This document shows positions 1 to 64,000 of a DNA stretch of 64,000 nucleotides, piece by piece. The translations under genes and the position numbers were made by a program. Within the stretch, counting starts at the first letter, position 1; each line of letters starts with the position of its first letter. The DNA lies in the IMG/VR virus record IMGVR_UViG_3300043410_001823, positions 1 to 64,000 of that record. One strand, written 5' to 3'. Below the pieces are notes generated by a model that worked only from the letters and a program-made list of their open reading frames with translations, was not told where the DNA came from and ran no database searches. This DNA is from a virus.

Positions 1-28
1 ACCCTAATCACTAGTGGATTAGGTTCTT

Positions 29-99
29 ATCGCATAAGTGTTACGGTAGCACAACGGCTTCCAAACCCGTTGGACGAGGTTCGATTCCTTGATGCGGTG
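29..99 (+). tRNA. tRNA-Trp(CCA)
   Basis: The cloverleaf closes with a 7-bp acceptor stem (29-35 with 92-98). The T arm has loop TTCGATT, and the anticodon loop TTCCAAA gives anticodon CCA. The discriminator is G99, as usual for Trp. The last pair of the anticodon stem is a C-C mismatch, so the anticodon rests on the 7-nt loop geometry; a TCC (Gly) reading does not fold. Confidence 0.85.
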
Positions 100-300
100 C
101 AAACAAGACTACGACGGTAGGCTTGGAATATGGCTGAACGAATCTCTTTGTCAGCAAGGGGAGAGTAAAGCATACTGGGGGATTAGCGTCCTGATCTTAG
201 CGGGTCTAACTGGTAGTCGGATGAAAGCGTATATCACATACAATGGTATTGTTGACTTATCCGTGGTGGTAAAAGGCAATCCACCTATTCACAATTAAAA
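100..300 (+). other. Non-coding stretch, possible unknown RNA
   Basis: These 200 bases follow tRNA-Trp and run into a strong terminator. The only long reading frame (89-298) starts inside the tRNA and has no ribosome binding site. Several short hairpins can be drawn, for example CTAC/GTAG near 108 and CTCT/GGAG near 143. I see no tmRNA, RNase P or known riboswitch core. It may be a processed spacer or an unrecognised RNA. Confidence 0.35.
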
Positions 301-347
301 AACTATTGCAGGGGTTCCCTAAGTTGAAGCGAATGCAATAGTTTTTT
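301..347 (+). terminator. Rho-independent terminator after the first tRNA segment
   Basis: An inverted repeat of about 10 bp (AACTATTGCA with TGCAATAGTT) is followed by a run of seven T. It ends the transcript that carries tRNA-Trp and the 100-300 stretch, which has no convincing gene. Confidence 0.8.
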
Positions 348-370
348 TACCTTTTGTAGTATAATTATAT

Positions 371-445
371 GGCAGTGTAGAGCAGTTCGGAGTGCTCGTC
401 AGTCTCATAAACTGAAGGTCATTGGTTCAAATCCAATCACTGCCA
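371..445 (+). tRNA. tRNA-Met(CAT)
   Basis: A perfect 7-bp acceptor stem (GGCAGTG with CACTGCC), a T loop TTCAAAT and anticodon loop CTCATAA give anticodon CAT. The first pair is G-C, so it is not a typical bacterial initiator. It could be an elongator Met or a tRNA-Ile2 read after lysidine modification. Confidence 0.88.
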
Positions 446-446
446 C

Positions 447-519
447 GCCTTGTTAGCTCAGTGGCCAGAGCATCCGCCTTGTAAGCGGAGGGTCGTCAGT
501 TCAACTCTGACACGAGGCT
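447..519 (+). tRNA. tRNA-Thr(TGT)
   Basis: Acceptor stem 447-453 pairs with 512-518. The anticodon stem CCGC/GCGG encloses loop CTTGTAA, giving TGT. It begins one base after the preceding tRNA, which suggests joint transcription and processing. Confidence 0.9.
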
Positions 520-637
520 CGAAGATATATCTGATGGAGGACTGGGTAGCTTCCAGTAAAGTTGTGGTAGGTTCTAAGACTAATACAATCACTGTGTGCA
601 CACACATTGGACATCTTGGAAGTAAGATATATCTCAT
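520..637 (+). other. Spacer with short palindromes between tRNA genes
   Basis: This 118-base gap in an otherwise tight tRNA array has an AGATATATCT palindrome near each end, a hairpin ACTGG/CCAGT near 541-557 and a TGTGTGCACACA palindrome near 594. No gene, promoter or known RNA is seen. The flanking palindromes could be processing or insertion-derived sequences. Confidence 0.35.
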
Positions 638-711
638 AGTGGTATAGCTCAATTGGTTAGAGCACTTGTCTGATACACAAGAGGTTTCTGGTTCAATTCC
701 AGATATCACTA
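638..711 (+). tRNA. tRNA-Ile(GAT)
   Basis: Acceptor stem 638-644 pairs with 704-710. The T stem TCTGG/CCAGA and anticodon stem CTTGT/ACAAG enclose loop CTGATAC, anticodon GAT. Confidence 0.9.
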
Positions 712-712
712 C

Positions 713-742
713 TTGACATACAAAACAAAAGTATGTTATAAT
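713..742 (+). promoter_or_regulatory. Consensus sigma-70-type promoter upstream of a structured RNA
   Basis: TTGACA at 713-718 and TATAAT at 737-742 are separated by 18 bases, a near-perfect primary-sigma promoter. The predicted start (about 749) coincides with the first base of the long hairpin at 750-835. Confidence 0.88.
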
Positions 743-748
743 TAATTA

Positions 749-889
749 TCGTTATATGAAGGGACGAAAAATGATACAGCATAGCTTGTCTTATCAATCG
801 CAACTGCGTTTATTTTTCGTGCCTAAAATATAACGGGATTCACTTTTAATTAAATCCCGTTCTTTGACTAGGACGGGATTTTTTTATTT
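749..889 (+). ncRNA. Structured leader RNA with competing hairpins and terminator
   Basis: The RNA starts at the promoter above. CGTTATAT (750-757) pairs with ATATAACG (828-835), and CGAAAAAT (765-772) pairs with ATTTTTCG (812-819), giving a long imperfect stem. Segment A (832-840) can pair with B (853-861), and B can instead pair with C (873-880), which is followed by a T run. A:B is therefore a candidate antiterminator and B:C a terminator. It lies just before tRNA-Phe, so it may set expression of the downstream tRNA array or act as a small RNA. No known family is recognised. Confidence 0.6.
852..886 (+). terminator. Rho-independent terminator of the leader RNA
   Basis: AAATCCCGT (852-860) pairs with ACGGGATTT (873-881), with a 12-base loop and a T tract. 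The 5' arm can also pair with 832-840 upstream, so formation may be conditional. Confidence 0.8.
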
Positions 890-962
890 GCTATCGTAGC
901 TCAATTGGAAGAGCATGTGTCTGAAGAACACAGGGTTAATGGTTCGATTCCATTCGTTAGCA
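890..962 (+). tRNA. tRNA-Phe(GAA)
   Basis: Acceptor GCTATCG pairs with CGTTAGC with one T-T mismatch. Anticodon stem TGTGT/ACACA encloses CTGAAGA, anticodon GAA. It starts directly after the terminator T tract. Confidence 0.88.
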
Positions 963-966
963 CTAA

Positions 967-1039
967 GGACGCATAACTCAATTGGAAGAGTGCTTGCTTT
1001 ACACGCAAGAAGTTGTAGGTTCAAGTCCTACTGTGTCTA
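967..1039 (+). tRNA. tRNA-Val(TAC)
   Basis: The acceptor stem has a first G-T wobble. Anticodon stem CTTGC/GCAAG encloses TTTACAC, anticodon TAC. The T arm is GTAGG/CCTAC. Confidence 0.88.
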
Positions 1040-1040
1040 C

Positions 1041-1123
1041 GGAAGATTGGCTGAGTGGTCTAAAGCAATCGGTTGCTAACTGATCGTACGAAAGTACCAT
1101 AGGTTCGAATCCTATATCTTCCG
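1041..1123 (+). tRNA. tRNA-Ser(GCT)
   Basis: Acceptor GGAAGAT pairs with ATCTTCC. Anticodon loop TTGCTAA gives GCT. A long variable arm (GTACGAAAGTAC) makes it class II, as expected for Ser. The genomic sequence continues CCA at 1124-1126, so the 3' CCA may be encoded here. Confidence 0.9.
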
Positions 1124-1127
1124 CCAA

Positions 1128-1199
1128 CCGAATGTAGTGAAATGGTATCACGCCTGTTTTGGGTACAGGAGACTGGGAGTTCGATTCTCTCTATTCGGA
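1128..1199 (+). tRNA. tRNA-Pro(TGG)
   Basis: Acceptor CCGAATG pairs with TATTCGG. Anticodon stem CCTGT/ACAGG encloses TTTGGGT, anticodon TGG. Confidence 0.9.
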
Positions 1200-1203
1200 C
1201 GAA

Positions 1204-1288
1204 GGAAGGGCAAACCAATTGGCGATGGTAGCTGTCTTGAAAACAGTCGAGTGTAAAAGCCTTAGGAGTTCGATTCTCCTCCCTTCCG
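1204..1288 (+). tRNA. tRNA-Ser(TGA)
   Basis: Acceptor GGAAGGG pairs with CCCTTCC. Anticodon loop CTTGAAA gives TGA. The 85-nt length and long variable region mark class II. Confidence 0.88.
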
Positions 1289-1292
1289 CTAG

Positions 1293-1365
1293 ATCCTCAT
1301 AGCTCAGCGAATAGAGTGTTTGGCTACGAACCAAAAGGTCGCAGGTTTGAATCCTGCTGAGGATA
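1293..1365 (+). tRNA. tRNA-Arg(ACG)
   Basis: Acceptor ATCCTCA pairs with TGAGGAT. Anticodon stem TTTGG/CCAAA encloses CTACGAA, anticodon ACG, normally edited to ICG. Confidence 0.9.
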
Positions 1366-1369
1366 CGAA

Positions 1370-1449
1370 GTACCACACGCTTCAAGGTGGAGCAGCGGAC
1401 TGTAAATCCGTCGTCTTAGACATGCTTGGTTCGATTCCAAGGTGGTGCA
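1370..1449 (+). tRNA. tRNA-Tyr(GTA)
   Basis: Acceptor 1370-1376 pairs with 1442-1448. Anticodon loop CTGTAAA gives GTA. A long variable arm (GTCTTAGAC) fits bacterial class II tRNA-Tyr. Confidence 0.9.
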
Positions 1450-1451
1450 CG

Positions 1452-1522
1452 GTGACATTAGCTCAATGGTAGAGCATTCGGTTGTGGTCCGAAGTACGTA
1501 GGTTCGATTCCTACATGTCACA
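1452..1522 (+). tRNA. tRNA-His(GTG)
   Basis: Acceptor GTGACAT pairs with ATGTCAC. Anticodon loop TTGTGGT gives GTG. A G at 1451 could supply the extra 5' G(-1) of tRNA-His, although the discriminator is A rather than the usual C. Confidence 0.88.
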
Positions 1523-1526
1523 CTAA

Positions 1527-1598
1527 TTCTCCTTCGTCCAATCGGTAGGACGCCAGGTTTTGGCCCTGGAAATGTTGGTTCGAACCCAGCGGGAGAAG
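1527..1598 (+). tRNA. tRNA-Gln(TTG)
   Basis: Acceptor TTCTCCT pairs with GGGAGAA, discriminator G. Anticodon stem CCAGG/CCTGG encloses TTTTGGC, anticodon TTG. Confidence 0.9.
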
Positions 1599-1602
1599 CA
1601 AA

Positions 1603-1675
1603 GCTTCATTAGCCCAACGGAAGAGGCATCGGATTCAAAGCCCGATCAGTATAGGTTCAAATCCTATATGAAGCA
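1603..1675 (+). tRNA. tRNA-Leu(CAA), short variable loop
   Basis: Acceptor GCTTCAT pairs with ATGAAGC, discriminator A. The 7-nt loop TTCAAAG places CAA at positions 34-36, with an A-C mismatch closing the anticodon stem. The variable loop is only 5 nt, so this is class I, unlike normal bacterial tRNA-Leu. Because of the weak stem the anticodon call is less certain than for its neighbours. Confidence 0.7.
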
Positions 1676-1676
1676 C

Positions 1677-1748
1677 GTCCCTATAGCTCAGTGGTAGAGC
1701 AGCAGACTTTTAATCTGCGGGTCCTTGGTTCGAGACCAAGTGGGGACA
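1677..1748 (+). tRNA. tRNA-Lys(TTT)
   Basis: Acceptor GTCCCTA pairs with TGGGGAC (one wobble). Anticodon stem GCAGA/TCTGC encloses CTTTTAA, anticodon TTT. Confidence 0.9.
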
Positions 1749-1749
1749 C

Positions 1750-1823
1750 GCTCCATTAGTCCAATTGGTAGAGGCGCTAGACTTAGAATCTAGATGTTGT
1801 AAGTTCGAGTCTTACATGGAGCA
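1750..1823 (+). tRNA. tRNA-Leu(TAG), short variable loop
   Basis: Acceptor GCTCCAT pairs with ATGGAGC, discriminator A. Anticodon stem CTAGA/TCTAG encloses CTTAGAA, anticodon TAG. The 74-nt length leaves only a 6-nt variable loop, so it is class I. It is the last tRNA of the main array. Confidence 0.85.
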
Positions 1824-1836
1824 CAGACTATTTAAA

Positions 1837-1845
1837 TGATATACT
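1837..1845 (+). promoter_or_regulatory. Extended -10 promoter (TGATATACT), leaderless
   Basis: TGA plus TATACT at 1840-1845, with 7 bases between the hexamer and the ATG at 1853. Transcription should begin at or next to the start codon; no Shine-Dalgarno sequence is present. Confidence 0.6.
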
Positions 1846-1852
1846 TGATTTT

Positions 1853-2482
1853 ATGAAAGATACAATGTTTTTAATGGGTGATTGTCATTTGCGTCCCCTT
1901 AGTCTTGCAGTTTTTAATGTAGCAAATGATTATGATCATGAGTATAGATATAATTTAATTGAAAATGGAGAAATAGAAGCTTTTTTATCTGTTTCTAATC
2001 AAACAAAAATGCTAAATATATATTCAAAGCCAAGCAAAGCATATAGCATTAAATTAGATAATGAAAAGTTTAAAGAATTTAATAGTGATAAGGTGTCAAT
2101 GTTATTTATGTGGGGATACTCTGACATATTTGATTATAAAAAAAATAGAAGCTTAAAGCCAGCCGTAGATAATTATTTAAATCAAATTACATTTAATTTT
2201 AATTTAACAGATATTACTCTTGCATATCCAATAAGAATGTGGAAGTTTTGGAATGGAGAGCAATCTGATATATATGAAGAATGGTGTGATCTTTTAACAT
2301 CAAAAGCTAAAGAGCTAGGATTAAAAAAACCTATGAATATTTTTGATAAAAAATATGATGATATTTTTGCAAACAAAGATAACTACGACCTTGATCATTT
2401 AAAGTGGTGGGTATATTATGACGTTTGGTTTGATATACTTAATAATTTTATAGATTTGCCAAATACCAAAACAATACAATAG
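1853..2482 (+). CDS. Hypothetical protein with GDCH motif near N-terminus
   Basis: A 209-residue protein of unknown function. Residues 9-12 read GDCH after a hydrophobic strand (FLMGDCHLR), like the GDS block of SGNH hydrolases such as the gene at 7409, but Cys replaces Ser and no C-terminal DxxH block is clear. The C-terminal half is rich in Trp, Tyr and Asp. It lies between two tRNA genes and has no ribosome binding site; the promoter position suggests a leaderless message. A divergent SGNH-like protein is possible but unproven. Confidence 0.75.
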   Translation: MKDTMFLMGDCHLRPLSLAVFNVANDYDHEYRYNLIENGEIEAFLSVSNQTKMLNIYSKPSKAYSIKLDNEKFKEFNSDKVSMLFMWGYSDIFDYKKNRSLKPAVDNYLNQITFNFNLTDITLAYPIRMWKFWNGEQSDIYEEWCDLLTSKAKELGLKKPMNIFDKKYDDIFANKDNYDLDHLKWWVYYDVWFDILNNFIDLPNTKTIQ

Positions 2483-2497
2483 AATAATTAATAAGAG

Positions 2498-2570
2498 GCC
2501 CTTCTAGCCCAGCGGTAGAGGCGGTGGACTTAAAATCCATACAGCACTGGTTCGAATCCAGTGAGGGGCA
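2498..2570 (+). tRNA. tRNA-Leu(TAA), short variable loop
   Basis: Acceptor GCCCTTC pairs with GAGGGGC, discriminator A. Anticodon stem GTGGA/TCCAT encloses CTTAAAA, anticodon TAA. The variable loop is 5 nt (2541-2545), so this Leu tRNA is also class I. Confidence 0.88.
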
Positions 2571-2571
2571 C

Positions 2572-2600
2572 TTGACTTTTTATAACAAACAAAGTAGAAT
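2572..2600 (+). promoter_or_regulatory. Promoter placed for leaderless transcription
   Basis: TTGACT (2572-2577) and TAGAAT (2595-2600) are spaced by 17 bases. The expected start, 7 bases past the -10, is exactly the A of the ATG at 2607. Confidence 0.75.
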
Positions 2601-2606
2601 AGAGAT

Positions 2607-3104
2607 ATGCAAACATTCTTACCACACTATAATCTGATCGAGTCTGCAAAAGCTTTAGATAATAAAAGGCTTAATAAACAAATTTTAGAAGGTTATCAGA
2701 TTCTTAAGGTTCTTTCTAATGCTACCCCGTCAGGTGCATGGCGTAACCATCCCGCTGTACTGATGTGGAAAGGTCATGAGTTTTCATTGCGTACATATGT
2801 GCGTAGTATGGCTTTTGAAGCTAAATTTCGTGGCATCAAAACAGAAAACAACATGCGTAACCTAGAAGAATTAGAGGCTCAGTACGGCGATTCGTGGGGC
2901 TCTGGAATGCCACGGTGGTTTACATCCGACGAAATGCTACGTATTACAGCTACGCATAAAGCTCGTTTATACGTTAAAGATCCAGAGTATTATTTTGAGT
3001 TTGCAGAATATGTAAATAGTGAGTATAACAAACCATGTTGTGACGGATGCAATTACTACTGGCCTACTCATAAATTCAAGAATAAGGAGAAAAAAAATGG
3101 ATAA
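2607..3104 (+). CDS. Pyrimidine dimer DNA glycosylase family protein
   Basis: A 165-residue protein that resembles the actinobacterial and phage pyrimidine-dimer glycosylase family (T4 DenV-like role: cutting the glycosyl bond at UV-induced dimers). The N-terminal MQTFLP block, the LDNKRLNKQ segment (17-25), the GAWRNHPAVLMW block and the later HKARLYVKDPEYY segment all follow the family pattern. The promoter puts the transcript start on the ATG. The end overlaps the next small gene by 8 bases. It likely protects phage DNA in sunlit habitats; family membership is by eye. Confidence 0.75.
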   Translation: MQTFLPHYNLIESAKALDNKRLNKQILEGYQILKVLSNATPSGAWRNHPAVLMWKGHEFSLRTYVRSMAFEAKFRGIKTENNMRNLEELEAQYGDSWGSGMPRWFTSDEMLRITATHKARLYVKDPEYYFEFAEYVNSEYNKPCCDGCNYYWPTHKFKNKEKKNG

Positions 3105-3273
3105 AAGCTTTATGATTAGAAAAATTATTATTGATGCAATGGAAAAAGGTTATCGTGAGTATGCAGAACGTACTGGTCAGGATGCAGAACAACTTATTGC
3201 AGACAATCATAAGGGGCTTTTGGGCTTTGCCGATGATGTAACTACAAAGATTATGTTGGTTATTAATAATTAA
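3097..3273 (+). CDS. Small hypothetical protein, 58 aa
   Basis: The start is the ATG after AAGGAGA (3084-3090), not an upstream in-frame codon that would overlap the previous gene heavily. The product is a mostly helical peptide with an N-terminal MDKSFMIRKIIIDAMEKGY segment. It is cotranscribed with the glycosylase. No family is recognised. Its stop codon overlaps the stop of the convergent gene at 3270. Confidence 0.7.
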   Translation: MDKSFMIRKIIIDAMEKGYREYAERTGQDAEQLIADNHKGLLGFADDVTTKIMLVINN

Positions 3274-3881
3274 GGCATAAAATAATGAGGATTGTATATA
3301 GCCATATCTTGATACGCATACCTTGTTCCTTTTAAAACGGTATCAGTGTAGTGATCATAATTTTGATGAATTTTAAATATCACTAAATCATTTGGTTCTG
3401 GCTTATACCTTAAAGATTGATCTGGAAAACATATTTCTCCACCTTCAAAATTGCCAAAATATAAGCCAATCTTATAGTGTCCTATAATTCTTCTTCTATT
3501 TTCTGCAAAAAAGCTATCACTAACTTGTAAATCCGATCTTTGTCCTTCTTTTAATCTAACAAAACTAGTGTTTTGAAAGATCCAAAAATTGGGTGATAAA
3601 AAATCAAGAATTGGTTTATGTAAATCAGATTCAATTACATCTGGACTTATTTTATCATCCCAATAAGTACCATGAGGAGTAGGATCGTTCCAATCTTTTT
3701 CACTTAAATTATTGATAATGTCATTATATTTATTGAAAATATTTGCATTTAAAAAATTTTTATATACAAATGCCCATTCTTTTAATTGAATAATATTTTT
3801 ATTGATATGAAAATCAACAAAGCCATCATAAGGTTTATCTTTTTTATCAAATTCTACATACAGATGGTCTCTTGGAGACAT
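3270..3881 (-). CDS. 2OG-Fe(II) oxygenase-like protein
   Basis: A 203-residue protein whose C-terminal part fits the prolyl-4-hydroxylase type double-stranded beta-helix: YFGNFEGGEICFPDQ, then a PNDLVIF strand, a distal His (HYTDTV) and an Arg further on. This fold binds iron and 2-oxoglutarate to hydroxylate proteins, sugars or nucleobases. The proximal HxD is not obvious, so activity is uncertain. It is transcribed away from the oxygenase gene at 3980, with a TGATATAAT promoter near 3913-3921. Confidence 0.65.
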   Translation of the reverse strand: MSPRDHLYVEFDKKDKPYDGFVDFHINKNIIQLKEWAFVYKNFLNANIFNKYNDIINNLSEKDWNDPTPHGTYWDDKISPDVIESDLHKPILDFLSPNFWIFQNTSFVRLKEGQRSDLQVSDSFFAENRRRIIGHYKIGLYFGNFEGGEICFPDQSLRYKPEPNDLVIFKIHQNYDHYTDTVLKGTRYAYQDMAIYNPHYFMP

Positions 3882-3926
3882 GTCTTAGCCCCTATTCTAA
3901 ATGCTATTAATGATTATATCATTGGT

Positions 3927-3955
3927 TTGACAGTAGGGGAATATTGATGTATAAT
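3927..3955 (+). promoter_or_regulatory. Perfect consensus sigma-70-type promoter
   Basis: TTGACA (3927-3932), 17-base spacer, TATAAT (3950-3955). It drives the 3980-5489 pair with a leader of about 18 bases. A minus-strand TGATATAAT motif at 3913-3921 faces the other way for the 3270-3881 gene. Confidence 0.9.
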
Positions 3956-3979
3956 AATATTAGTTATAGGTAGGAGATT

Positions 3980-4798
3980 GTGGTGGAAAAAATAGTAGTT
4001 GCCCCTCAAATTGTTATATACAGGGGAATATTTAAAGACAGCTCAGGATTAATCAATACACTGTCTCAGGACAACCCAAACTCTTTGTTTTCTCCTATGC
4101 GAAAATGGTATGAGCAGGGATTGCGTAAAGAGGCAGAAATGACTGACTCGTTATACTCTAAAGATATTTTAGATCCATTTGCTTTGATAGAACAAAATTA
4201 TTTAAAAGAATTTATGGATATTGTTCATTTTATTCAAAAAGATTATTTTAATCAGTTTTCAGGAACTAACGGCATATGGCCAGATTTTATAGAAGACTGG
4301 GATCAACTAACAAACCCAAAGTCATTACTGTACGTAGATTTTTTTAAATATGATTATACTAAAATAAGCAATAATGAAACAACTGGTATCTTGATGGACT
4401 ATCATGTTGATGAATTCTTGATGCCAAACGATAAAAAATCTAAGCGCCATGTAATTACTATTAATCTATATCTTAATGATGATTATTCTGGTGGAGAAAT
4501 TTGTGCTTATGATTCAGTGTCTAACAAGATTTATTCTTTCAAGCCATCTCCTGGCGATATAGTAGTTATGCCATCCTTAGATCCTTTTTATCACGCTGTA
4601 AACAACACGTATAATGCGGATAGATATTTTTTAAGAACATTTATTGATTATGATTTAGTTCAAAAAGATACATACAGCAAAGAAGAGTTAGACGGTATGG
4701 TTGATGGTATGGACAAAGTCGAACAAGACTATGTAAAGAGTCACCTTCAAAGTATTAAACTAATGCTCAACAATGGAATAGAGGTAAGACATGTATAA
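3980..4798 (+). CDS. 2OG-Fe(II) oxygenase
   Basis: A 272-residue protein starting at GTG with a good ribosome binding site (GGTAGGAG). It has the expected iron ligands: HVD (HxD) after an MDY segment at about residues 140-145, a distal His in PFYHAV, and an Arg in the following strand (DRYFLR) for 2-oxoglutarate. The intervening NDDYSGGEI segment is typical of the P4H-like family. The substrate is unknown; other phage members act on proteins or nucleotides. The end overlaps the next gene by 8 bases, so the two are coupled. Confidence 0.8.
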   Translation: MVEKIVVAPQIVIYRGIFKDSSGLINTLSQDNPNSLFSPMRKWYEQGLRKEAEMTDSLYSKDILDPFALIEQNYLKEFMDIVHFIQKDYFNQFSGTNGIWPDFIEDWDQLTNPKSLLYVDFFKYDYTKISNNETTGILMDYHVDEFLMPNDKKSKRHVITINLYLNDDYSGGEICAYDSVSNKIYSFKPSPGDIVVMPSLDPFYHAVNNTYNADRYFLRTFIDYDLVQKDTYSKEELDGMVDGMDKVEQDYVKSHLQSIKLMLNNGIEVRHV

Positions 4799-5489
4799 CA
4801 TAGATGCTTATGTAGGTAACCCTAACAAAAAATCTGCTCAGATTAAACAGCTTCCTCTGAAGCGTGACTGGATTCATTCAACCACCTATAATTGTTTCCC
4901 CGTTGGCTTTGCAAATACATTTGGGTATGGGGTATATTTTGATGAAGATATCTCTTTTATATGGGATGGAGATGTTGCTAATCCAGCCAAAGCAGTGCTA
5001 GGTAAAGACTATGTTTGGGAAGGACGTGGAGAGGGCACTGTTAGTTTTGTTACAAACTTAGTATTTAAGTCAGATCCAGATGTTAGTCTTATTACCTTGC
5101 CAGTGCCAAATCACTTTATACAGGGTGCATCCGTGATTACGACAATTCTGTCTACATCATTTTTTACTTCAGAGTTTTCTATTGTTCTAAAGATTGATGA
5201 AAATTTTGCAGGGAAAGAAATAACAATTCCTGCTGGAACACCAGTAGCTTGCATCCTTCCAATATCTATTGCACAATTCAATAACTCTACTATAAATATA
5301 AAGCCTGGCCCATTTCCTTTTGAAAGAACTCATGATCGTGATGATTATATTAAAGCCATTAAAGATTTTATGGCAAAGGGAATCAATCCTAGATTCTACA
5401 AAAAGGGTATTGACGAAAAGGGAAACAAAATTGGATCCCATGAAGTTGACAAGTTTGTATTGAATGTACTTGACAAAAGAACTGAATAG
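4791..5489 (+). CDS. DUF6065-like protein
   Basis: A 232-residue protein coupled to the oxygenase upstream. The pattern RDW...CFPVGFANTFGYGVYF followed by a FIWDG strand, and later a beta-rich core with IPAGTPVACILPI, resembles the DUF6065 family as I know it. The function of that family is not established. Co-occurrence with a 2OG oxygenase suggests a shared modification pathway; this is inference. Confidence 0.55.
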   Translation: MYNIDAYVGNPNKKSAQIKQLPLKRDWIHSTTYNCFPVGFANTFGYGVYFDEDISFIWDGDVANPAKAVLGKDYVWEGRGEGTVSFVTNLVFKSDPDVSLITLPVPNHFIQGASVITTILSTSFFTSEFSIVLKIDENFAGKEITIPAGTPVACILPISIAQFNNSTINIKPGPFPFERTHDRDDYIKAIKDFMAKGINPRFYKKGIDEKGNKIGSHEVDKFVLNVLDKRTE

Positions 5490-5499
5490 GGTATATAAT
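5470..5499 (+). promoter_or_regulatory. Consensus promoter for the small-gene operon
   Basis: TTGACA (5470-5475), 18-base spacer, TATAAT (5494-5499). It lies partly inside the end of the DUF6065-like gene and drives the tiny genes from 5528. Confidence 0.88.
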
Positions 5500-5527
5500 T
5501 TAAGTTATTACTAATAAGGGGTAGAAA

Positions 5528-5599
5528 ATGTATATTGATTTAGTACAAAGCTTTGCTATCATTTTTCTTGGTTTAGCTATTTTAAAGGGGCAGCAGTGA
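5528..5599 (+). CDS. Tiny membrane peptide, 23 aa
   Basis: ATG follows AAGGGG at 5517-5521. The peptide is nearly all one hydrophobic segment (VQSFAIIFLGLAIL) ending KGQQ, a probable single-pass membrane peptide. Its stop overlaps the GTG start of the next gene, which supports a real translated chain. Confidence 0.55.
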   Translation: MYIDLVQSFAIIFLGLAILKGQQ

Positions 5600-5721
5600 T
5601 TAAATGTAATATTTGTAACGAAGATAATCTTCCTCCAGATCACTTCATTAGCATCCTGCACATGCAAAAACAAGTTGAGTATGAACGTGAAAAGATTAAG
5701 GAACTAGATAGCAATGCTTAA
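5596..5721 (+). CDS. Small CxxC protein, 41 aa
   Basis: GTG start preceded by AAGGGG and overlapping the previous stop. The protein begins MIKCNICNED, with one CxxC pair that could bind metal as a dimer, then a charged helix (EYEREKIKEL). The stop overlaps the next ATG. Function unknown. Confidence 0.6.
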   Translation: MIKCNICNEDNLPPDHFISILHMQKQVEYEREKIKELDSNA

Positions 5722-5830
5722 ATTCTTATGGGGTATGTTTTTTGGTTATATTATTGCTTCTATTGAAGTATCTATATGGCTTATTAAAAAAGGTTACCGC
5801 TCTACCTTGGAGGTTCCAGACAATGATTGA
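5714..5830 (+). CDS. Small membrane protein, 38 aa
   Basis: Overlaps the previous gene by 8 bases. One hydrophobic stretch (FLWGMFFGYIIASIEVSIWLI) is followed by a basic KKGYR segment, giving an inside-positive single-pass topology. Function unknown. Confidence 0.55.
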   Translation: MLKFLWGMFFGYIIASIEVSIWLIKKGYRSTLEVPDND

Positions 5831-5909
5831 TCCACTTTGGCTTATTGCTGCTTTCTTTTGTGGTTGGTTTGTTTCTTATATGCAGAATAAAGATTATGAC
5901 AAACATTGA
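5823..5909 (+). CDS. Tiny membrane peptide, 28 aa
   Basis: Overlaps both neighbours (ATG at 5823 inside the previous gene, stop inside the next). One membrane segment, LWLIAAFFCGWFVSYM, then a charged tail. It completes a run of four overlapping miniature genes. Confidence 0.5.
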   Translation: MIDPLWLIAAFFCGWFVSYMQNKDYDKH

Positions 5910-6243
5910 AAAAATAACTAAACTTGCCGAAAAATGGTATATATATGTTAATCTAGACCATCACAAGTCTCGTGATTGTATCTGGAGTATTGACATTAGT
6001 TATTCCTACGGTGAAAAGCCTAAATATTATGCTTATCACAATGGATATATTCTTGATGATTGGAGAAGTCCAGAGTGTGATACACTGGAAGACGCTGAAG
6101 CTTGGATGATAAATAAACTTGAGCGTGAACTAAAACTAGCTCACGAGCATTTGCTTGATGTTATTAATGGACCAGCTGATGAAATATGGTTTGACCAAGA
6201 CCGTGCAAAAGAAATTATAAAGGAGATATTTGATGAATCTTGA
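5896..6243 (+). CDS. Hypothetical protein, 115 aa
   Basis: The ATG at 5896 is preferred over in-frame upstream starts, which lie inside the 28-residue gene. The protein is acidic and Trp/Tyr-rich, beginning MTNIEKITKLAEKWYIYV, with a C-terminal helix (DQDRAKEIIKEIF). No family recognised. The end overlaps the next gene, which has a good site AAGGAG at 6220. Confidence 0.7.
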   Translation: MTNIEKITKLAEKWYIYVNLDHHKSRDCIWSIDISYSYGEKPKYYAYHNGYILDDWRSPECDTLEDAEAWMINKLERELKLAHEHLLDVINGPADEIWFDQDRAKEIIKEIFDES

Positions 6244-6463
6244 TGATTTAACTGATGAACAAAAAGAAGATGTTATGAATCTTATTGTAATGACTGTTAA
6301 GGAAATTCGTGAACAGATTGATCAAGATATCTTATTTACCCAGCAAATATGGGAGCGTAAGGGTTTTGTAAAAAGTCGTAGAACACGCAAGGCTTTTGAG
6401 GCTTGTCGAATGATTGTACAAGGAAAGAACGAAGTCTATGATGAGTTTTCAAGCGGAGAGTAA
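6233..6463 (+). CDS. Hypothetical helical protein, 76 aa
   Basis: The ATG at 6233 follows AAGGAG by 7 bases. The product is helical and charged (DDLTDEQKEDVMNLIVMTV), with a basic KSRRTRKAF segment that could bind nucleic acid. It overlaps the nuclease gene downstream. Function unknown. Confidence 0.7.
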   Translation: MNLDDLTDEQKEDVMNLIVMTVKEIREQIDQDILFTQQIWERKGFVKSRRTRKAFEACRMIVQGKNEVYDEFSSGE

Positions 6464-6917
6464 AAAGGTTGGAGACGAGTTTGAGGCACTTGTTTATCAA
6501 GATTTACAGCGCCGTGGTTTTGATGTTATAGATAAAGACTTTTATTTAGCTGGCACTGGATGTGAAGTTGATTTTAGGGCACATGGAGAACGTTTTGAAT
6601 ATGTTGAATGTAAAGGTGGTAATGAAGGGGTTGGCAAACGTCCTGGAGCTAAACGAACAGACAATGTAAAAAAAGCTATTGCAAACGGGGCTCTAATTAA
6701 AAGCATTCATGATTTATATTATGTTGTTTATTTCAGTGCCAAAGCAGATGTTGGATCTTACTCAGATGAAATGATTAAAACTGCTTTAAAATATAAAATT
6801 ATTGATGAGGTTAGATATTTGGAACAGACTCCAGAAAAAACTATTAGCGATATAATTAAAGAACTAAAAGAAACTAATCCTGAAATGTTTATTGCTTTGG
6901 AAGAAAACAATGGCTGA
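6438..6917 (+). CDS. PD-(D/E)XK nuclease-like protein
   Basis: A 159-residue protein. KVGDEFEALVYQDLQRRGF carries the helix and Glu of the fold; CEVDF provides the catalytic Asp and EYVECKGG the E-x-K signature at about residues 52-58. This matches restriction-endonuclease-like or Holliday-junction-type nucleases. The start is one of two adjacent ATGs (6438, 6441) inside the previous gene. The role may be DNA processing or host DNA degradation; the substrate cannot be read from the sequence. Confidence 0.7.
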   Translation: MMSFQAESKKVGDEFEALVYQDLQRRGFDVIDKDFYLAGTGCEVDFRAHGERFEYVECKGGNEGVGKRPGAKRTDNVKKAIANGALIKSIHDLYYVVYFSAKADVGSYSDEMIKTALKYKIIDEVRYLEQTPEKTISDIIKELKETNPEMFIALEENNG

Positions 6918-7182
6918 TCCAAATCAAACCCCTGGTCCAGAACGTTTTCACTGGGCTTGTCCATGTGCTGGTTGTACAAAATCAGTTAAGTATGAGCGTG
7001 AGCAACTCATTGATTTATTTGAACAGCACAAAAAAGAATATTTAATATATCGTGGAGGTTCATTTAATGAAGATGGAACATTATTTTGGGCAAAAGATGA
7101 TGCTATGGCATATGCAGAAGGCATTGATGCTGTTATAGAAATTATAAAATCAAGAATACCTAAGCCTAAAAAGCGAAATTAA
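6910..7182 (+). CDS. Hypothetical Cys-rich protein, 90 aa
   Basis: The ATG at 6910 overlaps the end of the nuclease gene. Near the N-terminus CPCAGC could bind metal; the rest is a mixed fold with a C-terminal basic tail (PKPKKRN). No family recognised. Probably cotranscribed with the nuclease. Confidence 0.65.
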   Translation: MADPNQTPGPERFHWACPCAGCTKSVKYEREQLIDLFEQHKKEYLIYRGGSFNEDGTLFWAKDDAMAYAEGIDAVIEIIKSRIPKPKKRN

Positions 7183-7187
7183 AAAAC

Positions 7188-7196
7188 TGATATAAT
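7188..7196 (+). promoter_or_regulatory. Extended -10 promoter (TGATATAAT)
   Basis: TGA plus TATAAT at 7191-7196, without a clear -35. It lies 17 bases before the ATG at 7214, which has an AAGGGG site. Confidence 0.65.
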
Positions 7197-7213
7197 GATA
7201 AAAAGGGGACTTT

Positions 7214-7396
7214 ATGAGCATTTATCGTGTTTTTAATAAAGCAGTAGTTTTAACAGTAAAAACCAAAAGACCTGAAAAATGGTTGCTCGTTGATCGTGAA
7301 ACTGGTGAGGTTTACCAAGGTAGTCCAAATGGATGGTGGGATAAGATGAAGCCATACATTAAAGATGAAGATGATAATGACCAAAGATTGTTCTGA
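7214..7396 (+). CDS. Small hypothetical protein, 60 aa
   Basis: Good ribosome site AAGGGGAC. The central LVDRETGEVYQGSPNGWW reads like a small beta-sheet domain, with an acidic C-terminus. Similar short proteins occur in actinobacteriophages, but I know of no function. It precedes the SGNH-type gene by 12 bases, so the two form an operon. Confidence 0.7.
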   Translation: MSIYRVFNKAVVLTVKTKRPEKWLLVDRETGEVYQGSPNGWWDKMKPYIKDEDDNDQRLF

Positions 7397-7408
7397 TAGG
7401 AGACTAAG

Positions 7409-8140
7409 ATGATCTTAATTGTTGGTGATAGCCATGTTATCAGAATGCGTAAAACATTGAATGGTGACAAAAGAATTAAAGAGTGTGCTTGGTATGGAGA
7501 TAAAACCCCACCAGCTGACTATGTAAAGCCAGAGTGTCCCGAAGAGCACATACTATCCTCTGGTAATTTTCCTGAGCCAGTATATTTTGCTTTTCATAAA
7601 GGCAGACATGCTTGGGGTAGTGATAAGCTTATCAATGAAGTGTACCCTTGCATTAAAAAAGTAGTAAAAGATGACACTATTATTTTGCCAGAATTTGGAT
7701 ATATAGATTCTAAAGTTCAATTAGTAAAGCATCAAAACCCTGAAGAAGCAGTAACAAAATACATGGATACGTTTTTAAATGCATTTCCAAATAATAAGAT
7801 TAGGTTTATTGAACCAATTCCCCAGTTTATTAATAATCTAGGTAGTGGTCCAGACATCTACGACTTTAAGGATAGATATCCTATGCATAAAGCTTTTGTT
7901 TATCACCTAAGAAAACAGTCTAAAGAGCGTGGGCTAGAAAAACCTTTCAGCCCTGAAGAAATATTTGGTGTAGATAAGTTCGATGAGTCTTATGAATGTC
8001 ATGAATGTGATTATTGTAAAGAGCCTCAAAGCATTGGTATGAAATGGGATCATCTAAAAGCAGAATATAATAAGCAACTTTTAGATCACATCCTTTCTCA
8101 TTATTTTGAACTTGACAAAATCGACTATAGATCTGTATAA
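7409..8140 (+). CDS. SGNH/GDSL-like hydrolase family protein
   Basis: A 243-residue protein with GDSH at residues 6-9 (block I with the nucleophile Ser), and near the C-terminus WDHLKAEY, which supplies a DH pair like block V (Asp-His of the catalytic set). Two CxxC pairs (CHECDYC) lie before it. Family members deacetylate or de-esterify glycans and lipids. A site AGGAG precedes the ATG. The next promoter lies within its last codons. The substrate is unknown; the glycan genes nearby make a polysaccharide ester plausible. Confidence 0.65.
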   Translation: MILIVGDSHVIRMRKTLNGDKRIKECAWYGDKTPPADYVKPECPEEHILSSGNFPEPVYFAFHKGRHAWGSDKLINEVYPCIKKVVKDDTIILPEFGYIDSKVQLVKHQNPEEAVTKYMDTFLNAFPNNKIRFIEPIPQFINNLGSGPDIYDFKDRYPMHKAFVYHLRKQSKERGLEKPFSPEEIFGVDKFDESYECHECDYCKEPQSIGMKWDHLKAEYNKQLLDHILSHYFELDKIDYRSV

Positions 8141-8141
8141 T
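8112..8141 (+). promoter_or_regulatory. Consensus promoter for tRNA-Met and probably ahpC
   Basis: TTGACA (8112-8117), 18-base spacer, TATAAT (8136-8141), overlapping the 3' end of the SGNH gene. The predicted start is about 8148, two bases before the tRNA. Confidence 0.88.
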
Positions 8142-8149
8142 ATTCAAAT

Positions 8150-8223
8150 GGAGCAATAGCCAAGTTGGTCAAGGCCCCGAACTCATAATTCGGTTATCGT
8201 AGGTTCAAGTCCTACTTGCTCTA
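8150..8223 (+). tRNA. tRNA-Met(CAT), second CAT tRNA
   Basis: Acceptor GGAGCAA pairs with TTGCTCT (first pair G-T). Anticodon stem CCGAA/TTCGG encloses CTCATAA. With two CAT tRNAs in the window, one may be tRNA-Ile2 rather than Met. Confidence 0.88.
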
Positions 8224-8224
8224 C

Positions 8225-8244
8225 AATGGCTTTTGCCATTTTTG
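8225..8244 (+). terminator. Short terminator between tRNA-Met and ahpC
   Basis: AATGGC (8225-8230), TTTT loop, GCCATT (8235-8240) and a T-rich tail. The 6-bp stem is modest, so partial read-through into ahpC is likely, since no separate strong promoter for ahpC is seen. Confidence 0.6.
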
Positions 8245-8264
8245 TATACAAACAAGGAGAAAAA

Positions 8265-8801
8265 ATGAAAACAGTAGGGGATAAATTAGGAAACTTTGCT
8301 GTCATGGGGGTAAAGCCTGGAGCTTTAACTTATGATGATAGCTCGTTTGAAACAATTACTCAAGATTCTTTTGCAGGTAAGTGGAAGATTATTGCATTCT
8401 ATCCAAAGGACTTTACTTTTGTATGTCCTACAGAGATTGTTGCGTATGACGCTCTTGTAAATGATTTTAATGATAGAGATGCAGTTCTTATGACAGGTTC
8501 TGTAGATAATGAATTTTGTAAGATTGCATGGCGTAATGCACACGAAGATCTAAAGAAAACAAATTCTTGGTCTTTTGCAGACACCGCTCATCAACTTGCA
8601 AATGAATTGGGTGTTCATCATCCATCTGGAGTTACATACAGAGCAACATTTATTATTGATCCAGAAAACGTAATTCAGCACGTTACTGTAAATAATCTAG
8701 ATGTCGGACGTAATGCAGATGAAGCACTTCGTATTCTTGATGCATTGCAGACTGGTGAGCTTTGTGCATGCAATCGTCCACTTGGTGGAGATACGCTGTA
8801 A
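8265..8801 (+). CDS. ahpC: Alkyl hydroperoxide reductase AhpC (2-Cys peroxiredoxin)
   Basis: A 178-residue peroxiredoxin that reduces H2O2 and organic peroxides in the cytoplasm. The peroxidatic Cys lies in DFTFVCPTEI (about residue 53). GELCACNRP near the C-terminus carries the resolving cysteines in the CxC arrangement seen in mycobacterial AhpC. GVTYRATFIIDP and VGRNADEALRILDALQ are typical core segments. The ATG at 8265 has a strong AAGGAG site. It is followed by a 65-residue protein and then AhpD, the reductant adaptor, so the phage carries the two-part actinobacterial system. Confidence 0.92.
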   Translation: MKTVGDKLGNFAVMGVKPGALTYDDSSFETITQDSFAGKWKIIAFYPKDFTFVCPTEIVAYDALVNDFNDRDAVLMTGSVDNEFCKIAWRNAHEDLKKTNSWSFADTAHQLANELGVHHPSGVTYRATFIIDPENVIQHVTVNNLDVGRNADEALRILDALQTGELCACNRPLGGDTL

Positions 8802-8998
8802 TGGCAACTGGTGAATGGATCGTTTTGAAGGGGGAGAATTCTCACAAGTGTTCTCTTCCAGATTTTGTAGAAAATAAACCATATAGCACTATGCTTCAAA
8901 AAAGACATGCTGGATCGGTATGGAAGTGTGAGTGTAATTTAATGTATGAGTGGTCAGGTAAAAAATGGAGGGATGTAGATTATGCAATGGGTAGATAG
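8801..8998 (+). CDS. Small Cys-containing protein between ahpC and ahpD
   Basis: 65 residues; the ATG shares one base with the ahpC stop (TAATG), so it is translationally coupled. The motif WKCECNLMYEW plus an earlier HKC gives three cysteines, possibly metal-binding or redox. Similar short W-x-C-x-C proteins occur in actinobacteriophages without known function. Its position inside an AhpC-AhpD pair suggests, but does not show, a redox role. Confidence 0.65.
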   Translation: MATGEWIVLKGENSHKCSLPDFVENKPYSTMLQKRHAGSVWKCECNLMYEWSGKKWRDVDYAMGR

Positions 8999-9494
8999 TT
9001 TAAAAGAATCACTACCAGAGTATGCAAAAGATATCAAGCTAAATCTTGATGCTGTAATTAATCGCAGCACTTTTGATCCAGATTACGCATCTGCGCTTGC
9101 ACTTGCAGCATCTATGCAAACAGGAAATGGAAAGCTTGTTGCTTTTATTGCAGCAGGAATTACAGATGAGGTTGAAAAGAATGCAGCAATGACTGCAGGA
9201 ACTTTGATGGCTCAAAATAATGTTTGGTATCCATACTTAGAAATGCTTGGAGATCCAAATGTTAGTGGCTTGCCAGCACAGTTACGAATGAATGCAATTG
9301 CTTCACACGGTGGAACAACAAAGGCTAAGTTTGAATCTTATGCTCTTATTGCTTCTATTATTGGTAAGTGTCATTTCTGTGTGACTGGTCATGCCGATAC
9401 CCTGCGTTCTGAGGGTTATACAGCCGAACAACTTAGAGATCTTGGACGCATTGCAGCAACTGTAAATGCTTTATCTAAGGTTTTATCCAATTAA
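8982..9494 (+). CDS. ahpD: Alkylhydroperoxidase AhpD
   Basis: A 170-residue all-helical protein matching mycobacterial AhpD: near the N-terminus LPEYAKDIKLNL, in the middle LRMNAIASHGG and the redox core GKCHFCVTGH (CxxC followed by the proton-relay His). AhpD shuttles electrons from dihydrolipoamide to AhpC and has weak peroxidase activity itself. It overlaps the preceding small gene by 17 bases. In Mycobacterium the two genes are also adjacent, which supports capture from an actinobacterial host. Confidence 0.9.
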   Translation: MQWVDSLKESLPEYAKDIKLNLDAVINRSTFDPDYASALALAASMQTGNGKLVAFIAAGITDEVEKNAAMTAGTLMAQNNVWYPYLEMLGDPNVSGLPAQLRMNAIASHGGTTKAKFESYALIASIIGKCHFCVTGHADTLRSEGYTAEQLRDLGRIAATVNALSKVLSN

Positions 9495-9530
9495 CAACCT
9501 ATCCTGGGTACGATATTAAACTACCCACTT

Positions 9531-9604
9531 GCCCCTATAGCTCAGCGGATAGAGCAGCAGGTTTCTACCCTGCGTTGTCGGAGGTTCGATTCCTTCTAGG
9601 GGCG
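9531..9604 (+). tRNA. tRNA-Arg(TCT)
   Basis: Acceptor GCCCCTA pairs with TAGGGGC, discriminator G. Anticodon stem GCAGG/CCTGC encloses TTTCTAC, anticodon TCT, reading AGA/AGG, which are favoured in an AT-rich genome. Confidence 0.9.
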
Positions 9605-9614
9605 CTTAACTTTC

Positions 9615-9623
9615 TGGTATAAT
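9615..9623 (+). promoter_or_regulatory. Extended -10 promoter (TGGTATAAT), leaderless
   Basis: TGG plus TATAAT at 9618-9623; six bases separate it from the ATG at 9630, so the transcript should start at the A of the start codon. No ribosome site is present. Confidence 0.75.
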
Positions 9624-9629
9624 CTTTAT

Positions 9630-10082
9630 ATGAGCGATTTAATTTCTACACTAAAGACACTGCTTGGTAGCACTGTCGCAATTAAATTTAAGGCACAAGG
9701 GTACCATTGGAATTGTGAAACAGATGATTTTCCACAATGGCATGATAAGTTTGGTGCAATTTATGAATCATTAGAAGACCCTATTGATGGGTTGGCAGAG
9801 TGGATCCGTATGCTTGGTGATTATGCTCCATTTAAGCTATCACGTTTTGCATCATTAAGTACAATTCCAGAAACAGAAATTTCATCTGATCCAGAGATGA
9901 TGGCTGCTGATCTATTAAAAGACCATATCGCTTCTGTAGAAGCTTTCAAAGCAGCATGTATTGCAGCTGGAGAAGCTGGAGAAAAAGGTTTAGAGAATTT
10001 CCTTGCAGATTGCATGACAACTCATCAAAAGTGGGCTTGGCAACTTCGTGCATCTACAACAGATATCGAATCTGGTGAATAA
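9630..10082 (+). CDS. dps: Dps-like ferritin
   Basis: A 150-residue four-helix protein. YHWN, then FPQWHDKFGAIYESLEDPIDGL and AEWIRMLGDYAP, form the Dps ferroxidase segment with conserved His, Asp and Glu residues at the subunit interface. Dps oxidises iron with H2O2, stores it and may coat DNA. It follows ahpC/ahpD and supports the peroxide-defence theme. The message appears leaderless. It could also be called a general DNA starvation/stationary-phase protein; DNA-binding tails are not evident. Confidence 0.85.
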   Translation: MSDLISTLKTLLGSTVAIKFKAQGYHWNCETDDFPQWHDKFGAIYESLEDPIDGLAEWIRMLGDYAPFKLSRFASLSTIPETEISSDPEMMAADLLKDHIASVEAFKAACIAAGEAGEKGLENFLADCMTTHQKWAWQLRASTTDIESGE

Positions 10083-10084
10083 TA

Positions 10085-10747
10085 TTATCTTTCATATTTT
10101 GAAGGTGTATTAAATTTATCTTTTAGCAATTTTGTGTAAACTACATCAAAAGTATTATCTTCTGTTGATATAAAATACTCAAATATTTTATCTTCAGGGG
10201 TATTTCTGTATACTTTGACATCTTGAATTTCTCTGCCACCAACATTAAAAATATTTCCATATAAAGACCTTGGGGCATATGATAAATCTACTATTTTTGC
10301 AAGCTTTTCTTTATTCATTTTAATAGGGGTATGAATGTCATAATTAAGTGGTTGGTTTATACCCATGGAAATAAGTGCTTTATTTGCCTGGGTCAATACA
10401 CGAAAATACTCTGTTGTACCATGCAAAGATCCATGTAATTCAGCTTTGTCAATTAATAAGCCATCATAGAGATATGGTATATCAGACATTTGTTCAAGAA
10501 TAAAAAAGTCATCATTCATTGCTATAAAATCAGACACTTCTGCTATATTACAAATTGCCTTATAACATTCTGTAATGTTTTTAAACTTGTTTCCAACATT
10601 TTCAACTGGAACAAAATTTCCAACATACCAGTCTGGTTTACCTCCTACGACCCAAATATTGGCATCTAAGACGTTATCAACTACCGATCTAATAGAATAC
10701 CTTAGCTCTTCGTTTTCACCATCACGATTTATATATATAAAATCCAC
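10085..10747 (-). CDS. Putative glycosyltransferase (Stealth-like)
   Basis: A 220-residue protein beginning DFIYINRDGENEELRYSIRS, followed by IWVVGGKP and a central FIAMNDDFFIL segment. This order resembles the core of Stealth-type sugar-phosphate transferases and related phage glycosyltransferases. The GTG start has no ribosome site, and a TGCTAAAAT -10 lies six bases upstream, so it is probably leaderless. It is divergent from the methyltransferase gene and belongs to the glycan cluster. The specific sugar cannot be assigned. Confidence 0.6.
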   Translation of the reverse strand: MDFIYINRDGENEELRYSIRSVVDNVLDANIWVVGGKPDWYVGNFVPVENVGNKFKNITECYKAICNIAEVSDFIAMNDDFFILEQMSDIPYLYDGLLIDKAELHGSLHGTTEYFRVLTQANKALISMGINQPLNYDIHTPIKMNKEKLAKIVDLSYAPRSLYGNIFNVGGREIQDVKVYRNTPEDKIFEYFISTEDNTFDVVYTKLLKDKFNTPSKYER

Positions 10748-10753
10748 ATAACT

Positions 10754-10762
10754 ATTTTAGCA
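10754..10762 (-). promoter_or_regulatory. Extended -10 promoter (TGCTAAAAT), leaderless GTG
   Basis: Read on the minus strand, TAAAAT (10759 down to 10754) lies six bases before the GTG whose first base is 10747. It is back to back with the plus-strand promoter at 10765. Confidence 0.6.
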
Positions 10763-10764
10763 GA

Positions 10765-10773
10765 TGGTATAAT
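10765..10773 (+). promoter_or_regulatory. Extended -10 promoter (TGGTATAAT)
   Basis: TATAAT at 10768-10773. The predicted transcript start (10780) is the A of a six-codon leader frame, not of the methyltransferase. Confidence 0.7.
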
Positions 10774-10779
10774 TATTGT

Positions 10780-10800
10780 ATGCTTGGGGGTATGAATTGA
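10780..10800 (+). CDS. Possible leader peptide MLGGMN
   Basis: A six-codon frame starts exactly at the predicted transcript start. Its TGA overlaps the likely TTG start of the methyltransferase, and its GGGGGT codons double as that gene's ribosome site. This layout suggests translational coupling. It may be fortuitous. Confidence 0.35.
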   Translation: MLGGMN

Positions 10801-11480
10801 GTCAAAGTTGGATTAATCCAGTTATAGAATACTATAAGATATTTTTTGGTGATAAAGCAGATATCATTATAGATGTTGGAACTAGAGATGGCGATGATGC
10901 TTTCCAAATCGCTACCGCTCTTGATTCCAAAGAAATTTATGCTATTGAGGCAAGACAAGAAGCAGCCCAAGAAGCAATGACTAAGTATCCTAGCTTTGAT
11001 GTATCTAACATTGCTATTTCTAATTTTTCTGGTGTAACAGATTTTTATTCAATTATCTCTGACGATAAAGACTACGCTGGATCGTCTTCGTTTTATAACA
11101 ATAAGTTTACAAGACAAGAATATCCTCACAAAATTATTCAGGTGAATACTGTTACAATGGATCAATTTATTGAAGGTAAGGGGCTAGAGGGAAGGTTTCT
11201 AGATGTTGTAAAAGTTGATATAGAGGGTTACACATGGGAACTTTTAGATGGTTTTACTAAACATATGAACAATGTTAAACTATTTCACCTAGAAACAGAA
11301 AAGGTATCGACCCACAGCAATCATCGAAATAGTGAAGAGATAAAAGATTTTATGTTTTCAAAAAACTTTATTCTTGCAGGCACACAGTATGAATGGGATA
11401 AAGAAATCGAAGATCAAGTTTGGATTAACAAGTATCTTATTAACAATGAAAGAGAAAGACAAAAATGGCTAATATCTTAA
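10797..11480 (+). CDS. FkbM-family SAM-dependent methyltransferase
   Basis: A 227-residue protein if the TTG at 10797 is used; it has a GGGGG site 6 bases upstream, and an in-frame TTG at 10776 is the alternative. IIDVGTRDGDDAF is the SAM-binding motif I, YAIEARQEA follows as motif II, and VKVDIEGYTWELLDGF is the FkbM signature. FkbM enzymes usually O-methylate sugars or polyketides. The end overlaps the glycosyltransferase downstream by 16 bases, so methylation of a glycan built by that enzyme is likely. Confidence 0.8.
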   Translation: MSQSWINPVIEYYKIFFGDKADIIIDVGTRDGDDAFQIATALDSKEIYAIEARQEAAQEAMTKYPSFDVSNIAISNFSGVTDFYSIISDDKDYAGSSSFYNNKFTRQEYPHKIIQVNTVTMDQFIEGKGLEGRFLDVVKVDIEGYTWELLDGFTKHMNNVKLFHLETEKVSTHSNHRNSEEIKDFMFSKNFILAGTQYEWDKEIEDQVWINKYLINNERERQKWLIS

Positions 11481-13384
11481 TAGTTAGTGCTAATCTTCGT
11501 GATTGGACAAAAGACAGCGGTGGCAAAGAAAGAACTGCGACTTTAGCAGAAGCGCTACCAGAGCATAAAATAACATTCCTATCATTCTCCTGGAGTGGTG
11601 AGGTGTTTGAAAAATATATTAGTAAAAACATTCATCAAATCCAACTGCCAACCCCTGCTACAGCCATAAGAAAATATAGAGAATTAATTAAAGATGTTGC
11701 AAAGGTTAACTACGATTTAGCATTTGAAATGTTAAAGGATGAACTTAACTTTTTTACGCAAAAAATTGTTGAATTATCTGAAAGCTCTGACCTAGTCATT
11801 GTAGATCATGCCTCAATCTCTCCGCTTGTTCCTAGACTTGATGTACCCATAGTATTTAACTCTCACAACTGTGAATTAACCATGGCAAAACAGCTATACC
11901 CAGAACAAAAAAGCTTAATTGGAATTGTTGAAAAAATTGAAAAAGAGATTATTGCAAAAAGCTCTGCAGTAACATATTGCTCAAAGCAAGATATTAAAGA
12001 AATTCAAGATACATATGGAAAGATAAACAAGTCAATTTATATTCCTAATGGAGCAATAAAGCAACCAGTAGTTGACTATAAGCTTAGAATGCAGTCAAAG
12101 AACATTATGTTTGTTGGTAGTGGGCATCCACCTAATGTTGCAGCAGCTAAGAAGATGATCCCATTGGCAAAACTAATGCCCGATTATAATTTTTTAATTG
12201 TTGGCAGCGCTGGTGTAAATCTATCTTTTGATTCATATCCAAAAAATGTTAAAATTTTGGGGCACGTAAATGATAAAGAGCTTGATAAATATTTTAAGAC
12301 ATCCTTAGCCTTTATTAATCCAATGGATGCTGGATCAGGTACGCACTTAAAGATGATGAAAGCTTTAAGTTATGGAATTCCAATTATTACTTCTAAGGTT
12401 GGGGCAAGAGGTTTTTCTAGTACAGAAATAGAAGAGTCAATGCTAATTGCAGAATCACTACAAGACATGCAAAAGGCAATCTTAAAATTATCTAATGAAA
12501 AAACTGTTGAACGCCTAGTGCAAGGATCTCAAGAGGTGTTTAAAGAGTATGACTGGGATACTATCAAACAGACATATTCGGAGTTTATCGATAGTATGTT
12601 GTCATCATCAAAAAAAGTAAAGAAAAAAAAGGATGCAGAAGATAAACCTAAACAAAAACAAAAGGTCTTAGTTTATTCTATCATCAGAAATAGAGAAGCG
12701 AATATGAAGAGGTTTTATGATCAACTAAAGAAATTGGTCATTGCCTCTCCAGAATACGAGTTCTATCTTTCTATTTATGAGAATGACTCAGTTGATCAAA
12801 CTAAACAAGAATTGTTTAGCAAGGATTGGTCATTTTTTAAGGGTGTATCTATCATATCTGAAAATATAGATACAGAATATTTTGAATCTGTTAAAGATGC
12901 TCAAAGAGTGGAAAACCTTGCTAAAGCTAGAAACCGTGCTATTGAAGCAGGTGGCTTTTTAGAAAACATGGATTATGTTCTTATGGTTGAGGGTGATGTA
13001 GTTTACTCTACTGACCATGCCCGTCAACTTTTAACCTTTAAAGATAAAGAGCCAGAATTCGATGTAGTATCTACAATTTCATTACGCAAAAATGGAAGGC
13101 ATTATGATTGGTGGGCTACAAGAACCTCTGCAGTTTATAACCCTAATAAGTCTGAGATTGAGCCAGACTACGAAACTAAGAAGTATGGCAAATATTACTC
13201 TACCTCCAATGGTCTTTGTTTATATAAGGCAAAAATGTTTAAAGATGGAGCAAGACATGGGTGGATCAATAAGGTCACTAAAGAGTTTGATTGTGAAATG
13301 GTAGTTGTTTGCCAAGAATTTCATAAGCTTGGCTATAATAACATTTATATTTTATACACTGCTGAAGCCCATCATATGGGGTAA
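11465..13384 (+). CDS. Two-domain glycosyltransferase (GT-B plus CAP59-like)
   Basis: A 639-residue fusion. Residues 1-380 form a GT-B, GT1/GT4-like enzyme: GGKERTATLAEALPEH at the N-terminus, FNSHNCELT, then the donor half with IMFVGSGHPPN and GSGTHLKMMKALSYGIPII. A Lys-rich linker (about 381-398) follows. Residues 400-639 resemble the cryptococcal CAP59 mannosyltransferase family: VYSIIRNREANMKRFYDQL, IYENDSVD, and MVEGDVVY as the metal-binding acidic motif. It could add two sugars in sequence to a host or virion glycan. Cytoplasmic; no signal or membrane segment. Confidence 0.8.
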   Translation: MANILIVSANLRDWTKDSGGKERTATLAEALPEHKITFLSFSWSGEVFEKYISKNIHQIQLPTPATAIRKYRELIKDVAKVNYDLAFEMLKDELNFFTQKIVELSESSDLVIVDHASISPLVPRLDVPIVFNSHNCELTMAKQLYPEQKSLIGIVEKIEKEIIAKSSAVTYCSKQDIKEIQDTYGKINKSIYIPNGAIKQPVVDYKLRMQSKNIMFVGSGHPPNVAAAKKMIPLAKLMPDYNFLIVGSAGVNLSFDSYPKNVKILGHVNDKELDKYFKTSLAFINPMDAGSGTHLKMMKALSYGIPIITSKVGARGFSSTEIEESMLIAESLQDMQKAILKLSNEKTVERLVQGSQEVFKEYDWDTIKQTYSEFIDSMLSSSKKVKKKKDAEDKPKQKQKVLVYSIIRNREANMKRFYDQLKKLVIASPEYEFYLSIYENDSVDQTKQELFSKDWSFFKGVSIISENIDTEYFESVKDAQRVENLAKARNRAIEAGGFLENMDYVLMVEGDVVYSTDHARQLLTFKDKEPEFDVVSTISLRKNGRHYDWWATRTSAVYNPNKSEIEPDYETKKYGKYYSTSNGLCLYKAKMFKDGARHGWINKVTKEFDCEMVVVCQEFHKLGYNNIYILYTAEAHHMG

Positions 13385-13390
13385 AATAAA

Positions 13391-13430
13391 AATTGGGGGA
13401 AGGTTTTATCCTATCCCCCAATATTTTTTA
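13391..13430. terminator. Bidirectional terminator between convergent genes
   Basis: ATTGGGGG (13392-13399) pairs with CCCCCAAT (13415-13422), with T runs on the plus side and an A-rich 5' flank that supplies a U run on the minus strand. It separates the glycosyltransferase from the holin-like gene. Confidence 0.85.
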
Positions 13431-13433
13431 TCT

Positions 13434-13718
13434 CTACTTTTTGTCAGTCTTCTTTGCTGGAGCCTTCTTAGCAACCTTCTTAACAGGCTTTTTAGCTGCC
13501 TTCAGAGCCTCTGTAACAACAGAAACCTCTGGTAGTCGACCAAATGCCTTGTCGTTTGGATTGAGGGCTCTAAGAGCCACTGGAGCCAATGCAGCCACTA
13601 AAGCTGTCCATAGGTCTGCTGGATCTGTTACACCAGACATGTAGAGTGCAATCGCAGCTCCAAGGACAGATCGTCCATAAGAAGCAAGCATTGCTTTATG
13701 TTCATTGCTTAAGTTCAT
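13434..13718 (-). CDS. Small membrane protein, holin candidate
   Basis: 94 residues with one or two hydrophobic helices (SVLGAAIALYMSGV and LWTALVAALAPVALRAL) and a very basic C-terminus of Lys/Ala repeats (AKKPVKKVAKKAPAKK). The ATG has an AGGAGG site and a TGATTATACT promoter just upstream. Size and topology suit a holin or holin-like protein, but it is 7 kb from the endolysin and a second candidate lies at 25603. Small proteins of this shape are frequent in actinobacteriophages. Confidence 0.55.
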   Translation of the reverse strand: MNLSNEHKAMLASYGRSVLGAAIALYMSGVTDPADLWTALVAALAPVALRALNPNDKAFGRLPEVSVVTEALKAAKKPVKKVAKKAPAKKTDKK

Positions 13719-13763
13719 ATTTCCTCCTAGGATAGAACTAGTATAATCATATCACAAAGGATA

Positions 13764-14159
13764 TTATTCTTCAGGTAGAACTGAAGCTAACTGCTTATAT
13801 GCCTTTGAGATTTTTGATAGAGCTTCGTAATGTGGGCTAGATGAAGCCACAATTCCGTACTCATCAAAATATTCAATATCTGGACCTACAGTATCACAAA
13901 ACTCTTTGATGGCAACTTGTACCTCATCAATATACTGAAAAGCCCAATCTCTAGATTCAGAAAGGAACTTGATAAAATTTTCCTTGTGAATGTCTGATTG
14001 TTCTTCTGTCAAAGATGTTGTTTTGTTCAAATATTCATTAATTAAAACTAATTGTTCTATTGTAGCCTGTGCTATTCTAAACTGTTTTAATGTTACAATA
14101 AAAGAAAATGCAAATGATGCTGTTAAAAGACTTAAAATAATAACTACAATGTCTTTCAT
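13764..14159 (-). CDS. Membrane-anchored hypothetical protein, 131 aa
   Basis: One N-terminal membrane helix (IVVIILSLLTASFAFSFIV), then a helical, probably coiled-coil domain. The start overlaps the previous stop (ATGA), so it is translated with the 14156-14389 gene. Size and layout recall Rz-like spanin or coiled-coil membrane proteins, but no lipobox or partner is seen. Function unknown. Confidence 0.65.
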   Translation of the reverse strand: MKDIVVIILSLLTASFAFSFIVTLKQFRIAQATIEQLVLINEYLNKTTSLTEEQSDIHKENFIKFLSESRDWAFQYIDEVQVAIKEFCDTVGPDIEYFDEYGIVASSSPHYEALSKISKAYKQLASVLPEE

Positions 14160-14389
14160 TTTTCCAATGCCTCTCTAGTAACCAAAATAATTGCTCCCTC
14201 CATCTCTAATGCTTTTTTTACCTGTGTTATATATTGCACTGCCTCAATTTTTTCATCGTGATTTAAAGGAATAAAGGCTTTTTCATCTAACTTAATAGTC
14301 ATAAAATGATCATTATCAATAAGACTAATAGAGAAGTTTTTAGGAGGAACAATGCTATGAAAAGCTCTTTTCATGCCATCTGTATACAT
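14156..14389 (-). CDS. Hypothetical protein, 77 aa
   Basis: A small mixed alpha/beta protein (ISLIDNDHFMTIKLDEKAF, then a helix KIEAVQYITQVKKALE). The start is uncertain: ATG at 14389 or 14374, neither with a clear ribosome site. It sits in a four-gene operon with small membrane proteins. No family recognised. Confidence 0.6.
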   Translation of the reverse strand: MYTDGMKRAFHSIVPPKNFSISLIDNDHFMTIKLDEKAFIPLNHDEKIEAVQYITQVKKALEMEGAIILVTREALEK

Positions 14390-14390
14390 G

Positions 14391-14678
14391 TTATTTTGCT
14401 ACCTTTAGCTGTGTTCTTTTTGGATTTGCTAACTCTATATTACCAGATACCTGCTTTGGTTGGCTATCTTCTTTTGACCATCGAATATACGATCTTACGT
14501 ATACTGCCATATAAGCTATAGAACCTAGATAAAATCCATATTGTTTTGTTTGTGTGGCATATATTAACCATAAACACTCATTTACAAATAAAATAATCCA
14601 ACCCCAGATTGTTTTACGTCCAATAAAAAATGTTCCAGTTATGCCAACTAAAGCAAGGATCCATGACCAATATTGCAT
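14391..14678 (-). CDS. Small multi-pass membrane protein (PnuC-like features)
   Basis: 95 residues with about three membrane helices in the first 65 (WSWILALVGITGTFFIG, WGWIILFVNECLWLIYA, YLGSIAYMAVYVRSYI), then a polar tail. Order and aromatic content recall a shortened PnuC-type nicotinamide riboside transporter or a holin; length argues against a complete transporter. The start overlaps the preceding stop (TAATG). Confidence 0.6.
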   Translation of the reverse strand: MQYWSWILALVGITGTFFIGRKTIWGWIILFVNECLWLIYATQTKQYGFYLGSIAYMAVYVRSYIRWSKEDSQPKQVSGNIELANPKRTQLKVAK

Positions 14679-14881
14679 TATCCTCTACCCCACTGAATTT
14701 TATCCCAAACACGTTCATGCCAGTAGTAAACACCAATCTTAACTATTGTTTCCCAAAATGCAATAAGTGTTGCTAATGATCCTTTACCAGTAACTACATA
14801 TACTACGGCAAAAGATGTTAGTGTGCCAAAAACACGATATGTCCATGCTTTTAAAAATGATCTTTGTTTTGTAACTTTCAT
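14678..14881 (-). CDS. DUF2061 membrane protein
   Basis: 67 residues starting at the ATG after GGGGG. It follows the DUF2061 pattern: SFLKAWTYRVFGT, then a membrane helix, and near the end KIGVYYWHERVWDKIQWG. The family consists of small two-helix membrane proteins of unknown function. A second copy lies at 20778-20996. A minus-strand TGATATACT promoter lies at 14901-14909. Confidence 0.8.
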   Translation of the reverse strand: MKVTKQRSFLKAWTYRVFGTLTSFAVVYVVTGKGSLATLIAFWETIVKIGVYYWHERVWDKIQWGRG

Positions 14882-14900
14882 AAAAACCCCCAAGACTATA

Positions 14901-14909
14901 AGTATATCA
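14901..14909 (-). promoter_or_regulatory. Extended -10 promoter (TGATATACT), minus strand
   Basis: Drives the DUF2061 operon leftward. It is divergent from the plus-strand promoter at 14917, with only 7 bases between the two elements. Confidence 0.6.
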
Positions 14910-14916
14910 TAGGGCA

Positions 14917-14925
14917 TGATATAAT
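14917..14925 (+). promoter_or_regulatory. Extended -10 promoter (TGATATAAT)
   Basis: TATAAT at 14920-14925; the leader contains AGGGGA before the ATG at 14942. It drives the monooxygenase-sulfotransferase pair. Confidence 0.7.
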
Positions 14926-14941
14926 TCAAATAGGGGATTTT

Positions 14942-15934
14942 ATGGAAAAGTTAAAAATAGAGTGGATGTTTGAGCGTGGACACGACTTGGACAACAATAT
15001 TGAATTATTGCATAAGCTAGATGACAATGGGTTTTATTGCATTTTAATTAGGACTATTTCTTTTTATCCCGATCCTTGGGGTGTTGCATATAAATACGCT
15101 TCAGTAACTAAAAATATTAAGTTTATGTTGGCCATTAATCCAGCACAGATGTCACCAACATATTGTGCCATGAAGATATCAACCTTTCAAAAAATTTTTG
15201 GAAATAGAATTCTTATTAATATTGTGTCTGGTGCCCATAAAGGTGAACTAGCTAGCTATGGAGATATTACACCTATTGAAAGTAGATATAAGCGATCAAA
15301 AGAATATGCGGAGATCATTAAACGCTTGGTCGTGTCTGGTCGCATTGAAAACTATAATGGTGAGTTCTATAAGCTTAGTGATGTAGATATAATGCCTGGA
15401 GAAGACTTTGAGATTGTTTTTGCTGGATCATCTGATGAAACTATTGAAAATGCAAATACCGCTGGGAATGCACATTATTATTCCATGGAAACCCTTGATC
15501 AATATATTAAAAATAGGCACAAGATATTGGTAGACTCTGCAATTAAGGCAACTATTATTGTAGAGCCTAATAGTAATCAAGCTTGGAAAGTAACAGAAGA
15601 CATATTAAGCAGCAGTTCTGACGAATTAGTTCAAAAATTAAAAGAAGAGTCTCTGCAGCATGAATCTCAAAATCAAAAACACCAACAGGCATTACACAAT
15701 TTTTCTAAAGATAATCTTGTCATTGAGCCAAATATTTGGTCTGGATTTGGATTAGTAAGGGCTGGAGGAATAACTGCAATGGTTGGAGATTATCAAGAGG
15801 TTGCTCATCTAATAAAAAAATTTCATAATGCTGGATTAAATAGGCTGTTGTTAGGCGGGACCCCTGAATTATATTATGTAGATAACTTTGTTAATGGAGT
15901 AATGCCAATATTAAAAGAAATGGATGTGATCTAA
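14942..15934 (+). CDS. Luciferase-like flavin monooxygenase (SsuD-like)
   Basis: A 330-residue TIM-barrel protein of the bacterial luciferase/LLM superfamily. The stretch AINPAQMSPTYCAMKISTFQ, followed by GNRILINIVSGAHKGELASYG and RYKRSKEYAEIIKRL, matches the alkanesulfonate monooxygenase (SsuD) pattern, and FEIVFAGSSDETIENA matches its later phosphate-binding loop. SsuD uses FMNH2 and O2 to release sulfite from alkanesulfonates. The ATG at 14942 is preferred for its AGGGGA site and promoter. Its stop overlaps the start of a sulfotransferase gene. Other LLM substrates are possible. Confidence 0.78.
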   Translation: MEKLKIEWMFERGHDLDNNIELLHKLDDNGFYCILIRTISFYPDPWGVAYKYASVTKNIKFMLAINPAQMSPTYCAMKISTFQKIFGNRILINIVSGAHKGELASYGDITPIESRYKRSKEYAEIIKRLVVSGRIENYNGEFYKLSDVDIMPGEDFEIVFAGSSDETIENANTAGNAHYYSMETLDQYIKNRHKILVDSAIKATIIVEPNSNQAWKVTEDILSSSSDELVQKLKEESLQHESQNQKHQQALHNFSKDNLVIEPNIWSGFGLVRAGGITAMVGDYQEVAHLIKKFHNAGLNRLLLGGTPELYYVDNFVNGVMPILKEMDVI

Positions 15935-16680
15935 TGCATAGATCTTTTTATCATTTACACATACCAAGGACTGGTGGTACACATTTTGAGTATAATATGT
16001 TTTCATCAATTAAGCCTATTTTAAATCAATACAACGTAAAAATGCAAAATCTTAATGAAGATGCTACTGCTCATTGGTGCTGGTTTACACCACTGATTAA
16101 CAGTGATACGTTTATGTATGCAGCATTTAGAGATCCAGTTTTACGCACAATAAGCCAATTTGCAAATCAAGCAAAACAAGCCATAAAATATTCGCCAACG
16201 CCGTATAAAATATCAGACATAAATAAAAAAAGTTTTCACAATTGGCTATATACAGATTTTAATAAATATAAAAATGTTCAGTCTAAATGTTTACTATATT
16301 ACAATCCAGACCATTCTTCATATCTATCTTCAACAGGGATAACTTGGAAGCAAGATGAGGTTCCTGAAAAATCACATTATATGTTTGATGATGTTTTTAT
16401 TAATCAAGAAATAAATAAAGATTTATTAATGTCTAATTTTAACAGAATCAATTTAAAAGTTAATACTGTTGATCTTTCAAATATCAGTAAGCAAAAAAAA
16501 ATATTAAAAAACATATTAAATGCATTTGAAATAAAAGAAAAAATAAATATATCTAATATCAAAAATGTAGACTATTCTACAGGAATGACACTAGATATAT
16601 TTAATAGCTTAACCTCAAAAGAAAAACAAAGCCTATACGAACATCAAGATTCAGATTCCGAGCTTTTCTTTTCTTTATAA
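15934..16680 (+). CDS. Sulfotransferase family protein
   Basis: A 248-residue protein. FYHLHIPRTGGTHFEYNMF near the N-terminus carries the 5'-phosphosulfate-binding loop (PRTGGT), and AAFRDPVLRTISQF at about residues 64-77 fits the 3'-phosphate-binding motif with its Arg and Ser. The family moves sulfate from PAPS to sugars, proteins or small molecules. It shares one base with the monooxygenase stop (TAATG), so translation is coupled. The region after residue 150 is divergent and very AT-rich. The acceptor is unknown; glycans are the best guess. Confidence 0.7.
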   Translation: MHRSFYHLHIPRTGGTHFEYNMFSSIKPILNQYNVKMQNLNEDATAHWCWFTPLINSDTFMYAAFRDPVLRTISQFANQAKQAIKYSPTPYKISDINKKSFHNWLYTDFNKYKNVQSKCLLYYNPDHSSYLSSTGITWKQDEVPEKSHYMFDDVFINQEINKDLLMSNFNRINLKVNTVDLSNISKQKKILKNILNAFEIKEKINISNIKNVDYSTGMTLDIFNSLTSKEKQSLYEHQDSDSELFFSL

Positions 16681-16731
16681 GGCATATAAAGTTTAGCCTC
16701 GTTATCAGCTATATTGTTGTTAGCAAAAATA

Positions 16732-17490
16732 TTAAATACCCAATTCACGACGTTTTTGAGTAGCACTAATAGCTTCAATTTCATCTCCTAACTTAACTTG
16801 TTCAATTTTATATCCAACATCACGACCATAAACAATATTAGTAATGTTAGGCATCTTAACTATCATTGCATTCTTCATGTGCTCATCTTGATCAATAAAT
16901 ACCTTTACCTGCTCAAATGTGAGTGGGTCTTTAGGGGATGTATTATACGTACTTCTGACCCCTAGCATTACCTGCTCTGTTCTATTTCCAGCTTCATCAT
17001 AAAGAGCATGGTGTCCAGCATGCCATGGCTGATATCGACCTAACATTAATGTAGTTGGTTCATACCAATCGTGCAAATTAAACCCTGCGATGATAGTTTT
17101 TGCCTTCTCATCTGGATTTAAAGTATGGCTATTAAATACCACATCTGCATTTTCTGGTTTCTCAAACATATCGTTTGTATCTTTAAATCTTCCAGATTCA
17201 ATTGTATCCATGAAAATCAACACGTCTGGTGTACCAAATGAATTACGTGTAACTTTAGTTGGACATACAAAATCTACTACCACATGGTGTCCTTGCTTAC
17301 CAATAAGTCTTGCTAGTTCACCAAGTCTACGAGCTTGCTCAATTCTACTTTCAATACTAAACCCTAAATCTGAATTAACGGTAGCACGAGTTTCATCTCC
17401 ATTAAGATGAATTGCATTAATTCTATCTGCTAATCTTTTTGCTAATGCGGTTTTACCAGATCCTGGCAAACCTATAATCTGAATAATCAT
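16732..17490 (-). CDS. APS kinase / nucleotidyltransferase fusion
   Basis: 252 residues in two parts. Residues 1-135 resemble adenylylsulfate kinase: Walker A GLPGSGKTAL, HLNGDETR, NSDLGFSIESRIEQARRLGE and a GHHVVVDFVCPT strand; this makes PAPS from APS and ATP. Residues 140-252 form a cytidylyltransferase-fold domain: GRYQPWHAGH holds the HxGH signature and ISATQKRREL the C-terminal ISxTxxR motif. It resembles NMNAT/NadR-type enzymes more than ATP sulfurylase. The stop of the methyltransferase upstream overlaps its ATG. PAPS could feed the sulfotransferase at 15934. Confidence 0.75.
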   Translation of the reverse strand: MIIQIIGLPGSGKTALAKRLADRINAIHLNGDETRATVNSDLGFSIESRIEQARRLGELARLIGKQGHHVVVDFVCPTKVTRNSFGTPDVLIFMDTIESGRFKDTNDMFEKPENADVVFNSHTLNPDEKAKTIIAGFNLHDWYEPTTLMLGRYQPWHAGHHALYDEAGNRTEQVMLGVRSTYNTSPKDPLTFEQVKVFIDQDEHMKNAMIVKMPNITNIVYGRDVGYKIEQVKLGDEIEAISATQKRRELGI

Positions 17491-18152
17491 TGTTGCTCCT
17501 TACCAAATTCATAAATATACACAAATCCTTCTGAAAATACTGAAGGTATCACAAATCTTTTTTCTACATCATACGCATCTACCATTATACAAGCCATATA
17601 ACTATTAGTTTTTTGTAACTTGGACCAATTTTTATCTAAAAATTTTTGAAACAAGTCAATAGAAAATGGTTGAAATAAACAATACATATTATCATTTTGA
17701 CTATAATCAAAATCAAATGCATCCATTTCTAAAACAGTAACAGGCTTGTCTATATTAATATTTGTTGTTACTAAATTTTGTTTGCAAATATCCGCATATA
17801 CCTTATCTGCCTCTATGCATATATATTCTGAATATGGAGCATTATTTAGTAAGGAATAAAGCATTGGCTTTCCCTTACCAGATCCAATATCAACAAAACG
17901 TAAATTTTTGTCTCGATGTTGTTCAAAAAATCTGTTAATAATGTCAATCCAGTGAAGTGGAATAGGCTGATAGCCTTCTGATCCAGGAACAACATCGGTG
18001 TTATCGTATGCTGAAGGTCTCATGATATCAGGTTCGCTATCCACTGGAACTATTGGACTAGCTGTATCAACATTATACTTTTTATCAAAGTTTTCAAAAT
18101 TTAAACAATCTGATCTATATACATGTTGAAGTTGTTCTTTTGAGTATTTCAT
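17487..18152 (-). CDS. SAM-dependent methyltransferase
   Basis: 221 residues from the ATG at 18152, which follows GGAGAC. LRFVDIGSGKGKPMLYSL is motif I of class I methyltransferases, and YICIEADKVYADI supplies the acidic residue after strand 2. The N-terminal 80 residues are family-specific. It lies between WhiB and the APS kinase fusion with overlapping ends on both sides, so it is part of that operon. The substrate is not evident. Confidence 0.75.
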   Translation of the reverse strand: MKYSKEQLQHVYRSDCLNFENFDKKYNVDTASPIVPVDSEPDIMRPSAYDNTDVVPGSEGYQPIPLHWIDIINRFFEQHRDKNLRFVDIGSGKGKPMLYSLLNNAPYSEYICIEADKVYADICKQNLVTTNINIDKPVTVLEMDAFDFDYSQNDNMYCLFQPFSIDLFQKFLDKNWSKLQKTNSYMACIMVDAYDVEKRFVIPSVFSEGFVYIYEFGKEQQ

Positions 18153-18436
18153 TTTGTCTCCATTGTTAATGCCTGCCAAGTGTTGGCCCACTCTTGCTTA
18201 GTCTTATGGCTAGTAAACTCTTTAGATATTTCGCCACCTTCTAAGTATATACCGCCCCAGATACCCCATTCCTTTGACGATACTCCCACAGCAAAACATT
18301 GCCTCATAACGGGGCAACCCTTGCATAAAGAATCAACCATTAGTCTAGATTGCATATCTTCTTCATACTTATCAAAGAAAATATTTGTATCTAACCCAAG
18401 ACAGTCTGCATTATCTTTCCACAGATGCTGTCTCAA
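18149..18436 (-). CDS. WhiB-family iron-sulfur transcription factor
   Basis: A 95-residue protein restricted in family terms to Actinobacteria and their phages. The four cluster-binding cysteines are in NADCLG, LCKGCPVMRQC (CxxC and CxxxxxC spacing), and the turn GIWGG follows. WhiB proteins bind a 4Fe-4S cluster and the sigma factor to alter transcription, often in response to NO or redox stress. The start is TTG at 18436 with an AGGGGA site. Phage copies are known to interfere with host WhiB regulation. Confidence 0.9.
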   Translation of the reverse strand: MRQHLWKDNADCLGLDTNIFFDKYEEDMQSRLMVDSLCKGCPVMRQCFAVGVSSKEWGIWGGIYLEGGEISKEFTSHKTKQEWANTWQALTMETK

Positions 18437-18438
18437 TT

Positions 18439-18648
18439 TTATCCCCTATACTTATTGGGAATATCCCAACCATTTCGACTAGGGGAATATGTGCGATGAA
18501 GAAACCATTCTCCATTGATACGGATACCGTTTGGCGATGTACGTGCAATGTCTGACTTCTTCAAGTCAATAACATTCCAACCATTCCAGATCAAGTTGTT
18601 GTTCTTTTGAACAATCTTTTCCATTGTGTTTAAGCTTTTGATAATCAT
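18439..18648 (-). CDS. Small hypothetical protein, 69 aa
   Basis: Good AGGAG site. After a charged N-terminus, the segment LIWNGWNVIDLKKSD and the later NGIRINGEWFLHRTY look like a small beta-rich domain. I recall similar short proteins in actinobacteriophages but no function. It lies directly upstream of WhiB. Confidence 0.65.
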   Translation of the reverse strand: MIIKSLNTMEKIVQKNNNLIWNGWNVIDLKKSDIARTSPNGIRINGEWFLHRTYSPSRNGWDIPNKYRG

Positions 18649-18655
18649 GTTTCTC

Positions 18656-19006
18656 CTAGTATGCGAATATGCCTAATTCAATATTGTGTTCTTCAGCTTC
18701 TTTAGCTAACTTAGATAATGGCTGACGTGGATTAGATAAAAATGCAAAGTAATTCACATACTCAATATTTTCACTAACCCATTGTGGTGGCACCTTATAA
18801 TTTTTAATTTTCATGCCACGCTTTTTCATGCTGTTTTCAGAAATATTTGTAAATTCTGAAACCATAGAATTAATTCTAACAGGACCTGCAGAATAAATCA
18901 AGAACTCATGATCGTCTTGTGGCATAACTGATAGAGCTACGCCCATAGATCTTAGAAAGACTTGATAATTGTCAAAGTCATTCGTTCCCTGAACCACTAC
19001 TATCAT
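18656..19006 (-). CDS. Hypothetical protein, possible Rossmann/SLOG-like fold
   Basis: 116 residues from the ATG at 19006, which follows GGGG. It opens with a strand and turn (MIVVVQGTNDFDNYQVFLR) and has FLIYSAGPVRIN in the middle, the alternation expected of a small Rossmann-like nucleotide-binding domain such as SLOG/DprA-like proteins. It ends with a second strand (NIELGIFAY). This assignment is weak. It overlaps the end of the upstream gene by 29 bases. Confidence 0.5.
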   Translation of the reverse strand: MIVVVQGTNDFDNYQVFLRSMGVALSVMPQDDHEFLIYSAGPVRINSMVSEFTNISENSMKKRGMKIKNYKVPPQWVSENIEYVNYFAFLSNPRQPLSKLAKEAEEHNIELGIFAY

Positions 19007-19415
19007 TTGCCCCACTCCCCATTTTTAAACTATCTAATATGTCTAACATTTTATTTAAATCTTTTTCAGGCATATTAATTATGTCCAATGGTTCTGCTGT
19101 CTCAGGATCTATTCTCCCATCGATAGTCTGAGCAACAAAAAACGTATTGTCCATAACCCAATATGCCTCATTCCCTACCATAACTACTTTAATCATGTTT
19201 TTATGTACATGATTCCGTGATTGTGATACTGGAACTTTTTTTTCAGTAGAGCGTCTAGGAATATAATCTTTGATGATTTCATGAATATCGCTTTGCTTAT
19301 ATTCAATTTCACCTAAGAAATTAAACCTGCTTCTACTTACTACCTTAAGTATAGTCCAAATTGTCTCAATTGTCAATACCGTTGTAGCAATAAATAATAA
19401 ATTTTTGTAATTCAT
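18978..19415 (-). CDS. Membrane-anchored hypothetical protein, 145 aa
   Basis: One N-terminal membrane helix (LLFIATTVLTIETIWTIL), a basic linker (IPRRSTEKK), a small domain with NEAYWVMDNTFFVA, and a Gly/Ser-rich C-terminus. Function unknown. The start could also be a TTG one codon upstream. Confidence 0.6.
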   Translation of the reverse strand: MNYKNLLFIATTVLTIETIWTILKVVSRSRFNFLGEIEYKQSDIHEIIKDYIPRRSTEKKVPVSQSRNHVHKNMIKVVMVGNEAYWVMDNTFFVAQTIDGRIDPETAEPLDIINMPEKDLNKMLDILDSLKMGSGANDSSGSGNE

Positions 19416-19424
19416 CAAAAATCT

Positions 19425-19652
19425 CTATTCAGATTTTTGAATGTTATTATAAAAAAATCCAGTCCAGGTTGATTCTGCAGACTTTTTAGCTTCTCTTGCT
19501 TGTGAAGCATAGATAGCTGCTTGCTGCTGTATTGCAGCCTCTCTAGTTGGATGGCATCCGTGAACTTTGCCTTCGCCACCCACTACTGGAAATCCCTTAC
19601 AACCATGTGTTCCTTTAGCGCCTATAATAAAACGCCCTTTACCTGCTGGCAT
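19425..19652 (-). CDS. Small protein with GCHPTREAA motif, 75 aa
   Basis: The ATG at 19652 follows AGGAGG. The core GTHGCKGFPVVGGEGKVHGC, followed by HPTREAAIQQQAAIYASQ, is a short module that I recall from many phages, often near head-maturation or capsid-associated proteins. No function is established. The promoter TGGTATAAT lies at 19677-19685. Confidence 0.65.
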   Translation of the reverse strand: MPAGKGRFIIGAKGTHGCKGFPVVGGEGKVHGCHPTREAAIQQQAAIYASQAREAKKSAESTWTGFFYNNIQKSE

Positions 19653-19676
19653 AAACACCTCCTAGTGTGTAATTAG

Positions 19677-19685
19677 ATTATACCA
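19677..19685 (-). promoter_or_regulatory. Extended -10 promoter (TGGTATAAT), minus strand
   Basis: Located 24 bases upstream of the 19652 start, whose leader contains AGGAGG. Confidence 0.65.
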
Positions 19686-19695
19686 CTTTAGACTA

Positions 19696-19956
19696 TTACT
19701 CAGAAGGCTGATTAATAAATGCTTCTAACTGTTCACGAGTCTGTGCGCCAGTAGTTCTTGCTATTTCTTTATTGTCTTCAATTAATACAAATGTTGGAAC
19801 AGATTGAATTTGATAAGATTTTACTAATTCAAAGTTTGAATCAACATCTATTAACTGAAACTTAATATCACCATCTCGATCTAAATCTGCAACTATTGGC
19901 TTTACTCTTTTACAAGGCCCACACCAATCTGCTGTAAAATAAAATACATGTCTCAT
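19696..19956 (-). CDS. Thioredoxin
   Basis: An 86-residue, compact thioredoxin fold. The active site FTADWCGPCKRV lies at residues 7-18, the cis-Pro loop is QSVPTFVL, and the C-terminal TGAQTREQLEAFI helix is typical. It reduces disulfides in the cytoplasm, for example in peroxiredoxin, GPx or ribonucleotide reductase. No thioredoxin reductase is in the window, so host reductase is probably used. It overlaps the nuclease gene upstream by 4 bases. Confidence 0.9.
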   Translation of the reverse strand: MRHVFYFTADWCGPCKRVKPIVADLDRDGDIKFQLIDVDSNFELVKSYQIQSVPTFVLIEDNKEIARTTGAQTREQLEAFINQPSE

Positions 19957-20360
19957 TTTCCACTCTTCTTTCTTTGTGCTGCCAGTGCTTCAAAATCTTT
20001 AATTTTAGTATCTCCAAGATATCCCCATGCGTATCCATCGTTAATCATTTTATTGTTAATTGATTCTGAGTCTCCATCAAGATATACCCAGCCAAGAATA
20101 CGACCATACTTTTCAGACGAATCCATCTTTTCTGTGCGAATGACAACAGACTTTGCAGACTTTATGTGCTTTTTTAGATATTCTTTAGCTTCAAGACCAA
20201 GAGCTTTTTCCATCTTATCTGAAGTTCGTGACTCTGGTGTATCTATGCCAGCAAGTCTTACTCTTGATTGAAATAAGATATCAAAACCAAGATCAATAAC
20301 TACATCAATGGTGTCTCCGTCAACAACATTTGTTACATCTTTAACAAAATACTCATACAT
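19953..20360 (-). CDS. Staphylococcal-nuclease-like (thermonuclease) protein
   Basis: A 135-residue OB-fold nuclease. NVVDGDTIDV near the N-terminus, RVRLAGIDTPESR (catalytic Arg and calcium Asp), KYGRILGWVYL (second Arg) and DGYAWGYLGD match the SNase family in order. It cleaves DNA and RNA with Ca2+. No signal peptide is seen, so it likely acts inside the cell, perhaps on host DNA. Start at the ATG overlapping the previous gene's end. Confidence 0.85.
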   Translation of the reverse strand: MYEYFVKDVTNVVDGDTIDVVIDLGFDILFQSRVRLAGIDTPESRTSDKMEKALGLEAKEYLKKHIKSAKSVVIRTEKMDSSEKYGRILGWVYLDGDSESINNKMINDGYAWGYLGDTKIKDFEALAAQRKKSGK

Positions 20361-20583
20361 TTTCAATCAGCCTATCTCTTTCATCAATCACAGACACCAT
20401 AAACTTCATCATCTTATCATAGCCAACTGCATTATCCATTACTGCATTGTAATGGTGTGAGCAAAACAATAATTCTCCTGTCTTGCCCATCACCTTTACA
20501 TAAGCCTGTGCAGAACATCTATCGCAACGATCTGTTGCATCTAGTACCCAAACCTGTTGCTGTTCAATTGTATCCACACTCAT
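20353..20583 (-). CDS. DUF7455-like small zinc protein
   Basis: 76 residues: VLDATDRCDRCSAQAYVKV and LLFCSHHYNAV form a small zinc-binding module (Cys-Cys-Cys-His). This pattern belongs to a short protein family frequent in Actinobacteria and their phages (DUF7455 as I know it). Function unknown. Confidence 0.7.
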   Translation of the reverse strand: MSVDTIEQQQVWVLDATDRCDRCSAQAYVKVMGKTGELLFCSHHYNAVMDNAVGYDKMMKFMVSVIDERDRLIENV

Positions 20584-20592
20584 ATTATACTG

Positions 20593-20778
20593 CTACTTTC
20601 TATTATCGGTTTTATAAAAACCAGGTCCATTAAAAACTACTCCGAAACTAGAGTATACCTGTTTTAAAGGTGCTTTGCAAGTTTCGCAGCAATACCCTGG
20701 ATCATCTTCTTTAATAGATCGTTGCTTTGGAATAATTCCTTCACAACCATTGGTGCAAGTATATTCATACAGAGGCAT
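20593..20778 (-). CDS. FmdB-family zinc ribbon protein
   Basis: 61 residues. It opens MPLYEYTCTNGCEG and continues GYCCETCKAPLKQVYS, the two zinc knuckles of FmdB-type putative regulatory proteins, then a VVFNGPGFYKTD tail that is very characteristic. The start overlaps the preceding stop (TGATG). Function poorly known. Confidence 0.85.
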   Translation of the reverse strand: MPLYEYTCTNGCEGIIPKQRSIKEDDPGYCCETCKAPLKQVYSSFGVVFNGPGFYKTDNRK

Positions 20779-20996
20779 CAGTTAATCTTGCTTCCAAACT
20801 TAGCCCATGCACGTTCGTGTAAGAAGAAGCCAAGCATCTCACATAGTGTATATATGATTGCAAATGTTCCAGCATATTCCCAGTGTGCTTCTCCAGTAAT
20901 AGCCTTTTCAAAAAAATAAACCAATGTTCCTACAAAGCTAATATGAATAACTGGCCATGTGATAGCTTTATAAAGACTTCTCTTTTTTGATTCCAT
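20778..20996 (-). CDS. DUF2061 membrane protein, second copy
   Basis: 72 residues: SLYKAITWPVIHISFVGTL, a second membrane helix and HERAWAKFGS near the C-terminus match DUF2061. It is divergent from the copy at 14678, so the two are not a recent duplication. It lies directly after the endolysin in the operon, which hints at a lysis-related membrane role. Confidence 0.75.
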   Translation of the reverse strand: MESKKRSLYKAITWPVIHISFVGTLVYFFEKAITGEAHWEYAGTFAIIYTLCEMLGFFLHERAWAKFGSKIN

Positions 20997-20997
20997 T

Positions 20998-21786
20998 TTA
21001 TTTTACGCCTTTTAGTCTACGGAATGTTTCTTCATCAACAATACCCGTTGCCTTGATCTTCTCTTTTGTTTGAAAAGCTTTAACAGCTTTTTCAGTTCCT
21101 GGACCAAAGTCACCGTCAGAATTAATCTTAAGTAAAGCCTGAACATTCTTAACGGCTTGACCCTTTGCACCCTTTTTAATTGGCTTAAATAGTTTAACTG
21201 CTGGGACTTCAACTCCCTGTGACTTTGCAACTTCAGCAAGTGCCACCTTCTTTTCTTCTAAAGTCTTTACTGGTGCAGTACCTGCATCTGGGAAAGGAAT
21301 AACTGCCCATCCATCAATAAATACTGGAAGACCCTTTTTATTTGGTCCGTATGCACGAAGCTTTAGACAAGCTTCTCCACCATTTGCCTGTGAGCCCTTT
21401 TTCTTATCAGGCGTTGTATTTCCTTCACCTGTCCAACAAGTACCATCCCCGTTGTCTTCAAGAATAACACCAACGTGATCAATATCTCTGCCACCTGGAA
21501 AATTAAAAAATACTGGTGATCCAGGAAGTGGACGAGCACCCTTACCCGCCTTAACATACTGACCACTCTTCTTAAATGCTGCTACACCTGCGGGTGTATA
21601 AACAACACTTGGAATCTTAATTCCTGCTTGATTAAAACACCACATAACGAATGAACCACACCATGGCAAGAAGTTTGCCTTTGTGAATGCTCCATACTTT
21701 GTTTCGTTATCTTTTGGACCCTCTACGTATCCAATTTCTTTTCTAATAACTTCTAGCAATAATGCTAGTGTACCTTTTTCTGCCAT
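20998..21786 (-). CDS. Endolysin, CHAP plus peptidoglycan-binding domain
   Basis: 262 residues. Residues 5-165 form a CHAP amidase/endopeptidase: catalytic Cys in FLPWCGSFVMWC, His in DIDHVGVILE, then ENNGDG-like loop and WTGEGNT. Residues 200-262 form a PG_binding_1 domain (KGAKGQAVKNVQALL, DGDFGPGTEKAVKAFQ). It cuts cell wall peptides during lysis. No signal peptide, so export needs a holin. Strong promoter and AGGAGG site upstream. Confidence 0.9.
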   Translation of the reverse strand: MAEKGTLALLLEVIRKEIGYVEGPKDNETKYGAFTKANFLPWCGSFVMWCFNQAGIKIPSVVYTPAGVAAFKKSGQYVKAGKGARPLPGSPVFFNFPGGRDIDHVGVILEDNGDGTCWTGEGNTTPDKKKGSQANGGEACLKLRAYGPNKKGLPVFIDGWAVIPFPDAGTAPVKTLEEKKVALAEVAKSQGVEVPAVKLFKPIKKGAKGQAVKNVQALLKINSDGDFGPGTEKAVKAFQTKEKIKATGIVDEETFRRLKGVK

Positions 21787-21808
21787 AAATCCTCCTAAGA
21801 TTCATTTA

Positions 21809-21817
21809 ATTATATCA
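21809..21817 (-). promoter_or_regulatory. Extended -10 promoter (TGATATAAT) for the endolysin
   Basis: TATAAT (21814 down to 21809) lies in the 31-base gap before the endolysin ATG, which also has an AGGAGG site. Confidence 0.7.
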
Positions 21818-22093
21818 TTAAGCAGTCTTTGCTGTCAACCTTATATGTGTTCTTATTCTATGACAATTAGCACAAACTACTTCACATTTTTCAATTTCTT
21901 TAGCAATTGCTTTCCAAGAAAATCCATCGTGAATCATTCTTGATATGTTATATTTTTTATTATGTAGATGATCAAAATCTAGGACAATGTGATTTGTTTC
22001 TCCACAGTCCGTACACCCACTGGCCTCTTTGATCTCTGCCAGCTTTTTCTTAAACTGCTGCTTTTGTCTATGTAACAACTGCTTATCAGTCAT
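21818..22093 (-). CDS. HNH endonuclease
   Basis: A 91-residue protein. SGCTDCGETNHIVLDFDH and CEVVCANCHRIRTH make an HNH/treble-clef motif with two CxxC zinc pairs around the catalytic His. Such small phage HNH proteins are often homing or packaging-associated nucleases. The -10 element is six bases before the ATG, so the message is probably leaderless. It directly follows a structured RNA/terminator, which makes a selfish element worth testing. Confidence 0.85.
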   Translation of the reverse strand: MTDKQLLHRQKQQFKKKLAEIKEASGCTDCGETNHIVLDFDHLHNKKYNISRMIHDGFSWKAIAKEIEKCEVVCANCHRIRTHIRLTAKTA

Positions 22094-22099
22094 AAAAAC

Positions 22100-22108
22100 A
22101 TTATATCA
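22100..22108 (-). promoter_or_regulatory. Extended -10 promoter (TGATATAAT), leaderless HNH
   Basis: TATAAT (22105 down to 22100) followed by six bases and the ATG at 22093. No ribosome site. Confidence 0.75.
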
Positions 22109-22111
22109 GGA

Positions 22112-22203
22112 TATAAAAAGCCCCACACAGGTAATTCAAGCACGATGGCCCGTTGGTCATAAATATGGGTAACTAATCCATCTCTAAGGTCCTGTGTGGG
22201 GAC
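22112..22203 (-). ncRNA. Structured RNA ending as a terminator-like hairpin
   Basis: On the minus strand CCCCACACAGG pairs with CCTGTGTGGGG (11 bp), followed by a U run. The 60-base apical part folds further: GATGG with CCATC and CATA with TATG. This is far larger than a plain terminator loop. It separates the GPx gene from the leaderless HNH gene. It may be a terminator with a sensor domain or part of a mobile unit. Confidence 0.6.
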
Positions 22204-22210
22204 TATATAA

Positions 22211-22678
22211 TTATATCAGATTGTCTAAAATAAAAGCATCAATCATTTTTGGGTCAGCTGCTGGTCCAAAATTGTAAACCTTGCCATCAAACCCAATAAG
22301 GAACTTTTCAAAATTCCAGCCAATGTCGTGACCATCTTTGTAAGCACTCTTTAAATGTTTATATAGTGGGTGAGCATTGTCACCGTTGACATCGATCTTA
22401 GATGCAATTGTAAAAGTTATCTTATAAGTACTACAAAATGATGAGATTTCTTCATCGGTACCTGGCTCCTGCTCTCCAAATTGATTGCATGGAAAAGCAA
22501 TAATTTCAAGCCCCTTACTCTTATACTTTTCATATAAGTCTTGCAGTCCTAAATATTGTGGTGTAAAACCACACTTACTTGCCGTATTAACTATCAGTAG
22601 CATTTTGCCAGCGTAGTCTGATAGGTTTTTTGTTTCCCCTGAATTTGTAACAAAATCAAATTCATCATAATTGAACAT
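22211..22678 (-). CDS. Glutathione-peroxidase-family peroxidase
   Basis: A 155-residue protein. NTASKCGFTPQY holds the peroxidatic Cys, FPCNQFGEQEPG carries the resolving Cys and catalytic Gln, and WNFEKFLI supplies the Trp-Asn pair. Bacterial Cys-type members usually use thioredoxin rather than glutathione, and the window encodes a thioredoxin at 19696. It would detoxify lipid and hydrogen peroxides. Good site AGGAGAAAA; it follows tRNA-Asn. Confidence 0.9.
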   Translation of the reverse strand: MFNYDEFDFVTNSGETKNLSDYAGKMLLIVNTASKCGFTPQYLGLQDLYEKYKSKGLEIIAFPCNQFGEQEPGTDEEISSFCSTYKITFTIASKIDVNGDNAHPLYKHLKSAYKDGHDIGWNFEKFLIGFDGKVYNFGPAADPKMIDAFILDNLI

Positions 22679-22700
22679 AGTTTTCTCCTTTTGTTATTTG

Positions 22701-22773
22701 CTGGTCCAGCAGGTCTCGATCCTGCGACATCCGAATTAACAGTTCGGCGCTCTACCAACTGAGCTATGGACCA
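22701..22773 (-). tRNA. tRNA-Asn(GTT)
   Basis: On the minus strand the acceptor TGGTCCA pairs with TGGACCA, discriminator G. Anticodon stem CCGAA/TTCGG encloses CTGTTAA, anticodon GTT. It is the only minus-strand tRNA found and lies between two protein genes. Confidence 0.9.
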
Positions 22774-22780
22774 ATTCCAT

Positions 22781-23668
22781 TTACGATACGTATCCGTATC
22801 CAAGCACCTTTGGAAGTGATGCTATCAAGGCGTCTATCGTAGACGATCCTTTCTTTGCTACAAGCTTTGCTGCAACAACAGGAGTTGCAATAGATGTGCC
22901 AGTCACAGTGATCTTCCATCCTCCGTAAGAAATAATATTCATATCTCCACGAGCAACAAGATCAAGTCCTGGACCGACATTGCTATAGGTTGCAAATGTA
23001 TTGTCTGGCTTTAGTGCTGACACACTTTGTACACCAGGAACGCATGATGGAAATCCAATCATATTTTTCTTTCCATCGTTGCCAGTAGCTACAAATGTAG
23101 GGATGCTCTGCTGATTGAGAACTGCTACTGCACCCTCAAACACCTTATCTGTCGGACATATTCCTGCAGTAAAGTTTGAGCGAGATTGGCTAATAGATAC
23201 AGCATCAATTCCGTACTTTGATGCATTCTTTGATACCCAGTTAATTGCTAGGTCAAGTGAAACATCATCGTTGCGAATCATTGAAAATGTGGGATATTTC
23301 TTAATGCTTGAAATTCTAATGAACACAATTTTTATATTAGGATTAGACAATGATGCAACGGTGCTTACCTTATGTCCGTGGTCAATTCCAGTAATGTCAT
23401 ATGAGCTTGCTGCTGCAGACCCAGCGCCTTCTTGTTGGGTTAGTCCATTTGGACATCCTTCTGCGTAGTATTCTGTTTTACCAGTTCCCTTATTGATGAC
23501 TGGTCCAGTTTTTTCAATAGTAAAGCATGCTTCATAGATGACATTTGACATCTTTGCAGAGTCAATAGCTGTGTCAATAATGGCAATAACCTGTTGATCT
23601 TCTGCATGTGCTGTTTGTGATACTGACACTCCAAGTACTAGTGCTAGTGCAATAGCAATCTTTTTCAT
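22781..23668 (-). CDS. Secreted subtilisin-like serine protease (S8)
   Basis: 295 residues. The N-terminus MKKIAIALALVLGVSVSQTAHA is a Sec signal peptide. The catalytic Asp is in IAIIDTAIDS, the His in GIDHGHKVSTVA and the Ser in TGTSIATPVVAA, in family order; FVATGNDGK supplies the oxyanion Asn. It is likely released from the infected cell or acts at its surface. Secreted proteases are unusual cargo for a lytic phage. AAGGGG site upstream. Confidence 0.88.
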   Translation of the reverse strand: MKKIAIALALVLGVSVSQTAHAEDQQVIAIIDTAIDSAKMSNVIYEACFTIEKTGPVINKGTGKTEYYAEGCPNGLTQQEGAGSAAASSYDITGIDHGHKVSTVASLSNPNIKIVFIRISSIKKYPTFSMIRNDDVSLDLAINWVSKNASKYGIDAVSISQSRSNFTAGICPTDKVFEGAVAVLNQQSIPTFVATGNDGKKNMIGFPSCVPGVQSVSALKPDNTFATYSNVGPGLDLVARGDMNIISYGGWKITVTGTSIATPVVAAKLVAKKGSSTIDALIASLPKVLGYGYVS

Positions 23669-23686
23669 TTATTTCTACCCCTTGTT

Positions 23687-23866
23687 TTAGTTTGTTGTTA
23701 TATTGTCTTCTAATATTTTTAATACTGGGCAACATGGATCTCCACCATCTTCCCATTCTTGCATTTCTTCTTCAGACATATATGGGTCACCATCATGTGT
23801 GCTGCAAAACGGGTCAGACACCCACTTCTGCTCAACACCATACTCTAGCCACTCAATAAAGTCCAT
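23687..23866 (-). CDS. Small acidic hypothetical protein, 59 aa
   Basis: The ATG at 23866 follows GGGAGA. Acidic and Cys-containing (WVSDPFCSTHDGDPYMSEEE and DPCCPVLKIL), a layout that recurs in short actinobacteriophage proteins. No known function. It lies between the DUF885 and protease genes. Confidence 0.7.
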   Translation of the reverse strand: MDFIEWLEYGVEQKWVSDPFCSTHDGDPYMSEEEMQEWEDGGDPCCPVLKILEDNITTN

Positions 23867-23880
23867 TTTTTCTCCCATAA

Positions 23881-25533
23881 TCACTTACCATCCCATTTTA
23901 GCAGTTCTTCCTTGAGCATGTCAAGTCCCATTGGGCCTAATTTTAATGCGTACATATGAAACTTTTTTAGATCAAATTTATTGCCAAGGCGCTTTTTAGC
24001 ATCTTCACGAGCATCAAGCCATACCTTTTCACCAAGCTTATAAGTAATTGCCTGTCCTGCCCAAGAAATATATCTATTTACTTCGCTAACAGCATAGCTA
24101 TGATTTAATAAAGCTTTTTCTTTCATATATTCTACAGCAAGTTCTGGTGTCCAAATTTGTCCATCACCATCTGGATATTTATATCCTAGATGAAGTCCAA
24201 CATCAACAACCATTCTTGCTGCCCTCATTGCTTGGCACATTAGATATCCCATTTTATATCCTGGCTTATCAAAATAACCAAGTTCATCCATTAATTTTTC
24301 AGAGTAAAGTGCCCAGCCTTCACCGTAACCACTATTCCATGCGTACTCTCTTTGATACACACTTAATGTTTCTTTATTTAGTGTAGAGGTTGCAATTTGC
24401 ATATGGTGCCCAGGAACGGATTCATGAAACCATGTAGAATAATTTTCCCAGGTTGTAAATTTAGTTCGACCTAAAGTAGGATAGTAAGTTTTACCTGGAC
24501 GCTGTAGATCATCTGATGGACCTTTATAATACGGAGACTCATCAATAGTATCCTCATCCATAACGACTTCACATTTTTTAATAGCAACGGGAATTGTAAA
24601 ATACTTTCCACTCATATCTTTAATAGCTTTAGAGGTAACACCCTCTAAAAAAGCTTTAAAGTTATCTACACCCTCTATGATATATTCTGGATCATTGTTT
24701 AGTATCTTAGAAAAATCACTTAGCTTTGTAGCATTTGGATCAATCTGCTTTCCAACTTCCCACATTTGCTCATTAATAAGAGATAGCTCATGCATACCGT
24801 CATAATAAACTTTTTTCGGATCAATAGTCAGTCCACTTTGATCTTTTACTGTCTTAATATATCTTTGCTTGCCAACTCTCCAGTTTTCTTCTGCAAGTGG
24901 CTTATACTTTGCTTCAAGCCAAGCTGATAGCTGTTCAAAAGCCATCTCAGCCTCTCTCGCAGCTTTCATTAATCTCTTATCATCTTTATCTACTGTTTCT
25001 GCATATTTTGATATTTTACCGTCTGATAAATTATTTAAAATAGCAATGACAAAATCAATTCTCATTTTAGCATTTGAGTGACCCTTAGACTGAATTATCT
25101 TTAAGGAATGTGCCCATTGGTTTAAGGCTACTGGCATCTTTTCCAAACGCTTTATAATGTTTAAAACATCTTTACGGGTGTCCTTAGGCATAACCTCAAA
25201 AACCTCAAAAAGGCTTTGCGCTTCAGAAAACACGGAACCAAAGTAAGTATAAGGCCAAAGATCATCTGCATCATTAATATAGTTATCCATATCTATTAGG
25301 ATAATCTTTTTAGCTAATTCATCGTAATAGTCCATAGGCTCTGCAGCCTCAATTTTCTTTTTATATGATTTTACAATTTTAAGAAAAGGGTCTACATCAT
25401 GATAGCTATAGTCATTCCAGCTATCATTTTGGTCTTTAATGTTTGCATAGGAAGATGCGATTGCATCATGTTCTAGACTTTTAGTATAGTACTCTTCGCA
25501 CAAACCAAAAATAACAGATCGTGATTTTGGCAA
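23881..25533 (-). CDS. DUF885-family metallopeptidase-like protein
   Basis: A 550-residue protein starting at a TTG with a strong AGGAGGGG site six bases upstream; the longer open frame to 25590 overlaps the promoter. FHESVPGHHMQIA carries the zinc-peptidase-like HExxxxH motif and GEGWALYSEKLMDELG the downstream Glu, both typical of DUF885. No signal peptide, so cytoplasmic. The family is found in cellular genomes; this is an uncommon phage gene and could be a host acquisition. Its substrate is unknown. Confidence 0.82.
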   Translation of the reverse strand: MPKSRSVIFGLCEEYYTKSLEHDAIASSYANIKDQNDSWNDYSYHDVDPFLKIVKSYKKKIEAAEPMDYYDELAKKIILIDMDNYINDADDLWPYTYFGSVFSEAQSLFEVFEVMPKDTRKDVLNIIKRLEKMPVALNQWAHSLKIIQSKGHSNAKMRIDFVIAILNNLSDGKISKYAETVDKDDKRLMKAAREAEMAFEQLSAWLEAKYKPLAEENWRVGKQRYIKTVKDQSGLTIDPKKVYYDGMHELSLINEQMWEVGKQIDPNATKLSDFSKILNNDPEYIIEGVDNFKAFLEGVTSKAIKDMSGKYFTIPVAIKKCEVVMDEDTIDESPYYKGPSDDLQRPGKTYYPTLGRTKFTTWENYSTWFHESVPGHHMQIATSTLNKETLSVYQREYAWNSGYGEGWALYSEKLMDELGYFDKPGYKMGYLMCQAMRAARMVVDVGLHLGYKYPDGDGQIWTPELAVEYMKEKALLNHSYAVSEVNRYISWAGQAITYKLGEKVWLDAREDAKKRLGNKFDLKKFHMYALKLGPMGLDMLKEELLKWDGK

Positions 25534-25561
25534 CGGAAACCCCTCCTGGTCAAGTATATCT

Positions 25562-25590
25562 AGTATACCATCAACTAGGAGGGGCGTCAA
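25562..25590 (-). promoter_or_regulatory. Promoter for the DUF885 gene
   Basis: On the minus strand TTGACG, 17-base spacer, TATACT preceded by TGG. It lies inside the longer open frame, which argues for the internal TTG start. Confidence 0.8.
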
Positions 25591-25602
25591 TTAAGCTTAG
25601 AT

Positions 25603-25899
25603 TTAAGCCTTAGCCTTAGCTCTACGCTTTTCAACAACCATATCTTCTACAGTAACTGCATTTTTGTCTGTAGTAGAAAATGCTGAATTAATCTCATCCG
25701 CTGTTAGCTTTCCGTCATCCATAAATGCACGAGCAAGTTTCTCAACTACCGCTGCTACTGCTGTCAGTCCAGCAACTGTAATAGCTTTGACTGTAGAAAT
25801 GCCAGCAATTGCACCAGCGCCAATTACAGCAAGACCATTGGCAGCAAACACCGCAACAATACGCATTAGAATGTTCCAAATATTTTTGACACCATTCAT
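25603..25899 (-). CDS. Holin-like membrane protein, 98 aa
   Basis: Two hydrophobic helices (IVAVFAANGLAVIGAGAIAGI and a second ending near residue 52), an acidic loop with GKLTADEINSAF and a basic C-terminus (EKRRAKAKA). This is a common actinobacteriophage holin-like layout. The start overlaps the stop of the 56-residue membrane protein upstream, so they form a pair as holin/antiholin often do. Confidence 0.6.
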   Translation of the reverse strand: MNGVKNIWNILMRIVAVFAANGLAVIGAGAIAGISTVKAITVAGLTAVAAVVEKLARAFMDDGKLTADEINSAFSTTDKNAVTVEDMVVEKRRAKAKA

Positions 25900-26069
25900 T
25901 ATTCGTCTCCTCTATTCCTAATTGGATAAGTTAATATCCAAGTTATAGTAGTTAAAATAATTCCATAACCAACAACTGCTTTGGCACTACCGTCCAAAAC
26001 AACCCAAGCAATAAACATGCCTAGGAGGGTCCACTGTTGATCAAGAATATCTTTTAGTAGTTTTACCAT
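25899..26069 (-). CDS. Small membrane protein, 56 aa
   Basis: The ATG (26069) lies inside the last codons of the PA14 gene and follows GGAGG. Two hydrophobic stretches (WTLLGMFIAWVVLDG and VGYGIILTTITWILTY) and a basic-acidic tail. The stop shares a base with the next ATG. Probably part of a lysis membrane pair. Confidence 0.65.
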   Translation of the reverse strand: MVKLLKDILDQQWTLLGMFIAWVVLDGSAKAVVGYGIILTTITWILTYPIRNRGDE

Positions 26070-28225
26070 CTTTCATTCCTCCTTGAACCGCCTGAGTTTG
26101 TACCCCCACTTGGTCCAGATGAACCACCACCTGTTGGTGCTGATCCACCAGTTGCAACACCTACAGCATTTAAAGCTGCTCCTGCTGCCACTACTGTTGC
26201 CACAACCATCTTGGTTGCTTCTTCTCTTTCTGCTGGAGACATATCTGCTCCAATGCTTCCAAGAGCTGCCAAAGCTGCTCCAGGATCTGATAATGCTGTT
26301 GATAATAATGCTGCTGGGTCTGAAACTAATTCAACCTGAGCAGCAACTTCAGCTGTTATAACGACTGCGCTTCCATTTTCATCAGTTCTAACATCTACTG
26401 GTGTTGCTGGTGGAAGGTCAGAATATGAAATACCAGAAGCTTTTATATCTGCTGAGGATATTGCTTGGCCTGGTTGTAAGCTTGCTATTAGATTTTCTAC
26501 TACTACTTCTTTTTGTGCCTCTGTTAACTTGCCATCTTCAGCTGCCTTTTTTAACGCATCTGCTTCTGCTTTAGCTTTAGCTGCTTCTTCAGCTTTTTTA
26601 GTTTCTAATGCTTTGGCTTCTTCCTCAGCTTTTGCCTTTGCTTCAGCTTCTGCTTTAATTTTTGCTTCTTCAATGGCTAATCTTTCTGCTTCTGCTTTTG
26701 CATCTGCTTCTGCCTTGGCTTTAGCTTCTGCTTCTGCTGCTAAGCGATCAGCCTCAGCTTTAGCTTCAGCATCAGCCTTGGCTTTGGCTTCTTCTTCTGC
26801 TTTCTTTGCAGCCTCTTCAGCAGCAATTCTCTCTGCCTCTAATCTTTGTGCCTCAGCTTCGGCAGCAAGTCTATCTGCCTCAGCCTTTGCTGCAGCTTCC
26901 GCTGCTGCTTTTGCCTCTGCTTCAGCTTTAATTCTTGCTTGTTCTGCTGCATATGCTTCTGCTGCAGCAACTCTTGCAGCTTCCGCTGCTATCGCTGCCT
27001 GTCTAGCAATCTCTGCTTGTCTTGCTTCTTCAGCAATCCTTGCTCTTTCTGCTTCTTCGGCAGCAAGTGTAGAGGCTACTAATGTTTGTGCTGTTGTAAC
27101 ATTATTATTCATTATTGTAACTGCAATATCTACTGCTAAAAGTGCAGATACTAGATTATTTTTTGCAGTTGTAAGATTGGTTTGTGCTTCTGTTAAATCT
27201 GCTTCTGCTACTTCAAGATCTGTTTCTAATACATCAAGCGTTGCCTGAGCAACTTGAAAATCTGTTTGTGCTGTTTGTAATGTAGCAATCTGTTCTGGTG
27301 TTGCAGATGTAGTAGAAAATTCAGATGCAGGAATTACTGACCACGATCCATCTCCGTTATATCTCATCAATGCAACCGATGCTCCACCGCCATTTTCATA
27401 AAACCAAAATTCAAAATCTTTACCAACTCCTGCTGTTGTTTGAACTGCAGCAGTTGATCCACCACCACCCTTGTCATACCAATCATTAATGACTAGTTGT
27501 CCATCTAAATATAATTTTGTTCCATCATCTGCTGGTGCATAAATCCACTGTGTCCCAGTATATTGTGGAGTCCAAATCCCTTCCCACTTAACTTGAAAAT
27601 CTTCAGGATACGTATTAGCAGGCCCTCCACCGCCCCAAGGCTCATTAATACCATTTGTATCAGTAGTTACAGATACAACAGTTCCTGCCCCTTGTGGAGG
27701 AGCATTGTTATATCCACGATCTTGATAAACCGTCATTGTCAATCCAGGAGATGTGTTTGCTTCTACAACTGCTGTTGCTGAATCAACTATCGATACTTTT
27801 ACTTCAACTACAGCTGTTTGTGAATCTACTGCTATTTGAGATATTTGTACATCTTGTTGAGCCACTTCTACAGATACCGTTGCAGAATCAACCTGAGCCA
27901 TAGCCACAGTAGCACTATCTACTACTGCTTGAGCCTGATCAATAGAAACCTGTGCCTGTGCGATAGTGGCTGTAATTGTTTCTGTAGGCTGTGTAATGGC
28001 TTGTGCTTGTGTTTCTATGGTTGCCGTTGTACTTTCAGCCTGAGTTATTGCAGATTGTGCTGACTCTATAATGGCTGTTGGTGTTATTGTTGCTGTAGAT
28101 GTATCTGATGTAGAAGGTGACACCTGTACGGTAATTTCATCAGCAATAGCTGTTTCAGAAGGTGAAAAGATTAGCCATAGTGTGACTAATAATCCAACTA
28201 AACTAAACTTAAACAGGGTCTTAAT
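26063..28225 (-). CDS. Exported PA14-domain protein with Ala/Glu/Lys coiled coil
   Basis: The frame is open to 28225, where ATT follows AGGAG by six bases; from there residues 1-29 read as a signal peptide (KTLFKFSLVGLLVTLWLIF, then ETAIA). The only canonical start is a GTG at 28123 that would remove it. After a Thr/Gln-rich helical part, about residues 160-310 form a PA14-like carbohydrate-binding domain (YNNAPPQGAGT, WTPQYTGTQWIYAPADDG). Then comes a long alanine-rich coiled coil with KAEAEAKA repeats, and a Gly/Ser tail. It is a candidate virion or host-surface adhesin. Confidence 0.7.
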   Translation of the reverse strand: MKTLFKFSLVGLLVTLWLIFSPSETAIADEITVQVSPSTSDTSTATITPTAIIESAQSAITQAESTTATIETQAQAITQPTETITATIAQAQVSIDQAQAVVDSATVAMAQVDSATVSVEVAQQDVQISQIAVDSQTAVVEVKVSIVDSATAVVEANTSPGLTMTVYQDRGYNNAPPQGAGTVVSVTTDTNGINEPWGGGGPANTYPEDFQVKWEGIWTPQYTGTQWIYAPADDGTKLYLDGQLVINDWYDKGGGGSTAAVQTTAGVGKDFEFWFYENGGGASVALMRYNGDGSWSVIPASEFSTTSATPEQIATLQTAQTDFQVAQATLDVLETDLEVAEADLTEAQTNLTTAKNNLVSALLAVDIAVTIMNNNVTTAQTLVASTLAAEEAERARIAEEARQAEIARQAAIAAEAARVAAAEAYAAEQARIKAEAEAKAAAEAAAKAEADRLAAEAEAQRLEAERIAAEEAAKKAEEEAKAKADAEAKAEADRLAAEAEAKAKAEADAKAEAERLAIEEAKIKAEAEAKAKAEEEAKALETKKAEEAAKAKAEADALKKAAEDGKLTEAQKEVVVENLIASLQPGQAISSADIKASGISYSDLPPATPVDVRTDENGSAVVITAEVAAQVELVSDPAALLSTALSDPGAALAALGSIGADMSPAEREEATKMVVATVVAAGAALNAVGVATGGSAPTGGGSSGPSGGTNSGGSRRNERW

Positions 28226-28261
28226 TTTTCTCTCCTAAGGGGTCGTAAGAGTATTAAGATA

Positions 28262-28270
28262 ATTATAACA
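28262..28270 (-). promoter_or_regulatory. Extended -10 promoter (TGTTATAAT)
   Basis: TATAAT (28267 down to 28262) about 37 bases upstream of the proposed ATT start. It lies just past the terminator of the exported Ala/Thr-rich gene, so the PA14 gene has its own promoter. Confidence 0.6.
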
Positions 28271-28271
28271 C

Positions 28272-28306
28272 AAAATAAAAAGGGAGCCAGCGTTAACTGA
28301 CTCCCT
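28272..28306 (-). terminator. Rho-independent terminator of the exported protein gene
   Basis: Minus-strand GGGAGTCAG pairs with CTGGCTCCC (9 bp, one wobble), 6-base loop, then a run of T. It follows the 28321-29376 gene. Confidence 0.88.
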
Positions 28307-28320
28307 TAATATAGTTAAGA

Positions 28321-29376
28321 TTACTTAAGAGTTGCAACCTTAGCCTTTGGATTCTTTGCATTCCACTTCTTAGCAAGTGCGTTGAAAGCATCCTTTACAG
28401 CCTTAAGAGCTGTAGCATTGTCAATGTTTGCCTTAGCAAGAGCAGCATTAGCTGCTGCTGTTTCTGCCTTAGACTTTGCAAGTTCTGCGTCTGCTAGTGC
28501 CTTAGCGTCTGCTAGTGCCTTTGCTCCTGCTGCCTTTTCTGCAGCAAGTTGGGCTACTGCCACTGCAAGTTCTGAGTTCTTTGCAGCAAGTTCTGCAGCA
28601 AGATCACGAACAGTTGCTGTCTTAACGATAACACCAAGTGGTGCTGCAAGACCAGTCACTACGGTAGCAACAGTTGCAGTTGCAACAAGAGTTACTGTAC
28701 CAGATGCAGGAAGTGTTACATCCTGTGTCTTTGTACCAAGTGTTGCTGTTGCTGTATCTGTTGTCAAAGAATATGTTGTTGATGCAGTTGGAGTGATGTA
28801 CTGAAGGCTAATTGATGCCCCACCCTTTACGTTACCAAATACGTCATAACCAATTACCTTTGGTGAAACAACTGTTCCTGCAGCGCCAGAAGATGGAGCA
28901 TCAAGAGCAATTGTATTAAGTGCACCAGCGGTACCGTTAAAGTAATATGTTGTTACGTTTCCACCAACTGTAACTGCTACAGATCCCTGTGCAGTTGTAG
29001 TAGTAAATACATAAAAATCAGCAGTTGTTCCTGTACCAGTGCTTACTGATGCAGATGTTGATCCTGCTGATGCTGCTACAGGTGCTGAAACAGTTGCAAG
29101 AGCTGTAACGATCTTACCTGCTGTAACGACTGCAGAAACAGTTGTTCCTGTGTCAAGACCTGTGATAGCAATCTTAAGAGCATCTGCTGAGTCTACAGAG
29201 TTATCTGCTGGAACTGGCAATGCAATTGAAGTTGCTACTGTTGTACCCGCTGTTGCTGGTGAGCTTCCACCTACTGTGAGTGTAGTTGCTACTGCAGCAC
29301 TTGCAGGTGTTGCTACTAGTGTGCCCAATGTCATGGCTGCAACCACGCCAAGAGCGACCTTCTTGAATGAATTCAT
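28321..29376 (-). CDS. Exported Ala/Thr-rich protein, surface-layer-like
   Basis: 351 residues. MNSFKKVALGVVAAMTLGTL, followed by VATPASA, is a textbook signal peptide. Residues 28-255 are beta-rich, Thr/Val-rich Ig-like modules; residues 260-351 form an Ala/Lys helix (AAKNSELAVAVAQLAAEKAA) with a basic end. This layout resembles secreted or S-layer proteins of Actinobacteria rather than tail fibres, which lack signal peptides. It has its own terminator and an AAGGAG site, so strong expression is likely. Role in the infection unknown. Confidence 0.7.
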   Translation of the reverse strand: MNSFKKVALGVVAAMTLGTLVATPASAAVATTLTVGGSSPATAGTTVATSIALPVPADNSVDSADALKIAITGLDTGTTVSAVVTAGKIVTALATVSAPVAASAGSTSASVSTGTGTTADFYVFTTTTAQGSVAVTVGGNVTTYYFNGTAGALNTIALDAPSSGAAGTVVSPKVIGYDVFGNVKGGASISLQYITPTASTTYSLTTDTATATLGTKTQDVTLPASGTVTLVATATVATVVTGLAAPLGVIVKTATVRDLAAELAAKNSELAVAVAQLAAEKAAGAKALADAKALADAELAKSKAETAAANAALAKANIDNATALKAVKDAFNALAKKWNAKNPKAKVATLK

Positions 29377-29407
29377 TCTTTCTCCTTGTTTGTATTTGTT
29401 TGTTTAC

Positions 29408-31183
29408 TTAGATTAATCCAAGCCTATCCAGGTAATCCTGAACATCGCTTGGCATTTCCTTGTTCTCTAATTTTACCACAGCTTCCTGCTCTCTTGCAAA
29501 TCGGGCTGCAGTTGACCAATCATGAACCTCAACAACGACATTAGGGTTTTTAGGAGTATGAGAGATAGCATTAAATACTGATCCGCATACTGCATCCGCT
29601 AAGTCCTTAGATTTTTTACGTGGATGGTCTACACGCTTACCATTGTCTGTGATTTTTAACTCAGACATTTCTTCTAACAATAGTGGAATATTTGGCATTG
29701 CAACTCTTTCTTCATAAATCATCATTGCCAAATCTTCATAATGTTTTTTTGCTACAGATACTGTGTCGGTTTTCATTCCTACAGCCTGTAATTCTTGCTG
29801 AATATCAAATGACTGCCATCGGTCAAATGATACCAATCCTATGTTAAATCCTTGTCTTCTTAATCCTTGAATCCATTGTTTAACCTCAGATAGATTAACT
29901 GGGCCTTCTACTTTTGGTTCCCACCAAACAACAGCATCTACAACTACTATTGGGGCTACCTGCTCATAATCTTTGATAACCTGAATATTGACCCATCGAT
30001 CCACATGTGAAATTGCAACGGCACATTTGTCATGTTTTTGTGCAAGGTCAGCGTGAACATAGTAAACTTTATCTGGGTCTGGAGCAAAGGTGGTATCAAA
30101 TCTCTTAGCGGTATCAATTGGATTTCTTAAGCTCATACATTTTTCTAGCTTATCCTTTTGTTTAAAGAATGCGTCAGATGAGTACGTTGGTGTACACAAG
30201 AAACGCATCATTGCATCTCCTAGGTCTGTAATAAAGGCAATCTTAAAATCTTCAATTTTACGTGTTGGATTAACTTCCCAAGTAGGTCTTTTTAATGCAA
30301 ACATTCTTGGATACTTATATGAAATAATATGATCTTCATCCCACTCAATCTCAAACTCATTGTCTGGACCTTCTGGAAGTTCTTCATTAATAATAAACTT
30401 ATGTGTGCGATGAATAGTTTCTTTTTCCATGATTACATCTTCATACCGCTTTGAAATAAAGTCTCCTACGTAGCGGGGGAAGGAAAGCAACACAACCTTA
30501 CCAAGATCTGGAAAACGAGAATCTACAGTACCACGAAAAGCTTTATAGATGTTATCAGCAGTTTTGCCCTGCTCATTTCCAGTTCCTACCTCAGTAGCAA
30601 AACCAGAAATCTCGTCAAGAACTGCCATAAACAAGTTCAAACCCTCATGAGATTCTCTTTCAGAGTGTCCAGAATAAACAGTGATAGATTCATCAAAGCC
30701 AATCGAGTTTACCTTTGGATCATACTTTCCAGCAAACCATGGTGACTTTTCAATTTTTGTCTTGAAACCTTTAAAGAATACGTTCTTAGCCTGCTCAGCG
30801 TTAATAGCAACGTTGATAATATCTATAGCATCTCCAGGTGGTTTCCCGAAGTATCTCGCAGGGTCTTTAAGACATAAAAGTTTATAAACAACATAAGCAC
30901 AGCCAATAGTAGAAACGTGGTCTTTACCACTACCTTTACCAAGCTGAAGGATGATTTCATTCTTTGTATATTTTTTATAATGACGTGCCCCTTCCTCTGT
31001 ACCCAAAACTTCTTCTAGGTCTTCCTGTCTATAAATCTGACTCATTGCTTCTACAACATCATACTGAATGGTAGATAGAGAAGGTTGCCCCAAGTATTCT
31101 GGAGATTCGACAAATGTCTTTACATCTACTGGTATTTCCCTGAAAACATTTTCTTTTAATGCATCAAGAAAATCATTGAACAT
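29408..31183 (-). CDS. Terminase large subunit
   Basis: A 591-residue packaging motor. Walker A is GKGSGKD, preceded by ILQL. The Walker B strand is LFMAVLDEISGF. The C-terminal RNase H-like nuclease has VYYVHADLAQKHDK with the first catalytic Asp and LVSFDRWQSFD with another. The start is taken at the ATG; a TTG three codons upstream is possible. It overlaps the small-subunit-like gene. It is more than 30 kb from the tail genes. Confidence 0.88.
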   Translation of the reverse strand: MFNDFLDALKENVFREIPVDVKTFVESPEYLGQPSLSTIQYDVVEAMSQIYRQEDLEEVLGTEEGARHYKKYTKNEIILQLGKGSGKDHVSTIGCAYVVYKLLCLKDPARYFGKPPGDAIDIINVAINAEQAKNVFFKGFKTKIEKSPWFAGKYDPKVNSIGFDESITVYSGHSERESHEGLNLFMAVLDEISGFATEVGTGNEQGKTADNIYKAFRGTVDSRFPDLGKVVLLSFPRYVGDFISKRYEDVIMEKETIHRTHKFIINEELPEGPDNEFEIEWDEDHIISYKYPRMFALKRPTWEVNPTRKIEDFKIAFITDLGDAMMRFLCTPTYSSDAFFKQKDKLEKCMSLRNPIDTAKRFDTTFAPDPDKVYYVHADLAQKHDKCAVAISHVDRWVNIQVIKDYEQVAPIVVVDAVVWWEPKVEGPVNLSEVKQWIQGLRRQGFNIGLVSFDRWQSFDIQQELQAVGMKTDTVSVAKKHYEDLAMMIYEERVAMPNIPLLLEEMSELKITDNGKRVDHPRKKSKDLADAVCGSVFNAISHTPKNPNVVVEVHDWSTAARFAREQEAVVKLENKEMPSDVQDYLDRLGLI

Positions 31184-31709
31184 CGTGGACAACTGTAATC
31201 ACTTCGCCTTCTTTAGCAATAGAAGAAAGTCTCTTCATGATAAGATCACGTACCTCTGGATGAGTAGCAGCAATATCACGCAAGATTCCAACAAGAACTT
31301 CCTGTCGCTTTTCAATCTCAACCATTTCTTCAGCCAACTCTTTATTCTCTAACAATCCAGCCTTTTGAAGCATGTCAATACGCTTAGATTCAATATCCAT
31401 AACAAGTTTAATTGCTGCAGTCTTTGCTCCAAGATTTGCAGTTGTTGTTGCATCATCAATAACTTCATATGCCTGCTTGATTAGTTTTGTATAGTGTTCA
31501 TCAGCACCAACCAAAGCTTCTTTTGCACGAATACGAATAGCTGTATTATCAGATGCCATCCTCTTCCACTCATCTAAGTGAGCGACAACTCTTGTACGTG
31601 GGAGATTAAGCTGTTTTGAAATACGTGTTGGATCGCTACCTTTTAAATATTCAGCAACAACCGTATTTACTTCATCAAGGTGTTTGACGATCTCAATCTC
31701 TGCGTCCAT
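31173..31709 (-). CDS. Putative terminase small subunit (HTH DNA-binding)
   Basis: 178 residues. An N-terminal helix-turn-helix (PTRISKQLNLPRTRVVAHLDEW) is followed by a long helical region (LGAKTAAIKLVMDIESKRIDM). Position immediately before the large subunit and the HTH-plus-helix layout fit a terminase small subunit that recognises phage DNA. No direct family signature was verified. Start at ATG 31709, with GTG 31718 as an alternative. Confidence 0.65.
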   Translation of the reverse strand: MDAEIEIVKHLDEVNTVVAEYLKGSDPTRISKQLNLPRTRVVAHLDEWKRMASDNTAIRIRAKEALVGADEHYTKLIKQAYEVIDDATTTANLGAKTAAIKLVMDIESKRIDMLQKAGLLENKELAEEMVEIEKRQEVLVGILRDIAATHPEVRDLIMKRLSSIAKEGEVITVVHDVQ

Positions 31710-31944
31710 TGTATTCACCCTTCAGTCGTTTAATCTCATCCTGAATATAGAAAATTGCCTTTTCCAAATCTTCGATGTGCTTATCTTCACTCTTGATTCC
31801 AGCTCTCCAGATATACTTCATTGCATTACCTAGATTAAAATTCATATGTCTTGTGACCTGCAAAGCTTCAATACCGCTTGGGTGGCTAGTATAGTGCGTA
31901 GGATGATTGACTTGGTCAACCTTAATATCAAACTTCTTATCCAT
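31693..31944 (-). CDS. DUF3310 protein
   Basis: 83 residues with the DUF3310 pattern: VNHPTHYTSHPSGIEAL, FNLGNAMKYIWRAGIK and EDLEKAIFYIQ. These small phage proteins are often labelled nucleotide-kinase-like, but their activity is unclear. It overlaps both neighbours. Confidence 0.88.
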   Translation of the reverse strand: MDKKFDIKVDQVNHPTHYTSHPSGIEALQVTRHMNFNLGNAMKYIWRAGIKSEDKHIEDLEKAIFYIQDEIKRLKGEYNGRRD

Positions 31945-32101
31945 TTGTCTTATTAGTCCTAATCTTTTTTAAACAACGCTTGCAGTATGTGTATGTTAAT
32001 CCCGTGAATGGGCATGAAGAGCTGTAAGACTCTGGATGTTTGCAAAAGAGCATCTTTGATTTAGCTGATGCTACATGCAATAGGTGTTTTAAAATTCTCA
32101 T
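31937..32101 (-). CDS. Small putative zinc-binding protein, 54 aa
   Basis: The ATG overlaps the stop of the HTH gene (ATGA). Cysteines at FCKHPES, SSSCP and YCKRC are spaced like a small zinc ribbon. The end overlaps the DUF3310 start, which supports a translated gene within the operon. Confidence 0.65.
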   Translation of the reverse strand: MRILKHLLHVASAKSKMLFCKHPESYSSSCPFTGLTYTYCKRCLKKIRTNKTNG

Positions 32102-32253
32102 CGTTTTGATTTGCGGAGACCAAACTTAGCAAGATATACATAGATAGTCTCTACGCTTGCTCCACACTCCTTTGCAATTTCCTCTGGAGACTTTTTGTCT
32201 AGCGTAAATCGCTTACGAAGCCAAGTCTCGTTAGTATATAGTTTAGCAGCCAT
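32098..32253 (-). CDS. Small helix-turn-helix protein, 51 aa
   Basis: The sequence KSPEEIAKECGASVETIYVY, followed by LAKFGL, is a clear HTH of the resolvase/MarR-like sort. Basic C-terminus (RKSKR). It could be a phage transcription factor or packaging accessory. It lies between the RuvC-like gene and the zinc protein with an overlapping stop and start. Confidence 0.65.
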   Translation of the reverse strand: MAAKLYTNETWLRKRFTLDKKSPEEIAKECGASVETIYVYLAKFGLRKSKR

Positions 32254-32257
32254 AGCT

Positions 32258-32833
32258 TTATTTGTCAACCTTTACTACTTTAGACCAATTGTTAATAGCA
32301 TAATGCCCAATACCGCAAGCATCAGCCACGTCATTATCTTCAATCTTTTGATCATAAATTATCTCCAATAATCTCATGGTTCTCTCTTTACGTAGGTTAC
32401 GCTCATAGTTTTTGTACCATGCTACAGATTTTCCAGGTGTCTTGTTTCTAATCAAAAGCTGTTCATCTTTTGTAAGCTTTTTATTACCAAGAAATGTTTG
32501 CCATGTAATTGGTGGTACGGTGCCAAAAACAGTAATCCCAGACATCGCAGAACCACCTAGAATTGCCCCTTGAATCATAGATAAATCTATTAATGTTTTA
32601 GGACTATTCATAAAAACTGACTGCTCAATAACGACTGCATCTACCATACCGATCATATCGAGTAAAGCTTTTGTTTTCTTGACAGCATCACCTATTCTAT
32701 CAAATAATGTTGAGCCTTCAAAAGTTACTTTGCCGTAGGAATATAATTTTCCATGGGTGTAAACTGAAAAAGCTAAGCTTGTTGTATTAGCATCAATACA
32801 AAAGATCTTATCAGGACTAGTTGTCTTGTTCAT
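32258..32833 (-). CDS. RuvC-like Holliday junction resolvase
   Basis: 191 residues with an RNase H fold: FCIDANTTSLAFSVY (first Asp), DAVVIEQSVFM (Glu) and NDVADACGIGHYA (last Asp), in RuvC order. It resolves branched DNA before packaging or during recombination. Start at ATG 32833 inside the end of the zinc-finger gene upstream. Confidence 0.85.
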   Translation of the reverse strand: MNKTTSPDKIFCIDANTTSLAFSVYTHGKLYSYGKVTFEGSTLFDRIGDAVKKTKALLDMIGMVDAVVIEQSVFMNSPKTLIDLSMIQGAILGGSAMSGITVFGTVPPITWQTFLGNKKLTKDEQLLIRNKTPGKSVAWYKNYERNLRKERTMRLLEIIYDQKIEDNDVADACGIGHYAINNWSKVVKVDK

Positions 32834-33110
32834 AGTCAAAAAATCCTTTAATCTGCTTAAGCATCTTATCCACAGCCTTCTTGCTTACATTGCAATTAGA
32901 ACAGAATCCAGCATCGTTGTATATAGATATAGCCATTCCGCATCCACCCAAACAAAGTCTTTTCTTACCAATCCTATTCTGGCGACGAGTAACTCTATAC
33001 CGTTCCAGTATTTTTTCTTTTGTAGCTTCTTCTCTACAAATATCGCTACAATATATTTGGTAACTGACCTTAGGTGTAAACCTAGTGTCACATCTACTAC
33101 ATAGTTTCAC
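32817..33110 (-). CDS. Zinc-finger protein, 97 aa
   Basis: GTG start with GGAGGA site. MKLCSRCDTRF, YCSDICREEA, LCLGGCG and FCSNCN give up to four CxxC-type pairs, enough for two zinc sites. The KILERYRVTRRQ helix may bind nucleic acid. It overlaps both neighbours in the recombination block. Confidence 0.75.
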   Translation of the reverse strand: MKLCSRCDTRFTPKVSYQIYCSDICREEATKEKILERYRVTRRQNRIGKKRLCLGGCGMAISIYNDAGFCSNCNVSKKAVDKMLKQIKGFFDYEQDN

Positions 33111-33927
33111 TCAATTCCTCCAGAGACGCTATCTTAATAGTCCCTGCCTCTGCTTCAGCACATGCTGCTTTAACTGGACAACTTTTGCACACTTTAGAAT
33201 TAGCTCTGTAATTCTTTGTGGGCAATGTTTGGTTGTCGGAAGCCTTTTTGACTTCTCTCATCCAGTCAAACGCATAGTCTACCCATTTTCTATATCCATC
33301 ATTTACCTCTACAGGAAAAGCAATCATGTCGTGATTGTTTTTATTTTCATAAATTAGCACACCCCTTGCCTTTTTAAGAATCTTCATGTAGATAAGTAAT
33401 TGAACCAAGTGCCCCTTCTTAGGAGTCTTGTTATTTTTGAAATACTCAAAAGCTTCGCTAGACATTGTTTTAATTTCTCCAGCTAACTCTTCACCATTCC
33501 ATTCGACTATAGCATCGCCATAGCCAAAAATACCAGGATCGTTGTTAATGATCTTGAATTCTGTTGTATCTTGCCCATTATCGTCCTTGAATACCTTTGC
33601 AACATTTGACTTCATCATTGCACTTTGAATTCTTTCATGAGACAATGTTCCGTTTTCCATATTTGCAACGTTATCTGGAGTTGCCTCATCTTCAAAAATA
33701 TTACCCTCAAAAGCTAAATACCAATATCTTGGACACACACCATGACCATATGCGATTGTAGATGGTGCAAATGTTTTTTTCTTTGTATGCTTTGGCCCTC
33801 TGTCAACTGTATATCCAGACTTGATTTGTTCTACCAGACCATCAACATCAAATGCCTGCACAAACTTCTTCTTTGCAGGCTTATCTGGCTGTTGAACCAT
33901 TACTTGTTTTAATAAATTTCTTGTCAT
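33097..33927 (-). CDS. Cas4/RecB-like exonuclease
   Basis: 276 residues. GVCPRYWYLAFEG provides the first Cys of a 4Fe-4S cluster, and VCKSCPVKAAC near the C-terminus the other three. The nuclease centre is GIFGYGDAIVEW (Asp) and ELAGEIKTMS (E-x-K), with a QLLIYMKI helix. No cas1/cas2 or repeats are present, so this is a phage recombination exonuclease rather than CRISPR adaptation. It has its own TGCTATAAT promoter. Confidence 0.85.
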   Translation of the reverse strand: MTRNLLKQVMVQQPDKPAKKKFVQAFDVDGLVEQIKSGYTVDRGPKHTKKKTFAPSTIAYGHGVCPRYWYLAFEGNIFEDEATPDNVANMENGTLSHERIQSAMMKSNVAKVFKDDNGQDTTEFKIINNDPGIFGYGDAIVEWNGEELAGEIKTMSSEAFEYFKNNKTPKKGHLVQLLIYMKILKKARGVLIYENKNNHDMIAFPVEVNDGYRKWVDYAFDWMREVKKASDNQTLPTKNYRANSKVCKSCPVKAACAEAEAGTIKIASLEELSETM

Positions 33928-33948
33928 TTTCCCTCTGCTCTTATCTCT

Positions 33949-33957
33949 ATTATAGCA
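33949..33957 (-). promoter_or_regulatory. Extended -10 promoter (TGCTATAAT)
   Basis: Lies 22 bases upstream of the exonuclease ATG, which has a GAGGGA site. It starts a transcript for the recombination and packaging genes downstream. Confidence 0.65.
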
Positions 33958-34269
33958 TTAACGCATGATGTACTTGAGAGCAGAAACAAGATTGTTGACA
34001 GCCTCTGCTGCTGTATAGTAAATATTCTTTTTTGATCTATCTGATTTGTCTACATTAGCCATCCAAGTAGCCTTTAAAGATAACTTTGCTGCAATTGCCT
34101 GAAGTCTAACAATTTCAAGACTAGCTGCTTGGATTGGTATATCTGGTTTAAGAATAAGCTTTGCAATGGTAGTTAAAGCCACTGTGAGCTCTTCATCGTT
34201 CATATAGTCAGCTATTTCTGCTAGACCATTAACCATATCAATCGTTGTTTTTTGTGATTCGTTTTCCAT
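33958..34269 (-). CDS. Hypothetical helical protein, 103 aa
   Basis: All-helical (TIDMVNGLAEIADYMNDEEL, then ALTTIAKLIL), ending in AVNNLVSALKYIM. It sits between the resolvase-like gene and the exonuclease, with an AGGAGA site. No family recognised; a structural or accessory protein of the replication block. Confidence 0.7.
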   Translation of the reverse strand: MENESQKTTIDMVNGLAEIADYMNDEELTVALTTIAKLILKPDIPIQAASLEIVRLQAIAAKLSLKATWMANVDKSDRSKKNIYYTAAEAVNNLVSALKYIMR

Positions 34270-34553
34270 TATTGCTCTCCTACAAGTTGTTCTAAAATTC
34301 CCGCTTCAATAATTGCCAAACGCACTTTTGCATTACCCTCCCCAAGGATAACAAATATAGCTGGATCGTTTTTATTTTTAAGAGCATCTGTTACCGCCTT
34401 GGCCCAGTTGTCCTTATTTACCGTAAATCCCTTTGGATACTCTTTGAAATCAACTGTAAAGTTATTCCAAACAGCGTCCCCCTTCTTGGTTCCACGCCCA
34501 CTATTTTTAACTTGCTTAGCACCAATTCTTTTTGCTTCTGATCTCTCACTCAT
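34269..34553 (-). CDS. Putative PD-(D/E)XK Holliday-junction-type nuclease
   Basis: 94 residues: EAKRIGAKQVKNSGRGTKKG followed by DAVWNNFTVDFKEY fits the small phage resolvase pattern, with the catalytic D of a GDA turn and a D-x-K pair (VDFKEY). If right, it would be a second junction or restriction-like nuclease beside the RuvC-like one. Start at ATG 34553, overlapping the preceding gene. Confidence 0.6.
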   Translation of the reverse strand: MSERSEAKRIGAKQVKNSGRGTKKGDAVWNNFTVDFKEYPKGFTVNKDNWAKAVTDALKNKNDPAIFVILGEGNAKVRLAIIEAGILEQLVGEQ

Positions 34554-34731
34554 GAGCAAAATCCTTCTTCTTCTTCTTTTCTGCCTTAAGGCCTACTTTA
34601 GAAATATGCTTTTCAGAACATAGCCATGAGATTTCTCCAGAGCCATACCAGAATCTAGCTGCTCTACACTCAACCTTACATGTCTTACATATAAATTGTC
34701 CTTGAACAACCATAAAAAGTTGATCAGACAT
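34546..34731 (-). CDS. Small zinc-binding protein, 61 aa
   Basis: FICKTCKVECRAARFW and WLCSEKH supply CxxC plus C and H, a zinc-ribbon-like set. Basic C-terminus (KAEKKKKKDF). The ATG overlaps the RecA stop. Function unknown. Confidence 0.65.
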   Translation of the reverse strand: MSDQLFMVVQGQFICKTCKVECRAARFWYGSGEISWLCSEKHISKVGLKAEKKKKKDFAHE

Positions 34732-35740
34732 TAGATACCTTACTCATAATGTCTTCTTGAAGGTCTAGATCTTCTTTAACACGACTAATGAATCCGTCAC
34801 GACCCTGCACCTTAGTGCCATCTTCAAGTTGATACCATGCACCAGTTCTAGAAACAATACCCATTAACTCAGCAGTATCGACGAGATCTCCCACACTATC
34901 AACACCAGTATCAGGACCTCTAAAATAGAAATCATACTCGCCAGACTGAAAACCAGGAGAAGTTTTCGAAAACTGTAGTTCCCATCTGACTTTTCTGCCA
35001 ATCTTTTCTTCAATAAGCTTGTCGCCAACATGAATCTTTCCCTTCAATGCTTGATTATCTGATTCTGATGAAAATAACTTAACTACTGTTGATGAATAAA
35101 ACTTAGTTGCATTACCGCCAGTAGGTTCTGGCTTAGTATACATTGCACTAATATTATTGCGTTGCTGTGAAATTAATACCAACATAGTTGGTTTAACCTT
35201 GTTATTAGCATAATTCAACATCTTCCAAGCATTACTAAAATCTCTTGACTCAGCACCGATCTGCTTTGTATTCTCTAGTTGCTTAAGTTCGTCAGAATCT
35301 TTTTCAAAATATACAGCAGGAAGCATAGATGTAATAGAGTCAACTACAATCATATCAACTCCTGCTTCCATAAGCTGTACACCAACATCAACCATGTCAT
35401 TAATAGTTCTAGCCTGTGAATAAATAAGCTTTGATGTATCTACCCCAAGCTTCTCAGCCCAAGACTTGTCATATGACATTTCTGAGTCTATCCATGCACA
35501 CACCTTGCCCTCTTTTTGGGCCTTAGCGATGATCTGAAGGCAGAATGAGGACTTACCAGCAGACTTATTACCCCAGATAAGGATCTGGCGTCCATATGGC
35601 AATCCTCCGCCAAGTGCACGGTTTAGTCCATAGCTAGGAGTTTGTGCAAACTCTGTAGCTGGAACAGCATCTCCAACCATAATATTTTTGCGTAGTTTTG
35701 GATTTAGCTGTGATAAAACTTCTTCTACCGTGACTGTCAT
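34724..35740 (-). CDS. recA: RecA-like recombinase
   Basis: 338 residues. Walker A is GNKSAGKSS, Walker B MIVVDSITSML, and the segment TMLVLISQQRNNISAM with a following TGGNATKFYSS matches the L1/L2 DNA-binding region of RecA/UvsX-type proteins. It pairs homologous DNA for repair and replication restart. It overlaps the MazG-like gene upstream by one base. Confidence 0.88.
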   Translation of the reverse strand: MTVTVEEVLSQLNPKLRKNIMVGDAVPATEFAQTPSYGLNRALGGGLPYGRQILIWGNKSAGKSSFCLQIIAKAQKEGKVCAWIDSEMSYDKSWAEKLGVDTSKLIYSQARTINDMVDVGVQLMEAGVDMIVVDSITSMLPAVYFEKDSDELKQLENTKQIGAESRDFSNAWKMLNYANNKVKPTMLVLISQQRNNISAMYTKPEPTGGNATKFYSSTVVKLFSSESDNQALKGKIHVGDKLIEEKIGRKVRWELQFSKTSPGFQSGEYDFYFRGPDTGVDSVGDLVDTAELMGIVSRTGAWYQLEDGTKVQGRDGFISRVKEDLDLQEDIMSKVSNV

Positions 35741-36057
35741 TAGAATCTTACTCCGTGCTTCTCTGGTCTTGTCTTATTAAACTGTGTCTTTGTATCCATA
35801 GCGTAATCTAGTGATATCTTAGTATACCCTGCTTCGACCATTCCTGCATAGAGATCTAGGGTACGAATAATAATATCTGCAAATTCTTTTGCAATTTCCT
35901 CTTCACCCTTATCCTTGCGTACTGCTTCCATTACTTCTGTAACCTCAGATACGATCATCATACATTGTTTTGCAACAAAAATATCATCGATCTCTTCTGG
36001 CCAAAATCCTTTTTCTACTGCTGTTGTGTGTAGTTGTTCTGCTAGTTCATCAAACAT
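35740..36057 (-). CDS. MazG-like nucleotide pyrophosphohydrolase
   Basis: 105 residues. The helical motif SEVTEVMEAVRKDKGEEEIA followed by KEFADIIIRTLDLYA gives the EExxE and ExxD metal ligands of all-alpha NTP pyrophosphatases. Phage members may hydrolyse dNTPs or ppGpp-related nucleotides. GGAGGA site; the end of dnaE overlaps its start. Confidence 0.85.
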   Translation of the reverse strand: MFDELAEQLHTTAVEKGFWPEEIDDIFVAKQCMMIVSEVTEVMEAVRKDKGEEEIAKEFADIIIRTLDLYAGMVEAGYTKISLDYAMDTKTQFNKTRPEKHGVRF

Positions 36058-39000
36058 TTATATCCTCCAATATGACTGTTCCATCTTTTGTTTTACCAAA
36101 TGAAAACTTATATGTATTGCCTTCTTCAATCTTCATGTATGCTTTTGCAAATGCTGTTGGAAATACCGTTACAGGATGAAGATTTCTTGATGCATCAGCT
36201 AGCGTTAATGATGCCATTTTTTTACCTGCTTTAGTCATTCTAGGTTTAAATGATATCACAAACATATCATCATCCTTGAATGGAAGCATCTTGTAATTTA
36301 AGAATTTAACTAAAGCATCGGAAGAGTTTTTAATCTCATCAACAGGAATAGAAGAAACAATCCTATTGTCAGAAGCCAAGATCAAATATGTTCGTCCAGA
36401 CTCAATTGCCGTTTGCTCTTCATCAAAGATTCCTGCAGAACCAGTCTTATCTAGAATTTCTACTCTAGACCATCCTGTTCCTCGTTTAATACTCTTGACC
36501 ATGCCCATCAAAATAAACGATCCCTTTTCTTCAAAGTCATCGATATCATTAATATATGCATAGTAATGCTGTGGCACTGGCATATTAAATTCTGGCAAGT
36601 TTAAATACTCATATAGATTTTCTTTAATCTCTGACTCATTCATTGGATTATCAGGGAATGTTGCAGCGCCAATTACTCTTAAGGCTTGTAGTGCTCTGCT
36701 GTTAACTCCATTGCCTTTCGTAAAGGTGAACTCTTCAAGTTCTTTATACGAAGCAAAAGGACGTGCCTCAATATAACGGCTTGCAATCTTTTCTGAGATA
36801 AACTTAATCGCAGTGAGTCCAAACCTGATACCCTTACCCTCAATCTTAAAATCAATATCTGAATCATTAATATGTGGTAGTTTAACAGGGATGCCCATGC
36901 GTTTCGTTTCGATAAGATATTCTGTTCTTGCATCTTTATCACTTTCATTCTTTAATAGTGAATACATAAACTCTAGAGGATAGTGGTATTTTAACCATGC
37001 TGTCCAGTATGAGAGTGTTGAGTAGGCAACGGCGTGGGACTTGTTGAAAGAATATCCTGCGTGGGCCTCGAAATCATGCCATAAGTCAAGAGCGTCGTTA
37101 GGAGCAATATACTTGCTAGCACCACTAATGAAACGGTCTTTGAACTCATCAAATTCTTTTGCATCTTTCTTCTTTCCAATAATCTTACGAACCTTATCCG
37201 CATCTGCCATAGACATGCCACCAAGTTCAACGCAAGCTTGCATAACTTGTTCTTGATAGAGAACACATCCAAAGGTCTCTTCTGTAAATGGCTTCATGAC
37301 TTGATGAAGATAATTAATATTTTGACGTCCATGCTTGCGCTCAATATAATCTTTACCAATTGTATTCATAGCACCAGGACGAACCAAAGCATTAGAAGCA
37401 GCAAGTTCTGCCAAATTCTTAACGCCCATCTTAATAAGAAGGTTAGTATATGGTGCTGCTTCACATTGGAATACACCCTTAGTATATCCATCTGAAAGCA
37501 TTTGATAAACATTCTTATCATCCATATCTATAGATAAAAGATCAATCTTTTTATCATATCTATCTTCAATAATATCAAGAGTATCCTTTAGAACAGATAA
37601 AGTTTTTAGTCCTAAAGCATCAATCTTAATCAAGCCAATGTTTTCAGCCTCCCCCATGTCAACTGCAACAACTGGAATGCGAACGTCATTTCCAGTAACA
37701 GAGCGAGTCTCCAACGGCGCATACCTAAAGATTGGATCTTTACTAGTAACAACTCCTGCAGCGTGAATACCAGTACCCCTAATACGACCACGTAACTGCT
37801 CTCCATATCTTTCTACCTCTGGATATTTTTCACGGAATTCCCGTGTTGTTTTTGAAGTACAATACTCATCCCATGTATCTACTGTCTTTAAAACCTTGTT
37901 TACATCTGCCAACGGAATATTTAAAGCACGTGCTACATCTCGAACAACACCCTTGTCTTTAAATTCAAGGAATGTGGTAATTGATGCAACATGTCGATAT
38001 TGTCTAACAAGATAATCCTTTACCTCATCACGACGTGAATCCTGAATGTCTGAGTCAATATCTGGAAAGTCATTACGTTCTGGATTAATAAATCGGAAGA
38101 ACAACAATCCATGTTTGATTGGATCAATATCCGTAATCTCAAGAGCATAACAAAGTAAAGAACCTGCAGCAGAACCACGACCTGGACCAACCATAATTCC
38201 TTCTTTTTTAGCCCAGTTCAACATATTTCGAACAACTAGAAAGTATGGAGCAAACTTCTTATCATTAATAACCTTAAGCTCTTCGTCTAGTCTATCTAAG
38301 TATTCTTGATTATCTGCAAAACCACGCTTTTCCAAACCTTCTAGAGCAAGCTTTTTAAGTTCTTGTCCAGGATTCTTATACTGTGCTGGAAGTAGGTTTA
38401 AACCACTCTTAATGTCATATTCTTCTACCTTATTAGCAATCTCAATAGTAGACTCAAACATCTGTTCATTCTCAATACCCTGCTTTGCCATCGCATCTTT
38501 CATTTCTTCATATGAAAGTAGGTGAATATCAAACGATCTAAAACTCATCATGCGGTCAGCGCCATATAGATAATCTAGGCGCTCCATCATATCTGAATAC
38601 TTCTTAGACTTTTCGTATGTTGCATCTTTTTGCAATTTAGCATGAGTATTCAGAATAAGCATCATTTCCTGAATAACCTTTTGATCAACATCAGAGTGGT
38701 GGCAATCTGGAGTAATTACTGGCTTAACCCCCATAGACTCTGCTAAATCAAGAAGTCCTTTATTTACCTCTGCAGGATTATGTGGCATTACTTCAATGTA
38801 ATAGTCATTGCCAAACTCTTCTTTAAACCATGATATATACTTCTTAGCAGTTGCTAGTTCTCCTAGTTCTACTGCCTTTGCAATCCACCCACTTAAACAA
38901 GCAGATGTTACAATGATGCCTTCTTTATATTTCTTTAAAATTTCAAAATCAAAGCGTGGCTTACTGAAGAAACCGTCTGTCCACGCAATTTCATTAATCT

Positions 39001-39322
39001 TGTTTAGGTTTTCTAAACCCTGTTGGTTCTTGGCAAGAAGAACTATATGATGATAATTTAGATCAAGAGGATCAGTGCGGTCTGCCTTTGCTCTCTTGTC
39101 AGCCATATCTGTAGTCATATAGCCTTCTATGCCAAGTATTGGCTTAATACCTTTTGCTTTTGCAACACGGTGCAGTTCCCTGTGCCCAGATAAAGTACCA
39201 TGGTCGGTGATTGCGATTGCAGGCATCCCCAACTCAACTGCACGGTTCACGTATTCTTCTGGAGTAGCAACACCATCCATCAAGGAATAGTGTGTATGTA
39301 CATGTAAGCCAACGTAGTTCAT
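36050..39322 (-). CDS. dnaE: DNA polymerase III alpha subunit (DnaE-like)
   Basis: A 1090-residue replicative polymerase. The N-terminal PHP domain starts GLHVHTHYSLMDGVATPEE and includes AIAITDHGTLSGH. The C-family catalytic centre has GPGRGSAAGSLL and FPDIDSDIQD, with the two catalytic Asp, and a later Asp region. A helix-hairpin-helix and an OB-like domain (MLPFKDDDMFVISF) follow. The phage can thus copy its DNA without the host catalytic subunit. Confidence 0.93.
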   Translation of the reverse strand: MNYVGLHVHTHYSLMDGVATPEEYVNRAVELGMPAIAITDHGTLSGHRELHRVAKAKGIKPILGIEGYMTTDMADKRAKADRTDPLDLNYHHIVLLAKNQQGLENLNKINEIAWTDGFFSKPRFDFEILKKYKEGIIVTSACLSGWIAKAVELGELATAKKYISWFKEEFGNDYYIEVMPHNPAEVNKGLLDLAESMGVKPVITPDCHHSDVDQKVIQEMMLILNTHAKLQKDATYEKSKKYSDMMERLDYLYGADRMMSFRSFDIHLLSYEEMKDAMAKQGIENEQMFESTIEIANKVEEYDIKSGLNLLPAQYKNPGQELKKLALEGLEKRGFADNQEYLDRLDEELKVINDKKFAPYFLVVRNMLNWAKKEGIMVGPGRGSAAGSLLCYALEITDIDPIKHGLLFFRFINPERNDFPDIDSDIQDSRRDEVKDYLVRQYRHVASITTFLEFKDKGVVRDVARALNIPLADVNKVLKTVDTWDEYCTSKTTREFREKYPEVERYGEQLRGRIRGTGIHAAGVVTSKDPIFRYAPLETRSVTGNDVRIPVVAVDMGEAENIGLIKIDALGLKTLSVLKDTLDIIEDRYDKKIDLLSIDMDDKNVYQMLSDGYTKGVFQCEAAPYTNLLIKMGVKNLAELAASNALVRPGAMNTIGKDYIERKHGRQNINYLHQVMKPFTEETFGCVLYQEQVMQACVELGGMSMADADKVRKIIGKKKDAKEFDEFKDRFISGASKYIAPNDALDLWHDFEAHAGYSFNKSHAVAYSTLSYWTAWLKYHYPLEFMYSLLKNESDKDARTEYLIETKRMGIPVKLPHINDSDIDFKIEGKGIRFGLTAIKFISEKIASRYIEARPFASYKELEEFTFTKGNGVNSRALQALRVIGAATFPDNPMNESEIKENLYEYLNLPEFNMPVPQHYYAYINDIDDFEEKGSFILMGMVKSIKRGTGWSRVEILDKTGSAGIFDEEQTAIESGRTYLILASDNRIVSSIPVDEIKNSSDALVKFLNYKMLPFKDDDMFVISFKPRMTKAGKKMASLTLADASRNLHPVTVFPTAFAKAYMKIEEGNTYKFSFGKTKDGTVILEDINV

Positions 39323-39325
39323 TGA

Positions 39326-39979
39326 TTACCAGTCGATGTTAGTTGTAGTAACAGACGGTGTATCAAATCCAAAGTAGAACGTTTCCTGTTCTGCGTATGG
39401 AACTTCACGAACAACCTTTTCTAGGTTGAACGGTTCATGTGTGCCCCAGTTAAATGGCTCTGAATCTGGTGCAGATGGAATAAGTGTGTAATTAGTTTCA
39501 GTTCCCTGACCATTACGCTTTAGCTTCCACTGAATATTTGAGATGCTTCCTGTTTCAAGTGCATACTCACGAATTGTATTAAATGCAGACTGCTTGCTAA
39601 TGCCCTGTGACCAGACTGCGATATAAGGGTCTTCTAGACCGTCATCCATAAGAACGTTAGTGTAGAAGCGTAGACGTGCCTTCCAACCGCTCTTAGGCTC
39701 CTTACGAGCCATTTCACAACCAAAGCAACGACCTTCTGTATCCTGTGTACATGCAGCCTTGCGCTTGTAGTCCTTTGGGTTTGTGTGTTCTGAAACAACA
39801 ACAGCGAGTCCACGCTGTTCATTGTAGTGTGCTGAATCTGAATCTAGCTCATTTACAAAACGGATCTTTGCAGATTGACCATCGGCTAGCTTTACCCAGC
39901 GTACTTTGATTCCTGATGATTCTGTTTTTGGTTTTTCGACTAGGGCGTTGATATTTTTAAGTCCCTTTACAACAGTCAT
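39326..39979 (-). CDS. Putative ssDNA-binding protein
   Basis: 217 residues. The layout (KVRWVKLADGQSAKIRFVNE, a CTQDTEGRCFGCE cysteine cluster, RLRFYTNVLMDDG) recalls gp32-like ssDNA-binding proteins of actinobacteriophages with an OB fold and zinc ligands. Its place between polymerase and primase supports this. Strong AGGAGA site, so abundant product is expected. A structural prediction would be decisive. Confidence 0.6.
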   Translation of the reverse strand: MTVVKGLKNINALVEKPKTESSGIKVRWVKLADGQSAKIRFVNELDSDSAHYNEQRGLAVVVSEHTNPKDYKRKAACTQDTEGRCFGCEMARKEPKSGWKARLRFYTNVLMDDGLEDPYIAVWSQGISKQSAFNTIREYALETGSISNIQWKLKRNGQGTETNYTLIPSAPDSEPFNWGTHEPFNLEKVVREVPYAEQETFYFGFDTPSVTTTNIDW

Positions 39980-40002
39980 TTTTTTCTCCTTGTGTGTTTT
40001 AT

Positions 40003-40926
40003 TTATTGTAGCATAGCTTCAATGGAATTGTCAAATGAAAACTCAAGTTTTCTAATTGCATCATCATCCATATCACCGATGTCTTTATATTGTTTATTTA
40101 GTTTTATTATTGTTAAGGCATTCCCCAATTTGTCTTTTAGTTTTTCAGACATAATCCTACCTGCCTCATCGTTATCCGCAACTAAGACAATGTTGTTAAA
40201 ATATTTTTCTAACAATTTTATCTGCGTTGCAGAAACATTTGCCCCTAGTGTTGCCACTGCAGGGAATCCTACTTGATCAAGTCTAATTGCATCAAAAGAT
40301 GATTCAACTACATATATTATACTTGAAGCCTTTACCCTATGCAAGTTAAAAAGAATTTTACTTTTCGGAAGTCCTGGAGTATTCTTAAATTCTTTTCCTT
40401 CTACAGTTCTTGCAACAAAACCAATGCATACACCATCTGGAGAATGCATAGGTACTATAACTGAATCCTGCTTTTCAGAATATCCTAAGTCAAACTTTTG
40501 CATTGAGTCTCTAGTGATGCTTCTACCTTCAAAATATCGCACAGCTCTTGGGGACTCTAAGGCTTGTCTTCCCAATCTTTTGATCATCAATTCATCATAA
40601 GGCACAAAATCTGGTGGAGCTAGCAATGCTTTATTGACAACAGATTCAATATTACTTTCTTGCTCTTTGCTTTTAATAAAACGCATTGCCTCAAAATAAC
40701 TACGACCTGATGTATGCATTACAAATTCTATAAGAGATTTAGTTGTTTGACATCCAAAACAAAAGAATAAGCCAGATTCTTTGGATACTTCTCCAGCTGG
40801 AGTTCTGCTATTGTTGTGATATGGACAATAAACTATATAATCAGTTCCATATTCAGCCTCAATATCAATTCCTGCACCTGTTAATACTCGTTTGATCTGT
40901 TCTTCTGTATAAATATCTTTAGCCAT
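40003..40926 (-). CDS. DnaG-like DNA primase
   Basis: 307 residues. The N-terminal CHC2-type zinc finger reads CPYHNN, then FFCFGC. The Toprim domain has IYVVESSFDAI (catalytic Glu) and VLVADNDEAGR (DxD). It lacks a helicase-binding domain of usual length. It makes RNA primers with the DnaB helicase encoded just upstream, whose gene it overlaps. Confidence 0.88.
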   Translation of the reverse strand: MAKDIYTEEQIKRVLTGAGIDIEAEYGTDYIVYCPYHNNSRTPAGEVSKESGLFFCFGCQTTKSLIEFVMHTSGRSYFEAMRFIKSKEQESNIESVVNKALLAPPDFVPYDELMIKRLGRQALESPRAVRYFEGRSITRDSMQKFDLGYSEKQDSVIVPMHSPDGVCIGFVARTVEGKEFKNTPGLPKSKILFNLHRVKASSIIYVVESSFDAIRLDQVGFPAVATLGANVSATQIKLLEKYFNNIVLVADNDEAGRIMSEKLKDKLGNALTIIKLNKQYKDIGDMDDDAIRKLEFSFDNSIEAMLQ

Positions 40927-42145
40927 TTTTATCTTCAAAGTCCTTATATCTGTAATAGCCCTTATCGAAATCTACCTCTACGAGGAAGTCTCCCATAAAA
41001 CCATTACGGTTTTTTCTGAATACACATTCAATGATATCACTATTCGTTGCTCTACCCAGCGCTAATACCCAGTCAGCATCGTATGCAATCTGCTTTGACC
41101 ATGCTGTTTGAGCTAGAGTTGGAGCACTACTCAAATCCTTGACATCATCTGGTGTAGCTGATGAGATAGCAATAATTGGAACTTCATCACCAATAGCCAT
41201 AAGCTTTAGCTCACGAGAAAGATTTTTCATCTTAACAACTTCGCTTTCAGACTTTTGGTTTGGACTCATCAACTGAAGATAATCTACAACAACAAAGTCT
41301 GGCTTATACTGATCAATCTTTCCACGAATAACTGATGGAGTTACTTCTCCACCACCATCATTAGATATAATGTTAAACTCTGGTCTACCTGCCAATTTAC
41401 TAGCATGCCATTTTTTCATCATATCTAATTCAACTTCACCATTGCTCAATTTGCGGTGAGACCATAATCCTTCTCCCATAATTGCGTATACACGATTACG
41501 GACTTCTGTTTCAGACATTTCAAGACTGATGATAAGTGGTGACTTACCCTGCTTCCATGCCTGTACCGCAAAATAAAGAGCAAGCCAGGACTTTCCAATT
41601 CCTGGATATGCTAGGAACACCCCTAGTTGACCTGGCATAATCCCAGATGGGAGATAATTGTCAAATCCTGGCAAGCCTGTTTTGATTCCTAGTACTCCAG
41701 CATCTTTCATCTTTTGTACCTGTTCATAATATGCAACTGCAGAATCAATATCTGTTGCATCAACATCTCTAATAGCAGCTGTATTTTTCTTTAACTCGGA
41801 TGTTTTTGTAATAAGTTCTTCAAGAGCCTTTGTTCCTTGCCCACTCTGAACTTCAGAAGCAGCATTTCTAATAATATCTTTTAGGCTATCTGTGAGATAC
41901 TCGCCTTGAAGTTCATCCAAGTGGTACTTGGTTGATCCAATACCCTCTACTGGATTAAAATCTCTAAACTTCTCTACAACAAGAGATACTGGAGGAACTG
42001 CGTTATTGTTTTCAAAGTAACGCTTAATGAATGTCCAAACATCTGTATGTGTTTTTAAAATAGACTCTACATTGGCTTGCAACAAAACATGCATCTGCTT
42101 GTCATTCAGCACAGCTGAAATAACTTTTGCCTCTGTATTATTCAC
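40919..42145 (-). CDS. dnaB: Replicative DNA helicase (DnaB-like)
   Basis: 408 residues. RecA-fold motor: Walker A FLAYPGIGKSWLALY, LIISLEMSETEVRNR, and Walker B PDFVVVDYLQLM; FRKNRNGFMGDF is a late DnaB motif. The N-terminal 150 residues form the helical domain and linker. It unwinds DNA ahead of DnaE. GTG start overlapping the stop of the upstream loader-like gene. Confidence 0.92.
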   Translation of the reverse strand: MNNTEAKVISAVLNDKQMHVLLQANVESILKTHTDVWTFIKRYFENNNAVPPVSLVVEKFRDFNPVEGIGSTKYHLDELQGEYLTDSLKDIIRNAASEVQSGQGTKALEELITKTSELKKNTAAIRDVDATDIDSAVAYYEQVQKMKDAGVLGIKTGLPGFDNYLPSGIMPGQLGVFLAYPGIGKSWLALYFAVQAWKQGKSPLIISLEMSETEVRNRVYAIMGEGLWSHRKLSNGEVELDMMKKWHASKLAGRPEFNIISNDGGGEVTPSVIRGKIDQYKPDFVVVDYLQLMSPNQKSESEVVKMKNLSRELKLMAIGDEVPIIAISSATPDDVKDLSSAPTLAQTAWSKQIAYDADWVLALGRATNSDIIECVFRKNRNGFMGDFLVEVDFDKGYYRYKDFEDKNG

Positions 42146-42446
42146 TTAACCACTTCCTCGCTAATTCTCGTCGCTCTTTGCGCTCTTTGATATCTTGTGT
42201 GACTTCATCCCTACCATTGATAATTCGCTCTGCATTATATGCAAAGAAATTCCAAGAAGGTTCTTGTGCTATTGAAAAGTAATATTCTAATAGGTCATAG
42301 CATGCAGGCAGGCCATAAGATTCAACTAAGGCATCTGCTGCCCATTGCTCAACATTTAGATTGAGATTAGACTTTTGCTCATATCTTTGTAGATAAAACT
42401 TATTGTATCGACTGAGCAAAGCCATACGGTCTTTGCGCTCAGCCAT
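42138..42446 (-). CDS. Hypothetical protein, possible helicase loader
   Basis: 102 residues, helical, with EQWAADALVESYGLPACYDL and a C-terminal KERKERRELARKWL. A direct overlap with dnaB and small size fit a loader or accessory, but no motif proves it. GAGGA site before the ATG. Confidence 0.6.
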   Translation of the reverse strand: MAERKDRMALLSRYNKFYLQRYEQKSNLNLNVEQWAADALVESYGLPACYDLLEYYFSIAQEPSWNFFAYNAERIINGRDEVTQDIKERKERRELARKWLSE

Positions 42447-42447
42447 T

Positions 42448-42657
42448 TTATTCCTCTACAAGAGCTTCTCGGCCCTGCTGAACCTTTTCTACTACTTGGT
42501 TCTCTACAAAGGCGTAAACACGGTCCATGGCGTCTTTAGTAGTCTCTCCATCACGAACGTGGTCTGTTACTCCAAGATCCACTCGTAGAGACTGAAAATT
42601 TCCTAGATTAAGTGTATAACCTAGTGTTGCTGTTACTTTTGTTGTTTCGTTTTCCAT
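42448..42657 (-). CDS. Small hypothetical protein, 69 aa
   Basis: The ATG at 42657 follows GGGAGGGG. TATLGYTLNLGNFQSLRVDL and TKDAMDRVYAFVENQVVEKV form a compact alpha/beta protein that recurs in phage replication blocks in my memory. Function unknown; a DNA-replication accessory is likely from context. Confidence 0.65.
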   Translation of the reverse strand: MENETTKVTATLGYTLNLGNFQSLRVDLGVTDHVRDGETTKDAMDRVYAFVENQVVEKVQQGREALVEE

Positions 42658-42677
42658 TGCTACCCCTCCCAAGGATA

Positions 42678-43220
42678 TTAAATGCTTTCTGACCAGACTG
42701 GAATAAATCTTCCATCTTCTGTCTTTGTATATGTAAGTATACCGTCTCCCATTCGCCTTGTCAACTCTTGGCTAGTGGGTGTTACATTGTTTGTTATTAA
42801 ATTATCTTTTCGTGCTTTGCCGTGATGAATACTTGCAAGTATATCACGAATCTCTTTTACTTGCGACTCTGAGTAATAAGCTCGTACTTGCCATCCACGT
42901 TTTCCATCAAGCTGTGATCCGACTGGTGGTGGAATTACTCCACGCTTAATTAATCTTGGTAAATATTTACGATGCCTATTGACAAGAACTGCAGTTTCTG
43001 CTACAGTATATGCTTTTTCTCTGTTTTTTCTAAAATCAGAACGTAAGCATGTTTCAATGCGATCTTTATTGATATTGTAGACAGAAACTAAACCTGTAGA
43101 TCTTGAGCTATGATGAAGTCTAACTAAATCACCATTTAAAAACCAAACTGTTTGATTACCACGAATTACAGGCTCGTTATTGTATATCTCGCCCTCAATA
43201 ATTCCTTTTCTAGTAACCAT
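42678..43220 (-). CDS. MerR-like HTH DNA-binding protein
   Basis: 180 residues. The central part KAYTVAETAVLVNRHRKYLP followed by RLIKRGVIPPPVG reads as a winged-helix, MerR/excisionase-like DNA-binding unit. The N-terminal half is a small beta domain. It leads the replication block and may regulate it. It overlaps the zinc-ribbon gene upstream. Confidence 0.7.
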   Translation of the reverse strand: MVTRKGIIEGEIYNNEPVIRGNQTVWFLNGDLVRLHHSSRSTGLVSVYNINKDRIETCLRSDFRKNREKAYTVAETAVLVNRHRKYLPRLIKRGVIPPPVGSQLDGKRGWQVRAYYSESQVKEIRDILASIHHGKARKDNLITNNVTPTSQELTRRMGDGILTYTKTEDGRFIPVWSESI

Positions 43221-43357
43221 AACCCGTCCCTGCTATTTTGTGGAGGATGATAAAACTTTCTTCCACCACACCTAACGCAATATACCTCAATGTGCTTAAT
43301 GGTTGTATACTGTCGATCAATAAAAACTCTACCACTGCATTTCTCACATTTCAGCAT
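43166..43357 (-). CDS. Zinc-ribbon protein, 63 aa
   Basis: MLKCEKCSGRVFID and VYCVRCGGRKF provide two CxxC knuckles. The basic C-terminus lies over the next gene by 55 bases, a long overlap. Function unknown; DNA- or RNA-binding likely. Confidence 0.65.
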   Translation of the reverse strand: MLKCEKCSGRVFIDRQYTTIKHIEVYCVRCGGRKFYHPPQNSRDGLWLLEKELLRARYTITSL

Positions 43358-43369
43358 TTGATTATTCCG

Positions 43370-43561
43370 CTACATACTTTCACTCATTTTTGCAGCAAGT
43401 TCATTTGAATATTCTTCTGCTGCTATTGTCTTATTATTGTTATTTTCAACATACTGTGTTAATTCTGCTCTAAGCATTGCAACTGTAATTGCATGATCTG
43501 CAGACATTTCAGCAATTTGTTGCTTTAATGCAATAATAATTAATTCTTCTTTCGTAGCCAT
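43370..43561 (-). CDS. Small coiled-coil protein, 63 aa
   Basis: Helical throughout (ELIIIALKQQIAEMSADHAI, AMLRAELTQYVEN). Strong GGGGG site. Unknown function. Confidence 0.6.
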   Translation of the reverse strand: MATKEELIIIALKQQIAEMSADHAITVAMLRAELTQYVENNNNKTIAAEEYSNELAAKMSESM

Positions 43562-43583
43562 TTATACCCCCAATTATAAATTA

Positions 43584-43820
43584 CTATACAGCAGAGTTTA
43601 TTTCTGCATTAATGTCATCAAGCTCAGACTGCAGCACAGCTTTTTGTGCCACAACATCTTGCATCTGTGAGTTTAAAGAGTCAATATTTGTTTGATTCTT
43701 TTCTGTCATTGCATTTGCCTCAATAAGGCTTAATGAAAGGTTGTACTCAGAAAAAGCAATTGTCTTCATGTGCTGCTCGACAATAGTCTTCTTTTCTTCT
43801 GGTGTTAAAGATATGGTCAT
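43584..43820 (-). CDS. Small coiled-coil protein, 78 aa
   Basis: Heptad-like helix (IDSLNSQMQDVVAQKAVLQS, ELDDINAEIN) after a TPEEKKTIVEQHM segment. AGGAGG site and its own TGATATAAT promoter. Unknown function. Confidence 0.65.
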   Translation of the reverse strand: MTISLTPEEKKTIVEQHMKTIAFSEYNLSLSLIEANAMTEKNQTNIDSLNSQMQDVVAQKAVLQSELDDINAEINSAV

Positions 43821-43836
43821 GTTTTCCTCCTTATAT

Positions 43837-43845
43837 ATTATATCA
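43837..43845 (-). promoter_or_regulatory. Extended -10 promoter (TGATATAAT) for the replication block
   Basis: Lies 17 bases before the 43820 ATG. It can start the long leftward transcript that includes helicase, primase and polymerase. Confidence 0.7.
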
Positions 43846-44745
43846 TGTATGTATTTGCTTCAATGAAAAATCAATATTTGCATAAGATTCATACTCATTG
43901 AGTGTTCTGGAGGATCCAAGTGCCTGGGCTCCAACTTCTTTAGTAGTTATAATTCGCTCAAGCTCTAGCTTAGACTTTTTATCAAGGTAGTTTGATTCTG
44001 ATGGAAAATCAACTGATGTTTGACGTCTAAGATTCTTAAATCCTTTATCAGCGTCATAATATAAATGATAGACATTTTGTGCCTCTGGTAACATTAAATC
44101 ATACCCGTGAGTAAATAATCTAATTGCAGTTAATATCTCTTCACCCCAAAAGAAAATGTTTTTATTTGGTTCTACGGACGCTATTGAACCATCCGAAAAT
44201 ATAGATGCTGCCGACACAGACTTAGTAAAAATATTATTAGAAAAATTTCCAACAGCTCTTTGATGTGGTATCAAATCATTTAAAAAACTTAACTCTGGAA
44301 CAAAATCAGTATATGACACATGAGCCTTATTGTTTAATATATTTAAAGTTCCATCCGTATATTCATATGCTCCAGGGTAGCAAGATAGAACTGGATTTGC
44401 GCCACTGGATTTATTTTTAAGATAATTCATAATAAGGTTGTGATCCCAATTTTGTTCAAATCGTGAATGAGAATCTATTTGAAAATAATAATCTTCACCA
44501 TCATAAAAAGAATTTGCAATATACCTAGATATTCCTACACCAATATTTTCTGGGGCTAAACTTAGTTCGTACTTTACATTGGGAATATCTGGTAAATCAA
44601 AGTCTATTTTTTGATAATAAGATATGTGTACGCCAAACTTAATAACATGGTTACCTGAACTTTTATTTATAGCATCACGAATAGTTCTGACTAATTCATA
44701 ATCATGATACGATGGAATCTGTACAAATATGCTAGCCATTACCAT
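43843..44745 (-). CDS. Glycosyltransferase, GlcNAc-transferase-like
   Basis: 300 residues. IFVQIPSYHDYELVRTIRDA opens a GT-A fold, and YYFQIDSHSRFEQNWD carries the metal-binding DxH motif typical of GlcNAc transferases modelled on Skp1-modifying enzymes. FWGEEILTAIRLFTHGYDL is another conserved stretch. It probably glycosylates a virion or host surface protein; the Thr-rich tail proteins beside it are candidates. Confidence 0.75.
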   Translation of the reverse strand: MVMASIFVQIPSYHDYELVRTIRDAINKSSGNHVIKFGVHISYYQKIDFDLPDIPNVKYELSLAPENIGVGISRYIANSFYDGEDYYFQIDSHSRFEQNWDHNLIMNYLKNKSSGANPVLSCYPGAYEYTDGTLNILNNKAHVSYTDFVPELSFLNDLIPHQRAVGNFSNNIFTKSVSAASIFSDGSIASVEPNKNIFFWGEEILTAIRLFTHGYDLMLPEAQNVYHLYYDADKGFKNLRRQTSVDFPSESNYLDKKSKLELERIITTKEVGAQALGSSRTLNEYESYANIDFSLKQIHT

Positions 44746-44993
44746 TTACCAATTGGGCAGGTTGATTCTTTAAGCTTAGTTTTTAATGCCATAAAACATC
44801 CGCATTTTTTGCATTGCTTGGTTAAATCAAATAGCTCTGGACAAGCCTTACATATCTCAAATCTTTCTGTGGAAATAACTTGATCTACATATTCTGTATT
44901 TGGATTAATCAAGTCCCAGGGCTTTACAGACTTATTAGGATTTTTGTCCTTTTGTTTTTCCAAATATTCTTCCCACCTTGTTTTATTGCTCAT
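44739..44993 (-). CDS. Small zinc protein, 84 aa
   Basis: RFEICKACPEL, QCKKCGCFMALKTKLKEST and CPIGKW give two zinc knuckles, a pattern shared by short phage proteins often seen beside structural genes. The ATG overlaps the preceding stop. Function unknown. Confidence 0.7.
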   Translation of the reverse strand: MSNKTRWEEYLEKQKDKNPNKSVKPWDLINPNTEYVDQVISTERFEICKACPELFDLTKQCKKCGCFMALKTKLKESTCPIGKW

Positions 44994-45346
44994 GGATAAA
45001 ATACCCCATCAATATATTTTGAACCAATTTCTACCCACCTTGAATTTTCTGGCACTTCAATTAATAAAGGATTGCTAACTACGATAGCCCCCCGTCTTTC
45101 ATCAAAAACTACACCCTGAACTTCTCCAGAGTCCTTATTTGTAAAAGATACTAGAACTTCACCTGTTTCTAAGATAGAATCTTCTTTAATGATAGAATTG
45201 TGAAACATTTCAAAAAATTCTCTTGAAAATACATTATTATCGACTACAATATCGTTAATAACAAAACAGGCTAATAAATGTGTATCTGTACTAACGGAAT
45301 CAATTGCTCCATCATTTAAAATATGAATTATACCCTTACTCAACAT
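44990..45346 (-). CDS. Hypothetical beta-rich protein, 118 aa
   Basis: Starts at ATG 45346, seven bases from a TGATATAAT -10, so it is probably leaderless. Mostly beta strands (GEVLVSFTNKDSGEVQGVVF). It lies between the tail module and a glycosyltransferase. No family recognised. Confidence 0.6.
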   Translation of the reverse strand: MLSKGIIHILNDGAIDSVSTDTHLLACFVINDIVVDNNVFSREFFEMFHNSIIKEDSILETGEVLVSFTNKDSGEVQGVVFDERRGAIVVSNPLLIEVPENSRWVEIGSKYIDGVFYP

Positions 45347-45353
45347 ACCTATC

Positions 45354-45362
45354 ATTATATCA
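45354..45362 (-). promoter_or_regulatory. Extended -10 promoter (TGATATAAT), nearly leaderless
   Basis: Between the large fibre gene and the 44990-45346 gene; the hexamer ends at 45354 and the ATG begins at 45346. Confidence 0.65.
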
Positions 45363-45378
45363 AATACTAACCATTATG

Positions 45379-48348
45379 TCAACATCCAGCTGGATAATAT
45401 GTATTTCCATCATACAAACATTGACCAACATAGGTGCATGGATTAGAAGGATTTGCAACGTCAGCAGAATTACATTTCCAATATACTAATGCCCTAGTTG
45501 TTGTAGTAGTGGTTGCTGTCTTGTTATAATTTGGACAACATGAGCCAGATGTTGTAGATACTCCTGGAACACCAACTACAGCGGATCCCGTTGGACAGCA
45601 TTGTGGAGAATAATAGTATGTTCCATAATCCTGATAATAACATGTACAAGATGTAGTAGTAGTAGTTGTCGTAGTAGTTGTTGTTGCTGCACTTACTGAA
45701 ACGCTATTAGACCCTGCAGTAGTGCTTCCTACTGTATTGGTAGCAGTAACAACACAATAAATAGTATACAGGAATCCAGAAACACCTGCTAGAGATGCTG
45801 GAGGAGTCCAACTACTTGATGTTGCTCCACCATATGATGACCATCCTCCTGTTGTAAGATAATACCATTGATACGAATAACTAGATACCGCTGGATTTGC
45901 ATCCCAGCTTCCAGTAGAACAAGAAAATGATGTTGATCCAAGGGTTCCAGATGTAGGGGTAATTGCTGGCGATGTAACAATCTTTGGCTTATATGTTGCA
46001 GGTACAATTGGGCCTACCTCAGTTCCAGCCTGCCATGACGAGGATCCAGCAGAGTTGGAGGCTTGTGCATAAACTCTAAAATATCTTGCCCCAGAATCAT
46101 AATCAGCCTGTGTGGTTACATACGTAAGGCTAGTACTTGTTCCACTAGCAACAAGTGTTTCACTCATCAATACTCCAGCTGTTCCCCTATAAATTCTAAG
46201 ATCGTAGCTTGTTGGAGAATTATTCCATGTTCCAACTCCAGCGGTCAAAGTTCCTCCAACAGTAAGAGAAGAAGCACTTAAGGTTGGTGCTGATGCATTG
46301 GTAGGTGAAATTACTGGAGCAGAAACAGAAACATAGTTTGCTCTCTGCGTTGCAGAACTATTTGTTGTAGTATTTTTTGCCGTAACATCACATGTCAATG
46401 ATGTTCCGTAGACCTGAGTAAAATTAGGTGATGGGGTAAACTGTGAGGATATTGCTCCAGATATCGCTGGGTAAAGACTTCCTTGATCCCAGTACCTCCA
46501 TTGATATGTGTATAGATCTGGATTTCCATTCCATGTACCGTTTGTAACTGAAAATGTAACAGAACCTGCTACACCGCTTGTTGGACTAATTACGGGGGCT
46601 GTAACATTAGAAACAAAAACAGCTGTTGTAATTGAACCAGTCACAGGCGTTCCAGCATAACCAGTTCCATTTGCACCAGTATACGGAGTTACTTTCCAAT
46701 AGTATGTGGTTCCAGATGGGAAGGGGCCTGTTGGACTAATATTTCCTGGTGAATTAATCGTTCCACCATTAGCTGAATAAACACCTGCAGTACTGCTATA
46801 AGTCAGCACAACAGAACCAGTTCCTGTCGCAAAAGCAGAAACGTTTACCGACCATTGACTTGTTGTCGGAGAATTATTAGATACAGTAGGAGCATTAAGC
46901 GTACTTGTTGTATATGTATTAGAAACTGGTGGTCCTAATACCTGTGTACCATCTATAGATGTAGTAGCTCTTAATGTTAAAACATAGGATGTGTTTGGAG
47001 TTAGGCCTAAATATATATACGCATCTCCAGTTGTAGCTCCATCGAAACTTCCATCAATGTATGCTCTAGTTGCAGATGTGAGTGGGGCCTTAGAAAAATT
47101 TAATGTAATGTCTGTTAGAGATAAAGAAGATGATGTTACTGATGGAGATCCTAGTGCAATGGTAGATGATTGATATGTCCATGGTTCGCTATCTACTCCA
47201 TTATTTGCATAAACAACAATATCTAAATAACCACCAGCAGCACGAAGCGGTATAGTAAAATCAATATAGTTATCTGTTGTATATGTAGATGCACTTGCTG
47301 GCATACTGATAGTTTCATAAACATTATTAACATTTAAATAATCAATATAATATTGATATTGATATGGAGAGCCAGTCCATGTGCCCGCATATAGGCGATA
47401 AGTGTCTCCAACCGTCATCCCCGTACCAGATAATTTTGATAGGAATGGTCCTGGGTTTGCAGTTGGAGCAATTTGAACATATGTTGGTCCAGTAGTTACA
47501 GTAACTGGAGTACCAAACCAATCTGTGCCAGAATTGTATTGGGTTTCAACTACATAAAAGTATTTCCCGCTATTGTTAGGGTCTGTAGAAATATCATATG
47601 TAAATGATGTTGAATAGCTGGTTGTATGTGAGCTAGCATTATTTCCAGTATCTTGACTGTAAGTCGCTACTAATGTTCCTCCAGTAGTTGAGTTAGTTGT
47701 ATTTCTATATAACTTTGTTACTGATCTTGTTACGTCAGGAACTTCCTTGGTGGCTGCAGACCAATTAGAACTATATATCAGATCATTACCTGAAAGAGTT
47801 AAAATATGATAATTATTAACAGGATTTTTTCTGTGAATAAAATATCTATACCCATTACTATCGGTATTGTCATCTCCAGATATTCCGTCTGCTCTTGTTG
47901 CTTCTACCTGAAAAACCAGCCACGATCCGTCATACATTTCTAGTGACATATCTAAAACTTGGTATGCACCCATTGATCCATACTCTATTGGGTAGACAAA
48001 ATCTTGCCCAAGTATAGACGATGTAGCATTATATGTTTTATAAGAGTATGATGTTATTTGAGATGTTGTACTATTCGCATCCCAAATACCCCTTTGACCA
48101 TAAACATTGGTTCCAAACTCTAAATCAAAACCTGAAGGAAAATTATTTCCCGCTGCATCTAAAGTAATATACGGAGGAAGGATTGCATATGGTCCAGTTT
48201 TAGGCCAAAATAATTGCCAAGTTCCATTTGCTGTTTTTACCCAAAGCTTCTTGGCAGATTTCCAAGCAGTTGAGTACGTTGTTTTTACCCACAGTTTTTT
48301 TACAGATTTCCACTGCGTCGAATAGTCAGTTTTAGCCCAAAACCCCAT
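45379..48348 (-). CDS. Large tail/fibre protein with Ig-like repeats and Thr runs
   Basis: 989 residues. The N-terminus has three copies of a 16-residue unit (such as KTDYSTQWKSVKKLWV) before a short hydrophobic stretch. A series of beta-sandwich modules follows, with repeated forms such as GTWNGNPDLYTYQW and GSWDANPAVSSYSYQW. The C-terminus is Cys-rich (TSCTCYYQDYGTYYYS, QCCPTG) with runs of ten and six threonines. Location next to tail genes makes it a probable receptor-binding or decoration protein. Confidence 0.75.
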   Translation of the reverse strand: MGFWAKTDYSTQWKSVKKLWVKTTYSTAWKSAKKLWVKTANGTWQLFWPKTGPYAILPPYITLDAAGNNFPSGFDLEFGTNVYGQRGIWDANSTTSQITSYSYKTYNATSSILGQDFVYPIEYGSMGAYQVLDMSLEMYDGSWLVFQVEATRADGISGDDNTDSNGYRYFIHRKNPVNNYHILTLSGNDLIYSSNWSAATKEVPDVTRSVTKLYRNTTNSTTGGTLVATYSQDTGNNASSHTTSYSTSFTYDISTDPNNSGKYFYVVETQYNSGTDWFGTPVTVTTGPTYVQIAPTANPGPFLSKLSGTGMTVGDTYRLYAGTWTGSPYQYQYYIDYLNVNNVYETISMPASASTYTTDNYIDFTIPLRAAGGYLDIVVYANNGVDSEPWTYQSSTIALGSPSVTSSSLSLTDITLNFSKAPLTSATRAYIDGSFDGATTGDAYIYLGLTPNTSYVLTLRATTSIDGTQVLGPPVSNTYTTSTLNAPTVSNNSPTTSQWSVNVSAFATGTGSVVLTYSSTAGVYSANGGTINSPGNISPTGPFPSGTTYYWKVTPYTGANGTGYAGTPVTGSITTAVFVSNVTAPVISPTSGVAGSVTFSVTNGTWNGNPDLYTYQWRYWDQGSLYPAISGAISSQFTPSPNFTQVYGTSLTCDVTAKNTTTNSSATQRANYVSVSAPVISPTNASAPTLSASSLTVGGTLTAGVGTWNNSPTSYDLRIYRGTAGVLMSETLVASGTSTSLTYVTTQADYDSGARYFRVYAQASNSAGSSSWQAGTEVGPIVPATYKPKIVTSPAITPTSGTLGSTSFSCSTGSWDANPAVSSYSYQWYYLTTGGWSSYGGATSSSWTPPASLAGVSGFLYTIYCVVTATNTVGSTTAGSNSVSVSAATTTTTTTTTTTSCTCYYQDYGTYYYSPQCCPTGSAVVGVPGVSTTSGSCCPNYNKTATTTTTTRALVYWKCNSADVANPSNPCTYVGQCLYDGNTYYPAGC
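48200..48345 (-). repeat. Imperfect 48-bp tandem repeat in the fibre gene
   Basis: The DNA for the first 45 residues of the 989-residue fibre holds about 2.7 copies of a 48-base unit coding for a W-x-K-T-x-Y-S-T-x-W-K-S-x-K-K-L pattern. The copies differ at the DNA level (for example AAGCTTCTT against AGTTTTTTT), so the repeat is not fresh. Confidence 0.7.
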
Positions 48349-51300
48349 TAGTAATCAACCCACAAATCTCCAATAACTCCAGCAGTATTGCTTGGTGTGT
48401 TTGTTGAATCCACACTTGTATCTCTATAGTATACACCAAGTCCAAGCTTTACTTCTCCAGTATCTGGGGTCTGAACAAGCATTCTTTGTCGTGGATGAGG
48501 ACCAAGTGGGTACATATCCAAATAATATACCGATCCCTTTGTCATATTAATATTGCCTTGAGCACGAATACCTTTAATTGTTGTTCCACTTGAACCAAGA
48601 GTAATCATTGATGGACCATCATATGCGTTATTTCCATCTTGACTAGATGTGTATGATGTTATTAAGGAAATCTGATTTGACTCATACTTAATATAAGCAG
48701 AAGATCCTCCAAGGTTGAAAGTTCCACCATTATCCAAATAATACCCGTCAGCCGTACTTGCAACGCTTGTTTTAGAACCACCCGCAAGTGTTCCCTTAAT
48801 TGTTGCTGCTTGAGCATACATTGTTCCATCATGTTTAACCCAGAAGTTTGCATTAGAAGATGTTGGGCTTCCAGTTAGCAACCCTGCTTCAATAGCATAC
48901 TCAGAATCTGCTCCAGCAATAATTCTTACGCCCTTTGCAGAGTTTGCTGTTGATGAAACAACCTTTAAATAGTTGTTTGCAGAATCTAAGGTAATATAAT
49001 CTGATGTAATAGTTCCATCTGCTATGAGCCATCCAGATGCCTCGCTTGATCCAAACAAAGCTTTTTTGCTCCACAGGCTAATACCACTTACACCCTTATA
49101 TGAAATAGGATTAGAGTAAATTTTTGTAGTAGGTGAACTTGATGAATCAAGGGCCAATAAGCCTTCAGATCCAACCTTTACAGTTCCAGTTCCAGCAGAT
49201 ATCAGGTAGGACCCAGAGTTAATGTTAACATTTGCACCAAAATAAGATTGCTGATTTACTGTAATGCTTCCTGTAATTGTTGCAGAAGAAGCTGTTAAGG
49301 CACCAGTGTTTGTTACCTTAAAAACTCCTCCACCTGCATTAATAAGGTCTGAAGTTGTTCCATCACCTATAATGCTAATCTTTCTTGCAACCACTTGACC
49401 TGCTGGGGTTACAGAGAATTTTGCCATTCCGTCAGAATTTTTAGATGCATCTGCACCTGCCCAGAATGCATATGTTCCACTAGCAGACAATCCAGTATAT
49501 GTTGAACCACTGACATACCCATCATTTTCAATGGCTGTTGGAGAAATTGTCCAGTCTGCGATTACAGCTCTTTTTGTAATAAACGTAGGAGACCCTGCAG
49601 ACGCACTATTAATGATTTCTGTAGTCCAGTCTCCATTTGAATCGTATGCAAAAATACCATCCTTATTAAAAAATACCTGTGGATATTGTGTGCTATCACC
49701 CACACCAGCAAATATAGAACCATCGGTAGCAATTTTTATTGGGTTTTCAATTAATGTTACCAAACCTATGTCGATTGGGTTTACAGAAACACCACTCTCT
49801 TGCCCAACCTTTTCCATACTGTAATACGAGTTATTATTAAATTGATCATAATATCTTACAATCACATATCTTGTATCGTTATTTGGAGTAATAATAGTTG
49901 CAGGACTGAGTCCAGAGTAAACCATGTCTGCGTCATCAGTTGGGACACTTGTCCATGCAACTGATTTTTCATATACTTCTAATCTTGTTGCCCCTACTGG
50001 CATATCAAAGTCAACAACGTAACCATTAGAAATTGGACTAACTCTAAATATTCCTGATGGGGAATTTACATTGGGAGTTCCTAATGTTGGATATAAAGTA
50101 GCTAGAGGGTTTGCTCTAGTTACTGGACCAGAGGAAATTACTGCACCCAATGTTTCTACACCTTGTGCAGATACGGATGTTATATATGCCTTAAACTTAG
50201 AATAATATGTTCCAAACTGACCATACATGTCTAAAGACTTAATGGTAAATGATGTTTCAGAGCCTGTTATTAAGTGATAGAAGTATGCATATAATGATGT
50301 GCTTTCTACATCGTTTATATATGGTACTAATTTTACCTTTACCGTTGTTCCAGCATTGGATGATGGCTGAGTATAAGAAACATTAATGTCGTTACCGTTC
50401 CAAGAAATGCTTGCTGCTGTAAACTGTGTTGGAGGGTTGGTATTTACAGGCATAAAAGAATCTGGAGTGATATCTGCAATGTCTGAATAAACGGATGGCA
50501 AAGCTGCCTCTCCTACAAACTTAACTCTAACCCATCTATGAGCATCGTCTGGAGCATAAATGACAATTGGGCTAGTCGCAGTTATTGGTGAGGCTTGAAC
50601 CCATCCCTGTGTCAGACTAACATTTGCCTTTATAGTTTCAGTTGTTACTTGTTCTTCTACAATAATTCCATAAAATGATCCAACAGCTAGAGCTTGAGCT
50701 AAATTCTCAACTGTAACCGCATAATAATCTACACCCTTTGATAATGTGATGACAGGCTGAGGCAGTGGTGACACATATGCTGGAACAGTTGCACAAACAT
50801 ATTCTCCAACATTGATGTAGTCTGCTGAAGCTACACAAACTTGATTTATTGTTGAAATTAAGTTAATGCCTGTTGCATTTAATACCACAAAAGAAAGTCT
50901 TAATGTTTGTGAAACTGAGTTTGTATCTATAAAACTAGTTGCTGAATATCCATAGCCAGCTTGAAGAACATAATCTTTGTTTTTTGCTGAATCGTGAACT
51001 TTAATAAGAAATCTATCAATCCATTGATTCTCATCGGCAGCTGGGTCCCAATCAAATGTTAAAACAATATCATCGCCATCCCATGCAGCAACTAAGTTGG
51101 TGACACCTAGTGGCGCAGTTCCTTTTACTGGTCCACCAAAGACTCCTCCAGAATCTCCGCCATCACCTGGAGTTGGCTTTGGATTATCTCCAGTATATAG
51201 TGATGATGATGAGTTTGCTATAGTAGAAAGAAAAGCTCCTACTGGTTTGTTTAATCCAATATTTGCAACTTCAGCATTTTGTCTTGCTAACTTAAATGGT

Positions 51301-51401
51301 GCTGTTATAGATGATGATCTGGGGTCATCTAGATCAATATGCAACGTCTGTCTTTTAGCTGTTGATGAGCTTGAAATATATGACGGAGATATTTTTTTCA
51401 T
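48348..51401 (-). CDS. Large minor tail protein
   Basis: 1017 residues, without signal peptide. Fibronectin/Ig-like domains occupy the first half (VAAWDGDDIVLTFDWDPAAD), and the second half has repeated beta strands with Gly/Ser turns (VFKVTNTGALTASSATITGS), typical of fibre shafts. It overlaps the start of the 989-residue gene by one base. A tail-tip or fibre role is likely. Confidence 0.75.
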   Translation of the reverse strand: MKKISPSYISSSSTAKRQTLHIDLDDPRSSSITAPFKLARQNAEVANIGLNKPVGAFLSTIANSSSSLYTGDNPKPTPGDGGDSGGVFGGPVKGTAPLGVTNLVAAWDGDDIVLTFDWDPAADENQWIDRFLIKVHDSAKNKDYVLQAGYGYSATSFIDTNSVSQTLRLSFVVLNATGINLISTINQVCVASADYINVGEYVCATVPAYVSPLPQPVITLSKGVDYYAVTVENLAQALAVGSFYGIIVEEQVTTETIKANVSLTQGWVQASPITATSPIVIYAPDDAHRWVRVKFVGEAALPSVYSDIADITPDSFMPVNTNPPTQFTAASISWNGNDINVSYTQPSSNAGTTVKVKLVPYINDVESTSLYAYFYHLITGSETSFTIKSLDMYGQFGTYYSKFKAYITSVSAQGVETLGAVISSGPVTRANPLATLYPTLGTPNVNSPSGIFRVSPISNGYVVDFDMPVGATRLEVYEKSVAWTSVPTDDADMVYSGLSPATIITPNNDTRYVIVRYYDQFNNNSYYSMEKVGQESGVSVNPIDIGLVTLIENPIKIATDGSIFAGVGDSTQYPQVFFNKDGIFAYDSNGDWTTEIINSASAGSPTFITKRAVIADWTISPTAIENDGYVSGSTYTGLSASGTYAFWAGADASKNSDGMAKFSVTPAGQVVARKISIIGDGTTSDLINAGGGVFKVTNTGALTASSATITGSITVNQQSYFGANVNINSGSYLISAGTGTVKVGSEGLLALDSSSSPTTKIYSNPISYKGVSGISLWSKKALFGSSEASGWLIADGTITSDYITLDSANNYLKVVSSTANSAKGVRIIAGADSEYAIEAGLLTGSPTSSNANFWVKHDGTMYAQAATIKGTLAGGSKTSVASTADGYYLDNGGTFNLGGSSAYIKYESNQISLITSYTSSQDGNNAYDGPSMITLGSSGTTIKGIRAQGNINMTKGSVYYLDMYPLGPHPRQRMLVQTPDTGEVKLGLGVYYRDTSVDSTNTPSNTAGVIGDLWVDY

Positions 51402-51414
51402 CTATATCCTAGTA

Positions 51415-51894
51415 TTACTTATGTCCTATAGCAATCCAGTTTACGTTAACAGTACCAGTTAACCAGTCTGAATTTTTTGCTGCATGTCTTAAAACAATAT
51501 TAAAGCTTGATGGTGTTACATCTCTAACATTTGCAATAATGTCTAAATAGTTAGTTGAGCTAGATGATACCTGAGCTTGAGCAACAATAAATGGAGATGA
51601 TGAAAATGGTTGACCAATAAATGTTACGGGCATTGTGTATGTATACATGGTTCCATTAAATGTGAATCCTGGTGATGATGGGTTAAACTTTGTTTGTCCA
51701 TATAGGATCTGTTGAGATGCCATATCGTACTGATATTCTGTGCTTGCGCCACTAACAGAAGAGCCACTGTAGACATTTCCATAGTTATTTGTCAAAGCAG
51801 AAATATTATCACTGTGCTGATTAACAACATTAACAATTTGATTAATTGTTGATAGGTCAATGATTTTTGGATCTGATATTTTTATATATGCCAT
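51415..51894 (-). CDS. Tail-associated protein, 159 aa
   Basis: N-terminal helix (LSTINQIVNVVNQHSDNISA) followed by a beta-rich domain (MYTYTMPVTFIGQPFSSSPF). This layout resembles short tail-fibre or collar-type proteins. Own promoter (TGGTATAAT at 51913-51921) and AAGGAG site. Confidence 0.65.
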   Translation of the reverse strand: MAYIKISDPKIIDLSTINQIVNVVNQHSDNISALTNNYGNVYSGSSVSGASTEYQYDMASQQILYGQTKFNPSSPGFTFNGTMYTYTMPVTFIGQPFSSSPFIVAQAQVSSSSTNYLDIIANVRDVTPSSFNIVLRHAAKNSDWLTGTVNVNWIAIGHK

Positions 51895-51912
51895 TTTTTC
51901 TCCTTAAATAAA

Positions 51913-51921
51913 ATTATACCA
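51913..51921 (-). promoter_or_regulatory. Extended -10 promoter (TGGTATAAT)
   Basis: In the 29-base gap after the 1484-residue gene; gives separate transcription of the distal fibre genes. Confidence 0.65.
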
Positions 51922-51923
51922 TG

Positions 51924-54900
51924 TTAGACGCTTATTCCAGCATCAAGCATTTTTAGTGATATCTGCGTTTGTAAGCCATTATTAAATGAGTTGTTTACAG
52001 AGTGAACCACATACTTTTGCTGATTAACTCCAGCAACTGGGTATGTTAGCTTGACAACATCTCCTACCTCAATAAGTGGATTTCCGAATATGTTCAAGGA
52101 CACATCCTTAGAGAAGTTTTCAAGAGAGGTAGAAACTAGCTTTAGAAGCTTATTAGCATCTTGCTTAGACTGGATAAATTCGCTATCTAATTGAACGACT
52201 TCTTGCATATTTCCTGGATTGGTTACAACCTCAATAATTTCAGGATCTGACGGAACAATAATCTCGTGTGTCCATAGATTAAAATTAACTGCAAACTGAT
52301 TAATATCATCGGAGTCTTTTTTGAGGTATACCATATGTGAGCTATTGTTGGCTACCGCAAACTTACCTCTAAATCCTGTATTAACTGGTGTTGAATATGC
52401 TACAGAATATTCATCAACAACCTGCCTTTGTAGATATTTTTGATCTAACAATGTATTTCCAGGGAAGTAGTACCATGCATACTCTACTGGCAATACATCT
52501 ACCGATACCGCAGAACCGTTGGTATACTGAACATCATATACGTTAATTCCAGTTACACATGGTTGAGTTTGCATTATAAACTCGTCATAGTTAGAGGCTA
52601 GATTGTGTCCCTGAACTAAACCATTTAAAAACTCTGGATCTTGAAAATAATAATTTACGCTTCTATTTTTTAGAATTTTTTCAGATGCGTAGATCTCTCT
52701 GACATAACCAATAAGCCCATTAGAGCTAGTCTCTGGGTAGTGTAATGGTTCTTTCCATTCACCGTCTATATAGCTAGAAGGAAGGACGGTTGGAGCATTA
52801 GATAGAAATACTCCGAACTTTGTATCTGTCCCCTTTGCATATTCAAGCAATGCAACCTTTTTCCTTAAACCATTAACAGTATTAACATCTGTGCTTTTCC
52901 ATGCATCATTTTCATAAACTTGCCAACCACTAATCTCAAAATTATTTAAAAATGCTGTGAATGTATGTCCCGTTGGGTTATCTGCAGAACCCTCACCACT
53001 TTCATGATAATCAAACTCTTCCATAGCAATTCTTAAATTAAATGCTTCATGTGGATCGACATAAAGGATATAAGCATCTGACCCATCTTTTTTAGTCGGT
53101 GACGGATTTTTAACCCATATCTTTTCAAAATTACTCATAATAGAATTGACTACGCCAGACACGTTAGCATAAGCTATCGGAGAAAGATCACCAGAATAGG
53201 CATCTTGCTTAGAGAAAATTAATGCATACATATAATCTGCTGCTGCAGTTTGTGGTGGATTATATCTAACCAGTTCTAAGAAATATGTATCAGCTAAATT
53301 AGATTCATACATATTAAAAAATATACCGCCAGAACATAGCTCTACTGGTCTATTTGACTCAATTGGCATAAAGAATTTTCCTGAGTAAGAATTATACACG
53401 CTATCTGATGCTGACCCAGAATATATGAGCGTTCTGCCAGTTGCGCCTGGCTCTACCTGAATATAATAATATGGATCCGAATTCTGTGTAGTTACTACGC
53501 TTGCATTATTGCTTGTAGAGAGGGTAGTTCCATTATGGTCTTTAGCATATAGGTCTTTTTTAGTATTTACCCCTGTTGAAAAATCTCCAGATATAACTTC
53601 ATGCTTTGCTGCACTTGTACCAAACATTCCACGCTGAATATTAGTAATAGTGCCTAATGGTTCAATAGTTATATCATAACTTGTTGCTTTTTCAAATCTG
53701 CCTGACGTCCAACCTGACTGCATTGTGTCTGATGTTGGAGATATTACAGTAAATGAGTTAGATGTTACGTTTTGCACTACATAAGATCCATTGAGAGCTT
53801 CTGGCTTCATACCTCTAATAGATACAAGGTCTCCAACTTTTACCGTAGTTAATGGGTTTTTGACATCTGCTGTTGGTGTACTTGAGAATGAATATGTTGC
53901 AAAATTTTGTCCACCCGATTCTGATTGAGATACACCAGAAATAATTCCTACATTTTCTACAAGACCAATTCTTTTTTCTTTAATAAATTGATTAATTGCT
54001 GCACCAAGCTCGATGTCATTTTTAACAGATATTTCTGAGTATGTGGCAGAATCCGATGTCTTTGAAATCTTATATTTTTTATATACAAAAGATACAATTT
54101 CATTTTCAATAGCAGCATATCCATTAGTTGATAGGTTAAAAGTATGGAATATATCTAGTAAGTCTGACTTGTGCAATGTAAATTGATGATCTGTTTCAGA
54201 CATGTCTTCTACTAAGTAATTTAATCCTAGAGAATCAATGCTCTGCTGTTCCCACACAACGTCGTTACTTGTTGTATATATGTACGACGGTCCATTCTTG
54301 ATTTGTGGGTCTATAACATTTTGCAATGATAAAGACTGCTTAATTCTAGGAGTTGTATATCTTAAAGAAATCTTTCCTGGCTTTGCCTTGGTAGAAACAG
54401 AATAACCACCATTAAGGATATCTGAATCATCCAATGAAAAATCTTGAGTAGCCGAAGCTTTTCCAAGAATATTGGATAAGCTCATAAACTTCATTACACC
54501 AAAATTATCTATATAGGCTGCTATTTGATATGGCAAAAAGATTTGATTTAGCGCTTCTGCTAACGTAGTGTCTTTTGAGTTGCAGTAGTAATAACTAATA
54601 CTTAATGGAGTGTGTGAATCCATACATGCAGCATATAAAGAATCTACATCATAATCTGTAAACCCACTTAAATCCAAGATATTTGTTATGGTTTCAAACG
54701 CAGTTTTAAAATGAGAAACATAGTCTGAGGCTGGGACATTTTGAAGGTATCTAGTGATATCATAGCATTGTACAGAAACTCTATCAATATCATCTTGTTG
54801 CCAAGAATCAGAATAATAGACTCCTCCAGGAATAATCGTGTTGGAGACTGTTTCCCCTCCAGAAGACCAGTTTGCATAACTCTTAAGGTTATAGTTAATG

Positions 54901-56378
54901 TAGAACTTTACATTCTTTTTAAACATACCCTTTAGTTGTGTTGACGTATAATTACTAATATCTGAAAAAACTGGCACTGGGCTATTAATATCTCCAAGAG
55001 GCATTCCACTAAAAGAAATATTTGCATCGTCAGTGACTAGAGAAGAAATCGGCATAACCGTATCTTTTCCATCTAAGGATTTATTGGTAGATGTTTCTAG
55101 TACAAAATCGCTTAGGTCAATTTCAAGTCTTGGTGATACCTCAATTAGCTGCATACTATCAGCATCTTGAGATACATATGGATTGTCTAAATCAAACTCT
55201 GGCAATACTGTTGCGCTGTTTTGAGTCACTGTAATTTTTTTAATATATACATAGCTAGTAATAGATCCATTAGTTCCAATTGTTGGCATTGATGCCTGTG
55301 GCCATCTAGAAGTTGTTAAAGAATTACCGTCTAAATATACGATTAAAACACCAGTTGAGTTAGGGGCTCCCTGAAATGATATGGTTGAATTATCTGATTT
55401 TGTAACCGTAACTGTGACAGACGGAGATGATAAAAATGTGTTGAACTTTAAAACAATCTTATTCATGATAATAGGAATGTTATAAATAGCAGAAACTGAG
55501 TTGTCTACATTTTGTCCAGATACGTAGTATTTATATGAAGAAATGTCTGTTAGTAATGCGCTTTTATATATTGGGGCATCTGATGAAAGCGCAAAGAAAT
55601 TTGGAGTAGATACAATCGGACTTACTGGCATCTTAAATGGTGAAGAATATCCTTGTAGTATGCTTGTGTTGTTTACTTTTCTATAATTGTCTGCAAATGG
55701 TGCTCCTCCAGTGCCTAGGGCATACCCTGCATTTCCTGTGCAAACGTAAGATTCCCCTGGTCTAAATGATGAAAAAACAACATCTGTTGGCCAAGTAGTT
55801 CCATATTGATAATCAAAATATGAGGTCTCATAGACCTGTGGAGTTGTAAAATATAGGTATGACTGGCTGCTTTGTGATGCATCTCCAATTGGAGAATATG
55901 TCATTCTGTATGTAAGTGAATCTATTGCAGACTGTGATCCAACATATGTCTCTATCTTGGTCCAGCTAAAGGAATTGATTTCTTCGCTACTGGATCCAAA
56001 CTGATTTTCTGTTCCATTTGCACTAATGTTTACCAAAACTGGCTTATCTAAGTCAGTTGTTACATATGTGACAATCTTAAAAGCTTTATACCCATTTGTA
56101 GGAAAGTCTGGAGTGCTATCTGGAACTAATGAAAATGAAGCAGTAGCAACAGAGTTATTGCTATTAATTTCTTTTTTTAGCGCAGACAGTCCTTGGTATG
56201 TTTTAGTAGACGAAGTTATTCCGCTACCAGCTGTGACTGCAACAGTATTCTTAGCATTACCAGCAACAGTGTATGATGGTGGATTAAAAATATTCTGATT
56301 CCACTCAGCAGAAACTACTGGTGTTAAGGTAATTGACTCAGATTCAGTGAATATGGATGAGCTAACATTTGTTAACAT
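51924..56378 (-). CDS. Very large minor tail / hub-like protein
   Basis: 1484 residues, mainly beta. The C-terminal part (GNPLIEVGDVVKLTYPVAG, then NGLQTQISLKML) resembles the end of phage tail hub or baseplate proteins. The middle contains a carbohydrate-binding-like beta sandwich. It follows the tape measure by one gene, the usual place for distal tail and hub proteins. Exact role not resolved by eye. Confidence 0.7.
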   Translation of the reverse strand: MLTNVSSSIFTESESITLTPVVSAEWNQNIFNPPSYTVAGNAKNTVAVTAGSGITSSTKTYQGLSALKKEINSNNSVATASFSLVPDSTPDFPTNGYKAFKIVTYVTTDLDKPVLVNISANGTENQFGSSSEEINSFSWTKIETYVGSQSAIDSLTYRMTYSPIGDASQSSQSYLYFTTPQVYETSYFDYQYGTTWPTDVVFSSFRPGESYVCTGNAGYALGTGGAPFADNYRKVNNTSILQGYSSPFKMPVSPIVSTPNFFALSSDAPIYKSALLTDISSYKYYVSGQNVDNSVSAIYNIPIIMNKIVLKFNTFLSSPSVTVTVTKSDNSTISFQGAPNSTGVLIVYLDGNSLTTSRWPQASMPTIGTNGSITSYVYIKKITVTQNSATVLPEFDLDNPYVSQDADSMQLIEVSPRLEIDLSDFVLETSTNKSLDGKDTVMPISSLVTDDANISFSGMPLGDINSPVPVFSDISNYTSTQLKGMFKKNVKFYINYNLKSYANWSSGGETVSNTIIPGGVYYSDSWQQDDIDRVSVQCYDITRYLQNVPASDYVSHFKTAFETITNILDLSGFTDYDVDSLYAACMDSHTPLSISYYYCNSKDTTLAEALNQIFLPYQIAAYIDNFGVMKFMSLSNILGKASATQDFSLDDSDILNGGYSVSTKAKPGKISLRYTTPRIKQSLSLQNVIDPQIKNGPSYIYTTSNDVVWEQQSIDSLGLNYLVEDMSETDHQFTLHKSDLLDIFHTFNLSTNGYAAIENEIVSFVYKKYKISKTSDSATYSEISVKNDIELGAAINQFIKEKRIGLVENVGIISGVSQSESGGQNFATYSFSSTPTADVKNPLTTVKVGDLVSIRGMKPEALNGSYVVQNVTSNSFTVISPTSDTMQSGWTSGRFEKATSYDITIEPLGTITNIQRGMFGTSAAKHEVISGDFSTGVNTKKDLYAKDHNGTTLSTSNNASVVTTQNSDPYYYIQVEPGATGRTLIYSGSASDSVYNSYSGKFFMPIESNRPVELCSGGIFFNMYESNLADTYFLELVRYNPPQTAAADYMYALIFSKQDAYSGDLSPIAYANVSGVVNSIMSNFEKIWVKNPSPTKKDGSDAYILYVDPHEAFNLRIAMEEFDYHESGEGSADNPTGHTFTAFLNNFEISGWQVYENDAWKSTDVNTVNGLRKKVALLEYAKGTDTKFGVFLSNAPTVLPSSYIDGEWKEPLHYPETSSNGLIGYVREIYASEKILKNRSVNYYFQDPEFLNGLVQGHNLASNYDEFIMQTQPCVTGINVYDVQYTNGSAVSVDVLPVEYAWYYFPGNTLLDQKYLQRQVVDEYSVAYSTPVNTGFRGKFAVANNSSHMVYLKKDSDDINQFAVNFNLWTHEIIVPSDPEIIEVVTNPGNMQEVVQLDSEFIQSKQDANKLLKLVSTSLENFSKDVSLNIFGNPLIEVGDVVKLTYPVAGVNQQKYVVHSVNNSFNNGLQTQISLKMLDAGISV

Positions 56379-56851
56379 TAGATCTCCGTAAATTCAATAT
56401 TCATTGAAACATAGTCACAATCTGTTGTTCTATGCATAATAGTATTATTAAAATCAGTGATGAATACACGGTATGTTTGATATGTACTTTGTGCTGTTGC
56501 AAATGTTGAGTCTGATGGAGCTACTCCTGCAGCTGGTGTAGTTACAGATGAACTTGTTACCTTTACATATACTGGAATTCCAGCATTGGCTTCGTAGAAG
56601 GCCTCTAGCCATGCCCCGCCTTTGTTAGCATCTACAGTTAATTCACTCTTTGTTGGAACATAAGACCAATTAGTGGAAATTTTATTTTTCTTTGCAATAA
56701 CAAATCTACGCATTTTGCCATTAGCCATTCTTTGTTCATTCTGAATAAGCTCTGGAGTTACGTTAATTTCTTTTCTATTATGGTCTGTCAGCTTGTGCCA
56801 AGTTACCCCATCAAAGGATACAGCTAGACCAGTATTAATTGCATATGCCAT
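56378..56851 (-). CDS. Tail protein, probably distal-tail-like
   Basis: 157 residues of beta structure (GVTWHKLTDHNRKEINVTPE, WSYVPTKSELTVD). Lies directly after the tape measure with overlapping start and stop, the position of distal-tail or tail-completion proteins. No signature found. Confidence 0.65.
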   Translation of the reverse strand: MAYAINTGLAVSFDGVTWHKLTDHNRKEINVTPELIQNEQRMANGKMRRFVIAKKNKISTNWSYVPTKSELTVDANKGGAWLEAFYEANAGIPVYVKVTSSSVTTPAAGVAPSDSTFATAQSTYQTYRVFITDFNNTIMHRTTDCDYVSMNIEFTEI

Positions 56852-59800
56852 TACATCACCATATTACTTCTGTTGGCTCTTGACGATAAAACATTTAGCT
56901 TCTTGATGACTTGATCAGCTATCTCATTTGCGCTTGAAGTTCCACCATTAATTGTCATTGTTACATTATACACTGAGCTATTGTTTGTTGCGCCATCATT
57001 TACACCAACTTTGCCATCATTTATAGCATTCATAAATGATGTTCCATATGTTCTAACAGCTGCTTGACGCATTACATACTCACCATTTGATAGATTAATC
57101 ATGCCACCTGCAGCGTATCCAACCCTAGCCTTTACAGAGTCCGACATAGCGGTTCCAGGGCCTCTTACAAGCCCTCCGAAAGCTAATCCAGACTTAGCCT
57201 TAGCCAATGCCTTTTCAGCTGCTGTAACCTTCTCTCCAGCCTGTAATGCAGAGATTCTGTTCTCAAGTCGTGTAATAGTTTTATCTAATGCAAGATTAGC
57301 TGTTTCCTTATTAAAGTCTGCAGTTGTTTTATACTGCTGTTGTTGAAGCATGGCTGCTTGAATATAGTTACCCTGTGCCTTTGCTTGCAATGCACTTTGT
57401 TGAAGATCTGCAAGTTTTTGCTGATATTCATATTGACGATTAAGTTCATCATTAGTTTCTTTTATAAGGTCTCTTTTTGTCTTTAAAGCATCTAGTTCTT
57501 TTTGTAGTCTAGCAATTGTAAGTTTTGCTTCTTTAGATAGCGTATCAGTTCCTGTGCCAGTCCCAGTTCCAGTTCCAGTGCCTGTTTCTTGTTTGGTCAT
57601 TTCTGCTATTTGCTTTTGAAGTGCTAAACCTCTTTTTACCGCTGCAGATAATTGCATCTGGGCTCTTCCAACAACTTTTGGATCATATTTATCTCTATTT
57701 GCTAATACTTTAAGAATCTGACTATCAACATCGAGGCCACCGTAAGACAAGGCTAAGAATGCATTCAGCTGGTCGTGAGCTCCCTTGATTCCAGCAGTTG
57801 CTTTTACTGCTGCAGGACCTAGCTTTTCAAACATACTACTAATAAATTGTAGCTGAGTTGCTTGAGGCATTGATTGAATTTGCCCATTCAATACAGCTAT
57901 TTGCTTATTAAATGATGTGGCATTAATCGTTCCCTGCTGGAATTGTCCAATAAGACCTTGATATATTCCAAACATAGAGGATGCTGCAGCATTCATTAGT
58001 GATTTTTGAGATTTTGAAAATTCAGTAATAACCTTAACTATTGGTGCTGATCTTGGACCTGTATATTCAACTAAGGTCTTTTGAACACCCTTACCAAATG
58101 TTTCTGAAAACTTTTGAGAAATATTAGTTGCTTGTGATTGAATATTTTTATCATTAATTACACCAACACTCTTAAAATCAAGCTTAAGGGCTGTCTTGCC
58201 AGATTCTACTTGGAGTGCTTGAATAATTGTTTGAATTTGATCTTGAGCAAAACCTCTTGCACCCAATTGTAACCCTAGTGACTGTAAAACCATTTTAGCA
58301 TTAGAACCACTTGTTTTCTTTAATGAAGCAATGTCATTTTTAAAATTCTTTTTAAAGTTTGGGTCTTCTCTTAGCTGGTCTACCTTTGTTTTTTGCTGGG
58401 CAGACATAGCCATCTGATTACCGCCAAGACTTTCATATGGTAGTTTTGTAGTAACAACACCAAAGAAATCTCCTAGTGTCTTTAATTTATCACCAGACAT
58501 GGTGGCAGCATCAGCTAATCCTTGAATTGCCACTCTTTCTTTTTCTCTCCACCAATTAACTACTTTAATTATTCCATATGTAGCTAGTAAACCACCCGAA
58601 ACCAACTTCAATGGTCCAGGCAACATCTTTAATGCTTGTAACAAGAATCCAACTGTTGAGGCTTGTCCAGCAATTTCTCCAGCTTTACCTGGAAGCATTG
58701 ATCCCATCATGAGCGCTGAAGATAGTCCAAATCCAACCTTTGGATTACTTAACTTACTCATTGCAGTTCCAGCAACACCTCTCATGCGGGACAACATTGA
58801 TGCCTTTGGAGCTACTCCTCCAGCGACAATACCTCTCTTAGCAAGTTTTCTTTCATGACGAGCAATAGATTTTTGAACAGCAATATCTGCAGAATCAGCT
58901 GTTCCATTAACCATTGTTCTAGATGCTGTTTTTGCTTGTGCTGTTTTTTCTTCAATTCCATTGACATAGCCTTGACCAAAATCATTACCAAGTTCACGAC
59001 CAACTTCTGATGGAGATGCAGACTTTTGTGCTTGCTTAACTCCTCGTTCAACAATAACAACTAAACCTTTTGCCTGTCTTGTTAATGCATCACGTAATTG
59101 TTTTGTTGGTGTTGAAATTTTTGTTAAGTCAAGCATTTGTCTATCTGCAACGTGAGCTTTAACTAATCCCTCTGTGCTTGATAGTCCTAATGCTTTAGAT
59201 ACCTTGTCATATACAGAACTCTTATTTCTATATGAAGATACTCCTGCTGTTGTTTGTGCACGGCCTATTGATTCTAAAAGACCACTAGATCTTCTTCTCT
59301 TCATTGAAGTATCTTCAAATGTAGTGATCTCGGTAAAAAACTTTTCTACAGCATTTGAATAAACGCTTCCATAGTTTTGTGCCTGCTGCCTTGCAACCTT
59401 CTGATAAATCTGTGTTAATTGTTGATCCGCAACTTTATTATTTCCAAGAGTTAAAAGTTCTTGAGCAATGCCCTGTGAAATAGAAGAACCAAACTTAGCA
59501 AGATTAGGATCTTTTCCGAGCATCTTAACAATATCTGGAGAACGCTTTGCACCAAGGGCTTCTGCAATTGCAGTAATAATTGGAGACTGAATTCCTGCGC
59601 CGCCCTGTGCAAATTCTGCAGCTAGGTCAGATGCTGCAATTCCTGATCCGCCCTTACGTGTATTAAGAGCATAGTTAGTTGATTTCTTTAATAGTGTAAC
59701 GGCGTTGGTGTATGCAGGGAATAATCCATTTTGAAAACCTGGAATATTTCCAGCTACAAGTCCTGCAGTTAGGTGTGGATATTTTTGTACATTTTTTGCT

Positions 59801-61884
59801 GGAATAACTGCTTCACCATTTGAAAGCATTGCTGGTACGCTATCTGAAGTTCCATTTCCTGGACCAACTACCATTCCACCAGTTGCCATCTTCTTGCCTC
59901 TAAATCTTGGAACCATCATTCCAGGATTGTTCTGTGCAAATGCAGCGCTTGCTCTAGTAGCTGCTTGGTATGCTGAAATTAATTGGTTTAAAGCATTTTT
60001 TTCAACATTAAATGTTTGTGTTAGTGTAGCGTGAGACTGATTAAGCGAGTGAGCAGCTGCAGCTGCATCTAACTGTTCGCTATTCAAATATCGTGTTTGC
60101 TCTCCAAGAACTTGTGATTGTCCTGTAAGTCTTAAATACCCATTTCTCAATGTTAAGAATAGTTTAATAATATTAGCAATACCGTTAGCTAAAAGACCAA
60201 ATGCCATAAGAACAATAGGTCCAATTCCTGCAACTCCGACAGTCATAATTGTTATAAACTTTTTAACACCATCAGAGAGACCATTAAATCTATCTAAAAT
60301 ACCAGAAACAAAATCAATAATTGGTGTTACGGCTTTTAAGAATGTTTCTCCGACTGGAACCAATGTCATCTTAAGATCTTCAATAGACTTCTTAAACTTA
60401 TTCATTGCAGAGTCTGCAGTTACACCTAATTCTTGTGATGATAGATTTGCAAGTTCTTCAGTTGATGCACTAGCTAAATCAAGTACTCTTGCTGCCTGTG
60501 TACCAGTTTTTGTAACATTTTGAAATAATGCTGATAGACGAGCAAACTGGAACTTACCAAACATCTGCTCAATTGCACGTGCTCTTGCAAGTGGATCAAG
60601 TGTGTCTAGAGCTTTTGCAAATTCAACAACGGTAGATCTTAGATCACCCTTGTTCTTTGAAACAATTTGTTGAATATTAATACCCATGCTTTGAAGCATT
60701 GCTGTTGCTTTTGTGCTTGGATTAATCAAAGATGCAAGACCAGACTTAAGTGCGTTAGCACCTTCTGATGCGTTAACTCCTCCTTCTTTCATTGCTGTTA
60801 AGAAGAATGCTAAGTCTTTTACGTTACCGCCAAGTTGTTTGATAACTGGAGCAACCTTAGGAATAGCAGTAGTGATATCATCAAGGGATGTTACAGTTTG
60901 GTTTTCTACTGCGTTTAAAAAGTCAATACTATTTGCAAGGTCTGCTGAAGATGTTCCAAATGCATTTTGTAAAGAAATAGTTGTTTGTAGAGCTTGCTGT
61001 GCATCAATTTGTCCAAGGACAGAAAGCCTTGTTGCTTCAGTTGTTTGTCGCTGTAGATCAAGTCCTTGGAAACCTGCTGCTGCTGCATCTGCTGCAAGAC
61101 CTACGGTTTGTGAAACAGCAATACCATATCTAGTAAACTGCTTTCCTAATTCTTGAATATTTGCAAGAGCTTGCTGTGTTTCGGCTTGTGGAGTAAATAA
61201 GTCTCCATAGACCTTTTTAAATTTAAGTGCTTGTGTTTCCATGTCCATAAATGTCTTTGTTGCCATCGAACCAACTGACATTAATGGAAGCGTAAAACCA
61301 ACCATGAGCTGACGACCAGCCCACTGTGTATTCTTACCAAAGTTCAAAAGATTTGTTGAACCTTGCTTCATTAATTGATTAAATATTGCTTGCTTTTGTG
61401 CAGCTATTTGTGCTTTTGTAGAATAGCTAGAAAGATCTAATTTATCAGGGATAACAGCTATAGCCTTCATAGCTCCAGAAGTATCTCTTCCAAGCTTTAT
61501 ATACTGTGTCTGTAGTTTCTTTACACGATCTTCTGCTACCTTGCCGATTGTGTCAAACTCCGATTGGAATAGCTTGCCGAATGTTTTTGTAGAAGCTCCA
61601 GCATATCTGAAGTACTCACGCATTGAAAACTTATTCTTTTCAAGCGATGTTGTAAATGATTCGGCTGTTGTTTTTACGGTACGTAGTTCTGCAGAAAAAG
61701 CACCAATAGAATTGATATTGTTAAGAAGATTTTTCTGTAAAGACTTTTGTGCAAGCGCTGCAGCCTCAGATGATTTTGCTATAGAAGAATGGAATCTAGA
61801 GATCTGAGATTGTAGATTTTTAAGTTGGCTGAGGGCGTCTGACGTATTAATGTTAACGTCAATATTAGCATTTACATCAGACAC
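56851..61884 (-). CDS. Tail tape measure protein
   Basis: 1677 residues, the longest protein here. Long helical N-terminus (LSQLKNLQSQISRFHSSIAK), a TP901-type segment near residues 170-520 with LMSVGSMATKTFMDMETQAL, membrane-like stretches (ITIMTVGVAGIGPIVLMAFG), Gly/Met loops and a C-terminal coiled coil. Its length predicts a tail of roughly 250 nm by the usual 1.5 Angstrom per residue rule. GTG start with an AGAGGTGAG site. Confidence 0.92.
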   Translation of the reverse strand: MSDVNANIDVNINTSDALSQLKNLQSQISRFHSSIAKSSEAAALAQKSLQKNLLNNINSIGAFSAELRTVKTTAESFTTSLEKNKFSMREYFRYAGASTKTFGKLFQSEFDTIGKVAEDRVKKLQTQYIKLGRDTSGAMKAIAVIPDKLDLSSYSTKAQIAAQKQAIFNQLMKQGSTNLLNFGKNTQWAGRQLMVGFTLPLMSVGSMATKTFMDMETQALKFKKVYGDLFTPQAETQQALANIQELGKQFTRYGIAVSQTVGLAADAAAAGFQGLDLQRQTTEATRLSVLGQIDAQQALQTTISLQNAFGTSSADLANSIDFLNAVENQTVTSLDDITTAIPKVAPVIKQLGGNVKDLAFFLTAMKEGGVNASEGANALKSGLASLINPSTKATAMLQSMGINIQQIVSKNKGDLRSTVVEFAKALDTLDPLARARAIEQMFGKFQFARLSALFQNVTKTGTQAARVLDLASASTEELANLSSQELGVTADSAMNKFKKSIEDLKMTLVPVGETFLKAVTPIIDFVSGILDRFNGLSDGVKKFITIMTVGVAGIGPIVLMAFGLLANGIANIIKLFLTLRNGYLRLTGQSQVLGEQTRYLNSEQLDAAAAAHSLNQSHATLTQTFNVEKNALNQLISAYQAATRASAAFAQNNPGMMVPRFRGKKMATGGMVVGPGNGTSDSVPAMLSNGEAVIPAKNVQKYPHLTAGLVAGNIPGFQNGLFPAYTNAVTLLKKSTNYALNTRKGGSGIAASDLAAEFAQGGAGIQSPIITAIAEALGAKRSPDIVKMLGKDPNLAKFGSSISQGIAQELLTLGNNKVADQQLTQIYQKVARQQAQNYGSVYSNAVEKFFTEITTFEDTSMKRRRSSGLLESIGRAQTTAGVSSYRNKSSVYDKVSKALGLSSTEGLVKAHVADRQMLDLTKISTPTKQLRDALTRQAKGLVVIVERGVKQAQKSASPSEVGRELGNDFGQGYVNGIEEKTAQAKTASRTMVNGTADSADIAVQKSIARHERKLAKRGIVAGGVAPKASMLSRMRGVAGTAMSKLSNPKVGFGLSSALMMGSMLPGKAGEIAGQASTVGFLLQALKMLPGPLKLVSGGLLATYGIIKVVNWWREKERVAIQGLADAATMSGDKLKTLGDFFGVVTTKLPYESLGGNQMAMSAQQKTKVDQLREDPNFKKNFKNDIASLKKTSGSNAKMVLQSLGLQLGARGFAQDQIQTIIQALQVESGKTALKLDFKSVGVINDKNIQSQATNISQKFSETFGKGVQKTLVEYTGPRSAPIVKVITEFSKSQKSLMNAAASSMFGIYQGLIGQFQQGTINATSFNKQIAVLNGQIQSMPQATQLQFISSMFEKLGPAAVKATAGIKGAHDQLNAFLALSYGGLDVDSQILKVLANRDKYDPKVVGRAQMQLSAAVKRGLALQKQIAEMTKQETGTGTGTGTGTGTDTLSKEAKLTIARLQKELDALKTKRDLIKETNDELNRQYEYQQKLADLQQSALQAKAQGNYIQAAMLQQQQYKTTADFNKETANLALDKTITRLENRISALQAGEKVTAAEKALAKAKSGLAFGGLVRGPGTAMSDSVKARVGYAAGGMINLSNGEYVMRQAAVRTYGTSFMNAINDGKVGVNDGATNNSSVYNVTMTINGGTSSANEIADQVIKKLNVLSSRANRSNMVM

Positions 61885-61907
61885 TCACTCACCTCTTTTA
61901 AGTTTTA

Positions 61908-62228
61908 TTATGCATTGAGTTCAAAATTTGGTAGGCCAGCGAAACTTGTTCCTGCTGCAACCTCAACAATTTTATAAACTGTTGGAAGATCTACAATTTC
62001 TTCTAGGGCTGCTTTGTCACCAGAAAAATCTGGCTTGTATTGCTTAAGAGCAATCAAAACACAATCCATAAGAACGTCAATTGACTTATCGTTATCTTCT
62101 GCCACCTTTTCAACCTCACCAAACTTCTTCAAAAATTCACGAAGAAGAGAGATTTTTAAAGGACGAAGACTAAGCTCTGAGTTGTCCATAAGCTTAATTG
62201 TTTCTTCCTTGTACTCGGTTGTTGCCAT
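61908..62228 (-). CDS. Tail assembly chaperone-like protein, short paralogue
   Basis: 106 residues. ETIKLMDNSELSLRPLKISL is closely similar in layout to TITFLDGSEAYITPLKIKYL in the longer gene upstream (62272), so the two appear to be paralogues. Location between major tail protein and tape measure is that of G/GT-type chaperones, usually made by a -1 frameshift. Here two separate genes exist. GAGGG site. Confidence 0.7.
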   Translation of the reverse strand: MATTEYKEETIKLMDNSELSLRPLKISLLREFLKKFGEVEKVAEDNDKSIDVLMDCVLIALKQYKPDFSGDKAALEEIVDLPTVYKIVEVAAGTSFAGLPNFELNA

Positions 62229-62253
62229 CTATACCCTCCTAGATATTAAGTTA

Positions 62254-62262
62254 ATTATATCA
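62254..62262 (-). promoter_or_regulatory. Extended -10 promoter (TGATATAAT)
   Basis: Placed in the gap between the two chaperone-like genes. It would drive the short paralogue and the tape measure transcript. Confidence 0.65.
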
Positions 62263-62271
62263 TAATCGAAT

Positions 62272-62967
62272 CTAATTTCTTAGATCTTCATAATCTAATC
62301 CCATGCCGATACCAAATCCAGCATTTACTGCATTTTGTCCTTGTAATGAAACAACATCGTTTGAATCTGATGTTTGTCCCTTACTAAACACCCTAGCCTT
62401 TAGGTCTTCCCATTCCTTTTGGCCCTTTTCTTCTTCAGCACCTTCATCAAGATCTACACCTTGAATTGCTGCTAAAAACTTATTTTGTGCATACTCTGTT
62501 TCTCTTTTAGCTTCAAGAGTAGATATTAACTCTGGTAAAGAAAGAGATGTTTCTAGGTCTTCGTAGTCTTTCCAGATGCCCAACAAAAATAGTTCTGCCT
62601 CTAACTTGGCTAAATCTAGAGTTTCCCATGTAGCCCCGCCTTCTTCTGCCTGCTCCTTAACAGAATCATCTGATTTAGGATTAATAATGATATTTGCAGA
62701 TAGTTCTAAGATCTCGTTAATCATTGGCATATTCATAATATTTTCAACATCCTCTTGCGTAAACTTTTTACCTGGAAAATATTGACGCATTGAGATAGCA
62801 ACACATTCTGACAAAATTGACATAGACTCTACATCATCACGGGATTCATGAATCTGCTTAAAAACTTCCATAAAATCTCTTAAATATTTTATTTTTAATG
62901 GAGTTATATAAGCCTCTGATCCATCCAGAAATGTGATAGTTTTGCTTTTATAGACTGATGTAGGCAT
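62272..62967 (-). CDS. Tail assembly chaperone-like protein, long paralogue
   Basis: 231 residues from ATG 62967. The N-terminal 90 residues match the shorter protein; the C-terminal part is acidic and helical (LAKLEAELFLLGIWKDYEDL), ending in a flexible Gly/Ala tail. A -10-like TGATAAAAT is eight bases before this ATG, right after a terminator, so transcription restarts here with almost no leader. An in-frame ATG at 62985 is an alternative. Confidence 0.7.
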   Translation of the reverse strand: MPTSVYKSKTITFLDGSEAYITPLKIKYLRDFMEVFKQIHESRDDVESMSILSECVAISMRQYFPGKKFTQEDVENIMNMPMINEILELSANIIINPKSDDSVKEQAEEGGATWETLDLAKLEAELFLLGIWKDYEDLETSLSLPELISTLEAKRETEYAQNKFLAAIQGVDLDEGAEEEKGQKEWEDLKARVFSKGQTSDSNDVVSLQGQNAVNAGFGIGMGLDYEDLRN

Positions 62968-62975
62968 AGATATCA

Positions 62976-63022
62976 ATTTTATCATAAAACAACAAAGCCC
63001 ACTACCAAAAAGGTAATGGGCT
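62976..63022 (-). terminator. Terminator after the major tail protein
   Basis: Minus-strand AGCCCATTACC pairs with GGTAGTGGGCT (11 bp, one wobble) around a TTTTT loop, followed by a T-rich tail. A TGATAAAAT element lies within that tail. Confidence 0.85.
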
Positions 63023-63038
63023 CGTCGTCTATATTAAA

Positions 63039-63674
63039 TTATGAAGCTGGTGTAAAAGTACGATCTACGATCTTACCATATGAACCAGATGTGTCTTCTG
63101 GGAGAAGACGGAATGAAACTTCGAACATTGAAGCTTCGTCACGCTTTGCAGAAACTGTAACATTTTCGATTGAAAGTGCACGGTATGCTGTGTAAACACG
63201 CTCTACTGAGTCTGAATTTACGCAGTCACCTGTTCCTGGTCCGACTGCAACGAGGCCACGTTCAACTGGACATTCACCAATCTTACCTGCAGACATGTTT
63301 AGAACACGTCCAGCGGAAGTTGACTTTGATCCAGTAAGCTCTGTATCCTTGTATGCTAAAGCCAATAGAAGATTTTCTAGTGTAGCTTCAGCGAAAGCAG
63401 TTGCAAGATTTACCTTCATGCCCTGCTTATAAAGTTTAGCAACGTCAAGAACCTGATCAACCTGTACTTCACCGAAGTCTGGTTGGAACTGGAGCTCAAG
63501 ACCGTTACGAGTGTATCCAACGTTCTCGTATGTTGATGCTGCTGAAAGTGTATCCTTGAACGATTCTGATGAAACAAAAGACTGAGTTGTTGACGGAGTC
63601 AGTGTTGTATCAGCAACGAAAAGGGCAGCTGCACCAACGATAATGTTGGTTGACGTACCACGGCTGTATGCCAT
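63039..63674 (-). CDS. Major tail (tube) protein
   Basis: 211 residues, beta-rich with modest size. ENVGYTRNGLELQFQPDFGE, followed by VQVDQVLDVAKLYKQG, and a late SIENVTVSAKRDEASMFEVS fit siphophage tail-tube proteins. Own promoter, leader of about 53 bases, and terminator indicate a strongly expressed single gene, as expected for a tube subunit. AGGTGA site. Confidence 0.8.
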   Translation of the reverse strand: MAYSRGTSTNIIVGAAALFVADTTLTPSTTQSFVSSESFKDTLSAASTYENVGYTRNGLELQFQPDFGEVQVDQVLDVAKLYKQGMKVNLATAFAEATLENLLLALAYKDTELTGSKSTSAGRVLNMSAGKIGECPVERGLVAVGPGTGDCVNSDSVERVYTAYRALSIENVTVSAKRDEASMFEVSFRLLPEDTSGSYGKIVDRTFTPAS

Positions 63675-63733
63675 ATTTTTTCACCTCTACTTTCAGAATG
63701 AGATTTTAGTATTGGCGTGTTTCCTCAAAATAC

Positions 63734-63742
63734 AGTATATCA
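63734..63742 (-). promoter_or_regulatory. Extended -10 promoter (TGATATACT) for the major tail protein
   Basis: TATACT (63739 down to 63734). It lies just past the stop of the truncated upstream gene and gives a long leader. Confidence 0.6.
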
Positions 63743-63748
63743 GCCTTT

Positions 63749-64000
63749 TTAATTATATTTGTAGTTGGCTGGGGTTACTATATGATAGTCGTACTCAACA
63801 ATAATCTTATTAACAAACAGGGTTCTGGCTGAGGCTAGCTCTGCTACGTCCCTGCTTTCATCTGCCTGATAAACCTTCACATTATGGAAAAATGTATTAA
63901 ACCCTGTCATATTCTTGGAGCACCATGAGTTGATATCTTGGGCTGCTGCATCTTCTCGATCTAGAACATCTGTGATGACCCTAACTGTATTAATAAGCTT
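63749..64000 (-). CDS. C-terminal part of a tail protein gene (truncated by window edge)
   Basis: The open frame enters from the right edge in frame and ends at the TAA at 63749; 83 codons are visible, without a start. VRVITDVLDREDAAAQDINS and later FVNKIIVEYDYHIVTP suggest an alpha/beta tail-completion or terminator-type protein, judged from its place before the tail tube. Its N-terminus is outside the window. Confidence 0.6.
   Translation of the reverse strand, partial: KLINTVRVITDVLDREDAAAQDINSWCSKNMTGFNTFFHNVKVYQADESRDVAELASARTLFVNKIIVEYDYHIVTPANYKYN

Follow-up and report, generated by a model that had tools for sequence, protein, structure and literature searches.

A putative leader-peptide attenuator in a phage tRNA operon whose leader lists the tRNA isotypes encoded downstream

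The stretch of viral DNA analysed here (the window; 64,000 nucleotides, positions 1 to 64,000 of IMG/VR record IMGVR_UViG_3300043410_001823) carries, near one end, a tRNA array that is interrupted at 713-889 by a promoter and an intrinsic terminator. Why would a phage place a terminator directly in front of tRNA genes, and what would permit RNA polymerase to pass it? A reading of the sequence alone had suggested an attenuator or riboswitch controlling the tRNAs downstream or, alternatively, a stand-alone small RNA.

Promoter, leader ORF and competing structures

The promoter (713-742; plus strand, like all features described below for this locus) directly abuts tRNA-Ile (638-712) and consists of TTGACA, an 18-nt spacer and TATAAT with an extended -10 TG. 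It matches the consensus at 12 of 12 positions, so that its earlier description as near-perfect was accurate. Transcription is predicted to start at 749-751, 7-9 nt past the -10 motif, and the terminated RNA is predicted to be ~135 nt long. An inverted repeat, ACATAC...GTATGT, found in the promoter spacer (716-736) could be an operator.

The RNA from 749 to 889 has a predicted folding energy of -48.0 kcal/mol, compared with -23.0 +/- 3.2 kcal/mol for dinucleotide shuffles (z -7.9; 0/200). Its stable 5' hairpin (751-834; z -5.6 against shuffles when folded alone) is closed by P1, in which the 5' end of the RNA (GUUAUAU, 751-757) pairs with 828-834, as had been noticed from the sequence. The Shine-Dalgarno (SD) sequence GAAGGGA (758-764) contributes to the 5' arm of the hairpin, 760-772, whose partner in the inverted repeat I3 is 812-824. 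The intrinsic terminator (852-886; -16.4 kcal/mol) is formed by arms at 852-863 and 870-881 followed by a T-run. Fold analysis also revealed a 9-bp antiterminator between a 5' arm, AACGGGATT (832-840), and a 3' arm, AATCCCGTT (853-861), which is inside the terminator 5' arm too (z -3.9; 0/200 shuffles). The segment 853-861 thus has two alternative partners: 832-840 in the antiterminator or, within 852-863, 870-881 in the terminator. The three-part arrangement proposed in the sequence-only reading therefore stands with a slight change of register, the third arm being 870-881 rather than 873-880, and its first segment does also belong to the 5' hairpin, as P1 reaches 834 and the antiterminator arm starts at 832. 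The thermodynamic balance lies on the terminator side (-16.4 versus -9.5 kcal/mol for the antiterminator), so the switch must be kinetic, and antiterminators acting kinetically are usual for switches of this type.

Inside the 5' hairpin lies a short ORF that the sequence-only reading overlooked. It runs from ATG771 to TAA833, encodes MIQHSLSYQSQLRLFFVPKI and is identified by its sequence, by a homologue in a second phage (L010) and by the permutation tests described below. The locus therefore presents an SD sequence and a short ORF between promoter and terminator. The stop codon (831-833) overlaps the antiterminator 5' arm and lies 21 nt ahead of the terminator, and this distance is 21-38 nt among the 31 sites that we list.

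Downstream of the terminator, ARAGORN and Rfam identify 12 contiguous tRNAs at 890-1824 (Phe, Val, Ser(gct), Pro, Ser(tga), Arg, Tyr, His, Gln, Leu(caa), Lys and Leu(tag)), one more than the approximately eleven counted before. The residues F, V, S, P, R, Y, H, Q, L and K of MIQHSLSYQSQLRLFFVPKI are exactly the ten isotypes of these 12 tRNAs, and the only residues outside this set are the initiating Met and Ile. A tRNA-Leu(taa) at 2498-2571 (ARAGORN), the cognate of leader codon TTA810, may also be part of the same regulon. As the terminator T-run stops ~5 nt upstream of tRNA-Phe, there is no room for a promoter between them, and the array would be transcribed solely through terminator read-through, either from the promoter at 713-742 or from one further upstream.

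Correspondence between leaders and tRNA arrays

L010 (IMG/VR 3300031884_000080) contains a syntenic homologue, located between tRNA-Ile and tRNA-Ala/Phe in an array of 24 tRNAs. Its leader, MNSCLRSYQLHQAIKPSFFVPKM, has gained C and A relative to that of the window, and its array has likewise gained tRNA-Cys and tRNA-Ala, two isotypes that are absent from both the array and the leader of the window. This leader, the second in L010, holds 12/12 isotypes of the downstream half of the array, including Ala and Cys. A further such element is found at the head of the array ahead of tRNA-Asn and tRNA-Trp, where the leader MNEKNAYTTMNTGNDNGNMSIADWTIES serves the first half and includes 7/7 of its non-Met isotypes. 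What is conserved between the window and this single close homologue is the SD sequence, its complement and the ORF, with FFVPK common to both leaders, while the antiterminator and the terminator of L010 are rebuilt from different sequences. Two of the six P1 pairs are compensated, which is weak support because it comes from two sequences only. The covariation check suggested in the sequence-only reading was hence passed weakly, there being one syntenic homologue, and judged from the sequences the codon content is stronger evidence than the compensatory changes. L010 provided the only close homologue of the window leader found in IMG/VR: the exact antiterminator pattern was not found there, degenerate FFVP/hairpin patterns searched in IMG/VR and GTDB genomes returned L010/L144 as the only genuine matches and others by chance, and a covariance model run over 46 related contigs found no homologue besides L010.

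The design itself recurs in phages unrelated to the window. IMG/VR was searched for terminators immediately upstream of tRNAs, and a mechanical screen then yielded 69 distinct tRNA-upstream terminators, of which 53, in 36 sequence groups, have a short ORF. For instance, MKTNFVQQQQQQQTLNKGSGIAMS, a leader with seven consecutive Gln codons, precedes three tRNA-Gln in L192; MKHLSSLSSSSSLSESGGV precedes Ser Ser Glu Lys in L342; MTYKFLVNSDSSSSSDSDPRGGFPVR precedes Asp and then Ser Ser Ser in L330; and MKTMNLNTINNLNTLTVVNNTLCIRLTCYGGGIVV precedes Val Leu Ile Leu Arg Asn Cys Thr in L332. In L211, three leaders occur in succession and each matches its own segment of the array. In a permutation test in which the best ORF was allowed in every leader-operon pairing and permuted operons served as the control, the true pairings scored 46.9 for enrichment (permuted, 15.6 +/- 3.9; 0/2000) and 15.7 for coverage (permuted, 6.6 +/- 1.1; 0/2000). 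For the 53 sites in 36 groups, the corresponding z values against permuted operons were 8.4 and 7.8 (0/5000). They remained at 6.9 and 6.4 after removal of the window and L010, where the idea arose, and at 6.7 and 6.0 after the largest family was removed as well. The match was lost when the same DNA was read in the other two frames (z -0.1 to 0.9). The ORFs in our table of 31 leaders were picked partly by coverage, and the permutation tests are independent of this choice.

By these permutation and frame controls, the control codons correspond to the tRNA isotypes of the operon. No such correspondence extends to isoacceptor boxes: across sites, the choice of codon box for Leu, Ser and Arg is independent of the isoacceptor encoded, which places the matching at the amino-acid level; a match between leader and array at the isoacceptor level was tested across sites and found to be unsupported.

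The roll-call design, in which a leader names the tRNAs of its own operon, is not universal among tRNA-rich phages. In the stretches examined from T5, S-CRM01, Cece and DAC22, none of the tRNAs has a terminator in the 60 nt preceding it; the Racecar stretch has one, located at a gene end; and the DSL-LC01 stretch is without tRNAs. When the leaders of L288, L342, L330 and L192 were used in DNA or protein searches for named relatives, no homologous leader was retrieved. We consider it probable that such attenuators evolved repeatedly in unrelated phage lineages as multi-input sensors that would keep tRNA arrays silent until any one tRNA runs short, for example after cleavage by a host defence nuclease. 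A full trp-like layout is also seen at 8950-9130 of L213 (reverse-complement coordinates), ahead of tRNA-Ile and tRNA-Tyr, where a CCTCC inside the ORF can pair with a GGAGG that otherwise starts the antiterminator arm.

Two cultured phages were found through tRNA-array searches after the hypothesis had been formed. Cellulophaga phage phi4:1 (KC821632) has three such leaders, with 6/6, 8/8 and 5/5 isotypes: MKIQRLHLQELEQP continued by IISGGTGV, ahead of Pro Glu Gln His Leu Leu Arg; MQLTKTGITVIDKTKGARA continued by YLGDTVIG, which has a GTG start and lies within the annotated gp075, ahead of Ala Lys Ile Gly Met Asp Thr Val Arg Met; and MKTNYCTYNNSNWSFSYDTGSVCTLGSDGLIG, ahead of Tyr Ser Asn Trp Phe. 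In Vibrio phage D69 (OZ195729), MSHSICSQSAQHSARYNAFNSWISNTLNLVTEDLS lies within VPHD69_0165 and precedes Ser Tyr Ile Ala His Phe Arg Ser Cys Trp Gln Asn, and all of the first 24 residues after Met (24/24) belong to the operon set (P 1.1e-7). Both gp075 (L395 3990-4109) and VPHD69_0165 (L396 3039-3182), which are annotated as hypothetical proteins, appear to be attenuator leader peptides instead of ordinary genes. D69 also contains, on the minus strand at 4220-4350 of L396, a promoter, an SD sequence and a coding start rich in Lys (MKRKHKSKQ...) that lead directly into tRNA-Lys with no terminator in between, which may represent a different form of tRNA control.

Our initial hypothesis was a classical attenuator sensing Phe-tRNA alone, with the remaining codons incidental. 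The tandem Phe codons UUU-UUC (813-818) are placed where a stalled ribosome would leave 832-840 free, tRNA-Phe is the first tRNA after the terminator, and FFVPK is kept in L010. The conservation of FFVP is, however, partly forced by its pairing with the SD region, tRNA-Ala rather than tRNA-Phe leads in L010, and a sensor of Phe alone leaves the coverage of ten isotypes in the window and twelve in L010, as well as the generality of the whole-leader match across phages, without explanation. The hypothesis was abandoned after the whole leader was found to match the array, and we regard it as improbable.

Predicted switching and proposed mechanism

Switching was modelled with a ribosome footprint of 31 nt. 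In the window, a ribosome with its P site at codon 819 or earlier is predicted to leave the antiterminator free, and from 822 on to mask it. Across the 31 leaders, the median probability that the terminator 5' arm is sequestered is 0.72 with the ribosome stalled upstream and 0.05 with the ribosome at the stop codon. A clear switch is predicted at 24 of the 31 sites, the remaining 7 falling below the criterion, and the computed profile of D69 is less clean than that of phi4:1. Each leader was then split at its own switch point into a sensing part and a masked tail. In the sensing parts, 212 of 379 residues match the operon, compared with 115.6 expected (1.83-fold; 0/5000 permutations), and in the masked tails 29 of 116 do, compared with 31.5 expected (0.92-fold; 2639/5000 permutations). 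In this model, the confinement of the match to the sensing part is the strongest evidence that the leaders are used as proposed.

The computed parts, the competing structures and a codon-operon match restricted to the sensing zone lead us to infer that the leader is translated and that ribosome stalling governs read-through; very probably, this phage tRNA operon is controlled by a ribosome-mediated leader-peptide transcription attenuator. RNA polymerase would start at about 749-751, and a ribosome would load at the SD sequence and ATG771 before the hairpin closes and read 20 codons, at least one for each downstream tRNA isotype. With all aminoacyl-tRNAs present, the ribosome would reach the stop codon (831-833) and cover 832-840, leaving 853-861 to pair with 870-881, and the resulting terminator would prevent synthesis of the tRNAs. 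With any listed aminoacyl-tRNA in short supply, it would stall upstream, at codons 2 to about 17, holding the 5' hairpin open, so that 832-840 would pair with 853-861, block the terminator and allow transcription of the array. In the case of no ribosome, P1 would take three pairs from the antiterminator and termination would be the likely default. The benefit may lie in replacing tRNAs after defence nucleases, starvation or shut-off have drained the host pool. Since the element would sense aminoacyl-tRNA, it would not distinguish amino-acid starvation from tRNA cleavage.

The leader could instead act as a nascent arrest peptide of the ErmC/TnaC type, in which FFVPK(I/M) itself stalls the ribosome when a small molecule is present. 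The short hydrophobic C-terminal peptide common to the window and L010 is what this proposal explains; it is nevertheless very unlikely, as no peptide motif is common to the leaders of the other systems, each of which instead reflects the amino acids of its own operon, and the tail residues close to the stop codon are not enriched. We give equally little credence to the ORF being coincidental and the RNA being either a riboswitch for some ligand or a small RNA in its own right, even though the 5' hairpin is very stable, its P1 covaries in one homologue and the terminated RNA of ~135 nt would be the default product of the promoter. No Rfam family, riboswitches included, reaches its threshold in 713-889 (Thr_leader RF00506, 19.1 bits versus a gathering threshold of 55; PyrG_leader, 25.5 bits versus 65), no aptamer-like core is apparent across the systems compared, the internal loop conserved in the one close homologue corresponds to the SD sequence and its complement, and the codon match vanishes in the other frames. 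With the sensor apparently a translated leader peptide, the riboswitch suggested from the sequence alone finds no support, nor does a function as a small RNA, whereas the suggestion of an attenuator of the downstream tRNAs is well supported. Least likely is an unregulated leaky terminator with a promoter between array halves: intrinsic terminators within long operons can be leaky, but leakiness accounts neither for a perfect competing antiterminator (0/200 shuffles) that L010 rebuilds with different sequence nor for the roll-call match.

Relation to known attenuators and phage tRNAs

The ilvGMEDA and thr leaders sense more than one amino acid, and pheST-type attenuators regulate a component of translation through the supply of one aminoacyl-tRNA. 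The latter respond to a single isotype and control a synthetase gene, whereas the element in the window would control tRNA genes. Like the trp, his, pheA, thr, ilvGMEDA and ilvBNC attenuators, the last being a leader-peptide transcription attenuator of an amino-acid operon in C. glutamicum (PMC11857589), it combines a promoter, a short leader ORF with control codons, an exclusive antiterminator/terminator pair and a stop codon at the antiterminator arm. Unlike them, it occurs in a phage and precedes tRNAs instead of enzymes, its SD sequence and start codon pair with the end of the ORF, and the phage leaders name as many as about 14 isotypes, in correspondence with the array. T-box leaders similarly respond to tRNA charging by forming either an antiterminator or a terminator, but their contact is with the uncharged tRNA itself and involves no translation; Rfam gave no T-box match at the gathering threshold, or up to an E value of 10 in 1-1000. 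In its testable anatomy, the element conforms to a ribosome-mediated transcription attenuator, and it differs from the described ones known to us in that tRNA genes would be regulated and the whole operon is listed. Nothing on leader-peptide attenuation of phage tRNA arrays was found in a search of open-access papers.

The reason for phage tRNA genes has been debated for more than 50 years (PMC10264068). The tRNA-Tyr of T5/SP15 counters retron-Eco7 (PMC11555353), and anticodon-loop variants of phage tRNAs serve as counter-defence (PMC10264068), which supplies a reason for tRNAs when the host pool is depleted. Neither report mentions attenuation or a leader, and one of them stresses a strong promoter; the T5 stretch examined, unlike the window, is without such an attenuator. 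A leader that lists the tRNAs under its own control suggests that their expression is meant to be on demand, when those codons fail, and opens the depletion and counter-defence hypothesis to a direct test in the cultured phages phi4:1 and D69. It would also bring leader-peptide attenuation to tRNA genes and raise the number of inputs, otherwise one or a few amino acids, to about a dozen, and such a leader would be a compact genetic reporter of the tRNAs missing from the cell.

Other structured RNAs accompany the array. A manA RNA (RF01745; 62.6 bits) is found at 107-295 of the window, within the array between tRNA-Trp and tRNA-Met. In the 117-nt spacer between tRNA-Thr and tRNA-Ile (521-637), AGATATATC close to the start and AGATATATCT close to the end make up a near-palindromic repeat; the spacer is possibly another structured RNA. 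A conserved hairpin without a match in Rfam is found beside phage tRNA genes at 301-346 of the window, at 2078-2110 of L010 and in L177-L181. Its loop, GGGGUUC[ACU]CUAAGUUGAAGCGAAU, is near-invariant, and its stems vary with pairing kept (CUAUUGCA/UGCAAUAG, UGCAA/UUGCA and GAGGCGGA/UCCGCCUC); the copy in the window, upstream of tRNA-Met, is also terminator-like.

Follow-up and report, generated by a model that had tools for sequence, protein, structure and literature searches.

Several described systems resemble parts of the phage locus analyzed here. Bifunctional PAPS synthetases (human PAPSS1/2; Aquifex SAT/APSK) join a P-loop APS kinase to an HxGH adenylyltransferase, and the rhizobial NodH/CysD(NodP)-CysNC(NodQ) cluster holds a sulfotransferase, DUF2061, and sulfate activation genes together. 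In freshwater phages, cysC and cysH genes have been reported and are transcribed, and in the available part of that work (the COBRA study) the 62 cysC genes are interpreted as serving assimilatory sulfate reduction (PMC10914622).

The virus record compared with these systems is 85.3 kb long and contains a tRNA gene cluster, tail and replication genes, and a WhiB-like gene; the window is the stretch of 64,000 nucleotides that was analyzed. Its locus of interest (Table 1) consists of a luciferase-like gene (LLM), a sulfotransferase gene (ST), and, on the opposite strand, a kinase-nucleotidyltransferase fusion (KIN). The sequence-only reading had described three genes here, the first two sharing a stop and a start, and this is borne out, with all three ORFs open within the span it gave and a 1-nt overlap of the LLM stop and the ST start (TAATG at 15932-15936). 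Between relatives, dN is far below dS (dN/dS of about 0.05 to 0.45, with differences mostly at third codon positions), which points to purifying selection, so LLM, ST, and KIN are selected genes and not chance ORFs. The WhiB-like gene has copies at about 59 to 78% identity in 80 IMG/VR loci. As WhiB is the usual marker of actinophages (PMC10202952), and is treated as such in the accessible part of PMC10914622, the host is predicted to be an actinobacterium; membership of the acI group is considered below only as a condition.

Table 1. Features of the locus and its neighborhood, in window coordinates.
Feature	Position	Strand	Size, evidence, or remark
First DUF2061 (PF09834) gene, small membrane protein	14678..14881	-	Pfam 4.4e-16; downstream of KIN, divergent from LLM
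LLM, luciferase-like flavin-dependent oxidoreductase	14942..15934	+	330 aa; PF00296 3.4e-31; SsuD-related, SsuD active site replaced
ST, sulfotransferase (Sulfotransfer_2/HS 6-O-sulfotransferase-like), predicted PAPS-dependent	15934..16680	+	248 aa; profile, fold, motifs
ST residues 9-16, HIPRTGGT, predicted 5'-phosphosulfate-binding motif	15958..15981	+	Sequence; G15 invariant in 32 relatives
ST His47, candidate catalytic base	16072..16074	+	Invariant in 32 relatives
ST Arg66...Ser74, predicted 3'-phosphate site (FRDP..R..S, residues 65-74)	16129..16155	+	R66, P68 invariant; S74 at least 90% (32 relatives)
KIN, APS-kinase-like + HxGH nucleotidyltransferase fusion	16732..17490	-	252 aa
KIN residues 144-252, NMNAT-like HxGH nucleotidyltransferase, candidate APS-forming	16735..17061	-	GRYQPWHAGH, GRDVGY, ISATxxR
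KIN residues 1-135, APS-kinase-like P-loop kinase, shortened lid	17086..17490	-	Profile, fold, residues
MT, class I SAM methyltransferase (FDKKYNVDT type)	17487..18191	-	ATGA overlap with KIN start
WhiB-like gene	18149..18436	-	Sequence motif; marker of actinobacterial host
Second DUF2061 gene	20778..20996	-	Pfam 1.1e-8

We consider it on the whole probable that this locus codes for a phage sulfation module, in which KIN makes PAPS, ST transfers the sulfuryl group to an acceptor, and LLM acts on the same step.

KIN follows the domain order of PAPSS (kinase first) but has 252 aa against about 620 in the bifunctional synthetases, and the lid of its kinase is deleted. An APS_kinase domain (PF01583, 1.1e-15 on residues 2-84, over the cut-off) followed by a C-terminal HxGH domain makes it a true two-domain fusion. 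The protein is widespread in freshwater actinophages, with at least 585 relatives in our scan, the best 80 of them at 70 to 93% identity, and it matches phrog_10255 at 7e-66. A structural model (pLDDT 91) compared with the PDB by Foldseek gave only APS kinases or APS-kinase/PAPS-synthetase fusions among the 50 best-ranked entries (TMt up to 0.78). APS kinases are thus the closest folds and also match by sequence, and the APS kinase core proposed for this P-loop gene stands, as do the APS-site residues. These were mapped by alignment to E. coli CysC and NodQ, with residue roles from Mycobacterium tuberculosis CysC (PMC4373884) and conservation scored over 45 phage KINs. D32, R35, F44, and R49 (D480, R483, F492, and R497 in M. 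tuberculosis) are invariant, and F102 (F576) is kept in at least 90% of the members. On the other hand, all 45 lack a 19-residue stretch of the lid that would carry the catalytic Lys (K562) and the ATP-stacking Arg (R559), and the first Asp of LDGD (Asp478) is Asn30 in both the window protein and the consensus. The predicted phosphorylation of APS to PAPS by the N-terminal domain, which would have to proceed despite the missing lid, is nevertheless well supported by homology and context.

By profile, the C-terminal domain resembles NMNAT more than ATP sulfurylase. The best structures found are NMNATs (2qjt, 7e-10; 1f9a, 2e-9), but the NadM and NadR models score far under their cut-offs, and PF01747 matches some KIN members weakly (E of 0.017 to 0.11; at most 15 bits against a cut-off of 24.3). 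The motifs listed for ATP sulfurylases are QxRN, HxxH, GRD, and SGTxxR (PMC3779200). Three of these four have counterparts in the KIN alignments, namely, GRYQPWHAGH for HxxH, YGRDVGY for GRD, and ISATxxR for SGTxxR, and QxRN is replaced by RxQP; PAPS synthetases differ in the same respects, the phage domain being NMNAT-like and lacking QxRN but having HxGH, GRD, and S-A-T-x-x-R. These motifs are invariant in phages, and the most likely reaction of the domain is the adenylation of sulfate, which would give APS. NadR, too, is a kinase joined to an NMNAT, and the NMNAT matches would also suit a NAD-salvage enzyme of this kind (nicotinamide riboside kinase plus NMN adenylyltransferase) with no link to sulfur. 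We regard such an enzyme as most improbable, as in both sequence and fold the kinase domain goes with APS kinases rather than with NadR kinases, and KIN is coupled to DUF2061, with cellular homologs located beside sulfotransferases and cysDN. An analogy with the CDP-phosphoramidate kinase of the Campylobacter capsule was set aside, as the cytidylyltransferase of that system has a different fold.

The genomic context of KIN points to sulfate activation. Among 155 nonredundant phage loci, 122 have a DUF2061 gene no more than 300 bp from KIN and in the same orientation, directly downstream in 103, and DUF2061 is found in 31 of 33 KIN-carrying records against 1 of 16 WhiB records without KIN, counts affected by sequence length and shared ancestry. 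(The ORF of the first DUF2061 gene of the window runs to 14929, and its likely ATG start is at 14881.) On bacterial plasmids, DUF2061 lies beside cysD/cysN/cysC in 6 of the 9 loci inspected (Mesorhizobium, Microvirga, and Gemmatirosa), with the order sulfotransferase-DUF2061-cysD-cysN in Mesorhizobium. Full-length homologs of KIN itself are carried by plasmids of nine haloarchaea and of Microvirga lotononidis. The haloarchaeal proteins that were read have a canonical lid, LDGD, and intact nucleotidyltransferase motifs; in all four plasmids inspected they adjoin a sulfotransferase, and no cysD or cysN is annotated within about 7 kb of them. The Microvirga homolog is lidless like the phage protein and sits between a NodH-like sulfotransferase and cysD-cysN-DUF2061, adding a KIN homolog to the rhizobial type of cluster, from which the phages differ in having one small fused protein and no CysD or CysN. 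Its nucleotidyltransferase motifs are broken (HESH, GLDLGY, and SPTAVQ versus HxGH, GRD, and ISATxxR), as expected if the adjacent CysDN makes this domain dispensable. This single case is suggestive only, but it would fit an APS-forming role of the domain.

KIN could also be a true APS kinase whose C-terminal domain does not make APS and has a regulatory role or another nucleotidyl transfer activity, with APS coming from the host or by import. The NMNAT-like profile and the presence of CysDN in the same cluster as the Microvirga homolog are in keeping with this. We judge it unlikely, as the motifs are invariant in phages, kept in haloarchaea, and broken where CysDN adjoins, and as neither PAPS_reduct (PF01507, which would also detect CysD) nor ATP sulfurylase over its cut-off was found in any of the 34 KIN-carrying phage records, the window record included. 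Strains of acI actinobacteria, moreover, lack assimilatory sulfate reduction (PMC5301498). Still, the lid deletion, Asn30, the NMNAT-like domain, and the missing QxRN are sequence features that count against KIN as a PAPS-forming enzyme.

The sequence-only reading had recognized ST as a sulfotransferase by its PRTGGT and FRDP-R-S motifs. As a single sequence, ST has no Pfam match even at an E value of 10 and found nothing in a scan of viral sequences, so an intermediate-sequence route was needed. Direct identification by Pfam thus failed, but relatives in other phages exceed the PF03567 cut-off, and a profile of 32 sequences matches heparan sulfate 6-O-sulfotransferase 3 (5t03) at 7.9e-10 over nearly the whole length. 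The AF2 model (pLDDT 89, pTM 0.88) gives as top Foldseek match the same 5t03 with bound PAP (probability 0.94, TM 0.50, E value only 0.035), and nearly all the high-ranked matches are sulfotransferases. Arg66 and Ser74, eight residues apart, match the Arg/Ser pair of the 3'-phosphate site, and the G15 motif matches the 5'-phosphosulfate loop; His47 is presumably the catalytic base, a role that we draw from family knowledge. The predicted PAPS-site Arg and Ser are thus kept in ST, and they are invariant and at least 90% conserved, respectively, in the 32 relatives (Table 1). ST is therefore a sulfotransferase by its fold and predicted PAPS-binding motifs, with PAPS-dependent sulfuryl transfer as the predicted activity. 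It shares with the heparan sulfate enzyme (PF03567) the fold, the PAPS motifs, and a full-length profile match, at about 13% identity, and the comparison implies no shared acceptor. NodH, in turn, is of the PF13469/PF00685 type, while the phage protein is of the PF03567 type.

LLM falls within Bac_luciferase, as proposed from the sequence, and belongs to the same LLM TIM-barrel family as SsuD, its closest characterized relative. The nearest structures in a profile search are alkanesulfonate monooxygenases (PDB 7jv3, 1.8e-38), and the SsuD model TIGR03565 matches at 4.1e-48, yet with 164 bits against the curated family cut-off of 518. A working alkanesulfonate monooxygenase that gives sulfite or sulfur, as the SsuD-type motifs had suggested, deserves hardly any credence in spite of this kinship. 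For the mapping we took the SsuD catalytic residues to be C54, R226, H228, R297, and Y331. Of the seven active-site residues mapped, six have been exchanged in each of the four proteins of the 330-aa group (C54 for Y/F, W196 for A/V/F, R226 for K, H228 for T, Y331 for T/S, and H333 for E), with R297 as the sole survivor, and on these grounds we reject an SsuD function; PAPS synthesis and sulfotransfer, besides, do not use sulfite as a substrate. The release of sulfite from sulfonates by LLM is thus not supported by its sequence. LLM is also shorter than SsuD and is genetically tied to a sulfotransferase. Its relatives, at 58 to 72% identity in three lineages, are conserved, and it therefore has a function. 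Genome-contig scans with LLM alignments gave no cellular relatives, and shorter paralogs (234 to 304 aa) are present in about 200 freshwater phage contigs.

LLM and ST form a tight unit, inseparable in every contig found. Scans of IMG/VR with the LLM alignment and, independently, with the ST alignment recovered the same four contigs, with an identical overlap of the two genes in each. In L001 and L002, DUF2061 on the minus strand precedes LLM-ST on the plus strand, the DUF2061 copy being 82% identical and lying upstream of LLM just as in the window, and the contig ends inside ST. In L166 and L167, which are short fragments, LLM-ST is found without KIN or DUF2061, and downstream of it lie a methyltransferase gene in convergent orientation, an Asp/Asn hydroxylase-like (AspH) gene, and a second sulfotransferase gene. 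This methyltransferase is a homolog of MT (33 to 36% identity), which adjoins KIN in the window, so the window combines both settings of LLM-ST. The relatives in L166 and L167 lie near other modifying enzymes and not near a glycan cluster such as that at 10085-13384 of the window.

A strict unit of all three genes was rejected, given LLM-ST beside the methyltransferase, AspH, and second sulfotransferase, and KIN in hundreds of contigs without LLM-ST. Of the single unit that the sequence-only reading had assumed, LLM-ST holds, while KIN belongs to a separate and far more widespread operon with DUF2061 that has received LLM-ST here, inserted between KIN and its DUF2061 partner. The region is a cargo hotspot, and LLM-ST and KIN might be unrelated cargo met by chance in a hypervariable region, as the absence of KIN and DUF2061 from L166 and L167 would allow. 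We find such a coincidence quite improbable in view of the recurrence of the DUF2061 and LLM-ST layout in L001 and L002 and of the clustering of the KIN family with sulfotransferases in archaea and bacteria. ST relatives are likewise more frequent with KIN, occurring in 13 of 33 KIN-carrying records and in none of the 16 WhiB records without KIN, although this contrast is confounded by sequence length, lineage, and the make-up of the ST profile and is weak when scaled by length (Poisson p about 0.025).

These counts also bear on the use of the PAPS. The freshwater phage cysC genes resemble KIN in being APS-kinase-type genes of freshwater phages with WhiB actinophages prominent, and, with the reported transcription of cysC and cysH, KIN could be read as an auxiliary metabolic gene for assimilatory sulfate reduction, following the interpretation given in the available part of PMC10914622. 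That part does not describe the fusion, DUF2061, or the sulfotransferase links, and its 62 genes may not be KIN. We consider an assimilatory role highly unlikely; the absence of PAPS_reduct and ATP sulfurylase from the KIN-carrying records, the sulfotransferases in 13 of 33 of them, and acI-type hosts without the downstream pathway (PMC5301498) all argue that a role in sulfotransfer fits better than sulfate assimilation. The earlier suggestion that the phage may supply PAPS and transfer sulfate is thus upheld, with invariant APS-site residues, conserved PAPS motifs in ST, and an operon context of sulfate activation and sulfotransferases.

In the sulfation module that we propose, KIN would combine both steps of PAPS formation in a minimal enzyme, with the C-terminal HxGH domain converting sulfate to APS and the N-terminal domain, by homology and context, APS to PAPS. 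The DUF2061 membrane protein would work with KIN, perhaps in sulfate entry. With this PAPS as donor, ST would then sulfate an acceptor that belongs to the virion or the host and is probably a glycan or some other molecule with hydroxyl groups. The glycosyltransferase cluster at 10085-13384, with no specific tie to ST, is a possible source of this acceptor. As the linkage between LLM and ST is perfect, LLM probably oxidizes or hydroxylates the substrate of ST. If the host belongs to acI, it would lack sulfate assimilation, and the phage sulfotransferase would need phage-made PAPS.

As far as our searches reach, two things are new: the LLM-sulfotransferase pair, and the fusion of an APS kinase with an NMNAT-type domain in one compact protein, which abundant freshwater phages carry coupled to DUF2061 and to sulfotransferases. 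Tentatively, and with slightly less than even confidence, we propose that KIN represents a PAPS synthetase of a new, minimal class (an APS kinase plus an NMNAT-type sulfate adenylyltransferase, about 250 to 285 aa) in freshwater actinophages, a few other phages, and haloarchaeal plasmids, that it enables sulfation in hosts without sulfate activation, and that part of the phage "cysC" genes serve sulfation and not assimilation. If this is true, KIN would be a small alternative route to PAPS, useful for the synthesis of sulfated products, and the uncharacterized DUF2061 would be tied to sulfate activation. The reading of phage cysC genes in studies of the sulfur cycle would change, and abundant freshwater viruses would make their own activated sulfate and modify glycans or other molecules with it.

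Partial matches to the kinase-nucleotidyltransferase gene (KIN), covering model positions 84-220, occur in two phage records (G066 and G067), either beside a full KIN or in its place. Another phage contig (L003) carries a KIN 93% identical to that of the window and, near it, a PF17784-type sulfotransferase of another type than the window enzyme (ST), so that sulfotransferase types are exchanged between related phages. DUF2061, the small membrane protein family that usually adjoins KIN in phages, was found repeatedly within cysD/cysN/cysC clusters of bacterial plasmids (L250 and L335-L339), where a sulfotransferase gene sometimes adjoins it; our literature search found no paper centred on this family.

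Locations of the features discussed
Feature	Location	Strand	Basis
AhpC-type peroxiredoxin gene	window 8226-8801
AhpD-like (CMD) gene	window 8982-9494
Putative glycan cluster	window 10085-13384		domain matches
tRNA-Thr(ggt)	window 10592-10662	-	ARAGORN prediction
Reduced LLM paralog (example)	L012:5006-5770
Reduced LLM paralogs (examples)	L010:5246-6037 and 7228-8004
Second sulfotransferase	L166:8998-9681; L167:9009-9692
PF17784-type sulfotransferase	L003:10550-11131

The putative glycan cluster of the window contains a Stealth_CR2-like gene (a weak match), an FkbM methyltransferase gene and a 639-aa protein in which a GT4-type domain is fused to a CAP59-like glycosyltransferase domain. The predicted tRNA falls within an ORF on the same strand (10085-10747), so that probably one of the two calls is wrong, or else gene and tRNA overlap. 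The AhpC-type and AhpD-like genes have homologs in two KIN phages (L077 and L049), with identities of 92% and 64-65%, a conservation that is unusual among cargo genes.

Reduced paralogs of the luciferase-like flavoprotein (LLM), of 234-304 aa, are widespread among freshwater phages (about 200 IMG/VR loci), with two per genome in some phages; Pfam no longer recognises some of these paralogs. In two of the phage contigs that carry the LLM-ST pair (L166 and L167), the pair lies near structural genes and is surrounded by the second sulfotransferase, a DUF6065 gene, a gene resembling Asp/Asn hydroxylases and a cluster 2 gene array whose members are related to one another and look 2OG-oxygenase-like; this region may be a protein- or glycan-modifying island.
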